59,975 nt of DNA, from NCBI GenBank assembly GCA_012837605.1, contig DUQV01000071.1:1-59975 (forward strand), in the 5' to 3' direction. Positions 1-59,975 of this stretch are shown piece by piece. Position numbers and translations under genes: made by a program. Every line of letters starts with the position of its first letter. Position 1 is the first letter of the stretch. The notes below the pieces were generated by a model. That model was not told the DNA's origin and searched no databases. It was given only the letters and a program-made list of their open reading frames with translations. This DNA comes from Clostridiales bacterium. GTDB lineage: Bacteria > Bacillota > Clostridia > Lachnospirales > Lachnospiraceae.

Positions 1-52
1 TAATGCCTTACACGGTGAAATAACATGTAAAGTAGTTTAATAAAGTAAATAC

Positions 53-90
53 AAAAGCGGTATGCCTAGGCATATCGCTTTTTGCAGGGA
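53..90 (+). terminator. Intrinsic terminator of an upstream gene outside the window
   Basis: AAAAGCGGTATGCC and GGCATATCGCTTTTT form a stem with a short TAGG-type loop followed by a T run. It most likely ends a plus-strand gene lying before position 1. No coding sequence is recognisable in positions 1-52. Confidence 0.75.
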
Positions 91-118
91 AAACATCAAA
101 CACAATAAAAATAAAAAC

Positions 119-147
119 TTTAAAAACTACCCAAAATGTGTTACAAT
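119..147 (+). promoter_or_regulatory. Promoter of the structured RNA / gdpP leader
   Basis: A -35 TTTAAA (119-124) and a -10 TACAAT (142-147) are separated by 17 bases, and the -10 carries a TG extension (139-140). The expected start, about seven bases downstream, coincides with the 5' edge of the P1 stem of the RNA at 154. The downstream bases GTCCACGATAGGC resemble those behind the promoter at 41915. Confidence 0.6.
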
Positions 148-153
148 GTCCAC

Positions 154-301
154 GATAGGCGGGTTAGTCCAAGAGAAACAGTATGTTATATGTGACTCGT
201 TTTTTGAGTCACAATATAACATAATGTTTCTCTTGGATAAGTGCAACGTGAGCGATGGAGCGAAGCTCCAGAGCTACTAACCTGTCATCAAGACAAATTA
301 G
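154..301 (+). ncRNA. Structured three-way-junction RNA, copy 1 (gdpP leader)
   Basis: The fold has P1 (154-167 with 277-289), a long hairpin P2 whose outer stem is 169-180 with 225-236, and a short hairpin P3 (256-270). The single-stranded junction 237-255 reads ATAAGTGCAACG then TGAGCGA, and GAGCT follows P3. The same layout and junction bases occur at 41928-42074 with different but still paired stems. The P1 3' strand CTAACCTGTC can alternatively pair with GACAAATTAG (292-301). It lies about 40 bases before the gdpP start, so it may be a cis-acting leader; a free small RNA is also possible. I do not recognise it as a named family. Confidence 0.7.
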
Positions 302-338
302 CATTGTTAAGATGTCCGAGCAAAAAGGAGTATATATC

Positions 339-2399
339 ATGGGTAGAAAATTAAGACTGAACAGTGCATTAAAAGCCTATCTTTTGTGGCCGGTCTACCT
401 AACAGTTCTTTTGCTATTAATGAATCTTGTTATATATGTAATAAACAAAAAAGCTGGTCATGTTATGTCCGGTTTTGTTCTGGCTTATTTTGTATTAGCT
501 ATGATTATTTTCTATTTTAGAAGGCATCAAATTGCTACAGATCTTGTCAGATATGCAATGGATTTTGCTCAGGTTCAGAAGCGGCTGCTTAAGGAAATGG
601 CCATTCCATATGCACTTCTCGATGTGGATGCAAGACTGCAGTGGGGCAATAACGAGTTCATGGATTTGTTTTCGGGCAAGAAAGCGATAGGTCAGTCAAT
701 AACCAATATAATCCCGGATATTACAAAAGACAGTCTTCCAAAAGCGGAGGCGGATGAGGTTGTCCATTTCATGTTAAACGACCGAAACTATAAGGCTGTA
801 CTTCGTAAGATTATATCACCTAACTTTGATGAGGATGCCAATTGGAACTTTTACGAATCGGAAAAGGCATGGGAGACAAAAAATGCATTAATTGCGATGT
901 TTTTATTTGATGAGACAGATATAATTACTCTTCAAAAGGAAAATAAGGAGCAGAAGCTTATTGTAGGATTATTATATATAGATAATTATGATGAAGCTTT
1001 AGACAGTATAGATGAGGTAAGACGTTCATTACTTACTGCCTTGGTTGACAGAAAGATAAATAAATACATGCAGGGTATCGATGCAGTTATTAAGAAGCTG
1101 GAAAAGGATAAGTTCATATTCGTATTCCAATATAAATACCTCTCTGTTCTGCAAAGCACCAAATTCTCTATTCTTGAAGAGGTAAGAAATGTAAACATTG
1201 GAAATGAGATGGCTGTAACCATAAGCATCGGACTTGGGGTAAATGCTGACAGCTATATAACAGGTTATGAATACGCCCGTGCAGCTATAGATCTTGCTTT
1301 GGGAAGAGGCGGTGACCAAGCTGTAATAAAAGATAGGGATAAGATTTCGTATTACGGAGGCAAGAGCATTCAGGTTGAGAAGAGCACAAGAGTAAAAGCA
1401 AGGGTTAAAGCGCATGCATTTCGTGAATTTGTAGAAGGAAAAGACAAGATTGTAGTAATGGGACATTCTCTGGGAGATGTGGATTCCTTCGGAGCAGCGA
1501 TAGGCGTATATAGAATAGGAAAGACATTTAACAAGAAGGTTCATATAGTAGTAAATGATATAACAACTTCACTTAGACCGATGATAAGCCGGTTTGTGGG
1601 AAACCCCGAATATGAGGAGGATCTGTTCCTTAATAATGAGCAGGCGAAAGAAGTTGTTGATGTGAATACATTGCTTGTTATTGTAGATGTAAACCGTCCA
1701 AGCTTATTGGAATGTGAGGAGCTGCTTGATTATGCAAGGTCGGTTATTATATTTGACCATCATAGACAAACAAATGAGGCAATTGAACATGCTGTATTGT
1801 CATATATTGAGCCTTATGCTTCTTCAACCTGTGAGATGATAGCAGAAATCCTGCAGTACATTGGAGGGAATTTGAAGCTTAGACCTATGGAAGCAGATGC
1901 TCTATATGCAGGTATTATGGTCGATACTAACAACTTCCTTACTAAGACCGGAGTCAGAACCTTTGAGGCAGCGGCATATTTAAGAAGAAACGGTGCGGAT
2001 GTGATAAGGCTTCGTAAAATCTTCAGAAGCGACTTTATGGAGTTTAAGATCAAAGCTGATGCCATCAGCAGTACTGAGATTTATTTGGATTATTATGCAA
2101 TAGCAGTATGTGCGGACACCGATGTGGACAGTCCGACTGTACTGGGAGCCCAAGTAGCAAATGAACTTCTTAATATTGCAGATATTAAGGCATCTTTTGT
2201 TTTTTCTGAATTTAACAACAAAATATATATAAGTGCAAGATCCATAGATGAGGTCAATGTGCAGCTTATTATGGAGAGATTAGGCGGAGGAGGACATCTA
2301 AGCGTAGCGGGTACCCAGTTAGAGGGTTGTACAATAGAGGAAGCAATAGCGATGTTAAAGTATACACTTGATACAATGGTTAAAGAAGGCGATATCTGA
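339..2399 (+). CDS. gdpP: Cyclic-di-AMP phosphodiesterase GdpP
   Basis: Membrane enzyme that hydrolyses c-di-AMP. Two hydrophobic segments lie at about residues 12-58, followed by a PAS-like region, a degenerate GGDEF domain (GRGGDQ near 322 in place of a working GGDEF) and a DHH/DHHA1 phosphodiesterase. The DHH motifs are visible: GHSLGDVDSFG at 375, DHH at 473-475 and GGGGHLSVAG near 650. The length of 686 residues fits the family. The ATG at 339 is preferred over the upstream in-frame start at 255 because AAAGGAG lies eight bases before it and the 255 start falls inside the structured leader RNA. It heads the conserved gdpP-rplI-dnaB cluster. Confidence 0.95.
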   Translation: MGRKLRLNSALKAYLLWPVYLTVLLLLMNLVIYVINKKAGHVMSGFVLAYFVLAMIIFYFRRHQIATDLVRYAMDFAQVQKRLLKEMAIPYALLDVDARLQWGNNEFMDLFSGKKAIGQSITNIIPDITKDSLPKAEADEVVHFMLNDRNYKAVLRKIISPNFDEDANWNFYESEKAWETKNALIAMFLFDETDIITLQKENKEQKLIVGLLYIDNYDEALDSIDEVRRSLLTALVDRKINKYMQGIDAVIKKLEKDKFIFVFQYKYLSVLQSTKFSILEEVRNVNIGNEMAVTISIGLGVNADSYITGYEYARAAIDLALGRGGDQAVIKDRDKISYYGGKSIQVEKSTRVKARVKAHAFREFVEGKDKIVVMGHSLGDVDSFGAAIGVYRIGKTFNKKVHIVVNDITTSLRPMISRFVGNPEYEEDLFLNNEQAKEVVDVNTLLVIVDVNRPSLLECEELLDYARSVIIFDHHRQTNEAIEHAVLSYIEPYASSTCEMIAEILQYIGGNLKLRPMEADALYAGIMVDTNNFLTKTGVRTFEAAAYLRRNGADVIRLRKIFRSDFMEFKIKADAISSTEIYLDYYAIAVCADTDVDSPTVLGAQVANELLNIADIKASFVFSEFNNKIYISARSIDEVNVQLIMERLGGGGHLSVAGTQLEGCTIEEAIAMLKYTLDTMVKEGDI

Positions 2400-2500
2400 T
2401 ATCTGCGTTTAAAGTTTCGTACATGCCATACAGATATTAATATGACTGGTCGTAAATCCTGTACACCGGTCTAATGTTAAGTACTTCGACCGGATATCAG
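2396..2500 (+). other. Inverted repeats in the gdpP-rplI gap
   Basis: CTGATATC at the gdpP stop (2396-2403) can pair with GATATCAG (2493-2500), and inside this CCGGTC (2466-2471) can pair with GACCGG (2488-2493, sharing one base with the outer arm). No T run follows, so this is not an obvious terminator. It could be a processing site or a leader structure before rplI, but no named L9 leader is recognised here. Confidence 0.3.
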
Positions 2501-2542
2501 AAATATACTGTAAATATTTAGTAGTAGAGAGGGGTCAGCCAA

Positions 2543-2989
2543 ATGGAAGTAATATTGATTGAAGATGTTAAAAACCTAGGTAAAAAGGGAGACGTTGTAA
2601 AAGTCAGTGACGGATATGCAAGAAATTACATTCTGCCAAAAAAGCTTGGTGTTGAAGCAACAAAGCAGAATCTATATATTTTAAAGCAACAAAAGGATGC
2701 TGAGGACAAAAGGCAGCAGGAAATGCTTGAGGAAGCCAGAGAGCTGGCAAAAAAACTGGAGGCATTCACAGTTAACTTAAAGATAAAAACCGGAGAAGGC
2801 GGCAAAACCTTCGGATCGATTTCCACAAAGGAGATTTCGGCAGCATTAAATGAACAATCGGGACTGCAGATTGACAGGAAAAAGGTACAGCTTCCGGAGC
2901 CGATTAAAAACACCGGTACTTATACAGTAGGAGTAAAACTGCATCCCAAGGTTACAGCAGAGTTAAAGGTAATAGTTGAAGCTGTTTAA
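2543..2989 (+). CDS. rplI: 50S ribosomal protein L9
   Basis: L9 binds domain V of 23S rRNA at the base of the L1 stalk. The N-terminal domain begins MEVILIEDVKNLGKKGD and continues with the family signature around GYARNYILPKKLG (residues 24-36), then the long connecting helix rich in K, E and A (about 45-75) and the C-terminal RNA-binding domain. The length of 148 residues is normal. GAGAGGGG precedes the ATG. It sits between gdpP and dnaB, the usual order in Firmicutes. Confidence 0.98.
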   Translation: MEVILIEDVKNLGKKGDVVKVSDGYARNYILPKKLGVEATKQNLYILKQQKDAEDKRQQEMLEEARELAKKLEAFTVNLKIKTGEGGKTFGSISTKEISAALNEQSGLQIDRKKVQLPEPIKNTGTYTVGVKLHPKVTAELKVIVEAV

Positions 2990-3017
2990 GACGTATTAGT
3001 TTATAGGGGGATTACTA

Positions 3018-4349
3018 ATGGATGAGGCTTTTATAAAGAAGATACTTCCGCATAGCTTAGAGGCTGAGCAGGCTGTCATTGGCTCAATGATAATGGATAA
3101 GGATGCTATTCTTGTGGCTTCTGAAGTAATAAACAGCAGTGATTTCTATGAGCAGCAGCACGGTATTCTTTTTGATGCAATGCTGGATTTATTTAACGAG
3201 GGAAAGCCTGTAGATCTGGTGACATTGCAAAACAGGCTGAAAGAAAAGGATGTTCCCCCACAGATTAGCAGTTTGGAATTTATAGGAGACATAGTAGCTG
3301 CCGTACCCACATCTGCCAATGTTAAATATTATGCCCAGATTGTACGGGACAAGGCTGTTCTTAGAAGATTAATCAAGGTTGCTGAGGAGACTGCAAATGA
3401 CTGCTACCTTGATAAGGAAAACCTTGACACCATATTGGAAAAGGTTGAAAAAGAGGTATTTAATATCTCACAGAACCGTGGTGCAAAAGAATTTACTGAT
3501 ATTAAAGAAATCATACTGCGCTCTATCGACAGTATCGAGGCAGCTGCAAAAAACAAAGGAAGCGTTACAGGTATAGCAACGGGCTTTTATGATTTGGATT
3601 ATAAGACAGCAGGATTACAGCCTTCAGATTTAATATTAATAGCAGCAAGACCTTCTATGGGTAAGACGGCATTTGCACTAAATATTGCTGAATATGTAGC
3701 ACTGCGTTCAAATATAACCACTGCGATTTTTAGTTTGGAAATGTCTCAGGATCAATTAGCAAAGCGTTTATTGGCTATGAATTCCAGAGTGGATTCTCAA
3801 AACATAAGAACAGGTAATCTGTCTGCTGATGAATGGGCAAGCCTAATGGAAAGTGCAAGGGTAATCGGTAATTCAAGTTTGATAATAGATGACACGTCAT
3901 CCATAACGGTCAGCGAATTAAGGTCCAAGTGTCGAAAGCTTAAGCTTGAGAGAAATCTGGGACTTGTTATAATAGACTATCTTCAATTGATGTCAGGCAG
4001 CAAAAGAGCTGAGTCAAGGCAGCAGGAAATATCAGAGATATCCCGCTCGCTAAAGGCATTGGCAAGAGAGATTAATGTACCGGTAGTAGCATTATCTCAG
4101 TTAAGCCGTGCGGTTGAACAGCGACCGGATAAAAGACCTATGCTTTCTGACCTTCGGGAATCCGGAGCAATTGAGCAGGACGCTGACGTTGTAATGTTTA
4201 TTTATCGCGATGATTACTATCATCTTGACTCAGAGGAACCCGGTGTAACTGAGATTATAATAGGAAAGCAGCGTAACGGTCCTACCGGAACGATTAAGCT
4301 TGCTTGGCTGGCACAATACATGAAGTTCGCCAATAGAGAAAACAGGTAG
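3018..4349 (+). CDS. dnaB: Replicative DNA helicase DnaB
   Basis: Hexameric 5'-3' helicase that unwinds DNA at the replication fork. The N-terminal DnaB domain starts with PHSLEAEQAVIGSM (about 11-24), and the RecA-like C-terminal domain carries Walker A ARPSMGKTA near 210, Walker B LVIIDYLQLM near 315 and the motif near LSQLSRAVEQR. At 443 residues it is full length. No intein is present. GGGGGATT precedes the ATG, 28 bases after rplI, and a terminator follows at 4383. Confidence 0.97.
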   Translation: MDEAFIKKILPHSLEAEQAVIGSMIMDKDAILVASEVINSSDFYEQQHGILFDAMLDLFNEGKPVDLVTLQNRLKEKDVPPQISSLEFIGDIVAAVPTSANVKYYAQIVRDKAVLRRLIKVAEETANDCYLDKENLDTILEKVEKEVFNISQNRGAKEFTDIKEIILRSIDSIEAAAKNKGSVTGIATGFYDLDYKTAGLQPSDLILIAARPSMGKTAFALNIAEYVALRSNITTAIFSLEMSQDQLAKRLLAMNSRVDSQNIRTGNLSADEWASLMESARVIGNSSLIIDDTSSITVSELRSKCRKLKLERNLGLVIIDYLQLMSGSKRAESRQQEISEISRSLKALAREINVPVVALSQLSRAVEQRPDKRPMLSDLRESGAIEQDADVVMFIYRDDYYHLDSEEPGVTEIIIGKQRNGPTGTIKLAWLAQYMKFANRENR

Positions 4350-4382
4350 TAGAATTCTAAATCAAAACAGAAGAATGTGTAG

Positions 4383-4417
4383 AAAAGGAGAGACTTTACC
4401 GAAGTGTCTCCTTTTTG
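4383..4417 (+). terminator. Terminator of the gdpP-rplI-dnaB operon
   Basis: AAAAGGAGAGACTT and AAGTGTCTCCTTTT form a nearly perfect stem with a five-base loop and a terminal T run. Confidence 0.85.
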
Positions 4418-4453
4418 TGTCGATAAGTTAAATGGGAATATGAGTGATAGATA

Positions 4454-4481
4454 TTGCAAATGAAGTTTGCTATGTTATAAT
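4454..4481 (+). promoter_or_regulatory. Promoter of the MerR-family gene
   Basis: TTGCAA (4454-4459) and TATAAT (4476-4481) are separated by 16 bases, with a TG extension before the -10. The promoter lies 58 bases before the ATG at 4539. Confidence 0.6.
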
Positions 4482-4538
4482 GTAAAAGATGGAAAATAAT
4501 TACAAAATCTCAGAGTTATAAGTAATGGAGGATGATCG

Positions 4539-5213
4539 ATGGAAGATGTTAGGTATATGATTTCAGAGGCTTCAAAAAGAGTCGGAGTAGAATCACATAC
4601 TCTAAGGTATTGGGAGGACGAGCTTAACTTACCCATTGGCAGAAATGAAATGGGACATCGGTATTATAAAAACTCCGATATAGAATTGTTAATAACGATA
4701 AAACAACTAAAGGAAAAGGGCTTTCAACTGAAGGCAATAAAAATGTTGATACCAAATCTTAATAAGTTAGAATCTCTTGATAATCAGACTATGATAAGGC
4801 TAAAAAATGAACTTAATGGAAGGGAGACCAATATGTGGAAGGACGAAAAGGTTAACGGACAAGATGTAGAAGAGGGGACAAGCTTAGTTACAAGTGATAA
4901 GACTGATGAAATCTCGGAATCACAAGATAAAATGCTTCAGTTTAAGGCAATTATGAGCCAGATAATTAGGTCTGCATTAAAGGAAAACAATGCTGAATTA
5001 TCAGGAGAAATAAGTACAAATGTCACAGATTCCGTTGTTAAGGAAATGAATTTTCTTATGCGCCTGCAGGAGGAGAAAGAGGAAGAACGCTACAGAAGGT
5101 TTGATGCTACCTTGCGGGATTACCAAAGAAGCAGAATGCATGCAGCGGCTGCCTTTGAAGGCAGAAAGAGAAAAAAATCAAAGTTTTTCAAAAAGCATAA
5201 GGTTTATATATAA
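4539..5213 (+). CDS. MerR-family transcriptional regulator
   Basis: DNA-binding protein of 224 residues. Residues about 6-75 form a MerR winged helix: MISEASKRVGVESHTLRYWE, then the GHRYYKNSDIELL wing and KGFQLKAIKMLIP. The C-terminal part has no effector-binding domain I recognise. It is charged, probably coiled-coil (about 125-205), and ends in a very basic tail RKRKKSKFFKKHK. That architecture resembles MerR-like proteins with structural or chromosome-related roles (RacA type) as much as a metal or drug sensor; the role here is not established. GGAGGATGATCG precedes the ATG. The gene is monocistronic by its own promoter and the shared terminator at 5231. Confidence 0.8.
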   Translation: MEDVRYMISEASKRVGVESHTLRYWEDELNLPIGRNEMGHRYYKNSDIELLITIKQLKEKGFQLKAIKMLIPNLNKLESLDNQTMIRLKNELNGRETNMWKDEKVNGQDVEEGTSLVTSDKTDEISESQDKMLQFKAIMSQIIRSALKENNAELSGEISTNVTDSVVKEMNFLMRLQEEKEEERYRRFDATLRDYQRSRMHAAAAFEGRKRKKSKFFKKHKVYI

Positions 5214-5230
5214 TGCCAAATATTAAATTT

Positions 5231-5313
5231 AAAAGAACACCCACGGGAATTTGAAATATCTCATTAACATAAATACTTTCTTGGATTATGCAAATTATCA
5301 TGGGCGTTCTTTT
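5231..5313. terminator. Long hairpin, probable bidirectional terminator
   Basis: AAAAGAACACCCA (5231-5243) pairs with TGGGCGTTCTTTT (5301-5313), and AATTTG pairs with CAAATT further in, leaving a long loop. A-rich and T-rich ends on both strands suit termination of the MerR gene (plus) and the ferredoxin gene (minus), which converge here. Confidence 0.6.
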
Positions 5314-5331
5314 GTCTGTAATATATACTTA

Positions 5332-5502
5332 TTACTGTGGAGAAATTGCGCCGGTAGGGCAAGTTTCTGTGCATACACCACAGTCTATACATGTATCAGG
5401 ATCAATCTCATACTTTGTTTCTCCTTCTGAAATCGAACCGGTGGGGCACTCATCTGCACACGCACCGCAACTGATGCACTCATCACTAATTATGTATGCC
5501 AT
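5332..5502 (-). CDS. 2[4Fe-4S] ferredoxin
   Basis: A 56-residue clostridial-type ferredoxin carrying electrons at low potential. Two cluster motifs are plain: CISCGACADECP (residues 9-20) and CIDCGVCTETCP (38-49), each C-x2-C-x2-C-x3-C-P. The start is MAYIISDE with AAAGGAGG about ten bases upstream. It is too short for common ORF cut-offs, and the plus-strand reading across it is only a shadow. It converges with the MerR gene and diverges from the redox protein gene at 5699. Confidence 0.95.
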   Translation of the reverse strand: MAYIISDECISCGACADECPTGSISEGETKYEIDPDTCIDCGVCTETCPTGAISPQ

Positions 5503-5589
5503 AGTATATTACCTCCTTTGTATTACCAATCCTTTTTTATTTTATTATATGTGTAAACATTATGCAAGTGGAAAAACACACATATATTC

Positions 5590-5618
5590 TTGACGCTGCC
5601 CCATGAATAGAATATAAT
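5590..5618 (+). promoter_or_regulatory. Promoter of the DUF1858 gene
   Basis: TTGACG (5590-5595) and a consensus TATAAT (5613-5618) are separated by 17 bases, 80 bases before the ATG at 5699. It looks like a strong housekeeping promoter. Confidence 0.75.
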
Positions 5619-5698
5619 GTTGGCTAGGCTAGTAAATTAGAGCCAAAGATGGTTAATATTAATAATATATTAGGACTATAACCTAAGGAGGTAATTAT

Positions 5699-5899
5699 AT
5701 GGCTGCGATTACTAAGGATATGACAATTGCACAGGCAATTGCCATGGATCAGAATATTATTCCTGTATTACTTGATATAGGTATGCACTGTTTAGGATGC
5801 CCTTCCGCACAGGCTGAGACTCTTGAAGAGGCTGCTATTGTTCATGGAATGGATCCTGATGAGCTTATTGATAGAATAACTGCTCAGATCGGCGAATAA
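5699..5899 (+). CDS. DUF1858 redox disulfide-domain protein
   Basis: A 66-residue single-domain protein. The sequence around residues 26-39 contains [17 protein letters not shown], the CxxC pattern of the family often found with hybrid cluster (prismane) proteins. The family is thought to act in redox or FeS chemistry, but no reaction is established. AAGGAGGTAATTAT gives a near-perfect ribosome binding site, and its own promoter and terminator make it an independent, probably well-expressed unit. The divergent neighbour is a ferredoxin. Confidence 0.85.
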
Positions 5900-5927
5900 G
5901 ACTGATATAGAGAATAATATTATTAAT

Positions 5928-5972
5928 AAGACGTATTGCAAAGCTTTAGTCAGCATGCAATGCGTCTTTTTT
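5928..5972 (+). terminator. Terminator of the DUF1858 gene
   Basis: AAGACGTATTGCA and TGCAATGCGTCTT form a 13-bp stem with one mismatch, followed by TTTT. Confidence 0.9.
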
Positions 5973-6037
5973 GATGTGTAATGATAAATATTTTGCAGAA
6001 CTCGTGTAGGCAGCGGCGATTCCACCTAAGCATGAAA

Positions 6038-6087
6038 ATACCTCCTAAGTAGATTTTGGTTATTTACCTTGTCTGCTTAGGAGGTAT
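6038..6087. repeat. Inverted repeat carrying AGGAGG in both orientations
   Basis: ATACCTCCTAAGTAGA (6038-6053) pairs with TCTGCTTAGGAGGTAT (6072-6087) with one mismatch and an 18-base loop. Each strand presents an AGGAGGTAT sequence, but the only reading frames behind them are very short and unconvincing. It may terminate mecA (minus) or be an unrecognised RNA hairpin. Confidence 0.5.
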
Positions 6088-6166
6088 CATATCATTCTGA
6101 GAATCCCACCCTAACTATTATACATAGAGCCTGATATTAAGTTCAGTATTAAGCATTACTTAACGT

Positions 6167-6922
6167 TTAAATGTTAGACAGGATTTGTAATGCCTTATCC
6201 TTTATTATTATTTCGTAATGCTCTTCATAGTAAATCTGGGAAGCGTAATTTGTACGTTCAGGTTTACCATATTCGGAGATAATATTACTGATTTTATTAA
6301 ACTCCTCAGGTGTATGATTTGAAATGCTTATGACCAAATAATAAGTTGAAGTAACCGGATCCTTATACAGGGTGTTATTTCCCTTATAAATGCCCGGTAA
6401 TATATTGGCCAGCTTGGTAATTTCGTCAAGGAATCGGAATGAATAAACTCTAGTCAGATTAATGGGAATCTGAACAATTTTTTTGCTGTCTGTTCCGGAG
6501 TTGGAGATATCAGTTATTTCCTTTATATTGCCCTCTACATCCTCTGAAAAGTCAGCTAAATGTTCAAAGGTATTAATCATTTCATCTGCGTATGTGTCGT
6601 AATCATCCGATCTATCTGACAAATCATGGGTATTGAAGGAGGAGAACTTTGAGAAACGGGTATCCAGCTCATCAGGATCCTCTACCTTCGTAATAACCAG
6701 AATTAAGCATTCTGTTGATACAGGAATAGCTTCAATCATTAATGGAATATCATCTACTTCAAAACCGAACTCATAAAAGGCCTGTTGAATCATATCACGA
6801 AACAATGCTTTAGCTTTCTCAGTACCGTAAGCCAGTTCACTTATTTTCAATTCTCTGTCTATCAAATCACTCTTGTTCAAGGTACATCTAATCTGGTTGT
6901 CACTTATCTTTTCTATCTTCAT
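6167..6922 (-). CDS. mecA: Adaptor protein MecA
   Basis: MecA-type adaptors deliver substrates to the ClpC-ClpP protease. The protein has 251 residues. The N-terminal domain (MKIEKISDNQIRCTLNKSDL, about 1-85) binds substrate, a variable acidic linker follows (about 88-135), and the C-terminal domain (about 140-250) binds ClpC. The ATG at 6922 is chosen because AAAGGGG sits eight bases upstream; an in-frame GTG at 6931 would overlap that site. It stands alone and diverges from the kinase gene at 7225. Confidence 0.9.
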   Translation of the reverse strand: MKIEKISDNQIRCTLNKSDLIDRELKISELAYGTEKAKALFRDMIQQAFYEFGFEVDDIPLMIEAIPVSTECLILVITKVEDPDELDTRFSKFSSFNTHDLSDRSDDYDTYADEMINTFEHLADFSEDVEGNIKEITDISNSGTDSKKIVQIPINLTRVYSFRFLDEITKLANILPGIYKGNNTLYKDPVTSTYYLVISISNHTPEEFNKISNIISEYGKPERTNYASQIYYEEHYEIIIKDKALQILSNI

Positions 6923-6958
6923 AGAGTACACCCCTTTCTGTATTAACAGGAACTGATC

Positions 6959-6976
6959 ATTTAGTTACAACTAAAT
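6959..6976. promoter_or_regulatory. Palindrome upstream of mecA, possible operator
   Basis: ATTTAGTT and AACTAAAT form 8-bp arms around AC, 37 bases before the mecA start. It has the size and symmetry of a repressor site; the protein that would bind is unknown. Confidence 0.35.
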
Positions 6977-7148
6977 TCAACCATTGGTGTAAGGAAAGTA
7001 TAAGTTAAAAAGGAAGTAAAGTCAATACGCCAAGTTATTAAATTTGTCTGAATAAATATGCTAAATCTACATTATTATTCAAAACATATCATCGTCATTT
7101 TGTACACAAAACATTAAAAAGTTTGTAATATCGGACATCTGAAACTTC

Positions 7149-7177
7149 TTGAAAATATCCCATAATATGGCTATAAT
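7149..7177 (+). promoter_or_regulatory. Promoter of the kinase gene
   Basis: TTGAAA (7149-7154), 17 bases, then TATAAT (7172-7177). Transcription should start near 7184-7186, so the ATG at 7186 would be leaderless; this supports the later start at 7225. Confidence 0.75.
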
Positions 7178-7224
7178 ACAAATAGATGATCCAACATCAT
7201 AGCTTGCTGATAGGAAAGGAGAGT

Positions 7225-8652
7225 ATGCCACAAGAAATATGGTTCGACAAGTATCGCATCATTAAGCTTCTTGGCCAAGGAGGTACGGCTAAGGTTTATC
7301 TCGCAGAACACATCAAATTAAAATCATTTCGAGCAATAAAACATATCTCCAAGTATCACCCCTTATACAAGCTTCAGCTTAAGGAAGCACATATTCTAAA
7401 AGATCTCAAGCATTCATGCATTCCTATTATTTATGATATTGAAGAAGATGAAGATGGTTCCTATATTGTCGAACAATATCTTGAAGGGGTAACCCTAAAA
7501 GAATATGTTACAGAAAGGAATTGTCTGGACAATGACATTATTGTTCATTTTGCTCTTCAACTCTGTGATCTGATCAAATATCTTCATAGTGTAAAAAGAC
7601 CGATTCTATACTTGGATCTGAAGCCTGACAATATTATAGTAACTGACAATACACTTAAGTTAATTGATTTTGGCAGTGCAATGTTTCGTGATGAGGCAGA
7701 TTCCCATGCTGAGCATTATGGTACGAATGGTTTTGCTGCACCCGAAATGTACGGTAGTGAAAGTCTGGATGAAAGATGTGATGTATATGGTATCGGAATG
7801 CTGTTATATTATATGGCAACCGGTAAGAGTTTAAGCACTATGGGAGAAATAACGGAGCATATAGATTTTATAGGCTGTTCAAAAAATCTTAAAAGAATAA
7901 TAAGCAGGTGTCTAAGATATGACCCTTCCCAAAGGTATGCTTCTGTGTCAGTATTAGAACAACATTTATCAGCAATCATGAAGAAGAAAAGCCATCTGTT
8001 TAGTCAAGGATCATCAATAAAAATCGGGATTGCAGGAGCACAGCCAAGGATAGGCACAACCCATATGTCTTTTCGACTTTGCAGCTATTTTAACCGGCAG
8101 AATATAAAGTGCTTATATATAGAGCATAATAAAAGCAGATGCTTATGGCATGCAAGTAAAAGATATTTTGGACTTTATAGTGACAAGGATATTATTAAAA
8201 TGAACGGGATTTCAATGGTATGTGAAGACCATACGCAGGAGATGGAAATATCGGAATTTAAAGTTATTATTAAAGACTATGGAAGCCTGAATATGTCAAA
8301 CAAGGAACAATTCATGCAATCCGATGTTAAAATTCTTATCCTTGGAGCCAAGGATTGGGAGCTGGAATTTTCTGAAGAAGCACTTGAATTAGTATCAGAA
8401 TATAAAGATGTTATTTATCTGTTTAATTTTGTTGACGGAAAACAGTATAGACAGATAATAAAAAATATGATGTTTAGAAATTGTCTCAGAATACCCTATG
8501 AACCCGACCCCTTTGCTTTGCCAAGAGATAAGAACGGGCGGGAATTTTTCCGGGATTTGACCGTTCTTTGTACCGAACTAAGGAGTGATAAGCTTGAAAA
8601 GAAAGCCAATGCTGTTAAAAAAGCTGACTGCGGGAACGTATCATACCGATAA
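7225..8652 (+). CDS. Ser/Thr protein kinase fused to a degenerate MinD-like domain
   Basis: The 475-residue protein starts with a eukaryotic-type kinase domain (about 10-255): glycine loop GQGGTAKVY at 18, ATP lysine K39 in AIK, catalytic YLDLKPDN with D131, DFG at 148-150 and APE at 172-174. The usual HRD is YLD, but the key residues are present, so activity is likely. From about 265 a second domain begins KIGIAGAQPRIGTTHMS (P-loop region from G271), which looks like a ParA/MinD deviant P-loop without its lysine. It ends IPYEPDPFALPRD, matching the end of the next gene. No membrane segment or PASTA repeat is present. The ATG at 7225 has AGGAAAGG upstream. Substrate unknown. Confidence 0.85.
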   Translation: MPQEIWFDKYRIIKLLGQGGTAKVYLAEHIKLKSFRAIKHISKYHPLYKLQLKEAHILKDLKHSCIPIIYDIEEDEDGSYIVEQYLEGVTLKEYVTERNCLDNDIIVHFALQLCDLIKYLHSVKRPILYLDLKPDNIIVTDNTLKLIDFGSAMFRDEADSHAEHYGTNGFAAPEMYGSESLDERCDVYGIGMLLYYMATGKSLSTMGEITEHIDFIGCSKNLKRIISRCLRYDPSQRYASVSVLEQHLSAIMKKKSHLFSQGSSIKIGIAGAQPRIGTTHMSFRLCSYFNRQNIKCLYIEHNKSRCLWHASKRYFGLYSDKDIIKMNGISMVCEDHTQEMEISEFKVIIKDYGSLNMSNKEQFMQSDVKILILGAKDWELEFSEEALELVSEYKDVIYLFNFVDGKQYRQIIKNMMFRNCLRIPYEPDPFALPRDKNGREFFRDLTVLCTELRSDKLEKKANAVKKADCGNVSYR

Positions 8653-9217
8653 GAAAACAATTGGATTAATAGGTATTAACCGTGGTGTAGGTGTAACATA
8701 TACCGGTATGCTCTTAGCGAATTATTTCGGTTCGGAAAAAAGGATAAGGACAGCCTATCTTGAATGCAACAATCATATGGATTTTTCAAGGCTGCAGGAA
8801 GCATATGAATGGAGCACGGAAGATGATAATTCCTTTAGTCTGGATAAGGTTACCTACTATAAGCAGGTATCTGCAAATCGTATTTCTGAAATTTTATGCG
8901 ATGATTATGATTATTATATCTTAGATTTCGGTACGGATTATTCGGATTATATGGATGAGTTTATAAGATGCAGCAATAAAATCATTATATGTGACAGTGC
9001 CATATGGAATCAGAGCAGACTGTTTTCTTTTCTGGAGGCTGCAGTGGATATCAAGGGCAGCAGATACTGGATTCACATGATTCCATATGCCAAACGGGGA
9101 CTGGTAAATAAGTTGAGTAATAAAACCGGAAAAAGCTTTTATAAAATTCCATATGAACCCGACCCCACATTATTATCAAGAGAAACTCATAAATTATTTC
9201 ATTTTCTGTTCGGCTAA
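8594..9217 (+). CDS. Free-standing MinD/ParA-like protein, paralogue of the kinase C-terminus
   Basis: A 207-residue protein. Near the N-terminus GLIGINRGVGVTYTGM (P-loop region from G27) occupies the place of a ParA-type deviant Walker A but lacks the lysines. The acidic YYILDFGTDY near 110 resembles the Walker B region, and the end KIPYEPDPTLLSRE repeats the C-terminal motif of the kinase gene. The reading frame overlaps the kinase gene by about 60 bases. A TTG at 8594 with AAGGAG eight bases upstream is the best start; GTG 8585 sits directly against that site, and ATG 8609 is a further option. Function not known; the pair probably works together. Confidence 0.7.
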   Translation: MKRKPMLLKKLTAGTYHTDKKTIGLIGINRGVGVTYTGMLLANYFGSEKRIRTAYLECNNHMDFSRLQEAYEWSTEDDNSFSLDKVTYYKQVSANRISEILCDDYDYYILDFGTDYSDYMDEFIRCSNKIIICDSAIWNQSRLFSFLEAAVDIKGSRYWIHMIPYAKRGLVNKLSNKTGKSFYKIPYEPDPTLLSRETHKLFHFLFG

Positions 9218-9581
9218 GGATCCCCCCTTTCGTCCTAGAACAATATAATAGAACAATCCGTTTATTTTTAACAGGACAACACATATTGTTATTGAATTAA
9301 GGATAAGTATAACATATCACAAATTATCTTCTTATCCGATATTTATTGTATCAAACACCTCTTAACAATTGAATGAATTTTAATAACTGTATGTATATTA
9401 GAAATAATTATGAGAAATTGCTATGAGAAATAATTACAGGCTGAAGCAATATAAATCCGGTTCTTTGATTATTGTGATAAATAACCGGACCTAAAAGCCC
9501 TCTATACTTTATTGGTTGCGGATTTGGACTTATGCCGGTAATCAAAAGGACAGGTTAATGAAAACGGGAAGATACTTGGAA

Positions 9582-9635
9582 AGTGCCTTAAGAATAATTA
9601 GGGTGTTTTAGGACATCTTAGGTTCTTAAGGCACT
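9582..9635. terminator. 13-bp perfect hairpin, possible terminator
   Basis: AGTGCCTTAAGAA (9582-9594) and TTCTTAAGGCACT (9623-9635) pair perfectly around a 28-base loop, followed by ATGTTTTC. The T run is weak, so termination is only likely. It lies 365 bases after the MinD-like gene. Confidence 0.5.
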
Positions 9636-9677
9636 ATGTTTTCTAAGTCATATACGTAATAAAGTCGAAATTTAGTA

Positions 9678-9720
9678 ATGACGATTGCCCACAAAAATGC
9701 TATAATATTCACGATAAGCA
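9678..9720 (+). promoter_or_regulatory. Promoter with the CACGATAAGCAG start motif (GH18 gene)
   Basis: ATGACG (9678-9683), 17 bases, TGC then TATAAT (9701-9706), followed by ATTCACGATAAGCAGATTA. The initial transcribed bases match those of the structured RNA at 41928. A hairpin TGGTCG/CGAACCA follows at about 9730-9749. Confidence 0.6.
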
Positions 9721-9779
9721 GATTAAATTGGTCGACAGGCCGAACCATTGTTTGTTTGCGGATTAGTTTTGGAGGAAGC

Positions 9780-11486
9780 ATGGATAAAAAATTTAAAATT
9801 GCAATTGTTGGTATTACCGTTGCGGTTCTTATCTTAGCCGTAGGAATAGGGATTGCCATAGTCAAAAAAATGACACCAAGTGATGAGGTTATGCTTCTGA
9901 CTGATTATTATCAGGTAGAAGATACTGAGGTAATGATAATACTGCAAGATGAGATATATAATAAGCCCGGTATTATGGCAGATGGAACGGTGTATATAGA
10001 CTATGATACGGTAATACAGGAATTTAATCATAGATTTTATTGGGATCAGAATGAAAATATACTAATCTATACTACTCCTACAGAGATTATTCAGGTGGAT
10101 GCTGTAAGTAATAAGTATTCTATTACAAAAAGCATGATTAAGACAGAAACCATATCCGAATATCCCATACTTAAGCTATATGGGGATAAGGTGTATATCG
10201 CAATAGATTTTGTTGCGAAATATTCTGATTTTAGATACCGTTTTTATGTTGAACCTAATCGTGTAGTGATAGAGTATAAATGGGGAGAATATCTTTTCAC
10301 TGAGGTTGAAAAGGCAACGCAGTTAAGATCGGATGCAGACATAAAAAGCCCTGTTCTTATGCAGCTTCCCATTGGAGATGAGCTTATGTACTTAACTAAG
10401 GAGGAGGCACCAAGAAAAGGTTTTGCAAAAGTCATGACAATGGATGGTGTTATAGGATATGTAAAGGAAAAACATGTGAAACCATCTTATTATAAGGAGA
10501 TTCTTAGTACATTTACTTCTCCGGAGTATACAGCTCAGACCAGACCGGAAAAAATAAATTTGGTATTTCACCAAATTTTTAATAAAGAAGCCGATGAAAA
10601 GCTGGAAGAATTAATCAAGCAAACCAAGGGAGTAAATGTGGTTTCCCCAACATGGTTTAGTATTAATGATGTGTCAGGGACAATGACTTCCTTAGCTAGC
10701 CGGGAATATGTGGAAAAGGCTAAAGAACTAGGCTTGGAGGTCTGGGCATTGATCGATGATTTTAATCCTGAGGTGGATATGTATGATTTATTGTCTTACA
10801 CATCAAGAAGAGAGAATCTGTCAAATGGTTTAGTAGAAGCTGCAATACAATATAAGCTAAACGGAATCAACATAGATTTTGAAAACATACCTTCTAAGGC
10901 GGGAGAGCATTTCATTCAGTTTTTACGGGAACTTTCCGTAAAATGCAGAAATAACGGTATTGTATTATCAGTGGATAATTATGTGCCTGCACCCTATAAT
11001 AAATATTATAACAGGAAAGAACAGGGTGAAATTGTTGACTATATTATCGTTATGGCATATGACGAGTATCATTCAGGCTCTGATATAGCCGGACCTGTGG
11101 CTTCTATTGGATTTGTAAAAGATGCCATACGAAATACCTTAGAGGAGGTACCCAGAGAAAAGACGATTATAGCTGTACCGTTTTATTCACGATTGTGGAA
11201 AGAGACCGCAGATAATGAGGTGACAAGCGAAAGTCTTTCAATGACACCGGCAAGTCAGGTGTTTACAAACAACGGTCTGGAACCTGAGTGGAATGAAACC
11301 TACGGCTCCTATTACGGTGAATTTGAAATGGATGGTGCCCTATATAAGATATGGCTGGAGGATGCCAGATCCATTGAAGAGAAAATGAAGGTTATTTATG
11401 ATGCTAATGTGGCTGGCATAGGAGCATGGAAGCTTGGGCTTGAAAAGGAAGAAGTATGGAATGTCATTATCCGCTACTTGAACTAA
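9780..11486 (+). CDS. Membrane-anchored GH18-type glycosidase (YaaH/YkvQ-like)
   Basis: The 568-residue protein has one N-terminal membrane segment (about 6-28), then a region like the copper-amine-oxidase N-terminal fold used in cell-wall proteins, a small SH3-like module (about 180-235, ending GYVKEKHVKPSY) and a glycoside hydrolase 18 barrel. The GH18 active-site strand reads GINIDFENI with D366 and E368; E368 would be the acid. Related proteins act on spore cortex or other peptidoglycan, or on chitin-like sugars. The ATG at 9780 is used because TTGGAGGAAGC precedes it. The next gene is cwlD, which supports a cortex or cell-wall role. Confidence 0.8.
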   Translation: MDKKFKIAIVGITVAVLILAVGIGIAIVKKMTPSDEVMLLTDYYQVEDTEVMIILQDEIYNKPGIMADGTVYIDYDTVIQEFNHRFYWDQNENILIYTTPTEIIQVDAVSNKYSITKSMIKTETISEYPILKLYGDKVYIAIDFVAKYSDFRYRFYVEPNRVVIEYKWGEYLFTEVEKATQLRSDADIKSPVLMQLPIGDELMYLTKEEAPRKGFAKVMTMDGVIGYVKEKHVKPSYYKEILSTFTSPEYTAQTRPEKINLVFHQIFNKEADEKLEELIKQTKGVNVVSPTWFSINDVSGTMTSLASREYVEKAKELGLEVWALIDDFNPEVDMYDLLSYTSRRENLSNGLVEAAIQYKLNGINIDFENIPSKAGEHFIQFLRELSVKCRNNGIVLSVDNYVPAPYNKYYNRKEQGEIVDYIIVMAYDEYHSGSDIAGPVASIGFVKDAIRNTLEEVPREKTIIAVPFYSRLWKETADNEVTSESLSMTPASQVFTNNGLEPEWNETYGSYYGEFEMDGALYKIWLEDARSIEEKMKVIYDANVAGIGAWKLGLEKEEVWNVIIRYLN

Positions 11487-11601
11487 GTATGTGCAGTTAC
11501 ATTTATTAATGCTTAGAATATGATTATTAAATATGATGATAAGAATAGGATGCTATATCTGTTCATAATATATATGGAAACTGGTGTGGGAAGTATGATA
11601 T

Positions 11602-12318
11602 ATGAAGCGAAGGTATATTAGCATCCTGTTTTTGATATTAATAGCAGCAGCAAGATTATTAACTACTGATAAAGCCGTAAATGTGATGAGAAATTTGTTT
11701 CAGGAAATCGATACTGAGGTAAAAGAAACAAAACCGTCCATTGTGATAGATGCCGGTCATGGCGGCAGAGATCCCGGGAAGGTAGGTATTAACGGGACAT
11801 TGGAAAAGGACATAAATCTTTCCATTGCTCTTAGGCTCAGGGATCTTCTTGAGCAAAATGATATCCGGGTAATAATGACAAGAACAGAGGATACGGGCTT
11901 ATATTCGGAGCATGATGCCAATAAAAAAAGGTCTGATTTAAATAAGAGAATAGAGATAATCAATTCAAGCGATGCAGCATTTGCAATAAGCATACATCAA
12001 AACAGCTTTAGTCAGACGAATGTAAAGGGTGCCCAGGTTTTTTATCATACTCAGTCCGAGCAGGGAAGAGATCTGGCAATAACCCTGCAGGAGCAGCTTA
12101 TTGAAACAATAAATGACGGAAACCGCAGAAAAGCAAAATCAAATACCAGCTACTATATGCTTAAGCATACGACATGTCCTCTGGTAATCGTTGAGTGCGG
12201 TTATCTCAGTAATTACACAGAGGCAGAGCTTTTATTGGATGAAGAATATCAGGAAAAAATGGCATGGGCTATTCATCTTGGTATTTTACAGTATATAAAT
12301 ACTACCAAGAGTAAGTAG
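11602..12318 (+). CDS. cwlD: N-acetylmuramoyl-L-alanine amidase CwlD
   Basis: CwlD removes the peptide from muramic acid in the spore cortex, the first step in making muramic-delta-lactam. The 238-residue protein has an N-terminal membrane/signal segment (about 5-22) and an Amidase_3 domain: VIDAGHGGRDPG with H53, TLEKDINLSIA, SIHQNS near 130 and the late glutamate in VIVECGYLSN near 197, the expected zinc and catalytic residues. Length is as in other sporulators. The upstream site (GGGAAG) is weak. Downstream of the GH18 gene and probably co-transcribed. Confidence 0.9.
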   Translation: MKRRYISILFLILIAAARLLTTDKAVNVMRNLFQEIDTEVKETKPSIVIDAGHGGRDPGKVGINGTLEKDINLSIALRLRDLLEQNDIRVIMTRTEDTGLYSEHDANKKRSDLNKRIEIINSSDAAFAISIHQNSFSQTNVKGAQVFYHTQSEQGRDLAITLQEQLIETINDGNRRKAKSNTSYYMLKHTTCPLVIVECGYLSNYTEAELLLDEEYQEKMAWAIHLGILQYINTTKSK

Positions 12319-12399
12319 ATATTAATTTAATATTATTATATTTCTACAGTAAAGGACACAATCAAATATTACCGTACTGTGGATAAATTTTTCCGAACG

Positions 12400-12485
12400 T
12401 GATATAATCTCATTTAACCGACACATATATTATGACAGATAATTCAAATTCTCATATATCTTGTGTGCATCGGTTCAGTATATGA
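12400..12485 (+). promoter_or_regulatory. Promoter and hairpin leader of the Sua5 gene
   Basis: An extended -10, TGA then TATAAT (12403-12408), is followed by AACCGACACA (12416-12425), which can pair with TGTG and TCGGTT (12472-12485) to close a stem over an A/T-rich loop. No clear -35 is visible. Confidence 0.4.
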
Positions 12486-12522
12486 AGAGGATTTCCTTTA
12501 AAAAAGGAGTATACATTATAGG

Positions 12523-13581
12523 ATGAACACTATTATCATACATGCTGATAACGGCAGATTAAAGGAAGAAGAGTTGCAAATTGCCACAAAAATATTGAGA
12601 TCAGGAGGTTTGGTTGCCTTCCCTACCGAAACGGTGTATGGTTTGGGTGCTGATGCTCTCAATCCCGGTGCTTCAGAGAAAATATACGAAGCAAAGGGAA
12701 GACCTTCAGATAACCCCTTAATTGTGCATATAGCGGATGCGAAACATATGAAGCACATTTCAAGAGGTATACCTGATAAGGCATATATGCTGGCACAAGT
12801 TTTCTGGCCGGGACCATTAACAATGATACTTAACAAAAAAGATATAGTCCCTTACAGCACAACAGGAGGGCTTGATACGGTAGCAATTCGTATGGCGGCA
12901 GATAGAATTGCAAAGGATATTATCAAATGTGCCGGTGGATTTATAGCCGCTCCCAGTGCTAACATATCCGGAAAGCCAAGTCCTACCAAGGCAGAGCATG
13001 TAATAGCTGATTTGAATGGCAAGGTAGATATGATAATTGATGGGGGCAAGACTACTTTAGGATTGGAATCTACGATTGTGGATTTGACATCTGATGAACC
13101 CATAATATTAAGACCGGGATGCATTACTAAAACCATGCTGGAGAATGTCATAGGTAATGTTGAATATGATAAAGCTGTTTTGGACAGACATACGGAAGAT
13201 AATATCATACCTAAAGCACCGGGTATGAAATACCGCCACTATGCCCCGGAAGGACGTCTAACCATCTATGAAGGTAATTTGCAGCGTGTGATAGATGAAA
13301 TAAATAAAAAAGCCAAAGAATATGTTTTAAAGGGTAAAAAAGTAGGAATAATCGCCACCAATGAAACGCATAAGCTTTATAAGTACGGAGATATTAAGTC
13401 AGTAGGCAAAAGAGAAGACGAAGATTCTATAGCAGCCGGATTGTATGCTGTATTAAGAGATTTTGATGATATGCATTCAGAATATATATTTTCTGAAAGT
13501 TTTGCAGGTGGTGACCTGGGACAGGCAATCATGAACCGGTTATTAAAGGCAGCAGGTTATAGAGTTGTAAGAGTTGACTGA
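12523..13581 (+). CDS. tsaC: L-threonylcarbamoyladenylate synthase, Sua5 type
   Basis: Makes threonylcarbamoyl-AMP from threonine, bicarbonate and ATP for the t6A37 modification of ANN-decoding tRNAs. The YrdC domain (about 12-205) shows GGLVAFPTETVYGLGADA, KGRPSDNPLIVHI and SANISGKPSPT. A C-terminal Sua5 domain follows the linker KAPGMKYRHYAP (about 228-239), giving the 352-residue long form. AAAAAGGAG lies 13 bases before the ATG, somewhat far, with no better start in frame. The protein arginine phosphatase gene follows 22 bases later, an order also seen in Bacillus (ywlC-ywlE region). Confidence 0.95.
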   Translation: MNTIIIHADNGRLKEEELQIATKILRSGGLVAFPTETVYGLGADALNPGASEKIYEAKGRPSDNPLIVHIADAKHMKHISRGIPDKAYMLAQVFWPGPLTMILNKKDIVPYSTTGGLDTVAIRMAADRIAKDIIKCAGGFIAAPSANISGKPSPTKAEHVIADLNGKVDMIIDGGKTTLGLESTIVDLTSDEPIILRPGCITKTMLENVIGNVEYDKAVLDRHTEDNIIPKAPGMKYRHYAPEGRLTIYEGNLQRVIDEINKKAKEYVLKGKKVGIIATNETHKLYKYGDIKSVGKREDEDSIAAGLYAVLRDFDDMHSEYIFSESFAGGDLGQAIMNRLLKAAGYRVVRVD

Positions 13582-13603
13582 TTCTTTTATGGGAGGATTT
13601 TAT

Positions 13604-14065
13604 ATGGCGAAATATAATAAATTGATTTTTGTGTGTACCGGCAATACATGCAGAAGTCCAATGGCAGAAGCTATTTATAAGAATCTTGATAAAGAAACGG
13701 ATATCAAAGTGTTTTCGAGAGGTCTGGTGGTTTTATTCGGTGAACCTATTAATCCGAAGGCTGAGATAGTATTAAAAAAGCATGATTTGGAGATTAATAA
13801 TCACATATCAAAAGGATTAAAGGAATCCGAAATCGATGAGAATACATTGATTCTTACTATGACCAATACCCATAAAAGAAAAATTCAGAACACTTACCCA
13901 AATGCTGTGAATGTATTTACAATAAAGGAATATGTAGGAGAAAACGGCGATGTAGTGGATCCGTACGGAGGATCGTTGGTTGAATATGAGGAATGCTACA
14001 TAGAGCTTGCCAGACTGGTCAAAAAGACAGTTTATAAAATAAATGAATACAATGAAACCCAATAA
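13604..14065 (+). CDS. ywlE: Low-molecular-weight protein arginine phosphatase
   Basis: A 153-residue phosphatase. The P-loop FVCTGNTCRSPMAE has the nucleophile C11, R17 and a threonine (T15) in the place that directs YwlE-type enzymes to phosphoarginine. The general acid lies in VVDPYGG near 122. In Bacillus the enzyme counters the McsB arginine kinase that marks proteins for ClpC-ClpP, which fits with mecA in the same window. The ATG at 13604 is used with GGGAGG upstream; an in-frame ATG at 13574 overlaps the Sua5 gene and has no site. Confidence 0.88.
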   Translation: MAKYNKLIFVCTGNTCRSPMAEAIYKNLDKETDIKVFSRGLVVLFGEPINPKAEIVLKKHDLEINNHISKGLKESEIDENTLILTMTNTHKRKIQNTYPNAVNVFTIKEYVGENGDVVDPYGGSLVEYEECYIELARLVKKTVYKINEYNETQ

Positions 14066-14199
14066 ATTCTATAATAGATATAAATGTTAGTATGAGAAAT
14101 GAGATTAAAAAACCTTAGGCAAGGTTGAAACAGAAAAAGCCTGCAACAGAAATAATATAAACAAGAAAACATGAAAGAATGCTAGGAGATGGAGATGAT

Positions 14200-14634
14200 A
14201 TGATGATAGGAATAGGAAATGATCATACAGGATATGAACTGAAAATGGAGATAATAAAATATTTTGAAGAGAATAAGATTGAATATAAGGATTTTGGATG
14301 CGGTAAACAAGAATCCAGTGATTACCCTATTTATGCTAAAGCTGTTGGAAGAGCACTCCAAAAGAAGGAATGTGACTTGGGGATTCTGATATGCGGTACG
14401 GGAATAGGAATTTCTATTGCAGCAAATAAGATGAAAGGAATTCGTGCAGCATTATGTCATGATTGTTTTAGTGCCGAAGCAACAAGATTACACAATAATG
14501 CCAATGTATTGGCTATGGGTGCAAGGGTAGTCGGTCCAGGACTGGCAGTCAAAATCGTGGACACTTTTTTGAATTCCAAGTTTTCAGGAGAAGAAAGACA
14601 TTCCAGAAGAATTCAGATGATTGAAGAGGAATAA
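14200..14634 (+). CDS. rpiB: Ribose-5-phosphate isomerase B
   Basis: Interconverts ribose 5-phosphate and ribulose 5-phosphate. The protein shows the RpiB/LacAB fold: IGIGNDHTGYELK at the N-terminus, the catalytic cysteine in GILICGTGIGISIAANK near residue 66 and ALCHDCFSAEATRLHNNANV. About 144 residues, as expected. ATG 14200 or 14203 are both possible behind GGAG; an upstream ATG at 14179 is less likely. It closes the sua5-ywlE-rpiB run, a common order in Firmicutes, and is followed by a terminator. Confidence 0.93.
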   Translation: MMIGIGNDHTGYELKMEIIKYFEENKIEYKDFGCGKQESSDYPIYAKAVGRALQKKECDLGILICGTGIGISIAANKMKGIRAALCHDCFSAEATRLHNNANVLAMGARVVGPGLAVKIVDTFLNSKFSGEERHSRRIQMIEEE

Positions 14635-14655
14635 GAAACAGGATTGATTTTTATG

Positions 14656-14704
14656 TGGAGACGTCTCATGATTTATTATTAGGTAAGAGTGTCTCCATTT
14701 TTAT
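14656..14704 (+). terminator. Terminator after rpiB
   Basis: TGGAGACGTCTC and GAGTGTCTCCA form a stem with a loop of about 20 bases, followed by TTTTTATC. The stretch up to 14892 has no gene; it contains a short direct repeat of ATATTTATC. Confidence 0.75.
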
Positions 14705-14892
14705 CTTACGGATAATCGTCTTAGATAAATATTTATCGCATATTTATCCATTAGATATTCAGCCATCTGATAAGGATAGAGAATGTGAATCTGTCTGTTG
14801 TTAAAATGAATTAAACAATTATATGATACGTTAAAAAAGAATATCCAACAAAATTAATGGGAATACTAACAGGTGCATTATAGGATTCCTAA

Positions 14893-15714
14893 ATGGAGGT
14901 GGAGATTCTGGAAAGCATGAGCCGTTTTATTGAAAATTTGCAGCGTATATTTTCCTTAAAAAGAACAAAAATCACATTATATATAGCCACTGTTCTATGG
15001 ATTGCAGTCATTACTCAAATATTAATGAACAAAGTTTTTTTTGAGAACTTTGAAATTGCTGAAGCATTTGTAAAGACAAATTCAGAGGATTTAAAATGCA
15101 GTTTGGAGATTGTTGCACAGCATCATAGTGATTTTTTAAGCGAAACCGAGAAAAAGGATATTTTACATCATATAGCTGATGCTATCGGGTTAAAGCTTGA
15201 TTCCGACATAAAGATTAAACGTGAAGACCAACAGACCGAATACTCATATCATAAGCATGCTAAGAAAGCAGAGACAACACTAAAGATTGTCAGTCTCCAG
15301 CAAGAAGCTGATTCAACAATAAAGGTGAAGCATTATGTTGTAGTCAGACTGAATATAAAAGAATCAGTTAAAAGCATTGATAAGTATCGCAGATTGATTG
15401 AAAAAGCCTTGGATGAAATGGATATGAGCACCAGACAAGTCAATGTTTTGTATGAAGGTATGATTGACGGTTTAATGTCAAGGAATGATAAAGAGGACAT
15501 GGCTAACCTTATGATAAGAGAGCTGCAGGGTGAAGTGGCTTTTGATTATCAACATGGAGACAGCTACACAGTATATGCTTATACAGGCTTAATTAATGAA
15601 TATATAGAAACTGTGGGATGCAAGATTAACATTCAAATAGCTATGACATATGATGAGCTGTCTGATAAGACCAGAATATATTTGGCGACACCAATCATTA
15701 ATCAGAGTTGGTAG
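14893..15714 (+). CDS. YwmB-like (DUF1779, TATA-box-binding-fold) protein
   Basis: The 273-residue protein has an N-terminal membrane segment (about 25-45, ITLYIATVLWIAVITQILM) and an extracytoplasmic domain with the alternating strand/helix pattern of the YwmB family, including NVLYEGMIDGLMSRND and YTVYAYTGLINEYIE. The molecular function of the family is unknown; in many Firmicutes it neighbours murA and spoIID. Neither is present here. The start is uncertain: ATG 14893 has AGGA seven bases before it, and an in-frame ATG 14917 lies behind GGAGGTGGAG. Confidence 0.7.
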   Translation: MEVEILESMSRFIENLQRIFSLKRTKITLYIATVLWIAVITQILMNKVFFENFEIAEAFVKTNSEDLKCSLEIVAQHHSDFLSETEKKDILHHIADAIGLKLDSDIKIKREDQQTEYSYHKHAKKAETTLKIVSLQQEADSTIKVKHYVVVRLNIKESVKSIDKYRRLIEKALDEMDMSTRQVNVLYEGMIDGLMSRNDKEDMANLMIRELQGEVAFDYQHGDSYTVYAYTGLINEYIETVGCKINIQIAMTYDELSDKTRIYLATPIINQSW

Positions 15715-15860
15715 ATTTAAGAACAGAAAAAACCGGGGCGTATTTGAAAATATGCCCCTTTTGAATCAACCCATATTATATGATACATTTTTGTATTATA
15801 TAAAATATGCTGCTTTATTTAAATTATTTGCCTGATATGGATTTAGAACTTACATCTTCG

Positions 15861-16673
15861 TTAGAACCAGCGTCTTCGTCTGCGATAGCGCCTCCGTCTG
15901 TTTAATAATTCGTTTAGAAGTATTATACTTATGAAATCCCTTAACAGGCTTCGTCTTCTTACGGGAGCGAAGAAAACATTGTAAGTTTCGATCTTTGAGA
16001 TCTCATCCATATCCTGTACTCTTTCATATACACGGTCGATAATTCTGTCCAAAGTAACCCTATCCGGGTATTCGTCAAACATAACACTTCCGTCATATTC
16101 AAGCTTGTCACATTCATCATTTATTTCGTCCAGTATGCGTCTTGCAGAGCTTGGATACATCTGCATAAAATATTCTATATCTCTTTCTAAATCCTCACAG
16201 TTATCATATCCATACAGCGGATAAAGCGGTATTCCCATAGGGGTATTAAACGGTGTATTACCGGGCATAAAAATATTGGGCATACCGGTCTGTGGGGTCA
16301 TCCCACCGTTAATGGGCATACCGGTTCTGGGGGTCATCCCACCATTCATAGGCATGCCGGTTCTGGGGGTCATCCCACCGTTCATGGGCATGCCGGTTCT
16401 GGGGGTCATACCGCCATTCATGGGCATGCCGGTTCTGGGGGTCATACTACCATTCATTGGTGTACCTGTTCGGGGGGTAGTTACTCCGGGAGGTATGCTT
16501 GGTGCGGTGTCTCTATCCATAGGCATACCGGTGCTTGGAGGAGCAGTTCTATCCATGGGCATGCCTGTACTCGGAGGAGTAGTTCTATCCATAGGCATAC
16601 CGGTGCCTGGTGGTGTGGTTCTGTCCCTATTCATTTGAGTGTTTTTTATTTTATCACATTCTGATTTTTGCAT
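15861..16673 (-). CDS. Met/Pro/Gly repeat protein with a basic C-terminus
   Basis: The 270-residue protein has two sets of 12-residue repeats: about three and a half copies close to MDRTTPPSTGMP (about 15-60), then about five copies of MTPRTGMPMNGG (about 75-130). A non-repetitive domain follows (about 160-250, with RRILDEINDECDKLEYD) and a tail RRRRYRRRRRWF. No signal peptide. Composition and tail resemble coat-like or matrix proteins of sporulators, but this is only a resemblance. The ATG at 16673 has AGGAG 13 bases upstream; the upstream in-frame start lacks a site. Confidence 0.75.
   Translation of the reverse strand: MQKSECDKIKNTQMNRDRTTPPGTGMPMDRTTPPSTGMPMDRTAPPSTGMPMDRDTAPSIPPGVTTPRTGTPMNGSMTPRTGMPMNGGMTPRTGMPMNGGMTPRTGMPMNGGMTPRTGMPINGGMTPQTGMPNIFMPGNTPFNTPMGIPLYPLYGYDNCEDLERDIEYFMQMYPSSARRILDEINDECDKLEYDGSVMFDEYPDRVTLDRIIDRVYERVQDMDEISKIETYNVFFAPVRRRSLLRDFISIILLNELLNRRRRYRRRRRWF
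16277..16640. repeat. 36-bp coding minisatellite
   Basis: Tandem 36-bp units, such as those beginning GGGCATACCGGTTCTGGGGG, encode the 12-residue repeats of the minus-strand gene. Copies differ by few bases, which points to recent expansion. The opposite strand is also open through this stretch only because the unit is a multiple of three. Confidence 0.85.
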
Positions 16674-16796
16674 AATAAGAGCTCCTAAACTTTTTATTAT
16701 CAATATATGCAATCATAAAACGATTGTGAAATCTTAAAAAGCATTAATCAAAATTGAAAAGAGTATGATACAAGTCTATTAAATGAAAATTTAATA

Positions 16797-16816
16797 TGAT
16801 ATAATCACGATAAGCA
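16797..16816 (+). promoter_or_regulatory. Extended -10 with the CACGATAAGCA start motif
   Basis: TGA then TATAAT (16800-16805) is followed directly by CACGATAAGCA. The initial transcribed bases again match the RNA family at 154 and 41928. It lies 70 bases before the TTG start at 16886. Confidence 0.5.
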
Positions 16817-16885
16817 TATTGATTTAGTAGTGATGACTTGTAATAAAGCCGTTATGATAAATAGGAATGAAGGAAGGAATACCCT

Positions 16886-19462
16886 TTGTTAAAACAGGTA
16901 TATCGTGTAATAATTTTATTAATTATATTTGCCGCTTCTCTTTATTATTTCAGTAAAGACATTAAGGAAGTGGTATTTAATATAGATAATACTACAAGTA
17001 TGGAGGAAACTTCCTTTCCTTTGGTTACATTAAAAACTGAGGGGAAAATCATAAATGTTCTTCATGGTTACAGCAGCAACTTGGATGCTAATTCGATTAG
17101 AGAAGCTCTTTTGCCTATTGGACCCAATCAGTCATATGAGGTTTTGATAGATCAGAAAGAATATGACATTAAGAAATTGAATTTTGAGCTTCGGGATTTT
17201 GTTAATAACGATTTGATTGAAAAAGGATCTGTCAGCGTATTCGATGAAGACAAAGGCAAAAAAATAGCAAAGATTAATTTTAATATAGATTTTAAGAAAG
17301 ATAAGGAGTATGCTGTAAAGATAACTCTTATAACCAGTGAAAGCCGCAAGATGTACTATTATCACCGAATTAAGAAGCATGACAGAACGTATTTGACTGA
17401 CAAGCTGGATTTTGTGATGGGATTTCACGAGGCAATCAAGGACAAAGTAAAGGCTGAGGAATATATCAGATATCTTGAGCCGGACAGTAAAAAGGATAAT
17501 TCTACTTTGGCCAATGTTAACATTCATTCAAGCTTTGACCTGATAACATGGGGAAGTCTGAAGCCTGAGTTCATAACAGAGGTGATTCCTACCGTTGTTG
17601 AGAATTATACAGATGTAGCTTCATTTGTACTGGATTATGTAATCAGTGCCAATGTTTCCGGTATTCCCGAATTATATAAGGTAAAGGAATATTACAGAAT
17701 AAGGTATTCTGCCGACAGAATGTATTTATTAAATTATGAACGGCGTATGGAGGCGTTTTTTGATGTACAGCTTGCCAGTGTGTCCAAGAGTCAGTTAAAA
17801 CTGGGAATTACTGATGAACCTTTTACACCATATCTAGCAAGTCCTGATAAGAAAAAATTCGCTTTTGTCAGAAGCCGGGAGCTGTGGTTTTACAATCTCG
17901 AGGACAATGAAATTGTACGGGTTTTTTCCTTCCGACAGAAGAATACGGACTATATAAGGGATATATATGACCAGCATGATATAAAAATACTGAATATGGA
18001 TGCTGAGGGTAATATATATTTTATGGTATATGGATATATGAACCGCGGTCAGTATGAAGGAAGAGTAGCTTTAGTAATGTATGAATACGTACGGACAGAG
18101 GGACGGATAGAGGAAAAGGTATATATTCCTTTGGATGAGCCTTATCAGACCTTAAAGGAGAGTATTGGGGAATTTGCATATGTCAGTTCTTTTGATATCT
18201 TTTATTTTCATATATACAATAGTATTTACTCTTATAACCTGATTACCGGGCAGCTCACGGTATTGGCAGATAATATAGATAAAAATGATGTGGTTACTTT
18301 TTATGATGAAGGATATGTGGCATGGCAGGAAAGCTCAAATCCTTTAGATGCAAACAGTATTAGTATTATGAATATTGAAACCGGAGATATCAAAAGTATT
18401 AATGCAATTAAAGGATATAAAGTACTGCTGTTGGATAAGATAAATTCAAATCTTATTTACGGATATGTCTATGAGGATGATATTACTGTCCTGATAGACG
18501 GGACAACAGTTGTTCCTATGAGAAGAATAGAGATATCAACCACAGATAGGGAAGTTCTTAAACCGTATCATAAAGATGGGTACTATATAACCGGAATCGA
18601 AGTAAAGGATAATATTATTGAATTATTTCGGACTACGCAGCAGGAAATTGATGGTAGAAAAATATTCACACCGACAGTAAATGACTATATCATGAATCAA
18701 AGCATTGAGAAAAAAACATATCTGAATATGGTAACAAGGGTTACAGAGGCTGCTTTGACAGAGTATTATTTGGAGCTTCCTTCGGGATTTGTAATGAATG
18801 AGCTGCCTGATATATTATATACTGTGAATACGGTTATTTCAGCGGATCCCACACTGCGTTTGCCAAAGGACAGTAATTATTATGTAGAGGATGATAAATC
18901 TTCATCTGTAAGCAATCTGTATTATACCTTTATTCATGGGGAGCTTAAGGGAGCTTATTATGAAGCCTCAGATGCTATTGCAAAGGCAGATGAGGGTGTG
19001 GGAGTAGTAATGAGCAGCACAAAAAAGCCGGTATGGGAACGTGGTGTGAAGGCAAATAAGAATATAATAGCTCATTTTGAAGAAGTGAAGCTGTCGCCGA
19101 CACCAAACTCAATGGATGCCTGTATTAAGCTTTTAGCAGACTATACAGGTAATAACATTGATAATACGGATTTTGATTTAAATGAAACATCAGCCTATGA
19201 CGTTCTTATTAATTATTTGGATGCAGAACCAATACGCTTAACAGGCACAGCTTTAGATCAGGTTTTATATTATGTATCTAAGGACAGACCGGTAATTGCC
19301 ATGACCGGTCATAGTGATGCAGTATTGATTTATGGATATGATACTTATAATATATTTTTGATTGATCCAAGTCAGGGAAAGACGGTCAAACTGGGCATAC
19401 AGGACAGTACACAGTTGTTTGAAAAGGCAGGAAATGTTTTTATTTCCTATCTATCACAATAA
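16886..19462 (+). CDS. Large membrane-anchored extracytoplasmic protein, C39-like C-terminus
   Basis: An 858-residue protein not recognised as a named family. One N-terminal hydrophobic anchor (about 5-23) precedes a long extracellular part. Residues about 300-560 contain repeats of strand-rich segments (FTPYLASPDKKKFAFVRSREL, NIYFMVYGYMNRG) suggesting a beta-propeller. The last 130 residues (SMDACIKLLADYTG, then PVIAMTGHSDAVLIYGYD and NIFLIDPSQG) look like a C39-type papain-fold domain with Cys, His and Asp in order. The start is TTG with GGAAGG eight bases upstream. The M29 aminopeptidase follows 25 bases later. Confidence 0.65.
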   Translation: MLKQVYRVIILLIIFAASLYYFSKDIKEVVFNIDNTTSMEETSFPLVTLKTEGKIINVLHGYSSNLDANSIREALLPIGPNQSYEVLIDQKEYDIKKLNFELRDFVNNDLIEKGSVSVFDEDKGKKIAKINFNIDFKKDKEYAVKITLITSESRKMYYYHRIKKHDRTYLTDKLDFVMGFHEAIKDKVKAEEYIRYLEPDSKKDNSTLANVNIHSSFDLITWGSLKPEFITEVIPTVVENYTDVASFVLDYVISANVSGIPELYKVKEYYRIRYSADRMYLLNYERRMEAFFDVQLASVSKSQLKLGITDEPFTPYLASPDKKKFAFVRSRELWFYNLEDNEIVRVFSFRQKNTDYIRDIYDQHDIKILNMDAEGNIYFMVYGYMNRGQYEGRVALVMYEYVRTEGRIEEKVYIPLDEPYQTLKESIGEFAYVSSFDIFYFHIYNSIYSYNLITGQLTVLADNIDKNDVVTFYDEGYVAWQESSNPLDANSISIMNIETGDIKSINAIKGYKVLLLDKINSNLIYGYVYEDDITVLIDGTTVVPMRRIEISTTDREVLKPYHKDGYYITGIEVKDNIIELFRTTQQEIDGRKIFTPTVNDYIMNQSIEKKTYLNMVTRVTEAALTEYYLELPSGFVMNELPDILYTVNTVISADPTLRLPKDSNYYVEDDKSSSVSNLYYTFIHGELKGAYYEASDAIAKADEGVGVVMSSTKKPVWERGVKANKNIIAHFEEVKLSPTPNSMDACIKLLADYTGNNIDNTDFDLNETSAYDVLINYLDAEPIRLTGTALDQVLYYVSKDRPVIAMTGHSDAVLIYGYDTYNIFLIDPSQGKTVKLGIQDSTQLFEKAGNVFISYLSQ

Positions 19463-19487
19463 ATATTATTTGAAAAGGAGAAAATTT

Positions 19488-20606
19488 ATGGATGAAAGAA
19501 TCAAAACACTGGCGAATAATCTGGTGAATTATTCAATGGCAGTAAAAAAAGGTGACAAGGTCTATGTACATCATATCGGAGAAGCCACAGAGGATTTGGC
19601 GAGACAGATTGTAAAAGAAGTATATAAAGTAGGAGGGGTACCCTTTGAAAGCTATACTAACCCCAGATTATTAAGAGAAATACTTCTAAACTGCTCTGAG
19701 GAACAGATGTCACTTAAAGCCAAGATAGATGCTGAGATGATGGAACAAATGGATTGTTATGTAGGCATTAGGGGTTCTGATAACATTACTGAAAATGCAG
19801 ATGTACCACAGGAAAAGATGAAGATTTATGAAACTTATTATCAGACTCCTGTTCATCATAATATCCGTGTAATGAAGACCAGATGGGTGGTTCTTCGTTA
19901 CCCCAATGCATCAATGTCCCAGCTTGCAAATATGAGTCAGGAAGCATTTGAGGATTTTTACTTCAAGGTATGCAATTTAGATTACGCTAAGATGAATAAA
20001 GCCATGAAAAATCTTGTAGATTACATGGATCGTACAGATAAAGTGCGTATTGTAGGTCCGGGAACGGATCTTAGCTTCTCAATTAAGAATATACCCTCGG
20101 TTCCATGTGCGGGTGAAAGAAATATCCCGGATGGCGAGGTGTATACTGCTCCTGTAAGGGACAGCGTTAACGGAACTTTGACCTTTAATACTCCTTCGGT
20201 ATTCCAAGGATTTACCTTTGAGAATATATCCTTCCGTTTTGAAAACGGTAAGATAGTGGAGGCAACTTCAAATGATACAGCCAGAATTAATGATGTATTA
20301 AACACAGATGAGGGTGCACGCTATATAGGTGAATTTGCTATTGGAGTAAACCCATATATTCTAAATCCTATGAAGGATACCCTGTTTGATGAGAAAATCA
20401 TGGGATCATTCCATTTCACACCGGGCAACTGTTATGAAGAGGAAGCACCTAACGGCAACAGCTCTGCTATTCATTGGGATCTGGTATGCATACAGACACC
20501 TGAATATGGCGGTGGTGAGATATATTTTGATGATGTTTTGGTGCGTAAGGACGGAAGGTTTGTTGTTAAGGAATTGGAATGCTTAAATCCTGAAAATTTA
20601 GTATAG
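19488..20606 (+). CDS. Aminopeptidase, M29 family
   Basis: Metal-dependent aminopeptidase of the AmpS/PepS/thermophilic family, releasing N-terminal residues from peptides in the cytoplasm. 372 residues, slightly shorter than the typical 400 or so. Family features include the N-terminal LVNYSMAVKKGDKVYVH, GSDNITENAD, GERNIPDGEVYTAPVRDS (metal ligand region) and NGNSSAIHWDLV near the C-terminus. The ATG at 19488 has AAAAGGAG seven bases upstream; the frame is open further upstream only because it overlaps the end of the preceding gene. Confidence 0.93.
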   Translation: MDERIKTLANNLVNYSMAVKKGDKVYVHHIGEATEDLARQIVKEVYKVGGVPFESYTNPRLLREILLNCSEEQMSLKAKIDAEMMEQMDCYVGIRGSDNITENADVPQEKMKIYETYYQTPVHHNIRVMKTRWVVLRYPNASMSQLANMSQEAFEDFYFKVCNLDYAKMNKAMKNLVDYMDRTDKVRIVGPGTDLSFSIKNIPSVPCAGERNIPDGEVYTAPVRDSVNGTLTFNTPSVFQGFTFENISFRFENGKIVEATSNDTARINDVLNTDEGARYIGEFAIGVNPYILNPMKDTLFDEKIMGSFHFTPGNCYEEEAPNGNSSAIHWDLVCIQTPEYGGGEIYFDDVLVRKDGRFVVKELECLNPENLV

Positions 20607-20621
20607 GAATGAGAGGTAATT

Positions 20622-21638
20622 ATGAAGCTTTTATCGGTAGCGGTGCCATGCTATAATTCAGCTGGGTATATGAGTCGGGCGATTGATACTCTTTTATCCG
20701 GCGGCGACATTATGGAAATAATCATTGTTAATGACGGATCAAAAGATGATACTGAGAAAATCGCCTTAGAGTACCGGAAAAGGTATCCGGATATCGTTCG
20801 TGTTATAAGCCAGGAAAATGGCGGTCACGGTGAAGCTGTAAATACCGGACTGGCTAATGCTACAGGTCTGTATTTTAAGGTCGTAGACAGTGATGACTGG
20901 GTAAATGAAAAGGCACTTCAGGAAGTGCTTAATAAGCTAAAGGAACTGATTGCAGATGGAAACAGTCCGGATCTGTTTCTGGCTAATTATGTGTATGAGA
21001 AGGTAGGAGTCAAAAGGAAGAAGGTCATTAATTACAATTGGGCTCTGCCTAAGAATCAGATATTTACCTGGGATGATATTATGCATTTTAGGCAAAGTCA
21101 GAATATTCTTATGCACTCTGCAATATATCGTACGAAGCTGCTTAAGGACTGCGGTTTGAAGCTGCCGAAGCATACATTTTATGTTGATAATATATTCGTA
21201 TATCAACCGCTTCCCTATGTTAAAACACTTTATTATATGGATGTGAATCTGTACCGTTATTTTATAGGCAGATCGGATCAGTCGGTTAATGAGCAGGTCA
21301 TGATTGGCAGAATAGACCAGCAGATAAGAGTCACAATGTTAATGATTGAAGCCCATGATCTTTCGCAGATAAAATGTAAGAAGCTAAGAAACTATATGAT
21401 AAAATATCTGTCTATGATGATGGTTGTCTGCTCGGTGTTTTTAATAAAAGAGGGTAGTGATGAAAGCCTGGCTAAAAAAGAAGAGCTTTGGAACAATCTA
21501 AAAAGCTACAACAAGTGGCTTTATAAGAAAATCAGGTCTCAAATTTTAGGTCGTTCCATGAACATGCCCGGAAAATTTGGACGCAGAGTAGTAGAAATGG
21601 GATATAATATAGCAAGGAAAATATACGGATTTAATTAA
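20622..21638 (+). CDS. Glycosyltransferase, family 2
   Basis: GT-A fold sugar transferase of 338 residues. The N-terminus LLSVAVPCYNSAGYM and EIIIVNDGSKDDTEKIA bind the nucleotide, and VVDSDDWVNEKAL (near 88) carries the DxD metal site. No membrane segment; it probably works on a lipid-linked or surface glycan at the inner face of the membrane. GAGAGGTAATT gives the ribosome binding site 15 bases after the aminopeptidase. A terminator follows directly. Confidence 0.9.
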   Translation: MKLLSVAVPCYNSAGYMSRAIDTLLSGGDIMEIIIVNDGSKDDTEKIALEYRKRYPDIVRVISQENGGHGEAVNTGLANATGLYFKVVDSDDWVNEKALQEVLNKLKELIADGNSPDLFLANYVYEKVGVKRKKVINYNWALPKNQIFTWDDIMHFRQSQNILMHSAIYRTKLLKDCGLKLPKHTFYVDNIFVYQPLPYVKTLYYMDVNLYRYFIGRSDQSVNEQVMIGRIDQQIRVTMLMIEAHDLSQIKCKKLRNYMIKYLSMMMVVCSVFLIKEGSDESLAKKEELWNNLKSYNKWLYKKIRSQILGRSMNMPGKFGRRVVEMGYNIARKIYGFN

Positions 21639-21650
21639 TTAAAAATAAAG

Positions 21651-21685
21651 CTGCAGCCCTTTGTTTGGCTGCAGTATTATTTTAA
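21651..21685. terminator. Bidirectional terminator between convergent genes
   Basis: CTGCAGCC and GGCTGCAG pair around a short loop, with A-rich sequence before and ATTATTTTAAA after. It serves the glycosyltransferase (plus) and PAP2 (minus) genes. Confidence 0.75.
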
Positions 21686-22365
21686 ATTTTGGAGAATTCC
21701 CGGTCTGCTTTTTTTGGTTCTCTGCTGTAAGCCGGTCTGTATACGATGGGATACATGATTAAGCTAAGTATAATTGCTCCGAATACATCCAAGATGGAAT
21801 GCTGCTTCAAACATACCGTAGACATGCTGATCAATATTGTCAGTATGAAGGTCGATATCTGAAGCCACCTAATATCTTTTAAGCGTGTACTTTTTCTTAT
21901 AGCAATCATTGCTCCTATAGAATTATAAACATGAATGCTGGGAAATACATTGGTTGCAGTATCAAAGCTGTATAGCTTTCCCAGAATACGGGTAAAGATA
22001 TTGGATCTTCCCAGAGTATTCAGATTCACTCTTAGATAGTGACCGTTAGGCCATATGGTGTAGATGGCCAGGCAAATAGTCATTCCGATAAAGAGAAAGG
22101 CGCAGCATCTATAAAAATCCTGCTTCGAGGTAAGAAAAAAGTAAGCAACAGTAACAAATATAAATATAAACCACAAAAAATAAGGTATAACAAATATCTC
22201 CATAAATGGTATATATTTATCCAGCTTCGAATACACAGGCGTAAAATCTGTTGTCACAGTTCGCTCCAAACAGGTAAACCATATCATATAGAAAAAGAAG
22301 TATACTAGGATTAACCCGTGTCTGTATTGCTTTAGTAATTGTTTTATTGTGTTTCTGAATTTCAT
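21682..22365 (-). CDS. PAP2-family membrane phosphatase
   Basis: The 227-residue protein has about six membrane segments. The PAP2 signature is nearly complete: FPSIHVYNS (near 148) and CLKQHSILDVFGA (near 193) carry the two catalytic histidines, and the aspartate is in place. Likely substrates are lipid phosphates such as phosphatidic acid or undecaprenyl diphosphate; the sequence does not decide. The ATG at 22365 is chosen because GAGG lies seven bases upstream. It is preceded by a shortened copy of the structured RNA element. Confidence 0.85.
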   Translation of the reverse strand: MKFRNTIKQLLKQYRHGLILVYFFFYMIWFTCLERTVTTDFTPVYSKLDKYIPFMEIFVIPYFLWFIFIFVTVAYFFLTSKQDFYRCCAFLFIGMTICLAIYTIWPNGHYLRVNLNTLGRSNIFTRILGKLYSFDTATNVFPSIHVYNSIGAMIAIRKSTRLKDIRWLQISTFILTILISMSTVCLKQHSILDVFGAIILSLIMYPIVYRPAYSREPKKADREFSKI

Positions 22366-22399
22366 GTCTTTACCTCGTTTCCAATTTTGTTGTCGGATG

Positions 22400-22462
22400 T
22401 TTTTGCGAACTATCCATAGCTCACGCAGATTAGGAGCTAAAAGCAAAGCTGCTTATACGTGG
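22400..22462 (-). ncRNA. Shortened copy of the structured RNA element (PAP2 leader)
   Basis: Read on the minus strand, CCACGTATAAGCAG is followed after a few bases by TTTTAGCTCCTAATCTGC. The first part matches the 5' edge and the second matches the 3' edge (TTTTGAGCTCCTAATCTGC) of the RNA at 41928-42074. The long P2 hairpin and the ATAAGTGCAACG junction are missing. Only a short GCAG/CTGC pairing remains of P1. It seems to be a decayed or minimal form. Confidence 0.5.
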
Positions 22463-22491
22463 AGTATATCACAAGTTTGCGTATGCTACAA
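22463..22491 (-). promoter_or_regulatory. Promoter of the PAP2 gene
   Basis: On the minus strand TTGTAG (22486-22491), 17 bases, then TATACT (22463-22468) with a TG extension, followed by CCACGTATAAGCAG. Confidence 0.6.
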
Positions 22492-22706
22492 TATACATAA
22501 AATTACATTAAGCAAATCTTAAGAATTATTTATGTAATTTTTTATAATTAAAATATTATATGTCTGATTTTTAAGCAAAAGACGATGGACATATATGGAT
22601 AAAGATTTTATAATTAATTTGAGGGAATAAAAATGGTAATATAAAAGAGACTATTTGTGGAATAATTTTTACTTATAATCCGGTTTTATTAATTAAGGAG
22701 AGAAAT

Positions 22707-23885
22707 ATGAAGAGAGTATTTTTAGTTGTTTTAGACAGTGTTGGTATAGGTGAGCTTCCTGATGCTAAGGACTATAATGATGAGGGAAGCCATACTTTAT
22801 ATGCTGCATCAAAAAGCGAACACTTTAGCATGCCTAATATGGAGAAATTGGGACTGTTTCATATTGACGGAGTAAGAGATAGATTTCAAAAAATGAAGCC
22901 GGCAGAGACATTTGACGGCAGTATAGCCAGGCTTGCTGAAAAATCAAAAGGAAAAGATACCACAACGGGCCATTGGGAGATTGCCGGAATCATATCAAAC
23001 AGACCGTTTCCGACATATCCGAATGGTTTCCCTAAAGAGGTTATCAGCACGTTTGAGCAAAAGACCGGAAGAAAGACATTGTGCAACCTGCCTTATTCGG
23101 GAACAGAGGTAATACTAAAATACGGCAGGGAGCATATTGAAACCGGAGCACTGATTGTATATACTTCCGCAGACAGTGTATTCCAGATTGCGGCTCATGA
23201 GGATGTTGTGCCTGTTAAGGAGCTTTACAGATATTGTGAAATAGCCAGAGAAATTCTTCAGGGTGAGCATGGAGTTGGTCGTGTAATAGCAAGACCTTTT
23301 GTCGGAACCTATCCTAATTTTACAAGGACAGCAAACCGTCATGATTACTCCTTGGCGCCCGGGCTGACCATGCTTGATCAAATGGTTGATGCAGGACTTG
23401 AGGTTCTGAGTGTGGGCAAAATATATGATATTTTTGCAGGAAAAGGCATTACCGATATGGTAAAGACCGAAAACAATGAAGACGGTATAGAGAAGCTTAT
23501 AGAAAGAATGTATAGAGATTTTACAGGTCTTTGTTTTGTGAACCTGGTGGATTTTGACATGCTCTATGGGCACCGTAATAATATAGACGGCTATGCGAAG
23601 GCTCTTAGTTATTTTGACAGTCAGCTTCCCAGAATCACAAATGCATTAAGGGATGAGGATATACTGATTATAACTGCAGATCACGGATGTGATCCGTCCA
23701 CCCCGTCAACTGATCATTCAAGAGAATATGTTCCTATGGTTGCACACGGAAAGATGATTAAAAAGAGCAATAATCTTGGAACAAGAGACAGCTTCGCCGA
23801 TATAGCGGCTACAATTTTAGAGTATTTTGATGTTAAGCAGCAGGTGGCAGGAGTATCATTCTTAAAGGATATAATCCATGGGTAA
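22707..23885 (+). CDS. deoB: Phosphopentomutase
   Basis: Interconverts (deoxy)ribose 1-phosphate and 5-phosphate in nucleoside salvage. The protein has the alkaline-phosphatase-like fold with metal sites in VLDSVGIGELPDA (residues 8-20), KGKDTTTGHWE (threonine nucleophile, near 86), DFDMLYGHR and TADHGCDPSTPSTDHSRE. 392 residues, full length. TTAAGGAGAG precedes the ATG. It overlaps the glycosylase gene by eight bases. Confidence 0.97.
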   Translation: MKRVFLVVLDSVGIGELPDAKDYNDEGSHTLYAASKSEHFSMPNMEKLGLFHIDGVRDRFQKMKPAETFDGSIARLAEKSKGKDTTTGHWEIAGIISNRPFPTYPNGFPKEVISTFEQKTGRKTLCNLPYSGTEVILKYGREHIETGALIVYTSADSVFQIAAHEDVVPVKELYRYCEIAREILQGEHGVGRVIARPFVGTYPNFTRTANRHDYSLAPGLTMLDQMVDAGLEVLSVGKIYDIFAGKGITDMVKTENNEDGIEKLIERMYRDFTGLCFVNLVDFDMLYGHRNNIDGYAKALSYFDSQLPRITNALRDEDILIITADHGCDPSTPSTDHSREYVPMVAHGKMIKKSNNLGTRDSFADIAATILEYFDVKQQVAGVSFLKDIIHG

Positions 23886-24369
23886 CAGGCTGATACATAC
23901 AATACCACCGGTTTATAACGAAAAGTCACGAATACTGATATTAGGGACCTTTCCATCTGTCAAGTCAAGAGAAGGGGAGTTCTTTTATCATCATCCTCAG
24001 AATCGTTTCTGGAGGCTAATCAGTGCAATCTGCAAGGAAGAATTACCTAAAACTATAGATGAAAAAAGAATGCTGCTGCTTAGAAACCGTATAGCACTTT
24101 GGGACGTGGTTCGAAGCTGCGATATTATCGGTTCTTCTGACAGCAGCATAAAAAATGTAATACCAAACGATATTACCCCGATTTTAAAGCAGGCGGATAT
24201 ACAGAGAATCTATGCCAATGGCGGTACGGCATATCGTCTTTATAAAAGATATATATATCAGGATGTCAAAAGGGAAATAATACTTCTTCCTTCTACAAGC
24301 CCTGCCAATGCCTCATATTCATTGGAAAGGCTTATAGAAGTATGGAGTAAAAAGATTATAATGGTTTAA
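23878..24369 (+). CDS. DNA-deoxyinosine glycosylase (UDG family 6-like)
   Basis: The 163-residue protein belongs to the uracil-DNA-glycosylase superfamily. RILILGTFPSVKSREGEFFYH at residues 18-38 is the active-site strand, QNRFWRL matches the family, YANGGTAYRLY lies near 122, and the C-terminal LLPSTSPANASYS is the DNA-intercalating motif. This set is typical of hypoxanthine-DNA glycosylases, which remove deaminated adenine. The ATGGGTAA overlap with deoB suggests translational coupling. Confidence 0.85.
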   Translation: MGNRLIHTIPPVYNEKSRILILGTFPSVKSREGEFFYHHPQNRFWRLISAICKEELPKTIDEKRMLLLRNRIALWDVVRSCDIIGSSDSSIKNVIPNDITPILKQADIQRIYANGGTAYRLYKRYIYQDVKREIILLPSTSPANASYSLERLIEVWSKKIIMV

Positions 24370-24431
24370 TAATAATATGAATTGCATATAGTGCAAGCTT
24401 AATATATGTATATTTGAAAGGACAAAAGGTT

Positions 24432-24878
24432 ATGAGAGTGGTTATTCAGCGGGTTTCTGAAGCAAAGGTAGAAGTAGAAGGAAGAATTACAGGACAAATA
24501 GGAAAAGGTTTATTAATATTCCTTGGAGTAGGCAAGGATGATGATATGAAGGCAGCTGACCGTTATATCGATAAGATATTAAAGCTTAGGATATTCGCCG
24601 ATGATATGGGGAAAACAAATCTTTCTCTTAATGATGTTCATGGAGAGGTTCTGGTAGTATCACAATTCACATTATATGCAGATTGCAGGAAAGGAAACAG
24701 ACCGGACTTTATAAATGCCGGTTCTGCCAAGCAGGCAGAGGAGTTATATGAATATTTTTTAGAGCAGATTAAAGATAAAACAGGCAAGGTGGAAAGCGGT
24801 GAATTTGGTGCAGAGATGAAGGTTTCTCTGGTTAATGACGGTCCGTTTACTATTATTCTGGACGAAAGTTTGATATAA
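24432..24878 (+). CDS. dtd: D-aminoacyl-tRNA deacylase
   Basis: Frees tRNA from wrongly attached D-amino acids and glycine. 148 residues. Signature motifs are [17 protein letters not shown] at the start, [17 protein letters not shown] near 78 and the cross-subunit GPFTIILD at the end (NDGPFTI, in place of the usual NxGPVT). The ATG at 24432 is the family start; an in-frame ATG at 24414 lacks support. It follows the glycosylase by about 60 bases. Confidence 0.95.
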
Positions 24879-25016
24879 ATTAACGAAATTCTAATCTGTT
24901 TTTAAAGATATTTTTTTGATAAATATATAGAATAATATTAAATAATACGAAATATTATATGGGACAAAAATAAAACTATGCTATGACAACTATAATTAAA
25001 GAGAGGTGGGAATTTT

Positions 25017-25793
25017 GTGATCCAAATAAACGAATTAACAAAAGTCTACAAATTAACCAAAAAACAAATGATGGAGAAAAAAACAAAGAAAAACATGGTA
25101 AAGGCAGTAGACAAGCTTAGTTTAACAGCAAGACCGGGAGAAATATATGGATTGCTTGGACCGAACGGAGCAGGTAAGACGACTGCTCTTCGCTGTATTG
25201 CATCATTGCTTAAGCCTACTCAGGGTAATATTAAGGTAAAGGGCTATGATACTGTCGAGGATTCTCAAAGCGTCAGAAAAACAATAGGCTTTTTAACTAA
25301 TGAGATTAAGCTTGATCCACAGTTTTCTCCGAGATATATGTTCGGTTTTTTTGGAAGACTTCACGGACTGGATGAAAGAGTTATTGAAGAAAGAAGAGAG
25401 GAACTGTTCGATTATTTTGGCATAAAGGATTTTCAGGACAAAAAAATCGAAGAGCTTTCTTCCGGTATGAAGCAAAAGGCTTCACTGGCAGTTAGTCTAG
25501 TTCATAATCCCGAGGTTATTATATTCGACGAACCAACCAGTGGTCTTGATATTATTACAGCAAGGAATGTAACAGATTACTTAAAGCATTTAAGGGATGA
25601 AGGAAGGACAGTTATTATATCTACTCATATTATGACAGAAGCCGAAAAATTATGTGACAGGATAGGTATAATAATTAACGGTGTTCTGGTATTAGAAGGA
25701 ACATTGACTGAAATACTTGACCGAACCAATACAAAGGATCTTGAGGATGCATTTTTTGAGTTATATAAAATACATAATAAGGAGGAGGAATAA
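25017..25793 (+). CDS. ABC transporter ATP-binding protein (NatA-like)
   Basis: The 258-residue ATPase has Walker A GPNGAGKTT (near 44), the signature LSSGMKQKAS (near 146), Walker B VIIFDEPTSG (near 165) and the H-loop in ISTHIMTEAE. The start is GTG with GAGAGGTGGG upstream. The closest relatives in sequence style are NatA-type sodium or drug exporters. The gene runs directly into the permease gene, so the two form one exporter. Confidence 0.93.
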   Translation: MIQINELTKVYKLTKKQMMEKKTKKNMVKAVDKLSLTARPGEIYGLLGPNGAGKTTALRCIASLLKPTQGNIKVKGYDTVEDSQSVRKTIGFLTNEIKLDPQFSPRYMFGFFGRLHGLDERVIEERREELFDYFGIKDFQDKKIEELSSGMKQKASLAVSLVHNPEVIIFDEPTSGLDIITARNVTDYLKHLRDEGRTVIISTHIMTEAEKLCDRIGIIINGVLVLEGTLTEILDRTNTKDLEDAFFELYKIHNKEEE

Positions 25794-25794
25794 G

Positions 25795-27012
25795 ATGAAA
25801 GGCACGAAAAATATAGTGAAAAAAGAATTAACCAGAGTATTTACAGACAAAAAACTGGTTATTAACCTGTTTGTTCTTCCCGGTGTTCTTATTATGGTTA
25901 TGTATAGTATTATGGGAAGTCTGATATCTAAAATGGAGACGGATATCAAGACCCATATTCCGACAATATACATTCAAAACGCTCCGGAGGATTTGGATTA
26001 TATTATAGATGCGGTTGATTTTGAAGGCAATATAACATATATATCATCGAAAGATTCAACGACTCATATTAAAGACGGGATTTTAAAGGGCGATATAGAT
26101 TTGTTGGTTATATTCGATGAAGGCTTTATAGAGACAATCCGAAGCTATAAAGATGTCGGAGATCCGATTCCCGAGGTCAGGACATATTATAATCCTTCAG
26201 AAGATTATTCCAATGCGGCAAAAGGTAATTTTACCGCAAGCGTGCTGCATGCATATCAGCAGTCTTTACTGGCAGAGAGACTGGGAAATATTGAGCAGCT
26301 GCAGGTGTTTTATATTGACCGTGACCCTGAAGCGGGAATAATTGTCGATGAGAGTAAGGCAAACGGTAAGTTTTTATCAATGCTTCTGCCGTTTTTAATA
26401 AATATTATGCTGTTTCAGGGAGCTATGGGACTTGGTATGGATGCCATAACCGGCGAAAAGGAAAGGGGGACACTTGCCAGCATGCTTCTTTCTCCGATTA
26501 AGCGAAGTGAGATTGTATTTGGCAAGCTGATTTCTCTGGGAATATTAACAAGCCTTTCTGCGGTTATATATACCGTATCAGTCGTTGTGGGTATTCAAAG
26601 ACTTGCAGATGGAGCTATGGGAGCAATGACAAATATACAATTCACACCGGTTCAGATTGTTCAGCTGTTTGTAATGCTCATCGTATTAGTGTATCTGTAT
26701 GTGTCCATGGTGTCTATAGTGGCAGTCTATGCAAGAACTCAGAAAGAGGCAGGAACGTATGTTTCACCTCTGTATATACTGGTTATGTTGGGCTGTATAA
26801 TGACTATGTTCTCCACCGGTGGAGTAAAAGAGCTTAAATATTATGCGATTCCTATATATAATGGAGCTATAGCATTACAGGATCTGTTGGTTGGAGAACT
26901 GACTATGGTCAAGTTTGGTGTTACTGTAGGATCTCTTGCTATTGTGGCGTTTCTGATTACAACGCTAATTACTAAAGCTTTTAACAGTGAAAGGGTTATG
27001 TTTAACGCATAA
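25795..27012 (+). CDS. ABC transporter permease (NatB-like, ABC-2 type)
   Basis: The 405-residue membrane protein has one N-terminal membrane segment (about 20-42), a large extracytoplasmic loop (about 45-195) and five or so C-terminal segments (about 200-395). GMDAITGEKERGTLASMLLS is the ABC-2 coupling region. This layout matches NatB, which exports sodium with NatA, but relatives export other substrates. The ATG at 25795 follows GGAGGAGG. Confidence 0.9.
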   Translation: MKGTKNIVKKELTRVFTDKKLVINLFVLPGVLIMVMYSIMGSLISKMETDIKTHIPTIYIQNAPEDLDYIIDAVDFEGNITYISSKDSTTHIKDGILKGDIDLLVIFDEGFIETIRSYKDVGDPIPEVRTYYNPSEDYSNAAKGNFTASVLHAYQQSLLAERLGNIEQLQVFYIDRDPEAGIIVDESKANGKFLSMLLPFLINIMLFQGAMGLGMDAITGEKERGTLASMLLSPIKRSEIVFGKLISLGILTSLSAVIYTVSVVVGIQRLADGAMGAMTNIQFTPVQIVQLFVMLIVLVYLYVSMVSIVAVYARTQKEAGTYVSPLYILVMLGCIMTMFSTGGVKELKYYAIPIYNGAIALQDLLVGELTMVKFGVTVGSLAIVAFLITTLITKAFNSERVMFNA

Positions 27013-27062
27013 AAGTATGCCCGGTGTATCTGAGCTGCTAATTTGTATAATTAATAAAGGTA

Positions 27063-27108
27063 TATCAGAAAAGCTTTGACAAAGGCTTTCTGATATGCCT
27101 TTTTTATT
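27063..27108 (+). terminator. Terminator after the ABC exporter
   Basis: TATCAGAAAAGC and GGCTTTCTGATA pair around TTTGACAAA and are followed by GCCTTTTTTATTT. Confidence 0.85.
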
Positions 27109-27228
27109 TAGACATAGAATCATAGTTACATACTTTTATTTTTTTTCAATATATATTATATAGAGGCTTTACATGTGTTTCTATAATAAAACACAAATAC
27201 AAATACAATAAAAACGAGGTGCAGTTTG

Positions 27229-28935
27229 ATGCTTCCTGTAGAGAGAAACAGAATAATCAGCGAGGATTATGCCGATTTAATTATAGAATATAATGGCAAT
27301 ACAAGCGTTTTCGAGCAATTTCCGGATAGTACGGTGCAGATTATCAACATACAATTAGCTTTTGTTCATGTACCTGTAAGCTTTATTACTCAGGATATAG
27401 TGTACAGAATGGGATATAGTGTATTGCCAACCTGTTTTGGAATTATCAGTGAATCCAGTCTGGAAGCATCAGGTGTCTTTCAGCTTAGAAATATACCTAT
27501 CTTTAACTTAAGAGGGCAAGGAATACTAATAGGAATAATAGATACGGGAGTGGACTATACCAACCCTATTTTTCAATATGCTGATAATACAACCCGAATA
27601 GTATCAATCTGGGATCAGACAATAGTGAGCGACAATCCTCCGACAGGAATGGAATATGGAACGGAATATACAAGAGAGCAGATAAATGAAGCCCTACAGA
27701 ATGATAATCCTTTATCTGTTGTTCCCAGTACCGATGATATAGGGCATGGTACTATGCTCGCGGGTATCTCAGGAGGTAACGAAGTGGCTGAAAGCGGTTT
27801 TATGGGTGTTGCTTCTGACGCAGAATTCGCAGTTGTTAAGCTTAAACCGGCCAAACAATTTCTAAAGGATTTTTTTTATATTCCGGACAATGCGGTCTGC
27901 TTTCAGGAAACGGATATATTTCTTGGCGTGCAATATCTTTACGATTTATCTATAAGACTTGGAAGACCAATGGTTATATGTATAGCTTTAGGAAGCTCGC
28001 AGGGAGCACATGACGGGTTAGGAACATTAAGTACATATATATCTAATATTTCCACCACACCTCAAATTGGAGTGGTTGTGGCAGCAGGCAATGAGGGTAA
28101 CAATAGGCGGCATTATAGCGGAAGGATTAATCCTACGATAGGCTATGATACGGTAGAGTTAAATGTAGGGGAAAATGAACCCGGGTTTTCTATGGAGCTT
28201 TGGGGTTCTGCACCCGACATTTATTCTATCGACATCTTATCGCCCTCAGGCGAATACATTCCAAGAATTGTAGCCGGCAGAAATGAACATAGGGTTATTT
28301 CTTTTATATTTGAAGCAACGATAATATATGTGGACTATCAGATGGTAGAATCTCAAAGCGGTGAGCAGCTTATTCTGATTCGATTTGATAATCCAAGTCA
28401 AGGAATATGGCGCTTTAATGTATATGAAAGAGGGGGTCTTAATCTGGGCTTTAATATATGGCTGCCTATGGAGGGGTTTATATCGGAAAATACGTATTTT
28501 ATCCGTTCAGACCCGTATACTACCCTACTGACATTAGGAAATGCGGTATTTCCTCTTACGGTAACTGCTTACAATGATGCGGATGACAGCTTGTATTTAG
28601 ATTCCAGCCGGGGTTTTACCAGAATAAACAGAATAAAGCCTGAAATCGCAGCTCCCGGTGTAAATGTAACCGGTCCTACATTAGACGGCAGCTTTGCTCC
28701 TTATACCGGAACCAGTGTTTCTGCCGCTCATGTGACAGGAATAGCCGCTCTGATATATGAATGGGGCATTGTTAGAGGTAATCTGCCTTTAATGAGTACG
28801 GTAGAATTAAAAAATTTAATTATAAGGGGAGCAAAAAGGGATATAAATCTGATATATCCAAATCGGGATTGGGGTTATGGAATTCTTGATGTATTTAATG
28901 TATTTGATGCCCTAAGAGGCGGTATTGGTATATGA
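27229..28935 (+). CDS. Csp-like subtilisin (S8 peptidase), copy 1
   Basis: The 568-residue subtilase has an intact triad: D105 in IIDTGVDYTN, H173 in GHGTMLAGI and S496 in GTSVSAAHVTG. The oxyanion asparagine is in AAGNEGNN. A short N-terminal prodomain-like region (1-85) and a large insertion between the histidine and serine (jelly-roll-like, about 300-450) match the Csp germination proteases and their Lachnospiraceae relatives. No signal peptide. ATG 27229 lies eight bases behind GAGG; a TTG just before it is less likely. A role in spore germination or in processing of internal proteins is inferred. Confidence 0.88.
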   Translation: MLPVERNRIISEDYADLIIEYNGNTSVFEQFPDSTVQIINIQLAFVHVPVSFITQDIVYRMGYSVLPTCFGIISESSLEASGVFQLRNIPIFNLRGQGILIGIIDTGVDYTNPIFQYADNTTRIVSIWDQTIVSDNPPTGMEYGTEYTREQINEALQNDNPLSVVPSTDDIGHGTMLAGISGGNEVAESGFMGVASDAEFAVVKLKPAKQFLKDFFYIPDNAVCFQETDIFLGVQYLYDLSIRLGRPMVICIALGSSQGAHDGLGTLSTYISNISTTPQIGVVVAAGNEGNNRRHYSGRINPTIGYDTVELNVGENEPGFSMELWGSAPDIYSIDILSPSGEYIPRIVAGRNEHRVISFIFEATIIYVDYQMVESQSGEQLILIRFDNPSQGIWRFNVYERGGLNLGFNIWLPMEGFISENTYFIRSDPYTTLLTLGNAVFPLTVTAYNDADDSLYLDSSRGFTRINRIKPEIAAPGVNVTGPTLDGSFAPYTGTSVSAAHVTGIAALIYEWGIVRGNLPLMSTVELKNLIIRGAKRDINLIYPNRDWGYGILDVFNVFDALRGGIGI

Positions 28936-28955
28936 GGCAATGAAAGGAGTATGTT

Positions 28956-30662
28956 ATGTCAGGAGAGGATAGAGAGAGGATTATTAGCGATGAGTATTTT
29001 GATCTGATTATTGAATATAAATCCAATCCTCATCTTATAGAAATTTTAGATAGTAATTCTACTGTCAGGATAATGGATGAGAACTTTGCAATCCTTCATA
29101 TGCCGATTGAGCAATTGCCGGAGATGGAAGCCAACATACTATATGCACAGCTTCCACTTTTGTTTGGCTTGACCGATGAGGCGAGCCTGGATGCGTCAGG
29201 GGTTTTTAATGTCAGACGCACTGCAGCATTTAATTTAAGAGGAGAAGGCGTAATAATTGCTGTCATTGATACAGGTATTGATTATACCAATCCGGTATTT
29301 CGTAAGCCTGACGGAACCACAAAAATAATATCTATATGGGATCAGTCAATTAATACCGGACCTTCACCGGAGGATGCAGGTTTCGGTACAATTTATCTCT
29401 CTGAACAGATAAATCAGGCTCTGCTTGCAGAGAATCCGTTATCTGTTGTACCAAGCACGGATGATAACGGTCATGGAACGATGCTGGCTGGTATAGCTGC
29501 AGGAAATGATGTAGAGGAAGAAGGCTTCTATGGAGTGGCTCCTGATGCCGAATTGATAATAGTCAAGCTTAGACAGGCTAAACAGGGAAACAGAGAGTAT
29601 TTTATGATACCTGAAACAAGCATATGCTTTCAGGAGAATCATATTATGTGGGCACTTAAGTATTGCAGCGATGTTGCCAGACAGCTTAACAGACCTTTGG
29701 TTATATGTCTTGGAATAGGCAGCTCACAGGGAGGTCATACAGGTCGTTCACCTATAAGTATAGCAACTAATAATATTGCTGATCTTCCTAATACCGGAGT
29801 TGTAATATCTGTAGGGAATGAAGGTAATCTGGGCAGACATTATTTTGGAGTCATTGACCCGGATATAGGAAGCAATACGGTTGAGCTTATAGTGGGTGAA
29901 GATGATAAAGGCTTTTCTTTGGAACTGTGGGGGAATCCTCCCGGTATATACTCGATAGATATATTATCGCCCGAAGGAGAGTATATTCCCAGAATTCATC
30001 CTGCCTTAAGAGTAAGAAGGACAATTACTTTTATATTTGAAAACACCCGGATATTTATTGATTATCAATTAATTGAATCTCAAACCGGAAATCAGCTGAT
30101 TTTAATGCGATTTGAAAATGCAACACCGGGATTATGGAGCTTTAATGTATATGGACACGGAGATATGGCTACCGGATTTCATATGTGGCTGCCTATGGGA
30201 GATTTCATATCAACAGATACATATTTTATTCAGCCGAACATCTTTACAACAATCTTATCTCCGGCGAGTGCTTTGATTCCGATATCAGTTACTACATACA
30301 ATCCACTTAATAATAATCTGTATGTCAATTCGAGCAGGGGCTTTACCCATGATGATACCATTAAGCCGGAGATAGCGGCCCCCGGAGTAAATTACCTTGC
30401 ACCCACATTAAATCACACCTTTGGGACTTTTACAGGTACATCAGTATCTGCTGCCCATACGGCAGGTGTCGTTGCTATGATGCTGGAGTGGGGAACGGTT
30501 AGAGGTAATGATCCCGGAATGGATACCAGTGCTATAAAGAATCAATTAATTCGGGGAGCCAGAAGAAGACAGAACATTGTATATCCTAACAGGGATTGGG
30601 GTTATGGAATTATGGATATATTTAATGTCTTCGAAAATATGAGAGCCGGCATTACAAGATAA
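28956..30662 (+). CDS. Csp-like subtilisin (S8 peptidase), copy 2
   Basis: The 568-residue paralogue of the preceding gene has the same length and residue numbering. The triad is intact: D105 in VIDTGIDYTN, H173 in GHGTMLAGI and S496 in GTSVSAAHTAG. Identity to copy 1 is high throughout (for example NPLSVVPSTDD in both), so the pair arose by tandem duplication. GAAAGGAG precedes the ATG, 20 bases after copy 1. Unlike CspA or CspC of Clostridioides difficile, neither copy has lost catalytic residues. Confidence 0.88.
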   Translation: MSGEDRERIISDEYFDLIIEYKSNPHLIEILDSNSTVRIMDENFAILHMPIEQLPEMEANILYAQLPLLFGLTDEASLDASGVFNVRRTAAFNLRGEGVIIAVIDTGIDYTNPVFRKPDGTTKIISIWDQSINTGPSPEDAGFGTIYLSEQINQALLAENPLSVVPSTDDNGHGTMLAGIAAGNDVEEEGFYGVAPDAELIIVKLRQAKQGNREYFMIPETSICFQENHIMWALKYCSDVARQLNRPLVICLGIGSSQGGHTGRSPISIATNNIADLPNTGVVISVGNEGNLGRHYFGVIDPDIGSNTVELIVGEDDKGFSLELWGNPPGIYSIDILSPEGEYIPRIHPALRVRRTITFIFENTRIFIDYQLIESQTGNQLILMRFENATPGLWSFNVYGHGDMATGFHMWLPMGDFISTDTYFIQPNIFTTILSPASALIPISVTTYNPLNNNLYVNSSRGFTHDDTIKPEIAAPGVNYLAPTLNHTFGTFTGTSVSAAHTAGVVAMMLEWGTVRGNDPGMDTSAIKNQLIRGARRRQNIVYPNRDWGYGIMDIFNVFENMRAGITR

Positions 30663-30790
30663 AAATAAAATAATATAAAATATGAGTATCAAATGTATAA
30701 ACTTTCCCAATTTACAAACAATATTAGTGGACGTTATCTTAGTAGCAATTAACTTAAAAATTATTAATCATAAGATGGAGGAAGATATAT

Positions 30791-31339
30791 ATGAAAGCTA
30801 CCGGTATTGTAAGAAGAATAGATGATCTTGGTCGTGTAGTTGTACCAAAAGAAATAAGACGTACATTGAGAATTCGTGAAGGAGATCCCTTGGAGATATT
30901 TACAGACAGAGAGGGAGAAATTATTTTAAAAAAATACTCTCCAATAGGTGAACTCAGTCAATTTGCAAAGCAATATGCAGAGTCTTTAGCACAAACCATA
31001 GGACAAATAGTTGCTATTACAGACAAGGATCAATTTATAACAGCAGCAGGTTCTACAAAAAAGGAGCTGTTATCAAAAAGCATAAGTCGAGAACTGGAAA
31101 ATCTTATTAATGAGAGAGAGAGTCTTATTGCATCAAATGACGATAAAAATTATATAAAAATTACAAATGAGGATGACAGTGAATTTACTTATCAGGTAAT
31201 AAGCCCAATAATAAGTGAGGGCGATGCTATAGGATCGGTGATTATTCTGACGAAGGATCCAAAGGTAAAATTCGGAGATACTGAAATTAAGCTTGCCGCT
31301 ACTGCAGCAGTATTTTTGGGTAGGCAGATGGAAACATGA
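30791..31339 (+). CDS. spoVT: Stage V sporulation protein T
   Basis: Late forespore transcription regulator of sigma-G genes. The 182-residue protein begins with the AbrB-type swapped-hairpin DNA-binding domain, MKATGIVRRIDDLGRVVVP and KEIRRTLRIREGDPLEIFTD (1-50), followed by a GAF-like domain (about 60-180). Length and order match SpoVT rather than AbrB. GGAGGAAGATATAT precedes the ATG. A hairpin terminator follows. Confidence 0.96.
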   Translation: MKATGIVRRIDDLGRVVVPKEIRRTLRIREGDPLEIFTDREGEIILKKYSPIGELSQFAKQYAESLAQTIGQIVAITDKDQFITAAGSTKKELLSKSISRELENLINERESLIASNDDKNYIKITNEDDSEFTYQVISPIISEGDAIGSVIILTKDPKVKFGDTEIKLAATAAVFLGRQMET

Positions 31340-31416
31340 AGACGTACAAACTCAGCATGCACTAATACGTTTATATGAAAAATTTATGAAGAATAACAAA
31401 ACATGAAATTGCTATC

Positions 31417-31445
31417 AAGTGAAAGAACCCGGTTCTTTCACTTAT
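31417..31445 (+). terminator. Terminator after spoVT
   Basis: AAGTGAAAGAA and TTCTTTCACTT form an 11-bp stem around CCCGG, followed by ATTTAT. The T run is poor, but the stem is perfect. Confidence 0.65.
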
Positions 31446-31539
31446 TTATATAGTGTGGTATACTTTACATATATAATACGGTTCGGCAAGCAAAGATTAT
31501 GTTTAAAACTGATCAGCTGATAAAGAAACGGAGAAAAGT

Positions 31540-32304
31540 ATGGACAAGACCTATAGCTTTGATGATTTTATGGATATTGTAAGAAGATTAAGAAGCAAGG
31601 ACGGCTGTCCCTGGGACAGGGAACAGACACATGAAAGCTTAAAGCAGTGTTTGCTGGAGGAGTGCTATGAGGTAATTGATGCCATAGATAATAAGGACAT
31701 TAAGAATCTGTGTGAAGAGTTGGGTGATATTTTGCTCCAAGTGGCAATGCACAGTGTAATTGCTGAGGAAGAAAATGCGTTTACTGTCTCAGATGTTATA
31801 TCAGAGGAAAGTAAAAAGATGATACGCAGACATCCGCACGTGTTTGGTGATTTGGAGGTTAAATCTTCTGATGAGGTATTAAAGAATTGGGATGCAATTA
31901 AGGATCTTGAGAAGGAGGATATAAGTCCTAAGCAAGAGCTTGATAAGATACCCAAAGCTCTGCCTGCTAATATCAGAGCAGAGAAGGTTATGAAAAAAGC
32001 TGTTAAATACGGGTTGGATCTTGGCAGCAGCCAACATGTGATGAAGGAAATAGCAAAGAGACTTGATAAGATCAATATGGCCATAGAAAACGGTGAAAAT
32101 CACCTGATTTTTAATGAATTTGGATGGCTGGTATTTCATATTATTAAATTATCGCTGATTTTACAGATAAATGCAGAAAATTCCTTGACAAATGCTACTA
32201 ATGAGTTTATAAATAGACTTATAGATGTCCTTTTTCTTAATAAGGAAAATGGCTATAATCTATGCGATATCACCTCAGCGGAGCATGAAGCTTTGTGGCG
32301 GTGA
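31540..32304 (+). CDS. mazG: NTP pyrophosphohydrolase MazG
   Basis: Housecleaning enzyme that hydrolyses (d)NTPs to monophosphates. The 254-residue protein has the first MazG domain with CPWDREQTHESLKQCLLEE (about 24-42), EECYEV and ELGDILLQV as the metal-binding EExxE and ExxD motifs, and a second, shorter and more divergent copy (about 150-235) after HVFGD. GGAGAAAAGT precedes the ATG. It leads into the hup-rqcP-yab block as in other Clostridia. Confidence 0.93.
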   Translation: MDKTYSFDDFMDIVRRLRSKDGCPWDREQTHESLKQCLLEECYEVIDAIDNKDIKNLCEELGDILLQVAMHSVIAEEENAFTVSDVISEESKKMIRRHPHVFGDLEVKSSDEVLKNWDAIKDLEKEDISPKQELDKIPKALPANIRAEKVMKKAVKYGLDLGSSQHVMKEIAKRLDKINMAIENGENHLIFNEFGWLVFHIIKLSLILQINAENSLTNATNEFINRLIDVLFLNKENGYNLCDITSAEHEALWR

Positions 32305-32339
32305 AAAATAAATAAATACTTTAGAGGAGGATCGAATCC

Positions 32340-32615
32340 ATGAACAAAGCAGAATTAGTTGCAGCAATTGCAGAAAAAACCCAATTCTCAAAAAAAGATT
32401 CAGAAAAGGCATTGAAGGCTTTTATCGATGTAGTAACAGAGGAATTAAAAAGAGGCGGTAAGGTACAATTAGTAGGCTTCGGTACATTCGATGTTGTTGA
32501 CAGACCCGCTAGAACCGGAAGAAATCCTTTGACAAACAAGCCTATGAAGATTGCTGCTTCTAAGGCACCTAAATTCAAAGCAGGTAAGGCTTTAAAGGAC
32601 ATTATTAACGCATAG
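32340..32615 (+). CDS. hup: HU-family DNA-binding protein
   Basis: Small histone-like protein of 91 residues that bends and compacts DNA. It starts MNKAELVAAIAEKTQFSKKD, with VQLVGFGTFDVVDRPARTG and the DNA-binding arm RNPLTNKPMKIAASKAPKFKAG. GAGGAGGATCG precedes the ATG, and a strong terminator follows, so it can be produced as a short abundant transcript. Confidence 0.98.
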   Translation: MNKAELVAAIAEKTQFSKKDSEKALKAFIDVVTEELKRGGKVQLVGFGTFDVVDRPARTGRNPLTNKPMKIAASKAPKFKAGKALKDIINA

Positions 32616-32641
32616 CTGGCATTAATTAATTGACGTAAAGA

Positions 32642-32698
32642 GGCTGTTTTAAATTCCGTATCTCTTAGGGGGTGTAGGGCATTTAAAACAGCCTTTTA
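32642..32698 (+). terminator. Terminator after hup
   Basis: GGCTGTTTTAAAT (32642-32654) and ATTTAAAACAGCC (32681-32693) form a perfect 13-bp stem around a 26-base loop, then TTTTA. Confidence 0.9.
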
Positions 32699-32756
32699 TC
32701 AAGTATATATATTTTACGAGTTGGGCTTTAAATTTAAAGAAAGGCATGATAAATAA

Positions 32757-32996
32757 ATGAGACTGGATAAATTTTTAAAAATTTCAAGACTTATTAAGAG
32801 AAGGACCATAGCAAACGAGGCATGCAATGCGGGACGTGTTATGATTAACGGTAAAACTGCCAAGGCCGGATCGGAGGTCAAAGTAGGCGATATAATTGAG
32901 ATAGGATTTGGCAGTAAGTCGGTTAAGGTAGAAGTCCTTGATATACAGGAAAACGTCAGAAAGGATGAAGCAAAAGAATTAATTAAGTATCTTTAA
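32757..32996 (+). CDS. rqcP: S4-domain ribosome-quality-control factor RqcP
   Basis: The 79-residue S4 protein (YabO/Hsp15 family) binds stalled 50S subunits and helps RqcH add alanine tails. It begins MRLDKFLKISRLIKRRTIAN and carries the S4 turn CNAGRVMINGKTAKAGSEVK. No site closer than AAAGAAAGG is visible before the ATG. It lies between hup and yabP, its normal place. Confidence 0.93.
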   Translation: MRLDKFLKISRLIKRRTIANEACNAGRVMINGKTAKAGSEVKVGDIIEIGFGSKSVKVEVLDIQENVRKDEAKELIKYL

Positions 32997-33014
32997 TCCG
33001 TCATTAAGAGAACA

Positions 33015-33092
33015 GCCGTCTCATATACTTAAAAAGATAAGCCTTGATTATTTTAGCAAGGCTGTCAGGATTATAGTATATGATGAGGAGGC
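33015..33092 (+). promoter_or_regulatory. Hairpin that can mask the yabP ribosome binding site
   Basis: GCCGTCTCATATACT (33015-33029) can pair with AGTATATGATGAGGAGGC (33075-33092), which contains the yabP GAGGAGG. A second hairpin, AGCCTTG/CAAGGCT, sits inside. No T run follows, so it is not a terminator. Confidence 0.5.
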
Positions 33093-33098
33093 TTTACC

Positions 33099-33386
33099 AT
33101 GGATGAAAGACAACAGTTTTTAAAAGGACATAAATTAAATATTAATGCAAGAAAAACCGCATCAATTACCGGTGTCAATGATGTGTTATCCTTTGATGCG
33201 GGTGAAGTGCTGTTACAGACAGAGCAAGGTATTTTGATGATTAGAGGCAGTGAATTGCACGTAAACCGTCTGACACTTGAAAAGGGAGAAGTAGATATTG
33301 ACGGACGGATTGACAGCCTGACATATTCTGATGCTGCAAATCATGGCAAAACAGGAGAGTCTTTATTCGGCAGGCTTTTTAAATAG
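33099..33386 (+). CDS. yabP: Sporulation protein YabP
   Basis: A 95-residue YabP/YqfC-family protein needed for normal sporulation in Bacillus; in that genus it is made in the mother cell and the biochemical role is unknown. Features are KLNINARKTASITGVNDVLSF, the short DAGEVLLQTEQG strand and LEKGEVDIDGRIDSLTY. GATGAGGAGG lies about ten bases before the ATG and is part of a possible hairpin. Confidence 0.93.
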   Translation: MDERQQFLKGHKLNINARKTASITGVNDVLSFDAGEVLLQTEQGILMIRGSELHVNRLTLEKGEVDIDGRIDSLTYSDAANHGKTGESLFGRLFK

Positions 33387-33395
33387 GGGGTCTGC

Positions 33396-33926
33396 ATGAA
33401 TCAGGGAATCACCGTTGAACTGCATTTTTTCATAGTATCTGTATTATGGGGAGCATTAGTACTTCTGGCTTATGATCAGCTTAGGATAATAAGGAGAATT
33501 ATTCGGCACAACATACTCTTTGTAGCTATACAGGATTTGATTTTCTGGGTAATGGCCAGCGTGTTTATATTTGCAATGATTTATGTTGAGAACAGCGGAA
33601 CCATACGTGGTTTTTCCGTTATGGGTATGGCAATAGGTATGGTTGTGTATCATTTCGTTTTAAGTGACCGGATTGTAAAGACCGTAAGCCGCATTATTCT
33701 TTTGCTGCTGTACCCGATTAATCTTGCGATTAGTTATATATGTAAAGCATTAAGATTCCTAGGAAGCAAAGTAAAATTACTTAATAATAAGATATTAAAC
33801 CGATTGAAAAAGTGGACAAAATCATTTAAAATATTATTAATTAACCGTAAAGGCAGGAAAAGGTTAAAGTCAAAAACCAAAAATCGTAAAGCAAGAGCGA
33901 ATAAAAAGAGGATTAAGGATTTATAA
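33396..33926 (+). CDS. yabQ: Spore cortex protein YabQ
   Basis: The 176-residue membrane protein has about four hydrophobic segments in the first 120 residues (for example ELHFFIVSVLWGALVLLAY) and a very basic C-terminal tail rich in K, R and N. Family members are required for cortex formation in Bacillus and act in the outer forespore membrane. It follows yabP by nine bases with AGGGGGTCTGC as its site. Confidence 0.9.
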   Translation: MNQGITVELHFFIVSVLWGALVLLAYDQLRIIRRIIRHNILFVAIQDLIFWVMASVFIFAMIYVENSGTIRGFSVMGMAIGMVVYHFVLSDRIVKTVSRIILLLLYPINLAISYICKALRFLGSKVKLLNNKILNRLKKWTKSFKILLINRKGRKRLKSKTKNRKARANKKRIKDL

Positions 33927-33941
33927 TTGAGGAGTGGCAAT

Positions 33942-34235
33942 ATGGGAAGAAGGAATAAAAAAGGGACAGGCACCGGAATAATTGTTTTTGTCGTTCTATG
34001 TATTTTTGGTATTGTTGCTTTCGGAAAAATCAGGCTTGAGGAAAAAAAGAAAGATCTTGATAATACGATTAAGAAACTTGAAAGTCAAATCAATGACGAG
34101 AAAGAAAGGGCATTAGACATTAAGAATCTTGAAGCCTATGTTCAGACTAAAAAGTATATTGAACAAATAGCAAGAGAAAAGCTGGGTTTGGTGTATGATT
34201 ATGAAATAATATTCAAAGAAGAAAGTAGTGACTGA
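33942..34235 (+). CDS. divIC: Septum formation initiator DivIC (FtsB family)
   Basis: The 97-residue bitopic protein has one membrane segment (about 10-30), an extracellular coiled coil (about 32-65) and the family ending YVQTKKYIEQIAREKLGLVY. It forms a complex with FtsL and DivIB at the division site. The ATG at 33942 has GAGGAG upstream; the frame is open five codons earlier without a site. Confidence 0.9.
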   Translation: MGRRNKKGTGTGIIVFVVLCIFGIVAFGKIRLEEKKKDLDNTIKKLESQINDEKERALDIKNLEAYVQTKKYIEQIAREKLGLVYDYEIIFKEESSD

Positions 34236-34301
34236 AATCAGCTTATCAAATAACTGCAATTTACTAAGTGTCGGGATTTTTTGATAAATAATTTTTTACC
34301 A

Positions 34302-34330
34302 TTGACATTTGATTATAAAGCAGATATAAT
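34302..34330 (+). promoter_or_regulatory. Promoter of tRNA-Met
   Basis: A consensus TTGACA (34302-34307), 17 bases, and TATAAT (34325-34330), 20 bases before the tRNA. Confidence 0.9.
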
Positions 34331-34350
34331 AATTTTCATGTCGTGACTTT

Positions 34351-34424
34351 GGCGAAGTAGCTCAGTTGGCGAGAGCATGCGGTTCATACCCGCAGTGTCG
34401 GCGGTTCAAATCCGTCCTTCGCTA
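34351..34424 (+). tRNA. tRNA-Met (CAT anticodon)
   Basis: A full cloverleaf: acceptor GGCGAAG with CTTCGCT, D arm GCTC/GAGC, anticodon stem TGCGG/CCGCA with loop TTCATAC, T arm GGCGG TTCAAAT CCGTC and discriminator A. The paired first position (G-U, not the C-A mismatch of initiators) marks an elongator-type methionine tRNA; an Ile tRNA with a modified CAT is less likely here. CCA is not encoded. A T run at 34425-34431 follows. The place between divIC and spoIIE is conserved in Firmicutes. Confidence 0.95.
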
Positions 34425-34517
34425 TTTTTTTATGCCTAAAAAGAAGATTTGATGGTTGGTGGTTGATGGTTCGAGGCGTTATATTAGAGGTCTGGAGCTC
34501 TTGGCAAAAACGATAAA

Positions 34518-34678
34518 AAGTGCGAGGGAACACACAGGTATTACCTCACACACCGGTATAAGTACACACCTTAATTTGTATGTCTTATACGGACCAAGGT
34601 CCGTAACGATCATACAAATTAAGGTGTGTATTCTTATAACGGTGCATTACGGTAATACCTATGCATTCCCCCGCACTT
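34518..34678. ncRNA. 161-nt nested hairpin, unknown RNA or small inverted-repeat element
   Basis: Arms in order: AAGTGCGAGGGAA (34518-34530) with TTCCCCCGCACTT (34666-34678); GGTATTACC (34537-34545) with GGTAATACC (34651-34659); CACCGGTATAAG (34551-34562) with CTTATAACGGTG (34633-34644); 20 bp perfect at 34563-34582 with 34611-34630; and a final TACGGACC/GGTCCGTA (34588-34605). More than 50 base pairs in all, with small internal loops. It might be a structured RNA or a miniature inverted-repeat element; the two cannot be told apart here. No protein is encoded. Confidence 0.6.
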
Positions 34679-34851
34679 AGTATACTTTAATCTATTCCTT
34701 ATTTTTTTAGGCATCTGTGGATGGGTGTCTATTATTAATTTCCGGGAAGGGGATTCTTAGTTTCTTAAAGAGGTTGAGGTTCCTACAATCGATATTATCA
34801 GTGTTTTGATGGATTTATTGTCAATAAGTTTTTTTATGGCGGTTTTTAATT

Positions 34852-34884
34852 TTGACAAACATTTTATTTTGCTGTGCCTATAAT
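34852..34884 (+). promoter_or_regulatory. spoIIE promoter with 21-base spacing and a 0A-box-like site
   Basis: TTGACA (34852-34857) and TATAAT (34879-34884) are 21 bases apart, too far for an ordinary sigma-A promoter but typical of Spo0A-activated ones (spoIIG, spoIIE of Bacillus). The reverse strand over the -35 reads TTTGTCAAAA, close to the 0A box TTTGTCRAA. Confidence 0.7.
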
Positions 34885-34933
34885 AAAGCGGCATACTATT
34901 TCAGCTGTTGAGAACAAAAAGGAGCGAGGCAAA

Positions 34934-37222
34934 ATGAAAGGTAATATTAAAAAAGCTGTTATGATTTTTGTTATAGGATTTGCAACCGCCAGGGCAACTT
35001 TTTTAGGCATCAGTCCGCTTGCTATTGGATTTTTTGCAGCGGCATACATGGAAAAGGTTAGTCCGGGATTACTTTTTATAACTATTCTGGCGGGGATAGG
35101 ATCAGTTATGCCGCCAACTATGGTGTTAAAATACCTGCTTACCATGATTAGTGCTATTATATTATTGGAATCACCTTTAATTAAGAAAAAGGAGCTGCCA
35201 ACAAAAATCTACTTCTATATACCTGCCATATCTTTAGGAATATACGCAATGATGGAGGCGGCCGCTAACGGATGGAATATGGATTTTATTATTATGGCTT
35301 TAATGGAAGCTATTATTGCTTATGTATCAGGATTAATATTCAGTATAGGAATAGGCTTTATTGCAAAGCAGCCAAAAGGTACAAAAATGACCAATGAGGA
35401 AATGATTAGCCTGAGCGTAATGATCTCGCTGCTCATCTACGGAATACCAAATATAAATAATCCTTACATAGCTCCAATAGAGACGGCAGTTTATTTTGTG
35501 ATAATGCTTATTACATATAAGTATGGTGCGGGTCAGGGAGCAGTTACAGGGGCGGTGTCCGGCATTACTTTAAGTCTTCGGGGAGCATCTCTTAACGGTA
35601 TAGGTTGGCTTACTATGATGGGAATAGTTCCGGCATTGTTTCGTAGTCTGGGAAGAATTCCAACTGCTGCGGTTTTTACAATGACGGTTGCTATTATTAG
35701 CATAATCTATGAGGATGTCGGATTATCAGTTAAAGAAATAGGAGCATTAAGCTCTGCTCTATTATTATTCACATTGCTGCCAAAAAGTATTGTTTATAGA
35801 GTTGAACAGGACAGGGATGGAGCAGGACAGAATCTTTTGACGTTAGACAACTTGAAGAAACTGACTAATACAAGAATGAGGATTTTTTCAGAATCGTTTT
35901 TAAAATTATCCAAAATTTTAGAAACCATTACTGAAAGACAGATGAGGCTTAGACAAAAGGAAATTGATTTAATCTTTGAGGATATATCTGAAAGACTATG
36001 TAAAAATTGCAGAAACTGCACTTTCTGCTGGGAAAAGCATTTTAAGGAAGCGTATAAGGCTACATGTGATTTGTTTGAGACCGCAGAGAAAAAAGGATAT
36101 ATTGAGACTAATGATGTTCCGGCATATTTTATGGAACACTGTATTTGCTCAGATGAGCTTGTACTGGAAACCAACAGAGGATTTGAGATTGCCAAACTGA
36201 ATAATATATGGGGTAACAGACTGGCTGAAAGCAGAGAAGTGATTGCAGGACAGCTTAAAGAGGTTTCATCGGCCATTCATTCGCTAACCGGTGATATTTA
36301 CGGTGCGGCAAGGGTTATGAGAAGCGAAGAGAATAAGATAATAAGAAGATTAAGAGCACATCATATTGATGTGAAAAGTATCACTGTACTGGAGAGAACT
36401 GATAAGAGAAGGGAGATTGTATTAAGTGCCGCTGTAGGAAGAAGACGGTGTATTACAACTAAGGAAGCAGCATCTTGGATTTCAGAAGTATTAGGGGTCA
36501 GGTTCGTAGTCTCAGCTGCTTCAAAGTCAGTATTTTCCAAGAATTATGAAGAATATATATTTTTTGAGGACACTAAATTTAAGGTTCTGACAGGTGTGGC
36601 AAGGGCTATGAAGAATAATATATCGGGAGATAATTTTTCTATAATGAAGCTGGAAAGCGGAGAAGAGGTTATAGCTCTTGCCGATGGTATGGGTACAGGA
36701 AAGGAAGCGGCAGATGAAAGCGAGACCGTATTGGCACTGCTTGAGCAGCTTTTGGAGGCCGGGTTTAAAACTGAGACTGCCATTAGGCTTATCAATTCAA
36801 ATCTTGTTCTTAAGGCAGATAAGCAGACATTTTCGACCATAGATATCGGAACCATTAATCTTTGTACCGGTATGTGTGAATTTGTAAAGATTGGAGCGGC
36901 ATCCACATTCATAAAACGAGATAATTGGGTAGAAACTATCAGTTCTACGACTCTTCCCATAGGCATGTTCAAATCGGTGGATTATGATTCTGTAACAAAG
37001 AAGCTGTATGAAGGGGATATAATAATTATGGTTACGGACGGAGTTCTTGACTGCCTGCAGACAGTGGATAAGGAGATATATATGGAGAAGGTTATTATGG
37101 ACATAAAGAGTAATAATCCGCAGGAGATAGCCAATCGTATCTTAGACCATTCATTATCACAAAGAAATTATGTTCCCATGGATGATATGACTATTATTAC
37201 GGCCGGAATTTGGCTAAAATAG
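34934..37222 (+). CDS. spoIIE: Stage II sporulation protein E
   Basis: Membrane-bound PP2C-type phosphatase that dephosphorylates SpoIIAA to switch on sigma-F in the forespore. The 762-residue protein has about ten membrane segments in residues 1-310, a central oligomerisation region with a Cys cluster (CKNCRNCTFCW near 357) and a C-terminal phosphatase domain with LADGMGTGKEAADES near 587 and VTDGVLDCL near 700 as metal sites. ATG 34934 has GGAGCGAGGC upstream; the frame opens 20 codons earlier, inside the promoter. Confidence 0.96.
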   Translation: MKGNIKKAVMIFVIGFATARATFLGISPLAIGFFAAAYMEKVSPGLLFITILAGIGSVMPPTMVLKYLLTMISAIILLESPLIKKKELPTKIYFYIPAISLGIYAMMEAAANGWNMDFIIMALMEAIIAYVSGLIFSIGIGFIAKQPKGTKMTNEEMISLSVMISLLIYGIPNINNPYIAPIETAVYFVIMLITYKYGAGQGAVTGAVSGITLSLRGASLNGIGWLTMMGIVPALFRSLGRIPTAAVFTMTVAIISIIYEDVGLSVKEIGALSSALLLFTLLPKSIVYRVEQDRDGAGQNLLTLDNLKKLTNTRMRIFSESFLKLSKILETITERQMRLRQKEIDLIFEDISERLCKNCRNCTFCWEKHFKEAYKATCDLFETAEKKGYIETNDVPAYFMEHCICSDELVLETNRGFEIAKLNNIWGNRLAESREVIAGQLKEVSSAIHSLTGDIYGAARVMRSEENKIIRRLRAHHIDVKSITVLERTDKRREIVLSAAVGRRRCITTKEAASWISEVLGVRFVVSAASKSVFSKNYEEYIFFEDTKFKVLTGVARAMKNNISGDNFSIMKLESGEEVIALADGMGTGKEAADESETVLALLEQLLEAGFKTETAIRLINSNLVLKADKQTFSTIDIGTINLCTGMCEFVKIGAASTFIKRDNWVETISSTTLPIGMFKSVDYDSVTKKLYEGDIIIMVTDGVLDCLQTVDKEIYMEKVIMDIKSNNPQEIANRILDHSLSQRNYVPMDDMTIITAGIWLK

Positions 37223-37317
37223 GGTTAGGGGAGAAAATAGCATTGAAATTTCATATAGAAAGGATTAGAATACTATTGATACAGTGAACCGACAATTTAC
37301 TGCCGAATAAGGATATC

Positions 37318-38766
37318 ATGTTAAAAAAAGTATCTGACTATATTAATTCCCATAACCTAATAGAAAATGGAGACAGAATCCTCGTTGGTGTATCCGGCGG
37401 GGCAGATTCGGTATGCCTTTTGCATATACTATCTACTCTGTATCAAGATTCTGACGTGGATTTTTTTGTGGTGCATGTACATCACGGCATCAGGAATGAG
37501 GAGGCAGACAGGGACGAGGCTTTTGTAAAGTCATTATGTGAAGGCTTAAAACTTCCGTATTGTGCTTATCATTTTGATGTTATTTCTCTGGCCGGGCATG
37601 AAGGACTCTCTGAGGAGGAGGCCGGACGAAGGGTTCGCTATAAGGCTTTTACGGATGCTTCTGACAGATTTGGGTGCAATAAGGTGGCTGTTGCACATAA
37701 TAAGAACGATAATGCAGAGACATTTTTGCTTAATTTGTTCAGAGGAAGTGCGGTTAAAGGATTGACCGGTATGGACTCTATTATTAATATGAATACGGAT
37801 GCCGGCAGTATTGTTGTTATTCGACCGCTTCTGCCTATTACCCGGGAAGAGATTGAAGCATATATTAAAAAAAACGGGTTGAAGTATCAGGAGGATTCTA
37901 CAAACCTTAGCGATATATATACAAGAAATAAAATTAGAAATCAGGTGCTGGGATTCGTTAAGGAGCACATAAATTCCAATGTCATAGAGCACATTACTAA
38001 TGCAGCCGGTCATATTGAGGAGGCATACAGTTTCATTGATAAATATATTAATGAAAGATATGAAGCCATAGTAAGCGATCATGACGGATTCTATGAATAC
38101 GATCACCGTAATCTGAGGAAGGAAGACATCGTTATTAGGAAGGGTATAGTAAGAAAAATACTCGGCAATCTTGCGGGGAGTTTAAAGGATATCGAATCTA
38201 AGCATGTGGACAATGTATTATCGCTTGGCAAGATGCAGGTAGGTAAAATGATTAACCTTCCCTATGGAATGATTGCACAGAAGGAATATGACAGGGTAAG
38301 TATATACATTCCATTAGAAGGTGAGAAGAAGCATTTACATCGTGAGCCGGGTGAGTCTGTGGAAATATCAGTTCCCGGAAGAACAGAACTTAAGCAATAC
38401 GGAATATATATTGAGACAGAGGTCTTTGATCACGAAAAGAACAAAGCATTTCCTGAAAACAGTTGTGTGAAGTGGTTTGATTATGATAAAATAGAGAATA
38501 CTCTTATACTTAGAACAAGAAAACCCGGAGATTACCTGCAGATAGACAGTCAGGGAGGAAATAAAAAGCTTAAGGACTATTTTATTGATGAAAAAATTCC
38601 TAAGGATAAACGGGATGAGATATTTCTTGTTGCCGATGGAAGTCATATTCTTTGGATAATAGGATATGGCAATCGAATAAGTGAAAAGTATAAGATAACT
38701 GAGACTACAAAGAAAATACTATCTATGATTTTTATTAATTCAAAGGAGAAGGAAGATGATAGATAA
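37318..38766 (+). CDS. tilS: tRNA(Ile)-lysidine synthetase TilS
   Basis: Adds lysine to C34 of tRNA-Ile(CAT) so that it reads AUA. The 482-residue protein has the ATP pyrophosphatase loop VGVSGGADSVCLLHIL (near 23-38), VVHVHHGIR, NDNAETFLLNLFRGS and a C-terminal substrate-binding domain including RKPGDYL. The ATG at 37318 has AAGGA upstream. The 11-base overlap with hpt suggests coupled translation, as usual for this pair. Confidence 0.95.
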   Translation: MLKKVSDYINSHNLIENGDRILVGVSGGADSVCLLHILSTLYQDSDVDFFVVHVHHGIRNEEADRDEAFVKSLCEGLKLPYCAYHFDVISLAGHEGLSEEEAGRRVRYKAFTDASDRFGCNKVAVAHNKNDNAETFLLNLFRGSAVKGLTGMDSIINMNTDAGSIVVIRPLLPITREEIEAYIKKNGLKYQEDSTNLSDIYTRNKIRNQVLGFVKEHINSNVIEHITNAAGHIEEAYSFIDKYINERYEAIVSDHDGFYEYDHRNLRKEDIVIRKGIVRKILGNLAGSLKDIESKHVDNVLSLGKMQVGKMINLPYGMIAQKEYDRVSIYIPLEGEKKHLHREPGESVEISVPGRTELKQYGIYIETEVFDHEKNKAFPENSCVKWFDYDKIENTLILRTRKPGDYLQIDSQGGNKKLKDYFIDEKIPKDKRDEIFLVADGSHILWIIGYGNRISEKYKITETTKKILSMIFINSKEKEDDR

Positions 38767-39271
38767 TATAAGAGTCTTAATATCAGAAGAGCAGATTAAA
38801 GAGAGAATAGATGAGTTGGCGAAACAGATTAGTAAGGACTATGAAGGTAAAAGTGTACATCTTGTGTGTATTTTGAAGGGAAGTGTATTTTTTAGCTGTG
38901 ATTTGGCAAAAAGAATTACTGTACCTGTTACTATGGACTTTATGTCAGTCTCCAGCTATGGAGATGAGAAGGTAAGTTCAGGAAGAGTAAGGATTGTTAA
39001 GGATCTGGACGAATCTATACAGGATAAGGATGTGCTTATTATAGAGGATATTATTGATTCGGGCAGAACGCTTGCATATTTAAAAGAGCTTTTAAGCAGC
39101 AGAATGCCCGAGAGCCTTAATATCTGTACTCTGCTCGACAAGCCTGAGAGAAGAGTCGTAGAGGTCGATGTAAAATACGTCGGATTCGAGATACCTGATG
39201 AATTCGTGGTGGGATATGGCTTGGATTATCAGCAGAAATATAGAAATCTACCTTATATTGGGGTAGTGTAA
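38756..39271 (+). CDS. hpt: Hypoxanthine phosphoribosyltransferase
   Basis: Purine salvage enzyme making IMP and GMP from hypoxanthine or guanine and PRPP. 171 residues with the PRPP loop VLIIEDIIDSGRTL (near 92-105), LKGSVFFSCDLAKRI and the C-terminal DEFVVGYGLDYQQKYRNLP. AAAGGAGAAGGAAG lies before the ATG inside the end of tilS. In Firmicutes this gene is regularly next to tilS and ftsH. Confidence 0.97.
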   Translation: MIDNIRVLISEEQIKERIDELAKQISKDYEGKSVHLVCILKGSVFFSCDLAKRITVPVTMDFMSVSSYGDEKVSSGRVRIVKDLDESIQDKDVLIIEDIIDSGRTLAYLKELLSSRMPESLNICTLLDKPERRVVEVDVKYVGFEIPDEFVVGYGLDYQQKYRNLPYIGVV

Positions 39272-39294
39272 AATATTTAGTAGGAGGTCGTTTA

Positions 39295-41133
39295 GTGAGA
39301 AAGCAAATAAAGGGATACGGTTTTTACTTAATTATTCTGGCCATAATTTTTATTACGGTTTTCCTGTCCGACAGTTTGGAGATTAATAATCAGAATGCAT
39401 ATAACCGTGCCCGTTTCGATGAGGATTTGGAAGCGGGTAGGGTTAGTTATGTTGATATATATCCTAATGTAGAGGTACCAACAGGTGAAGTCAGGGTATT
39501 ATTTAATGACAGAGAGGCAAGGAAAAGCTTCCATGCTTCAGATGTTGGGGAAGTAGAGATGCTATTAAAGGATGCAGGTGTAGATTATACAAGGCATGGT
39601 ATAACCAAACCAAATTGGTTCTTATCCAATGTCCTGCCGTATATTCTAATGTTTATTGTAGTAATAGCATTGTTCTCATTCTTATCAAATCAAACCTCTG
39701 TGGGTGGTGGAAACAGCAAGGTTATGAATTTTGGAAAGAGCCGGGCAAAGCTAAGTACAGAGGATAGTAAGAAAACCACCTTTAAGAATGTTGCAGGACT
39801 TGATGAAGAAAAGGATGAGCTTAAGGAAATAGTTGACTTTTTAAAATCTCCTAAGAAATATATTCAGGTGGGAGCCAGAATCCCAAAGGGAGTTCTGCTG
39901 GTTGGACCTCCCGGAACAGGAAAGACTCTGCTTGCAAAGGCAGTGGCAGGTGAAGCCGGAGTGCCGTTTTTCTCCATATCAGGTTCTGATTTTGTCGAGA
40001 TGTTTGTAGGTGTCGGAGCATCCAGAGTAAGAGATTTATTTGAGGATGCCAAGAAAAATTCACCTTGTATTGTATTTATAGATGAGATTGATGCAGTAGC
40101 AAGGCGAAGAGGCACAGGACTTGGCGGCGGTCATGACGAAAGAGAGCAGACCTTAAACCAATTGCTTGTAGAGATGGATGGATTTGGAGTAAATGAGGGA
40201 ATTATCGTTATGGCTGCAACTAACAGGGTGGATATATTGGATCCTGCGATACTGCGACCGGGTCGCTTTGACAGAAAAGTTTCTGTGGGACGTCCTGATG
40301 TTAAAGGTAGAGAAGAAATTCTTCGTGTGCATTCCAAAGGAAAACCTTTAGGTGACGATGTGGACTTAAAGCAGATTGCTCAGACCACTGCCGGATTTAC
40401 AGGAGCTGACCTTGAGAATCTTATGAATGAGTCCGCTATCGGAGCAGCAAGGGAGAATAGAAGCTTTATTAACAGTGAGGATATCAAGAAAGCATTTATC
40501 AAGGTGGGTATAGGAACGGAGAAAAAAAGCAAGGTTATCAGTGATAAAGAAAAGCGTATTACGGCGTATCATGAAGCCGGACATGCAATACTTTTCCATG
40601 TTCTGCCTGATGTAGGACCGGTATACACAGTTTCAATCATTCCGACAGGAGTTGGAGCAGCGGGCTTTACAATGCCTCTTCCTGAAAAGGATGAAATGTT
40701 CAATACCAGAGGACAAATGCTTCAGGAGATTACAGTGCTTCTGGGAGGCAGAGCTGCTGAAGAGCTGGTGCTTGAGGATATTACAACAGGAGCCTCGCAT
40801 GACATCAAGGTGGCTACAAAAAAAGCGAGAGCGATGATAACCCGTTATGGTTTCTCTGATGAGATTGGAATGGTTAATTACGAACAGGATGAGGATGAGG
40901 TCTTTATCGGAAGAGACTGGGGACATATCAGAAACTACAGTGATAATGTGGCTAATAAAATCGATGAGGAAGTAAGGAATATTATTAATGATTGCTATGA
41001 GAACGCAAAAAAAATTCTCACCGAGAACAGAGATAAACTTGATGCTTGTGTAGACTTGTTATTAGAAAAAGAACGCATAACCAGAGAAGAATTTGAAGTG
41101 CTATTTGAACCTCAGAATCAAGAACCTTTGTAG
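39295..41133 (+). CDS. ftsH: ATP-dependent zinc metalloprotease FtsH
   Basis: Membrane AAA protease that degrades membrane and regulatory proteins. The 612-residue protein has two membrane segments (about 9-27 and 107-127), the AAA module with Walker A GPPGTGKT (near 204), Walker [10 protein letters not shown] and [21 protein letters not shown], and the zinc site HEAGH (near 426). The start is GTG with AGGAGGTCGTTTA. An extended -10 just downstream of the stop opens a possible small-RNA gene. Confidence 0.97.
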
Positions 41134-41208
41134 AAAATGACGAAAAACAGCCTTAAATTTTGTAAAGTTTGTGCAGACTTGTATTAGTTTATATGGTATA
41201 CTAAGTAT

Positions 41209-41305
41209 GTAAACCCCAATACATTATATAGTTTTTTGCTACACCCCCCATAAGTAACAAAATACCTTCTCCGAAAAAGGACAGCTTCGACTGTCCTTTT
41301 TACGT
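41209..41305 (+). ncRNA. Candidate C-rich small RNA with own promoter and terminator
   Basis: An extended -10, TGG then TATACT (41194-41202), should start transcription near 41209. The roughly 97-base transcript has two unpaired C-rich stretches, GTAAACCCCAATAC and TACACCCCCCATAAG, and ends in a perfect terminator AAAAAGGACAG/CTGTCCTTTTT (41274-41301). Unpaired CCCC motifs that bind G-rich ribosome binding sites are known in RsaE- and CsfG-type small RNAs of Firmicutes. This is a resemblance only. Confidence 0.5.
41274..41301 (+). terminator. Strong intrinsic terminator
   Basis: AAAAAGGACAG, loop CTTCGA, CTGTCCTTTTT: an 11-bp perfect stem with a stable loop and T run. It can end both ftsH and the candidate small RNA. 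Confidence 0.92.
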
Positions 41306-41446
41306 TATTTACAAACCGTTATTTACAAACAAATGTATATTATGGTATATGAATATTAAAAAGATAATTCAAAAATATGTGAGCATATTAAACTAATAAC
41401 ATAAAACTACTTAACTTTTTACATTAGAAAGCAGAAAGGAAAGACT

Positions 41447-41875
41447 ATGCTTTTACGAAGTAATAATGTGCTCAAATATATTCTGTTGTTTTTAATCGGC
41501 GGATTTGCTTATGGTGGGATTGAGATAATATTCAGAGGATATTCACATATATCCATGCTGGCAGCAGGTGGAATCTGCTTTATACTTATAGGATTAATAA
41601 ATGAAGTACAATCAGGCGAGATTGCATTAATTAAGCAAATGATAATATCAGCTGTTATAATAACCACAGTGGAACTAATCACAGGATTAATAGTTAATAT
41701 ATGGCTTAACCTTAATGTATGGGATTATTCTGATTATCCGTATAATCTTATGGGACAGATATGCATCTACTATACTGTTATATGGTTTTTATTATCCCCC
41801 TTGGCAATATTTATGGATGATTATATACGCTACTTTATTATGGGAGAAAAAAAACCACGCTATAAAATTATTTAA
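41447..41875 (+). CDS. CmpB/putative ABC-transporter type IV family membrane protein
   Basis: A 142-residue integral membrane protein with four hydrophobic segments (about 10-28, 34-50, 65-86 and 107-128). The pattern GYSHISMLAAGGICFILIGL, then EL(I/V)TGLIVN.. WDYSDYPYN and GQICIYYTVIWFLLSPL near the end is that of a Clostridia family annotated as putative ABC-transporter type IV; its function is not known. AGAAAGGAAAG precedes the ATG. Transcribed alone before the structured RNA copy 2. Confidence 0.7.
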   Translation: MLLRSNNVLKYILLFLIGGFAYGGIEIIFRGYSHISMLAAGGICFILIGLINEVQSGEIALIKQMIISAVIITTVELITGLIVNIWLNLNVWDYSDYPYNLMGQICIYYTVIWFLLSPLAIFMDDYIRYFIMGEKKPRYKII

Positions 41876-41914
41876 AAAATCGAAGGTTTTCAAGCTAAAT
41901 CCGCAAATTTATGA

Positions 41915-41920
41915 TATAAT
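41915..41920 (+). promoter_or_regulatory. Extended -10 of structured RNA copy 2
   Basis: TGA then TATAAT (41915-41920), followed by GTCCGCG and the P1 stem at 41928. No good -35 is visible, which the TG extension may offset. Confidence 0.55.
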
Positions 41921-41927
41921 GTCCGCG

Positions 41928-42074
41928 AATAAGCAGATTAGTCCATGTTAAACAACGCATTTATATGACATGATTTTATGTCATATAAATGGGATGTTTA
42001 ACATGGATAAGTGCAACGCGAGCGAAAAATGCACGGCATTTTGAGCTCCTAATCTGCTTATTAAGCAGGATTAG
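41928..42074 (+). ncRNA. Structured three-way-junction RNA, copy 2 (radical SAM leader)
   Basis: P1 is 14 perfect pairs, AATAAGCAGATTAG (41928-41941) with CTAATCTGCTTATT (42049-42062). P2 is a long hairpin, CCATGTTAAAC (41943-41953) with GTTTAACATGG (41996-42006) outermost. The junction reads ATAAGTGCAACGCGAGCG, P3 is AAAATGC/GCATTTT (42026-42042), then GAGCT. The P1 3' strand can also pair with AAGCAGGATTAG (42063-42074). That downstream segment together with TCCAT repeats the 5' edge AAGCAGATTAGTCCAT, so one strand has two rival partners. Junction bases match copy 1 while stems differ. Confidence 0.7.
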
Positions 42075-42112
42075 TCCATTTGGTTATAATATAATACAAA
42101 GGAACGACAGCC

Positions 42113-43891
42113 ATGAAAATCTTATTAGTAGCCATAGACGCCAAATATATTCATACAAACCTTGCTGTTCACAGCCTAAGGTCTTATTCAGACGGATACA
42201 GGGATAGTATTTTTATTTCTCAGTATTCGATAAATCATACTAAAGAGGAAATTTTACGCGGAATATATCTTCATAAGGCAGATATTGTGGCATTTTCATG
42301 CTATATATGGAATATAGCTATGATATTACGGATTATTGAAAGTCTGAAAAAGGTACAACCTCAGGTTAAGATATGGTTCGGAGGTCCTGAAGTATCCTAT
42401 AATGTCAGAGAATACCTGTTAAAATATAAGGAACTTGATGGTATAGTAATTGGAGAGGGTGAGAAGACATTTTATGAGCTTGTTGAGTATTATCAAAGAG
42501 ATGGTAAGGAGCTTGATAATATTAATGGTATTGCATTTAAAGACAGTGCAAGAAAGGATCAGGAAGCCCATAAGAAAGATGGGGAGGTTATACAGACACC
42601 GCCACGAAGGTTAATGCCGCTAAATGATATCCCTTTTGCTTACCCCGATATAGATACCCATAGGAATAAGATTATATATTATGAAAGCAGTCGCGGATGT
42701 CCGTATTCATGCAGTTATTGTCTATCCTCTGCTCAAAGAGGTGTAAGGTATCGCAGTTTGGATCTTGTGAAATCAGAGCTTAAGATTTTTTTAGAACATA
42801 AGATACCTCAGATTAAATTTGTTGACAGAACTTTTAACTGCAATAAAGAGCGTGCCATGGAAATTTGGAAGTTTATTAAGGAGCATGATAATGGCATAAC
42901 TAATTTTCATTTTGAGATTACGGCAGATTTATTAAGTAATGAGGAGTTAGAAATCTTAGACAGCTTAAGACCGGGACTCATTCAATTTGAAATCGGAGTA
43001 CAGACAACCAATCCCGATACAATGAAGGTTATCAGGAGAAAGGTGGATTTTAACAGACTGTCTGCTAATGTGAAGCACATAAGAAATTCACATAACATCC
43101 ATCAGCATCTGGACCTGATTGCAGGACTTCCGCTTGAGGATTATTCTTCATTTGAAAAATCCTTTAAGGATGTTTATCAGCTAAAGCCTGACCAGCTTCA
43201 GCTTGGATTTTTAAAGGTTCTTAAGGGTTCTGCAATTGAGAGCGAATGTAAGGACTATGGGATTGTTTATAACAGTGAACCTCCTTATGAGGTTTTATAT
43301 ACGAAGCACCTTACCTATGATGAGATAATAGAGCTTAAGGGCATTAGCGATATGGTAGAGATTTATTATAACAGCGGCCAGTTTGTGTATTCCATGGAGT
43401 ATCTTGAGCACTTTTTTGATACTCCTATGAAGCTGTATGCTTCACTATACCATTATTACAATGAGAACGGGCTTTACGAATTATCACATTCAAGAATTAA
43501 GCGATATGAAATCCTGTTGGAATTTTATAAGGATATTATGAATGATAAGACCAAAGATGATGAATATAATAATGAAATGCTTATAAATGATGCTAAAGAA
43601 AGACTTGCGGTATTTAAAGAAATACTTGTTTTTGATATTTGCTTGAGAGAGGCATTGAAAAACAGACCGGATTATTCCGGAACTCCTATTCCTTATCATA
43701 AATTCAAACAAATAAGTGAAAACCATAAGATTAAGGGATCAAGGATACATCTTGAGAAATTTGATTTTGACGTTATGAAATCGGCAAGGCAGGGTAAAGC
43801 CATAAAGGGTGAATGTATTATTTTATTTGATTATGATAACAGGGATCCAATAACAAAGTCAGCAAATATCAAAGTTATTAAAGAAGAATAG
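42113..43891 (+). CDS. B12-binding-domain radical SAM protein
   Basis: The 592-residue protein has an N-terminal cobalamin-binding fold (about 1-145; KILLVAIDAKYIHTNLAVHS, IWFGGPEVSYN and IGEGEKTFYELV), a radical SAM barrel with the cluster motif C196-x3-C200-x2-C203 (in GCPYSCSYC) and a C-terminal DUF4080-like domain. The usual cobalamin histidine DxHxxG is not plain. Substrate unknown; relatives include methyltransferases acting on unactivated carbons. The AAAGGAACGACAGCC site is between the ATG and the structured RNA. Confidence 0.88.
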   Translation: MKILLVAIDAKYIHTNLAVHSLRSYSDGYRDSIFISQYSINHTKEEILRGIYLHKADIVAFSCYIWNIAMILRIIESLKKVQPQVKIWFGGPEVSYNVREYLLKYKELDGIVIGEGEKTFYELVEYYQRDGKELDNINGIAFKDSARKDQEAHKKDGEVIQTPPRRLMPLNDIPFAYPDIDTHRNKIIYYESSRGCPYSCSYCLSSAQRGVRYRSLDLVKSELKIFLEHKIPQIKFVDRTFNCNKERAMEIWKFIKEHDNGITNFHFEITADLLSNEELEILDSLRPGLIQFEIGVQTTNPDTMKVIRRKVDFNRLSANVKHIRNSHNIHQHLDLIAGLPLEDYSSFEKSFKDVYQLKPDQLQLGFLKVLKGSAIESECKDYGIVYNSEPPYEVLYTKHLTYDEIIELKGISDMVEIYYNSGQFVYSMEYLEHFFDTPMKLYASLYHYYNENGLYELSHSRIKRYEILLEFYKDIMNDKTKDDEYNNEMLINDAKERLAVFKEILVFDICLREALKNRPDYSGTPIPYHKFKQISENHKIKGSRIHLEKFDFDVMKSARQGKAIKGECIILFDYDNRDPITKSANIKVIKEE

Positions 43892-43902
43892 AGGGATATC
43901 AT

Positions 43903-44577
43903 ATGGCCGGTACCGGAATATCCAAAAAAGAAAAAGTAAGAATACAAAACATAATATCTTCTCTTAACAGAGTATATGGTACAGAGGGTAGATGCTTTTT
44001 AAATTATGAAACGCCTTGGCAGCTGCTGATTGCAACTATTCTAAGTGCTCAATGTACGGACGAAAGAGTTAATCAGGTTACAGATAAGCTATTTAAAAAA
44101 TATACCCGCCTTGAGGATTTTGCATACGCAGATATTAGAGAGTTAGAGAGGGATATTCATTCCACAGGTTTTTATAGAAATAAAGCAAAGAATATTATTG
44201 CTTGTGCACATAGGCTTTTGACCGAGTATAACGGGATTGTTCCGAAAGAGATAGAGGAATTAACAAGTCTTGCCGGGGTAGGGAGAAAAACCGCGAATGT
44301 TATAAGAGGAAATATTTATAATGAGCCCAGCATAGTTGTGGATACACATGTAAAAAGGGTTTCTAATCGCCTAGGGCTTACTAAGGAAGAAGATCCGGTT
44401 AAGATAGAATTCGAATTAATGAAAAAGCTCCCCAGAGAACAGTGGATACCATACAACATTCAGATCATAACTCATGGAAGAAGTATCTGTAATGCAAGAA
44501 ATCCAAAGTGTGAGCAATGCTTTTTAAGAGAATACTGTACATATGGTATGAAGATATATGGGGCTAAGAATAAATAA
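43903..44577 (+). CDS. nth: Endonuclease III
   Basis: Base-excision repair glycosylase/AP lyase for oxidised pyrimidines. The 224-residue protein shows the helix-hairpin-helix SLAGVGRKTANVIRGN (near 124), the catalytic aspartate in VDTHVKRVSNRLG (near 146) and the [4Fe-4S] loop C-x6-C-x2-C-x5-C within CNARNPKCEQCFLREYC near the C-terminus. The catalytic lysine is in SLAGVGRKTAN. GAGGGATATCAT precedes the ATG, 11 bases after the radical SAM gene. Confidence 0.97.
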   Translation: MAGTGISKKEKVRIQNIISSLNRVYGTEGRCFLNYETPWQLLIATILSAQCTDERVNQVTDKLFKKYTRLEDFAYADIRELERDIHSTGFYRNKAKNIIACAHRLLTEYNGIVPKEIEELTSLAGVGRKTANVIRGNIYNEPSIVVDTHVKRVSNRLGLTKEEDPVKIEFELMKKLPREQWIPYNIQIITHGRSICNARNPKCEQCFLREYCTYGMKIYGAKNK

Positions 44578-44679
44578 TGAGAAATTGTCCTTGAATGATA
44601 TGATGAAATAATTTAAAATATTAATCATAATTAACCATGTTTCCAAATGTTTACAGACGGAAAATCACCTGATTATATC

Positions 44680-45288
44680 CTAAGCTCTATGCTTTTGTAT
44701 TTTTCTTAATAGAGCTTCTTTATCCCGAATAGGGGTAGAGTTGATTTTATCAATCAATAGGTCGATTTTATTATAAAAACCTAATTCAGAATAGATTTTT
44801 GCCAGCAGTTCAAAGGTTTTGTGGGCATCTGAATTGCAGTCTAAAGCTGCTTCAAGAACAGACAGAGCATCATTATGACAGCCGTTTATGTATAAACGTT
44901 CGCCCCATTTATTTAGTGTTGCAATCAGAACCGTATAATTATTGTCATATTCAGAAAGTAATTTTAAATTTGATACACCATATTTTAATTTTAAATCTGT
45001 GTTAGAAAAACCATTTAAATTGAGTATTTTTTTATTAGAATGTGAGAGAATAGTATCACGGTATGAATTTATTGTGGGATCAGGATGATTGTCCATAGGT
45101 AGTTTTTCTATTGGGACAGATATATAATCTAAGCCGGAGATATCAGCTTTTCGTGTCGTGTTTGCCAAGGATTCCTTATTCCAGAATTCGTCTCTGCTTT
45201 TATTTGTAAGCTTATTGCTCTTACCTATCTCATAGTTAAGCCATAGGGCGAAGATAATTAACAGGCATATACAGATAAAATTAACCAT
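44680..45288 (-). CDS. Hypothetical membrane-anchored protein, TPR-like end
   Basis: A 202-residue protein without a recognised family. One N-terminal membrane segment (about 2-18, VNFICICLLIIFALWLN) is followed by a polar linker and a helical C-terminal half (about 105-200) that reads like two or three tetratricopeptide helices: YINGCHNDALSVLEAALDC and KTFELLAKIYSELGFYNKI. The ribosome binding site before the ATG is weak (TGTGAATAACCT). It lies between nth and the small peptide gene, on the opposite strand. Confidence 0.65.
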   Translation of the reverse strand: MVNFICICLLIIFALWLNYEIGKSNKLTNKSRDEFWNKESLANTTRKADISGLDYISVPIEKLPMDNHPDPTINSYRDTILSHSNKKILNLNGFSNTDLKLKYGVSNLKLLSEYDNNYTVLIATLNKWGERLYINGCHNDALSVLEAALDCNSDAHKTFELLAKIYSELGFYNKIDLLIDKINSTPIRDKEALLRKIQKHRA

Positions 45289-45383
45289 AGGTTATTCACA
45301 GCCTTTCGGAATCTATATAAACATTAAAAAAGAGGAAGGTTTCAACCAACGTGCGAAAATATGTACAGGAGCGAGGTGATATT

Positions 45384-45491
45384 GTGTTAAATTGGCATAA
45401 TAAGAGAACCAGAAAAATAATATCTACCATAATAATAATTCTTCTTGTTATTTCAATGACTTTACCGATGATACTTAGTATATTTAAATAA
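45384..45491 (+). CDS. 35-residue single-span membrane peptide
   Basis: GTG start with GAGGTGAT seven bases upstream. The peptide is MLNWHNKRTRKIISTI, then a hydrophobic IIIILLVISMTLPMILSIF and K. Basic N-terminus plus one membrane span in this size resembles Prli42-like peptides of Firmicutes, but the sequence is too short to prove that. Nothing of the minus-strand reading in this place is convincing. Possible terminator at 45500. Confidence 0.6.
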   Translation: MLNWHNKRTRKIISTIIIILLVISMTLPMILSIFK

Positions 45492-45499
45492 TATACATA

Positions 45500-45533
45500 A
45501 CTCAATAAGAATTGTCAATTGAGTAAGATTTTC
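45500..45533 (+). terminator. Probable terminator of the small membrane peptide gene
   Basis: ACTCAAT (45500-45506) and ATTGAGT (45518-45524) form a 7-bp stem, followed by AAGATTTTCTT. Confidence 0.45.
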
Positions 45534-45561
45534 TTGATTCTTCCTGAGTTTGTGTTAAAAT
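45534..45561 (+). promoter_or_regulatory. Promoter of the VanW gene
   Basis: TTGATT (45534-45539), 16 bases, then TG-T and TAAAAT (45556-45561). About 70 bases before the ATG at 45630. Confidence 0.55.
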
Positions 45562-45629
45562 AGGAAGAAATCATAAAAACACCGGGAAAATCATGTATCA
45601 ATATTGTTATTCTTAGGAGGGAGGTTTAT

Positions 45630-47174
45630 ATGGAAAAGCGCGTGACTTATTTTTACGCGGTTATAGTATTAACCATTTCCTTGGTGGTATTTGGGAACGC
45701 CTCTTGTGCATATGCAGCTGAAAACAATAGGATAACTAAGGGTGTTTTTATTGATGGAGTTGATGTTGGCGGTTTAACTGTTAAAGAAGCCGAAGAAAAA
45801 ATTGAAAATTATGTACGTGAACTTCGGGATAGAGAGATATCAATACAAGTATATAATAATATGGTTACTGCCAAGATTGGAGACCTAGGGTATTCATATA
45901 AGACAAGAAATGTCATTGAACAGGCGCTTAAGCTTGGAACAACAGGAAACCTTATCAGAAGGTATAAGGATTTAAAGGATATTGAACATGACGGGATTAA
46001 TTATTCTCTGAAATATACGCTGGATGAAAACCTTGTCAGAGAATTAGTGTCAACCAAGGTGACAGAATTCAATATAGAACCGGTAAATGCTACCGTAGCA
46101 AGAATAAATGGGGAAATGGTCTACACAGACCATGTACCGGGCAAAAAGGTAAATGTTGATGCGACTGTATCAAGCATCATTGATACGATATCAAATGCAT
46201 GGGATAAAAACAACATTATTTTAGATGCTTATATGGAGGATGTTGCTCCTATCTATACAATAGAGATTGTGGAAAAGTGCAATACGCTTTTAGGCAGCTT
46301 TAGTACAGAGTATGCGGATTCTGCCGAGGGGCGTGCGGCAAATCTTGCTAATGGAGCCAGACTTATTAATAATACAGTTGTTTATCCGGGAGAAGTTTTT
46401 TCCGGTTACGAACATTTGGCCCCATTTAACAGTAAGAACGGATATTATAAAGCAGGGGCATATAAGGAAGGAAAGGTCATTGACAGTGTTGGCGGAGGTG
46501 CTTGTCAAGTTACCACGACATTATATAATGCGGTATTGGAAGCTGAATTGGAGGTCGTTGAGCGACATGCCCATTCAATGACAATAAGCTATGTGGATTT
46601 ATCCAGGGATGCAGCCATAGCCGGAACTTATAAAGATTTAAAATTTAAGAATAATACGGATGTTCCCATACTGATTCAAGCTTATACGAAGGGACGGAGA
46701 ATTACTTTCAATATATGGGGGCATGAAACCAGAGACACAAACAGCAGAAAAATAGTATTTGAGACCAGAGTGTTATCTGAGACACCTCCACCTCCCGATG
46801 TTATTTATGAGGATCCATCAAAACCGGTGACCTACAAGAAGGTGACTCAGTCAGCTCACACCGGTTATAGGGCGGAGCTTTATAAAATAGTTTATGAAAA
46901 TGGTGTTGAAGTCAGCAGAACACTTATAAATAAAAGCAGTTATAATCCTGCTCCAAGGTATATTACGGTAGGAACTAAAGAAGTTGAAAAAGTTCCCGAT
47001 AATCCTGAGGGAGCGGATAGTGATGACAATAATGATCAGGAATGGGATTCTGATTTTGATAATAATCAGGAGGAGCAAGACACACAGAATAATACAGACA
47101 ATCAGAATGAACAGCTTCAGGATGACGTCTATTGGGATTCTGATTGGGATGAGGAAGGTCTTGAGGATGAATAA
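45630..47174 (+). CDS. Secreted VanW-family protein
   Basis: The 514-residue protein has a signal peptide (about 1-31, ending CAYAAEN) and two N-terminal peptidoglycan-binding-like domains (about 35-200, starting KGVFIDGVDVGGLTVKEAE). The VanW domain follows (about 215-370) with GSFSTEYADSAEGRAANL, YPGEVFSGY and VGGGACQVTTTLYNAVL. A G5-like segment precedes an acidic low-complexity tail (rich in D, N, Q, E and W). The VanW role is unknown, but it goes with cell-wall synthesis or glycopeptide resistance clusters; no van genes lie here. AGGAGGGAGG precedes the ATG. Confidence 0.88.
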   Translation: MEKRVTYFYAVIVLTISLVVFGNASCAYAAENNRITKGVFIDGVDVGGLTVKEAEEKIENYVRELRDREISIQVYNNMVTAKIGDLGYSYKTRNVIEQALKLGTTGNLIRRYKDLKDIEHDGINYSLKYTLDENLVRELVSTKVTEFNIEPVNATVARINGEMVYTDHVPGKKVNVDATVSSIIDTISNAWDKNNIILDAYMEDVAPIYTIEIVEKCNTLLGSFSTEYADSAEGRAANLANGARLINNTVVYPGEVFSGYEHLAPFNSKNGYYKAGAYKEGKVIDSVGGGACQVTTTLYNAVLEAELEVVERHAHSMTISYVDLSRDAAIAGTYKDLKFKNNTDVPILIQAYTKGRRITFNIWGHETRDTNSRKIVFETRVLSETPPPPDVIYEDPSKPVTYKKVTQSAHTGYRAELYKIVYENGVEVSRTLINKSSYNPAPRYITVGTKEVEKVPDNPEGADSDDNNDQEWDSDFDNNQEEQDTQNNTDNQNEQLQDDVYWDSDWDEEGLEDE

Positions 47175-47198
47175 AACAGCAGGATTAGGAGGTATCTT

Positions 47199-48182
47199 AT
47201 GAAGATTGGAAAGATACCCGAGGTGGTTTTGAAAAGGTCTGTTTTAAAACAGATTAAGCATAGAAGAGAAGAAGTGCTGGTAGGCCCTGCCATAGGAGAG
47301 GACTGCAGCATAATTGATCTTAACGGTGACGAAGTAATTGTAATGTCCACAGATCCCATCACGGGAACGGTTAAGGACATCGGAACCCTTGCGATTCATA
47401 TAACTGCTAATGATATAGCTTCCAGTGGTGCTGATGTTATTGGCGTAATGCTTTCGGTATTACTGCCTGAAAACACGACAGAAGCTGAGCTAAGGAATAT
47501 GATGCATGATGTTGACAAGGTTTGTGAACAGTTGGGTATCGAGGTTCTTGGCGGACATACAGAGGTAACCAAGACGGTGTGTCAGCCGATTGTTACCGTA
47601 ACCGGTATTGGAAAGATGAAGAAATCAGATATGATTAAGACATCAGGAGCAAGACCCGGTCAGGAAATTGTTATGACTAAATGGGCGGGCTTGGAAGGAA
47701 CAGCTATAATAGCAAAAGAGAAAGAGAAAGAGCTGCTTTCCAAGTATCCTGCAGATTTTATCAAAGAAGCACAAAAAATGATTGATTACATATCTGTGGT
47801 TCCCGAATCAAAGATTGCCATGAAGGTTGGTATAACCTCAATGCATGATGTTACGGAGGGCGGAATATTCGGAGCATTATGGGAAATCGGTGCAGCGGGC
47901 AGAGTTGGGCTTGAGGTGGATTTGCAGAAAATTCAGCTTAGACAGGAGACAGTTGAGATATGTGAATTCTTTGACCTTAATCCATATATGCTTATTTCAA
48001 GCGGCTGCATGTTAATTGTATGTGATAAAGCCAATCTGTTAGTGGACAAACTTAAAGAGGAAGGGATACCGGCCTGTATTATTGGACGCATAGTAGAGGG
48101 AAATGATCGGATTGTTATTAACGGTGATGAAAAGAGATACTTGGAACCACCCAGAATGGATGAATTATATAAGGTGATGTGA
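47199..48182 (+). CDS. AIR-synthase-related protein (HypE/ThiL-like)
   Basis: The 327-residue ATP-binding protein of the PurM/AIR-synthase superfamily. The N-terminal half has GPAIGEDCSIID and STDPITGTVKDIGTLAIH, then HITANDIASSGADVIGVMLS; the C-terminal half has SMHDVTEGGIFGALWEI and SSGCMLI. It lacks the HypE C-terminal cysteine (it ends DELYKVM) and hyp genes are absent, so it is not a standard HypE. A phosphotransfer role on a small molecule is likely. AGGAGGTATCTT precedes the ATG. Confidence 0.8.
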   Translation: MKIGKIPEVVLKRSVLKQIKHRREEVLVGPAIGEDCSIIDLNGDEVIVMSTDPITGTVKDIGTLAIHITANDIASSGADVIGVMLSVLLPENTTEAELRNMMHDVDKVCEQLGIEVLGGHTEVTKTVCQPIVTVTGIGKMKKSDMIKTSGARPGQEIVMTKWAGLEGTAIIAKEKEKELLSKYPADFIKEAQKMIDYISVVPESKIAMKVGITSMHDVTEGGIFGALWEIGAAGRVGLEVDLQKIQLRQETVEICEFFDLNPYMLISSGCMLIVCDKANLLVDKLKEEGIPACIIGRIVEGNDRIVINGDEKRYLEPPRMDELYKVM

Positions 48183-48225
48183 ACAAATAATAAACCGACG
48201 TTGGTGTCAGAATGAGAGGTAAGGT

Positions 48226-48711
48226 ATGAGAGAAAAGATACTATCAGCTATTGACAAAAACAGCAAATTATCTGCAGCGGATCTGGCTATTATGTTAGGA
48301 TCCACTGAAGAAGAAGTAAAGGCAATTATTAAGCAGCTTGAGGATGAACATATTATATGCGGATATCCAACCTTAATTAATTGGGATAAGGTTAATAATG
48401 GTGAGAGAGTTACCGCCTTGATTGAGGTGAAGGTTACTCCACAGAGGGGGTTGGGATTTGATAAAATTGCTGAAAGAATCTATCGGTTTGATGAGGTTCA
48501 ATCGGTTTATCTTATGTCCGGCGGATTTGATCTAACGGTAATTATTGAGGGTAAAACCATGAAAGAGGTTGCTAATTTTGTATCAGCAAAACTGGCTCCA
48601 ATGGATGGAGTGCAAAGTACTTCTACTCATTTTGTTTTAAAAAAATATAAAGAACATGGTCTGCCTCTGGAACAGGATAAGCGAGATGAAAGGATGTTGA
48701 TTAGCCCTTGA
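48226..48711 (+). CDS. Lrp/AsnC-family regulator
   Basis: The 161-residue regulator has an N-terminal helix-turn-helix (about 1-58, REKILSAIDKNSKLSAADLA) and an AsnC-type effector domain (about 65-145) with VEVKVTPQRGLGFDK and VYLMSGGFDLTVIIEG. The stop codon overlaps the TTG start of the aminotransferase gene (TTGA), so the pair is translationally coupled. It probably senses an amino acid handled by that enzyme. Confidence 0.9.
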   Translation: MREKILSAIDKNSKLSAADLAIMLGSTEEEVKAIIKQLEDEHIICGYPTLINWDKVNNGERVTALIEVKVTPQRGLGFDKIAERIYRFDEVQSVYLMSGGFDLTVIIEGKTMKEVANFVSAKLAPMDGVQSTSTHFVLKKYKEHGLPLEQDKRDERMLISP

Positions 48712-49880
48712 GAAATCCACTATCGAAAAATGTAATAAGTATTCAGCCATCAGGAATCAGAAAGTTCTTTGATATTGTAACTGAGATGAAGGATGCCATT
48801 TCATTAGGTGTTGGAGAACCTGATTTTGACACGCCCTGGCGTATTAGAGAAGAAGGTATATATTCTTTAGAGAAAGGCCGAACCTTTTATACATCAAATT
48901 CAGGTCTTAAAGAACTGAAAATTGAAATCTGTAATTATCTAAACAGGAGATTTGGCTTACAATATGATTATGAGCATGAAACTCTGGTTACTGTAGGAGG
49001 AAGTGAAGCCATTGATTTGGCTTTTCGTGCAATGATTGATAAAGGTGATGAGGTACTTATACCTCAGCCCTGCTATGTGTCTTATCATCCCTGCACACTC
49101 CTTGCCGGAGGGGTGCCTGTTGTCATCAATCTTAAGGGAGAAAATGATTTTAAATTGACAAGGCAGGAGCTTATCTCAGCAATTACGGATAAAACCAAGA
49201 TATTAGTGCTTGCATATCCAAATAATCCTACAGGTGCTGTTATGGATTATGAGGATTTGAAGGATATTGTTGATGTAATTATTGATAATGATTTATATGT
49301 AGTTTCTGATGAGATATATTCAGAACTTACCTATAAAAACAGGCATGTGTCCATAGCATCCTTCCCCGGTATGAAGGAGCGTACAATTGTAATAAATGGA
49401 TTTTCAAAATCTTATGCTATGACAGGATGGAGACTTGGTTATGCCACCGGACCTGCCAATATTATAGAACAGATGACCAAGATACATCAATTTGCGATAA
49501 TGTGTGCTCCTACCACTAGCCAATATGCAGCGGTCGAAGCATTGAAAAATGGGGATTCTGATGTTGAGATGATGAGAGATGCATATGATAAGCGAAGAAG
49601 GTTTCTTGTGCATGCATTTAATAATATGGGGCTTTCGTGCTTTGAGCCGTTTGGAGCCTTCTATGTATTTCCAAGTATCAAGAGTTTAAATATGACATCT
49701 GATGAATTTGCCACCCGGTTGCTTATGGAGGAAAAGGTTGCTGTTGTTCCGGGAACAGCGTTTGGAGCATGCGGAGAAGGGTATCTAAGGATATCCTATG
49801 CTTATTCAATTGATAATCTGAGAATTGCAATTGAAAGAATTGAACGATTTGTTAAGAAACACCAAGAAGCTAAAATATAA
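48708..49880 (+). CDS. Class I/II PLP-dependent aminotransferase (PatA/AspB-like)
   Basis: The 390-residue enzyme has ISLGVGEPDFDTP at the N-terminus, LVLAYPNNPTGAVMD, the DEIYSELTY strand and the PLP lysine in NGFSKSYAMTGWRLGY (K near 238). The arginine binding the substrate carboxylate lies in YLRISYAYS near 362. Close to aspartate or aromatic aminotransferases of Clostridia; the donor cannot be fixed from sequence. TTG start overlapping the lrp stop; AAAGGATG lies about 11 bases upstream. Confidence 0.92.
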   Translation: MRNPLSKNVISIQPSGIRKFFDIVTEMKDAISLGVGEPDFDTPWRIREEGIYSLEKGRTFYTSNSGLKELKIEICNYLNRRFGLQYDYEHETLVTVGGSEAIDLAFRAMIDKGDEVLIPQPCYVSYHPCTLLAGGVPVVINLKGENDFKLTRQELISAITDKTKILVLAYPNNPTGAVMDYEDLKDIVDVIIDNDLYVVSDEIYSELTYKNRHVSIASFPGMKERTIVINGFSKSYAMTGWRLGYATGPANIIEQMTKIHQFAIMCAPTTSQYAAVEALKNGDSDVEMMRDAYDKRRRFLVHAFNNMGLSCFEPFGAFYVFPSIKSLNMTSDEFATRLLMEEKVAVVPGTAFGACGEGYLRISYAYSIDNLRIAIERIERFVKKHQEAKI

Positions 49881-49934
49881 TATATATTATGTACGAAAGA
49901 TAGGCTATTGGAAGATACTTAGGAGGTCACATGA

Positions 49935-50375
49935 ATGGCAATGATTAATGTGGATCATATTAACCCCTTTTTAATGGCGTCTACTAAAATATTTAAGGAA
50001 ATGTGCTTTATAGAGCCTAAGTATGGTAAACCTTTTATCAGAGATCCGATATTTTTAGATAATACCATTCTAATAATAATCGGATTTACCGGAAAAATGA
50101 AGGGTCAGGTTATGATATCTTTTGAGCACGAAATAGCATTAGATATTGCATCTAAGATGATAATGATGCCTATTTCGGAGATGGATGATTTCGCAATGAG
50201 TGCAATAAGCGAACTGGGAAATATGATCCTTGGCAATGCTGCCACTATCTTCTCGACTCAAGGAATAGATATCGATATCACACCACCGACTATAGGTAAC
50301 GGCACAATGTCATTTTCTCATACATATACAAAAATATATGTGTTCCATTCGTATATGAGGAAAACAAAAGTATAG
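49935..50375 (+). CDS. cheX: Chemotaxis phosphatase CheX
   Basis: CheX dephosphorylates CheY-P. The 146-residue protein carries the family motif in SAISELGNMILGNAAT (E and N of ExxN near residues 91-94) and the dimer strand KGQVMISFEHE. In the expected motile relatives cheX is often separate from the main che operon, as here. AGGAGGTCAC lies before the ATG at 49935. No other chemotaxis gene is seen in the window. Confidence 0.88.
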   Translation: MAMINVDHINPFLMASTKIFKEMCFIEPKYGKPFIRDPIFLDNTILIIIGFTGKMKGQVMISFEHEIALDIASKMIMMPISEMDDFAMSAISELGNMILGNAATIFSTQGIDIDITPPTIGNGTMSFSHTYTKIYVFHSYMRKTKV

Positions 50376-50407
50376 ATATTAATATTGCTGTTAAGGGTGA
50401 ATAGTAA

Positions 50408-50902
50408 TTGAATATTGTATTATTAGAGCCGGAGATTCCTGCAAATACCGGTAATATCGGCAGAACCTGTGTGGCGACGGGTACTGCTTTGCACTTAATT
50501 GAGCCAATGGGATTTCGCCTGAATGAAAAGCAGATAAAAAGAGCAGGGCTGGATTACTGGGATAATCTGGACTATAAGGTATATGACAGTCTGCATGATT
50601 TTCTGGAAAAAAATAATAATCCTAAGATTTATATGGCCACTACAAAAGCAGTAAAAGCTTATACCGAAGTAAGGTATGAGCCGGACTGCTATATTATGTT
50701 TGGCAAAGAAAGTGCGGGAATTCCTGAGGAACTGCTGCTGACTAATATGGAGAATTGTATCCGTATACCGATGGTAGGAGACATAAGATCATTAAATCTT
50801 GGCAACAGTGCAGCAATTATTATATACGAGGCTTTAAGACAGAACAATTTCCCGGGAATGAATATTCAGGGCAAATGGATTAATCCGGTTGAAACAGAAT
50901 AA
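50408..50902 (+). CDS. trmL: tRNA (cytidine/uridine(34)-2'-O)-methyltransferase TrmL
   Basis: SPOUT methyltransferase of 164 residues modifying the wobble base of tRNA-Leu. It starts MNIVLLEPEIPANTGNIGRT, with LHLIEPMGF, the knot MFGKESAGIPEELL and IPMVGDIRSLNLGNSAAIIIYEALRQ. TTG start with AAGGGTG about eight bases upstream. It converges on the histidine kinase gene with only 29 bases between the stops. Confidence 0.94.
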   Translation: MNIVLLEPEIPANTGNIGRTCVATGTALHLIEPMGFRLNEKQIKRAGLDYWDNLDYKVYDSLHDFLEKNNNPKIYMATTKAVKAYTEVRYEPDCYIMFGKESAGIPEELLLTNMENCIRIPMVGDIRSLNLGNSAAIIIYEALRQNNFPGMNIQGKWINPVETE

Positions 50903-50931
50903 TTATTATTCCATGACTGCAGACTGTAATA

Positions 50932-52341
50932 TCATTCTGCCGACTTTTTCAGAGAGAAGATAAATTCTGTTCCTACTCCTTCAGTACTTATTACGTTAAT
51001 ATTTTCGTTATGAGACTGGATTATTTCCTTTGCTATAGATAAACCCAGACCTGTACCTTTCTTATCCCTGCCCCTGGAGGTATCAGTCTTATAGAAACGA
51101 TCCCATATCTTCTTAATTGAATCTCTAGGTATCCCTATACCATAATCTTTTACAGACACAAAAATCTTGTCGCCTTTTTCTTCTGTAGAAACCTTAATTT
51201 GTGAATTATTATGACTGAATTTGATGGCATTGTCTATGAGATTATAAAGCACCTGCTGAATCTTTCCTATATCTGCATCAACATAGGTTTCTTCCTCGGT
51301 AAACACAAGGTTTAGTGTTATCTTTTTGTCTCTGCAAGCCCCTTCAAAGCTTTCAGCCGTTTTCTTAATAATCAGGTTTATATCAAAGGATACGATATCA
51401 AGCAGGGTACTTCGGGTATCGAATCTGTTAAGCTCCAATAAGCCTGAGGTTAATTTATTCAGCCTTTCTGTCTCATCTACTATTATACTAAGATACTTAT
51501 CCTGCATATCTGTGGGAATGGTACCATCCATAATGGCTTCGGCATAACCCTTTATAGAGGTAAGGGGAGATCTGAAATCGTGAGATATGTTTGCGACAAA
51601 TTTCTTCTGATAATCATCCAGCTTACTAATTTCCTCAGCCATATATAAAATTGCTGCGTTAAGCTCTCTGTATTCACTAAGTCCCTTGCTGACAAGCTTA
51701 TAATTATAATTGCCGGAGCTAAATTCCTTTGCTGCATGTATTGATTTTTTTAAAGGTTTTGCAGTAATGCAATATATATAAATAAAAATAATCAACAGCA
51801 GCGGGAAAAACACAAGGAAGCATATATTGGCTACATCAAGGTATATATTTGCCCTGTTTTCCAACTCACTCATTGGCGAATGCAGCACAATAAACCCTCT
51901 TAATTGAAAATTGTAATCTATTCTTTGAATTACACTTAGCATGGGCTCATGGAGCAAATTGCCTAATGTTGTATTCTCATTTATATTTTTACTTAAAAAA
52001 TCGGGATCTATATCATTAATATTTGTATTTGGGGGGTTATTTACATTAGAGGAATCAGCAACAATGCTTCCGTCACGAGACACTATCCAGACACGAATAT
52101 TTAAGTAGGTGTCAATGGATGTAAACCGGGAAGCCAGGTCATTCAGCTCATTATTTTCATCAAAAATATTGCCTCTATATGCATTTGCAATTAATGAGGC
52201 CTCTTTGTATAAGAGGTTTATTTGATCTTTTTTTATCCTATTTTTCAGAATAGACATACCATATGTATTTAGTAATACGAAGACAGTCACGGTTGAAATA
52301 AGAAAGCATATGATAAGTCTTGACCATAAGGTTTTTTTCAT
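50932..52341 (-). CDS. Membrane sensor histidine kinase
   Basis: The 469-residue kinase has two membrane segments (about 7-28 and 165-190) around an extracellular sensor domain (about 30-160), a HAMP region (about 190-240), the phosphoacceptor H254 in ISHDFRSPLTSIKGYAE, and the ATPase motifs NLIDNAIKFS, KDYGIGIPRDSI and KGTGLGLSIAKEI. Ligand unknown. The ATG at 52341 has CAGG eight bases before it; an upstream TTG at 52374 is less likely. It follows the response regulator in the same operon. Confidence 0.93.
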   Translation of the reverse strand: MKKTLWSRLIICFLISTVTVFVLLNTYGMSILKNRIKKDQINLLYKEASLIANAYRGNIFDENNELNDLASRFTSIDTYLNIRVWIVSRDGSIVADSSNVNNPPNTNINDIDPDFLSKNINENTTLGNLLHEPMLSVIQRIDYNFQLRGFIVLHSPMSELENRANIYLDVANICFLVFFPLLLIIFIYIYCITAKPLKKSIHAAKEFSSGNYNYKLVSKGLSEYRELNAAILYMAEEISKLDDYQKKFVANISHDFRSPLTSIKGYAEAIMDGTIPTDMQDKYLSIIVDETERLNKLTSGLLELNRFDTRSTLLDIVSFDINLIIKKTAESFEGACRDKKITLNLVFTEEETYVDADIGKIQQVLYNLIDNAIKFSHNNSQIKVSTEEKGDKIFVSVKDYGIGIPRDSIKKIWDRFYKTDTSRGRDKKGTGLGLSIAKEIIQSHNENINVISTEGVGTEFIFSLKKSAE

Positions 52342-52374
52342 GAAAATGACCTGCCTTCCATAATTAGTTGTCAA

Positions 52375-53091
52375 TTATCGTACTGAGTTACGTACTTCAA
52401 ATTTGTACCCAATTCCCCATACGGTTGATATGCTCCAATCTTTATGATCCTTAATCTTTTCTCTTAGTCTTTTAATATGAACGTCAACCGTTCTGGTGTC
52501 GCCGTAATATTCATAGCCCCAGATATGATCAAGAAGCTGTTCTCTGGTAAACACCTGATTAGGATTGGATGCAAGAAAATAAAACAGTTCCAGCTCCTTA
52601 GGCGGCATATCAATGTTTTTTCCAAAGTATTGCACGGAGTAATTGCTGATGTTTATTATTAAATCAGGATATTTTACATAATCACCGGTAGGCAGTTCTT
52701 CCTCGTTTTCTTCAATAGCCGGCTTAAATCTTCTTAGTACAGCCCGTACTCTTGCTACCAATTCTTTTGAATCAAATGGTTTGATTATATAATCGTCTGC
52801 ACCAAGCTCCAGTCCCAGAACCTTGTCAAAAACCTCGCCTTTAGCGGACAGCATGATAATAGGCACCTTCGATGTTTTTCGAATTTCTCTGCATACCTCG
52901 TATCCGTCGATTCCGGGCAGCATAAGATCAAGCAGTATCAGATTCGGCTGATAGGAACTAAATTCCCTGATCGCTGCCTCTCCATCATGAACAATTTTTG
53001 TATCAAAGCATTCCTTGGTAAGATATAGAGATATAAGCTCAGCAATGTTAACATCATCATCAACTATTAATATTTTTTGTTTTGATGTCAT
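52375..53091 (-). CDS. OmpR/PhoB-family response regulator
   Basis: The 238-residue protein has a receiver domain with acidic pocket D11-D13, phosphoacceptor D55 in LLDLMLPG, T/S in IIMLSAKGE and K in IIKPF. A winged-helix output domain follows (about 140-235; ELELFYFLASNPNQVFTREQL and VDVHIKRLREKI). The ATG at 53091 has GAGGAGG seven bases upstream. Its leader consists of 48-bp repeats. Partner of the kinase at 50932. Confidence 0.95.
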   Translation of the reverse strand: MTSKQKILIVDDDVNIAELISLYLTKECFDTKIVHDGEAAIREFSSYQPNLILLDLMLPGIDGYEVCREIRKTSKVPIIMLSAKGEVFDKVLGLELGADDYIIKPFDSKELVARVRAVLRRFKPAIEENEEELPTGDYVKYPDLIINISNYSVQYFGKNIDMPPKELELFYFLASNPNQVFTREQLLDHIWGYEYYGDTRTVDVHIKRLREKIKDHKDWSISTVWGIGYKFEVRNSVR

Positions 53092-53098
53092 ATCCAAA

Positions 53099-53210
53099 CC
53101 TCCTCAATATACTATAATATTAAACAACTGACAACGGAGGTTTTAGCCTCCTCAATATACTATAAAAAACAACAACTGACAACGGAGGTTTTAGCCTCCT
53201 CAATATATTA
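53099..53210 (-). repeat. 48-bp tandem repeat in the mutS2-response regulator gap
   Basis: Two full units (53099-53146, 53147-53194) and a third partial unit (53195-53210, reaching into the mutS2 stop codon). On the minus strand each unit holds GAGGAGG, CTAAAA, CCTCC and TTGTCA. GGAGG and CCTCC form short hairpins, and each CCTCC can pair either with its own or the next GGAGG, including the real ribosome binding site. Confidence 0.85.
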
Positions 53211-55586
53211 TTTGAATTCAACTATAGTGGCACCTGTATTACCCTCATTGAAACCGCCGATTCTATAGCTTTTAACGTATTTTGATTTCTTTAGGAATCC
53301 ATGCACAGCATTTCGCAGTGCACCTGTTCCTCTGCCGTGGATAATTGTTACCTTCGGTATATGTGATAAATATGCATCATCGAGATATTTATCCAGCAGA
53401 GCCAAAGCTTCATCGACTGTTTTACCGATTAGGTTTATCTCGGGACTTATGGTGGCTGATTTTGACATCTTGATTTTTCCGGCTTTAGTACTGACATTAC
53501 GCTTTGGCGTATCATCTTCGTCCTCTATGGCTTCTAAATCTTTTACATTGACCTGTGAGTTAAGAGCCCCCATCTGTACAAGCAAATCACCTTTAGAATT
53601 TGGCAGAGTGCTTACTGTTCCTCTTAATCCGAGACTTGTAACAAATACCGAATCACCGATTTTTAGGGTTTTAAGATCAACCTTTTTCCCGGATTTAGGA
53701 GCATTTACAATGGGTAAATCTGAACTGTCACCCAGTTTTTCACGAAGCTTTGCTCTTTCTTCCTCCATATCCTTGACATTTCCGCCCTGCTGAAGCCAGC
53801 GGTTGAATTTGCGGATGCTTTCATCAGCATATTCCTTTGCTTCACTTATTATCATTGAAGCCTGTTCCTTTGCTTCATTAATGATACGTGCACGGCTTGC
53901 TTCCAAATTCTCGCTTTTCTTGGCGAGACTCTGCTTAAGCTTTTCTATTTCGGCTTTATATTGCCGGATTTCATCCTGTTCCTTCTCTATGGTAATCCGG
54001 CTTTCCTCCAAATCACTGATAAGATCTTCAAAGGTGCGTTCCTGTTTTCCGATAAGCTTTCCGGCTTCTTCTATTATATGTTCAGGAAGGCCAAGCTTGC
54101 TTGAAATCGCAAATGCATTGCTCTTTCCGGGAATTCCGATTAAAAGCCGATAAGTTGGTCTAAGAGACTCAACATCAAATTCACAGGAGGCATTAAGAAC
54201 TCCTTCAGTTGATAATGCATAAATCTTAAGCTCGCTATAATGTGTGGTGGCCATAGTCCTGATGTTTCTTTTATGAAGATATGAAAGGATTGACATGGCA
54301 AGAGCGGCTCCTTCGGTTGGGTCTGTTCCGGCTCCCAGCTCATCAAGCAGTACGAGTGACTGTTCATCAGCTTTTTGAAGAATGGATACAATATTGGTCA
54401 TATGAGAGGAAAAGGTACTTAAGCTCTGCTCTATGCTTTGCTCATCCCCAATGTCTGCATAGACCTCGGTAAATACTGCCAATTCAGAGTTATCATATGC
54501 CGGTATATGAAGACCTGCCTGTCCCATCAGGGTGAGTAAGCCCACAGTTTTAAGGGTTACAGTCTTGCCTCCGGTATTCGGACCTGTTATAATCAGCATA
54601 TTAAAATCGCTTCCGATTCGAATGTCAATCGGAACCACCTGCTTCGGATCGATAAGAGGATGTCTTGCCTTTTTAAGATTGATAATACCTTTATTATTAA
54701 ATACAGGCTCTGAACCCTTCATTGTTTTTGAAAGAGTGGCTTTTGCAAATATAAAATCAAGTCCGGTTATGGTGTTATAATTATAATAAAGCTGATCCAC
54801 ATATTCACCGGCCATCTCGGATAAACCTGCAAGTATTTTTTCTATTTCCTCTTTTTCTTTAATAGCCAGTTCTCTAAGCTCATTATTAAGGCGAACAACT
54901 GACATGGGTTCGATAAATAGGGTTGAGCCGGTTGATGACTGATCATGAATCATGCCTTGAAACTGATTCTTATATTCTGCACGAACCGGTAGGCAGTACC
55001 TTCCGTTTCTCATGGTTATTATATTATCTTGAAGCACGTTTTTTGAGGAATTTAATATTGAAGACAGATCACTGTGAACCTTGTCATTAGTTATTCGTAT
55101 GGATCTGCGTATGCTTTTTAGAGCGGGGGAAGCGTCATCTGCTATCTCCTCTTCGGATATGATGCATCGTTTGATTTCATTGCTAAGCTGTGTCAGGGGC
55201 TCTAATCCTCCGAAGTATTCCGTTAAGGAATCCTCTATAATTTCATCTTCATCTTTACCTGTGCAGCCGCCATATGCTTTGATACGCAGTGTTGCATCAA
55301 GAACCGAGCTGATACGCAGAAGCTCTACTGCACCTAAGGATGAGCCCACTTTAAGACGCATAAGCGAGGGGCGTATATCGTGTATACCTGAAAATGACAG
55401 ACTCCCCTTTCTAAGCAGACGTGACAATGCATCCGATGTCTCCTTTTGAAGTCGGGTTATCTCAGATAATTCATGATGAGGCAGCAAGCTTGCACAAAGC
55501 TCTTTTCCACGGGATGAGCCTGCCAATTCACTAAGTTTTTGAATGATTTTATTGTATTCAAGTGTACGCAGTGCTTTTTCGTTCAT
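53208..55586 (-). CDS. mutS2: Endonuclease MutS2
   Basis: MutS homologue without the mismatch-binding domain; it acts in ribosome rescue and suppresses recombination. The 792-residue protein has core and lever domains (about 1-310), the ATPase with ITGPNTGGKTVTLKT (near 330), VLLDELGAGTDPTEGAAL and TTHYSELK, a long coiled coil (about 510-600) and a C-terminal Smr nuclease domain with IHGRGTGALR (near 756). Full length. GAGAGG is 11 bases before the ATG. Confidence 0.97.
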   Translation of the reverse strand: MNEKALRTLEYNKIIQKLSELAGSSRGKELCASLLPHHELSEITRLQKETSDALSRLLRKGSLSFSGIHDIRPSLMRLKVGSSLGAVELLRISSVLDATLRIKAYGGCTGKDEDEIIEDSLTEYFGGLEPLTQLSNEIKRCIISEEEIADDASPALKSIRRSIRITNDKVHSDLSSILNSSKNVLQDNIITMRNGRYCLPVRAEYKNQFQGMIHDQSSTGSTLFIEPMSVVRLNNELRELAIKEKEEIEKILAGLSEMAGEYVDQLYYNYNTITGLDFIFAKATLSKTMKGSEPVFNNKGIINLKKARHPLIDPKQVVPIDIRIGSDFNMLIITGPNTGGKTVTLKTVGLLTLMGQAGLHIPAYDNSELAVFTEVYADIGDEQSIEQSLSTFSSHMTNIVSILQKADEQSLVLLDELGAGTDPTEGAALAMSILSYLHKRNIRTMATTHYSELKIYALSTEGVLNASCEFDVESLRPTYRLLIGIPGKSNAFAISSKLGLPEHIIEEAGKLIGKQERTFEDLISDLEESRITIEKEQDEIRQYKAEIEKLKQSLAKKSENLEASRARIINEAKEQASMIISEAKEYADESIRKFNRWLQQGGNVKDMEEERAKLREKLGDSSDLPIVNAPKSGKKVDLKTLKIGDSVFVTSLGLRGTVSTLPNSKGDLLVQMGALNSQVNVKDLEAIEDEDDTPKRNVSTKAGKIKMSKSATISPEINLIGKTVDEALALLDKYLDDAYLSHIPKVTIIHGRGTGALRNAVHGFLKKSKYVKSYRIGGFNEGNTGATIVEFK

Positions 55587-55695
55587 ACAACTAAGAACCT
55601 CTCAAGTAATTTTGTTGCTATTCTATTTTACCTTATATTATAGGAAAATTAAACAGTATTTTGTTATATCAATTTCATTACCATAATTTATTTGA

Positions 55696-55711
55696 CTAAT
55701 CTGCTTATTCG
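55696..55711 (-). promoter_or_regulatory. CGAATAAGCAGATTAG motif upstream of mutS2
   Basis: On the minus strand the 16 bases are identical to the 5' edge of the RNA at 41926-41941. A weak -10 (TAGATT) lies five bases before it. It is 110 bases before the mutS2 start. No further part of the RNA element is seen. Confidence 0.5.
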
Positions 55712-55849
55712 TTTACAATCTATTCATAATATGTTCACAACTAGATGATAAAATAGGTCTTACGTATCAGATAATATGCAGATGAAATTTCTTTTATGAT
55801 CCGTTATTTTCTCTTTGCCATAGAGATTGCTTCAATTAAGGAGAGCATT

Positions 55850-57259
55850 ATGTCTGAAGTAAATAAGGATAATAAGGAATTTGAATTTATAAAAGAGCAG
55901 GTATTGCCAAAGAAGCTTAAGAAGCTTAGAAGATGGTTGCTTCCGTTTCTTATGACTATAGTTATGGCGGTTATATTTGGTGTTGTTGCAGCACTCACCT
56001 TCTGTTTATCAGAACCCAGAATTCATGATCTGCTGTATAAGGATGATCCAAATCCTTTTGTTATACCTTCCTCTGCACCGAATAAATCAGACAATGGGGA
56101 TGATATAAAGGATAAGAGTTCTGAGGACAGTTCAGGGGACAAGCCTACTGACAGTCCTGATAACAAACCGGGTCATAACCCGACAGACCATCCTATGCCT
56201 ACAGAAGCTCCTGATAATGACTCGTCCGGTGAGCAGACAGATAAAACGGAAAAGCCTGATTCTGTTATTATCCAGCCGGTTAATGCAGATATAAATGATT
56301 ATCTTTCTATGTATAATGAAATTAAAACACTTTCGGATGAGATACGAAAGTCTATTCTAACCGTGTCCAGTATTATTGTCGGCAAGGATTGGTTTGGCAA
56401 TCCGATTGAAAAGAGGATATATACTTCGGGCATAATAGTGGCAAATAATGGTACTAATATTATGCTGCTTGTAAGTCAGGACAGGGTTAAGGATGCCAGC
56501 AGCATCATGGTAGAGATTAATGAAACTACATATGCAGATGCTGTACTTCATGACTATGAAGACGAGTTGAATCTGGCGGTTATATCTATAAATACTTCGA
56601 ATATTCCAAAAAAGGTGCTTGATAATCTGGCAGTTGCACAATTGGGAGAATCATATTCAATAACGGTAGGAAATCCCATAATAGCCATGGGAAGCCCTAA
56701 CGGATATCCCGGTTCTGTTGATTTAGGTATAATAACCAGTAAGGGTAGTGTAATAAGTATAACAGATTATGAGCTGGATTTGTTTAATACTAATATGGTG
56801 TTCAACAATGAAAGTGATGGAATACTTGTTAATTTTAAAGGTGAAATCATAGGTCTTATAACCCGTACTTTAAAGGATGAATTGAACAAGGAGCTTAGCA
56901 CCGCAGTCGGTATTAGCAAGGTGAAATCATATATTGACAGGATGATAAGCCAAACCCCCAGAATATATACAGGAATTATTGCTGAGAATATGCCGCAGAC
57001 TGATATTACAGGCCAAACAGGACCAAGAGGGGTATACGTATATGAGGTTAAGAAGGATTCACCTGCGTTCAATGCAGGGTTAATGAGCGGAGATATTATT
57101 CTGAATGTAGGCGACCGCATGATCTCAAGTATGGACAATTATTACAATGCAATATCAAATTATGAGCCCGGTACGGAGGTGATTTTTAAAGTAAAAAGAA
57201 TATCCGGTACCTCGGATAAGGATATTGAATTAAAGGTTGTATTAGAAGCAAAGAAGTAA
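55850..57259 (+). CDS. HtrA/DegP-like protein with degenerate protease site and PDZ domain
   Basis: The 469-residue protein has a membrane segment (about 35-58), a linker rich in D, S, P and K (about 65-130), a trypsin-like domain (about 150-345) and a PDZ domain (about 365-465, GVYVYEVKKDSPAFNAGLMSGD). The catalytic triad is broken: the TNxHV stretch reads LLVSQDRVKD (no histidine, near 206), DLAV reads NLAVI (near 240), and GNSGGPL reads NESDGILVN (only the serine remains). A non-enzymatic, perhaps binding role is likely. The ATG at 55850 has AAGGAGAGC upstream. Confidence 0.85.
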   Translation: MSEVNKDNKEFEFIKEQVLPKKLKKLRRWLLPFLMTIVMAVIFGVVAALTFCLSEPRIHDLLYKDDPNPFVIPSSAPNKSDNGDDIKDKSSEDSSGDKPTDSPDNKPGHNPTDHPMPTEAPDNDSSGEQTDKTEKPDSVIIQPVNADINDYLSMYNEIKTLSDEIRKSILTVSSIIVGKDWFGNPIEKRIYTSGIIVANNGTNIMLLVSQDRVKDASSIMVEINETTYADAVLHDYEDELNLAVISINTSNIPKKVLDNLAVAQLGESYSITVGNPIIAMGSPNGYPGSVDLGIITSKGSVISITDYELDLFNTNMVFNNESDGILVNFKGEIIGLITRTLKDELNKELSTAVGISKVKSYIDRMISQTPRIYTGIIAENMPQTDITGQTGPRGVYVYEVKKDSPAFNAGLMSGDIILNVGDRMISSMDNYYNAISNYEPGTEVIFKVKRISGTSDKDIELKVVLEAKK

Positions 57260-57586
57260 GATTCACAGTTGTTTTTACATGAGGAGCATATCCATATTCT
57301 ATAATACACTTATTAGCAAATGTATTATGATATATATATGCTCCATTAATAATATTAGCAGTATTTATTTTTTTGTAATTTAATCCAATATTACAAATAA
57401 TGTTTCACTTTATATAAATTTTATGATAGGCTATAATATGAAAGAGATTGAAGTTATCGCATTTGCTGGAACCTTGTTTGCATTAATATAACCATAATTT
57501 TGAAAGGTATATTGCCTCATTTTATATGATATGCAACCAAAATGCAGGTATGTCGGGACGTGCTCGAATAGAAAGGTTAGGGAGAC
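57260..57586 (+). other. 327-bp gap between the HtrA-like gene and yhaM
   Basis: A two-part hairpin, GGAGCATAT/ATATGCTCC (57283-57291 with 57336-57344) with ATAATACA/TGTATTAT inside, may end the upstream gene, though no T run follows. Then comes the yhaM promoter and a leader of about 145 bases. A 17-codon frame at 57438 has no ribosome binding site and is not called. Confidence 0.5.
57409..57437 (+). promoter_or_regulatory. Promoter of yhaM
   Basis: TTTATA (57409-57414), 17 bases, then a consensus TATAAT (57432-57437), 150 bases before the ATG. Confidence 0.5.
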
Positions 57587-58540
57587 ATGAAGTATATACG
57601 TGATTTAAGAGAAAACGAGTATATTTATAATGAAATATATCTGTGCAAATCCAGGCAGGTTTTAACAAGCAAAACCGGTAAGGAATATGTATCATTGGTT
57701 TTGCAGGATAAAACGGGAACTATTGATGCAAAGGTATGGGATTTTAACTGTGAGATAGATCAGTATGAGGCAATGGATTTCGTACATATTGATGCGAGGG
57801 TTACCAGCTTTCAGGATGCACTTCAGTTAAATATAAGCAAAATATACAAATGCAGAGAGGGTGAATATAAACCGGAGGATTATTTTCCAAAGACCGATAA
57901 GGACACCGATGAGATGTACCGGAAGATAATGCAATATATCAAAAATATAAAGGAAAAGAATCTTAGATTACTTGTAGAAGAATTCTTCATTAAGGATGAA
58001 GATTTTATCAGGAAATTCAAGGAGCATTCTGCTGCAAAGAGTGTTCATCACAGCTTTATGGGGGGACTGCTGGAGCATACCCTAAGTGTCGTTGATATGT
58101 GCAATTTTTATACTATGAATTATCCAATCATAAATAGGGATTTGCTTATCTCTGCCGCACTGCTGCATGATATAGGAAAGATGGATGAACTGTCGGCATT
58201 CCCCAGAAATGACTATACCAATGAGGGACAGCTTCTGGGACATATCTTTATCGGAGCAAATAAAGTCTCTGAAAAAATTAAGAGTATTGCTAATTTTCCT
58301 GAGAAGCTGGCAAGTGAGTTGGTTCATTGTATATTAGCCCATCACGGAGAATTGGAATACGGTTCGCCCAAAAAGCCTGCTATTATCGAAGCAGTAGCAC
58401 TTCATTTTGCTGATAATACGGATGCTAAGCTTCAGACAATGACGGAGCTGTTAAACTCCTATGATTCTAAGGTTGACTGGATGGGATATCAGAGATTATT
58501 TGAATCCAATATAATGAGAAGCACAAAGGGTATAGATTAG
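57587..58540 (+). CDS. yhaM: 3'-5' exoribonuclease YhaM
   Basis: The 317-residue enzyme trims short 3' ends of transcripts. An OB fold lies at the N-terminus (about 10-90, DKTGTIDAKVWDFNCE), and an HD domain follows with SVHHSFMGGLLEHTLSVVD (near 152) and ALLHDIGKM (near 192), ending HFADNTDAKLQTM. Full length. AGGGAGAC precedes the ATG directly. Confidence 0.93.
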   Translation: MKYIRDLRENEYIYNEIYLCKSRQVLTSKTGKEYVSLVLQDKTGTIDAKVWDFNCEIDQYEAMDFVHIDARVTSFQDALQLNISKIYKCREGEYKPEDYFPKTDKDTDEMYRKIMQYIKNIKEKNLRLLVEEFFIKDEDFIRKFKEHSAAKSVHHSFMGGLLEHTLSVVDMCNFYTMNYPIINRDLLISAALLHDIGKMDELSAFPRNDYTNEGQLLGHIFIGANKVSEKIKSIANFPEKLASELVHCILAHHGELEYGSPKKPAIIEAVALHFADNTDAKLQTMTELLNSYDSKVDWMGYQRLFESNIMRSTKGID

Positions 58541-58650
58541 GTGTTGGAATAAAGTTATAAAATAATATTAATCAATAATCACAGCATAATATTTTTTATT
58601 ATATTTAAGTAAAATATCTTTAATAGATTATAAAGAAAGCAGTAATAATT

Positions 58651-59975
58651 ATGGTTAAAAAGAACGACCGACTTATAATTAATATTGAGGATATCGGTGT
58701 TAACGGAGAGGGTATAGGAAAATGTGAGGGATATACCCTCTTTGTCAATAATACGGCTATAGGTGACAAGGTATTGGTTAAGGTTATGAAGGCAGGCAAA
58801 TCCTATGGCTATGCGAGATTAATCGAGGTCATTGAGCCTTCCGTTTCTCGCATTACTCCTGTGTGTCCGATTGCAGATAAATGCGGCGGCTGCCAGATAA
58901 TGCATATGAATTATGCAAAGCAGCTTGAATATAAAGAGAACAAGGTAAGAAGCTGTCTTGAAAGGATAGGAGGCTTTAAAAACATACCGATGGAGCCCAT
59001 ATGCGGTATGGATAATCCCTACTATTATCGCAATAAGAGTCAATATCCTGTGGGACGCGGTAAAGACGGAAAACCAATCATAGGCTTTTATGCCGGAAGA
59101 ACACACTCTATTATTGATACGGAGCATTGCTATATCGGTGCAGAGGTAAATACACCTATTATCAAGTTCATGCGGTCATTTATAGAAGAATATAATATAG
59201 AGCCCTACAATGAAAAAGAGCATACGGGGCTTCTTAGGCATATCCTAATCAGGGTAGGTTTTAAAACAGGTGAAATTATGGTCTGCCTTGTAATAAACGG
59301 AAACAACATCCCCCATAGGGACAAGCTGATCGAAGGACTAACTAAAATTTCGGGTATGAAAAGTATATGCCTGAATATCAACACATCAAAGACAAATGTT
59401 ATACTGGGCGAGAAAATAAAAGTGATATGGGGAGAGCCGTATATAACGGATTACATCGGTTCAATAAAATACCGGGTATCCCCGCTGTCCTTCTTTCAGG
59501 TTAATCCTGTTCAGACAGAAAAGCTGTATAACATAGCACTGGACTATGCCGATCTTAATGGAAACGAGGAAGTATGGGATTTGTACTGCGGTATAGGTAC
59601 AATATCCGTATTTCTTGCACAGAGAGCCAAGAAGGTCTACGGTGTAGAAATTATCCCGCAGGCAATAGAGGATGCGAGGACAAATGCCAAGCTTAACGAA
59701 ATAAATAATGTAGAGTTTTTTACAGGTGCGGCAGAGGATATACTTCCGAGTAAATATAAAGAGGAAAACATCAGTGCTGATGTGATCGTGGTAGACCCTC
59801 CAAGAAAGGGCTGCGAAAAGAACCTGTTGGATACTATCCTTTCTATAGCTCCAAAAAGGATAGTCTATGTTTCCTGTGACCCTGCAACATTAGCCAGGGA
59901 TATAAAGTACCTGTGTGAGAAGGATTATGAAATCAGGAAGATCAGACCTGTAGATTTGTTTGGACATAGTGTGCA
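58651..59975 (+). CDS. rlmD: 23S rRNA (uracil-5-)-methyltransferase RlmD/RumA type (3' end cut by window)
   Basis: The open frame runs off the window after 441 codons, close to the end of the family. It begins MVKKNDRLIINIEDIGVNGE, a TRAM domain. The iron-sulfur cysteines are in CPIADKCGGCQ (near 72), the SAM motif in DLYCGIGTISVFLAQ (near 310), then VVDPPRKGCEK and the catalytic cysteine in VYVSCDPATLARD. It methylates U1939 or U747-type positions of 23S rRNA. The site before the ATG (AAAGAAAG) is weak. A frame on the opposite strand here is a shadow. Confidence 0.95.
   Translation, partial: MVKKNDRLIINIEDIGVNGEGIGKCEGYTLFVNNTAIGDKVLVKVMKAGKSYGYARLIEVIEPSVSRITPVCPIADKCGGCQIMHMNYAKQLEYKENKVRSCLERIGGFKNIPMEPICGMDNPYYYRNKSQYPVGRGKDGKPIIGFYAGRTHSIIDTEHCYIGAEVNTPIIKFMRSFIEEYNIEPYNEKEHTGLLRHILIRVGFKTGEIMVCLVINGNNIPHRDKLIEGLTKISGMKSICLNINTSKTNVILGEKIKVIWGEPYITDYIGSIKYRVSPLSFFQVNPVQTEKLYNIALDYADLNGNEEVWDLYCGIGTISVFLAQRAKKVYGVEIIPQAIEDARTNAKLNEINNVEFFTGAAEDILPSKYKEENISADVIVVDPPRKGCEKNLLDTILSIAPKRIVYVSCDPATLARDIKYLCEKDYEIRKIRPVDLFGHSV

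Follow-up and report, generated by a model that had tools for sequence, protein, structure and literature searches.

A structured, dispersed element 5′ of gdpP and of unrelated genes in Lachnospiraceae, and its possible effect on mRNA decay

Described systems and the window copies

Clostridiales-1 RNA (RF01699) was entered in a 2010 table as probably RNA, probably not cis-regulatory and probably not a riboswitch (Weinberg et al. 2010, PMC2864571). Among small dispersed repeats, CREE/NEMIS of Neisseria are described as often standing before genes, where they can separate a native promoter from its gene and form part of the mRNA (PMC2649163, PMC2229807), and their inverted-repeat stems in transcripts are reported to be bound or cut by RNase III (PMC2649163). 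In some cases they supply promoter parts, and they often insert at TA (PMC2649163, PMC2229807). The ERIC/RU-1 repeats of enterobacteria are also co-transcribed, with an orientation-dependent effect on mRNA stability, and the review's account of them presents end-to-end paired stem-loops, mentioning neither a three-way junction with a conserved core nor a constant spacing from a -10 box (PMC2229807). Among the publications listed in a literature search, with PMC11109978 and PMC8632094 covered by term search, none describing the family analysed here was found.

The window (the whole stretch of 59,975 nucleotides analysed) holds two copies of an element that shares with CREE its small size, its dispersal and its place between a native promoter and a gene (Table 1), and that differs from CREE in its native gdpP promoter, its multi-branch fold, its conserved core and its covarying stems. 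A sequence-only reading of this DNA had set the start of the first copy at an extended -10 promoter, which was borne out with coordinates accurate to within a few bases. Copy 1 lies at the predicted +1 of this promoter, which matches 9 of 12 consensus positions in addition to the TG, although chance alone often yields similar sites (on average 1.7 in shuffles). The stretch from TTTAAA to the -10 box is also seen 5′ of gdpP in G019, G005, G001 and G007, where no intact element precedes the gene, and the promoter is recognisable in close relatives whether the element is present or absent. A promoter belonging to the element, as in CREE, was therefore rejected at gdpP, and the promoter there is native.

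Table 1. Coordinates of the features of the two window copies and their surroundings
Feature	Position	Strand	Basis or detail
Native gdpP promoter	119..147	+	TTTAAA 119-124, 17-nt spacer, TG 139-140, -10 TACAAT 142-147
Structured RNA element, copy 1	155..288	+	Covariance model R1, 130 bits; also found by R2
P1 5′ strand GGCGGGTTAG, copy 1	158..167	+	Fold and alignment
P2, copy 1	169..236	+	Long hairpin; sequence free, pairing kept; 22/23 pairs with changes on both sides
Unpaired conserved core ATAAGTGCAACG, copy 1	237..248	+	Invariant or nearly invariant alignment columns
P3, copy 1	250..275	+	GAGC/GCT; internal loop of tandem G-A; variable stem of 6 bp closed by a GAA loop
P1 3′ strand CTAACCTGTC, copy 1	277..286	+	Two G-U pairs: G161-U283, G159-U285
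gdpP	339..2396	+	GGDEF_GdpP and DHH domains; first gene 3′ of copy 1
-10 box TATAAT of copy 2	41915..41920	+	TG at 41912-41913
Copy 2 of the element	41929..42060	+	R1, 121 bits; also found by R2
P1 of copy 2	41928-41941 / 42049-42062	+	
Core GATAAGTGCAACGCGAGCGA of copy 2	42006..42025	+	Core pattern searches
Fragment TTAAGCAGGATTAGTCC	42061..42077	+	Start of a broken second unit 3′ of copy 2; direct reading
B12-binding radical SAM protein (DUF4080)	42113..43888	+	First gene 3′ of copy 2

The same reading had matched the structure to no known RNA class, and no Rfam match reached threshold on either window copy; the only Rfam 15 match in the whole window was a tRNA gene (34351-34424). With relaxed thresholds the two copies drew hairpin models of the microRNA type, along with a small number of unrelated RNAs, and nothing else. 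The best of the hairpin models, mir-6095, scored 36.2 bits of the 100 needed, and these sub-threshold matches, which are due to the long P2 stem, were rejected as an assignment to a known class.

RF01699 gave no match to either window copy at E ≤ 10, and none of the 34 genomes of the genus exceeded its gathering cut-off of 48 bits. Sub-threshold RF01699 matches lay at nine places in 7 of the 34 genomes, at least five of the nine coinciding exactly with matches of our covariance model R1. When 20 loci found by R2, a broader model built from diverged copies, were scored, one diverged R2-type copy (L334) reached 51.7 bits, above the cut-off; L330, L340, L346, L325 and L105 remained below it with 28.6-40.3 bits. 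RF01699 had matches in 213 of 394 Lachnospiraceae genomes, 175 over the cut-off, and in the reciprocal test R2 applied to 25 canonical RF01699 loci gave 2 matches below E 0.001, 4 weak ones and none at E ≤ 1 in the rest.

The apparent likeness to Clostridiales-1 lies in dispersal in the same family, a closing P1, a long P2 hairpin, which in part of the present family has a CUUG tip, and a purine-rich internal-loop arm. Many R2-type copies combine P1, a CUUG-tipped long P2 and the internal-loop arm, whereas in the window copies P2 ends in a longer tip that is not CUUG. Unlike the present family, the 25 canonical Clostridiales-1 copies usually carry one more long arm and another form of P3 and lack the AAGTGCAACG core; most end in CATCA after a second hairpin, and across 24 of them -10-like hexamers stood at no fixed distance. 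The canonical copies (L401-L425) look dispersed as well, many with TGATG and CATCA ends enclosing the second hairpin. Judged by these sequence comparisons, the present family appears to be a class separate from Clostridiales-1 on the same general plan, possibly with a distant kinship.

Fold, covariation and sense strand

Both window copies folded about 12 standard deviations below their shuffles, with -72.2 kcal/mol against -31.1 ± 3.4 for the region of copy 1 (150-296) and -68.6 kcal/mol against -27.2 ± 3.3 for that of copy 2 (41926-42072). The three-way junction proposed from the letters alone was recovered as the consensus of 32 aligned copies, in which 29 of 40 pairs had two-sided changes with pairing kept. 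This alignment comprises 32 of the 42 core matches listed, leaving out L028 (Actinomycetota, no fold) and nine cut or unanchored matches. Paired cells made up 94.5% of it, whereas shuffles gave 75.1% and slid structures 33.3-42.9%; cells changed on both sides numbered 259, compared with 78.1 in shuffles, and none of the five measures was reached by any of 500 shuffles. The covariation first noticed between two copies is thereby extended far past them, and the G-U pairs read in P1 are real (Table 1). The assignment of GAGCGA and GAGCT to the junction stands in part, since GAGC was found to pair with GCT beside the tandem G-A internal loop. A 14-mer, GGATAAGTGCAACG, occurred twice in the window, both times mismatch-free in a search permitting up to two mismatches, and two or more matches arose in 2 of 100 shuffles.

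Most of the sequence change in the alignment falls in P2, while the core ATAAGTGCAACG, the P3 foot and P1 are fixed in sequence. P1 is almost fixed among the 32 aligned copies; in other lineages its sequence differs and the pairing is still kept. The third base of GAGC in P3 covaries with its partner in 67 sequences (G-C 37, A-T 28, G-T 1, A-C 1). The core may resemble a stretch of 16S rRNA. Partial tandem repeats of the 3′ half (core, P3 and P1 3′ strand, or parts of these) follow the element at L010, L017, L285, L333, L336 and L342 and look as if units had been copied or trimmed at the P2 foot, and a small hairpin repeat of the GGTTCAGC...GCTGAACC type is nested inside the core and P3 at L219, L221, L223 and L429 and in the second tandem unit of L426.

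To the question of which strand is the folded molecule, P2 gives the best evidence. Its first 11 pairs were read from fixed anchors, without fitting, in the 109 distinct copies (of 147) in which the anchors were found, and comprised 1024 Watson-Crick, 60 G-U, 7 A-C and 108 other combinations. G-U outnumbered A-C by 42:5 in the copies preceded by a promoter and by 18:2 in the remaining ones; per sequence, 45 of the 109 leaned to G-U, 2 to A-C and 62 were ties. Since equal importance of the two strands predicts equal counts, the excess of G-U argues that selection acts on the sense RNA as the folded molecule. Part of the excess could come from transcription-associated mutation or a mutation bias of the non-template strand.

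Distribution, placement and turnover

A search for the 20-nt core found 4 places in the source genome (0 with a reversed control pattern) and 34 stretches in a species-level genome collection, all but one of them assigned to Clostridiales, Lachnospiraceae, Mobilisporobacter or Herbinix; the sole exception was L028, from Actinomycetota. A collection of viral contigs gave no exact core match, and a viral carrier was rejected on this ground. Within the genus, R1 matches numbered at least 270, tandem units counted, and were spread over 26 of its 34 genomes; the counts of 0 to 49 per genome are lower bounds (at most 100 candidates per genome were scored). In a family sample R1 had matches in 13 of 250 genomes, the own genome included. 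For R2 the figures were 120 of 397 genomes in Lachnospiraceae and 11 of 291 across the class, five of the latter in other families; its E-values are rough, and the position of its loci serves as an independent check. The genus loci analysed come nearly all from about 150 of the 270 R1 matches, with four from the family sample, and 147 primary matches of 182 were used, omitting tandem second units, antisense P2 matches and most weak ones.

The element is placed with great regularity. Among the 143 genus copies with enough flank, the last T of a -10-like hexamer lay 7 or 8 nt before ATAAGC in 79, every other distance accounting for 0 to 8 copies, by a simple hexamer rule on which all promoter counts rest; a TG extension was present in 63 of the 86 copies with the -10 box at 6-9 nt. 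Copies lacking a promoter often overlap the end of the preceding gene: in 12 of 147 copies, element bases 2-4 were the stop codon (TAA 11, TAG 1) of an upstream frame of at least 90 codons. The next ORF was on the strand of the element in 113 of 129 genus copies (p about 4e-19 if copies were independent, a nominal value because related species have sites in common), as called by a crude greedy procedure (at least 70 aa) that at window copy 1 skipped gdpP and named a later gene. The gene preceding promoter-class copies was on the same strand in 47 cases versus 41 on the opposite one.

Outside the genus, 61 of 70 R2 loci had a recognisable left-edge feature, namely a -10 box 5-16 nt upstream (30), the stop codon of a same-strand frame of at least 90 codons (25) or a T-run directly upstream (12); the 70 are the best-scoring R2 matches, mostly one or two per genome, and no random draw. 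The R2 model contains none of these three features, and at the same loci only 12.9% of 2100 random positions fitted the rules (4.7, 4.4 and 4.4% for -10 box, stop codon and T-run). In several of the 12 T-run loci the run comes after a hairpin and is terminator-like. At L332, L380 and L395, from three genera, the element starts at the stop codon of genes with the near-identical C-terminal peptide PGRI(V/I)NIV, a site that is apparently very old or repeatedly chosen. At L325, L351 and L381, in three genomes, it lies directly 3′ of what we take to be the GGM-rich C-terminus of GroEL.

Copies within a genome were up to 0.97 identical with flanks of 0.30-0.64 (21 best pairs listed). That the element is structured and dispersed is very probable. 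The downstream genes are mixed, including obgE, secA, asnS, a DnaD/DnaB-type gene, recF, tsaC, rqcH, topoisomerase, uvrD, transketolase and others, and no common pathway was found among those searched. Some sites are common to several species: between murC and the DnaD/DnaB-type gene in five genomes; at obgE in three, with one further genome sharing the upstream gene where its contig ends; at hpf-secA in three; and at asnS, recF, tsaC and a MoxR-type ATPase in two each, the gene names being those of one representative per site. Species that share a gene as a site can have different promoter flanks there and also a different P2 type, so some shared sites may be separate arrivals.

A gdpP gene occurs in 33 of the 34 congeners, and among 30 loci R1 found the element there in G000, G017 and G015. 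Of the 30 readable gdpP leaders, five hold an intact copy (the same three, G004, and G047 with an N gap), about nine, judged by eye, hold stubs or broken copies (G044, G019, G001, G005, G018, G046, G048, G023 and G011), and the remaining 16 have no obvious trace. At the radical SAM gene R1 found the element in G000 alone among 30 loci, and among the 12 loci listed, inspected by eye, G019 and G009 probably retain remnants and G005 may do so. Before rqcH it was found in G000 and G044 among 30 loci, with a weak match elsewhere in L444, and remnants were seen by eye in G009, G019, G005, G001, G022 and G049. To judge from this erosion, most hosts manage without the element at gdpP and rqcH.

Possible roles of the element

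We favour, at a probability of about 0.55, a dispersed element that acts in cis on the mRNA and, through its structured 5′ end, influences decay by RNase J or RNase III. That it acts in cis at the RNA level is likely; 5′-end protection or RNase processing as its main effect is a more tentative proposal. With transcription and transcript ends predicted from sequence, the element would make up the 5′-terminal 130-160 nt of the gdpP mRNA, and in stop-codon copies it would be transcribed between the genes of an operon. Promoter copies have in common a long helix and a 5′ end that is predicted to be enclosed by P1. As P1 begins at most about 4 nt from that end, the end would be tucked into a helix, which should hinder 5′-end-dependent decay through RppH and RNase J, and the long P2 helix would be a plausible RNase III substrate. 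The target would be the stability or processing of the mRNA of any gene 3′ of the element, with no gdpP-specific sensing, and the element would spread and be lost over time.

This proposal draws on analogy with 5′-end stem-loops, which protect some mRNAs, Bacillus RNase J1 being reported to prefer 5′ monophosphate ends (PMC7509114), and with the RNase III sites described in CREE (PMC2649163). If it is correct, a single small RNA shape recurs in numerous unrelated transcripts, often of housekeeping genes, across a large family of bacteria from guts and digesters, and Rfam-based annotation misses it on account of its freely varying stems. These hosts are, by analogy with Bacillus, of the RNase J/RNase Y type, and the family would offer a natural test set for a structured 5′ end setting mRNA lifetime in such bacteria. 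The unexplained 2010 class Clostridiales-1 would gain a look-alike with a very regular position. A preference for +1, for stop codons and for the ends of terminators would offer a clue to an unusual mode of insertion.

5′ protection leaves the near-invariance of the 12-nt core unexplained. A fixed core suggests a bound protein, and core and P3 together are probably a protein-binding site. In a bolder and rather doubtful extension, the family would consist of mobile mRNA leaders throughout Lachnospiraceae, landing on the sense strand at transcription starts, stop codons and terminator ends of unrelated genes, so that host messages would begin with, or be punctuated by, one protein-binding multi-way junction.

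Rather improbable is the rival reading of a miniature mobile DNA element, with a folded single strand needed for transposition, AT-rich targets and no RNA function. It would account for the many dispersed copies with unrelated flanks, for the eroded stubs at old sites and for three kinds of landing site that are all harmless, two of them AT-rich (-10 boxes and terminator T-runs). T-run copies fit it better than an RNA role, since an upstream transcript would stop before them. The ratios of 60:7 for G-U over A-C and of 113:16 for sense orientation stand against it. Apparently duplicated flanks, with a repeat score of at least 9 in 8 of 142 copies versus 2.7 expected, speak for it, but tandem copies account for several of these (L181, L242). 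Target-site duplication is most plausible at L268 (G010), where a 17-bp direct repeat including the -10 box flanks the element; other strong cases were tandem copies carrying the promoter, so target-site duplication is put forward only as a possibility. IS200/RAYT was rejected as the mover because Y1 transposase (Y1_Tnp), the enzyme that the search covered, does not track copy number, none being found in G017 (32 copies) or G043 (13 copies), whose searched assemblies are 85% and 96% complete.

Improbable is a site or sponge for a global RNA-binding protein, in which the core ATAAGTGCAACG and P3 bind one factor that the copies share or titrate. The fixed sequence of the core and P3 foot, along with P1, agrees with it, as does the P3 tandem G-A loop, which is kept while its flanks covary, but a copy number from 0 to 49 among congeners is odd for a dedicated sponge.

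In the window copy, the one examined for an expression platform, no terminator-like site was found in 1-500, on which an attenuator was rejected, and the Shine-Dalgarno sequence of gdpP (AAGGAG, 325-330) lies outside the fold; a classic riboswitch is thus unlikely. The leader acting on c-di-AMP breakdown that the sequence-only reading had raised, i.e. a gdpP-specific leader or riboswitch, is very improbable even with gdpP as a frequent site, given the copies before unrelated genes and the 25 of 30 gdpP leaders without an intact copy. The intact copies at gdpP belong to separate lineages (G000, G017 and G015/G004/G047) with differing stem sequences, an occupancy above the expectation for a random promoter, and the element may bring some benefit there.
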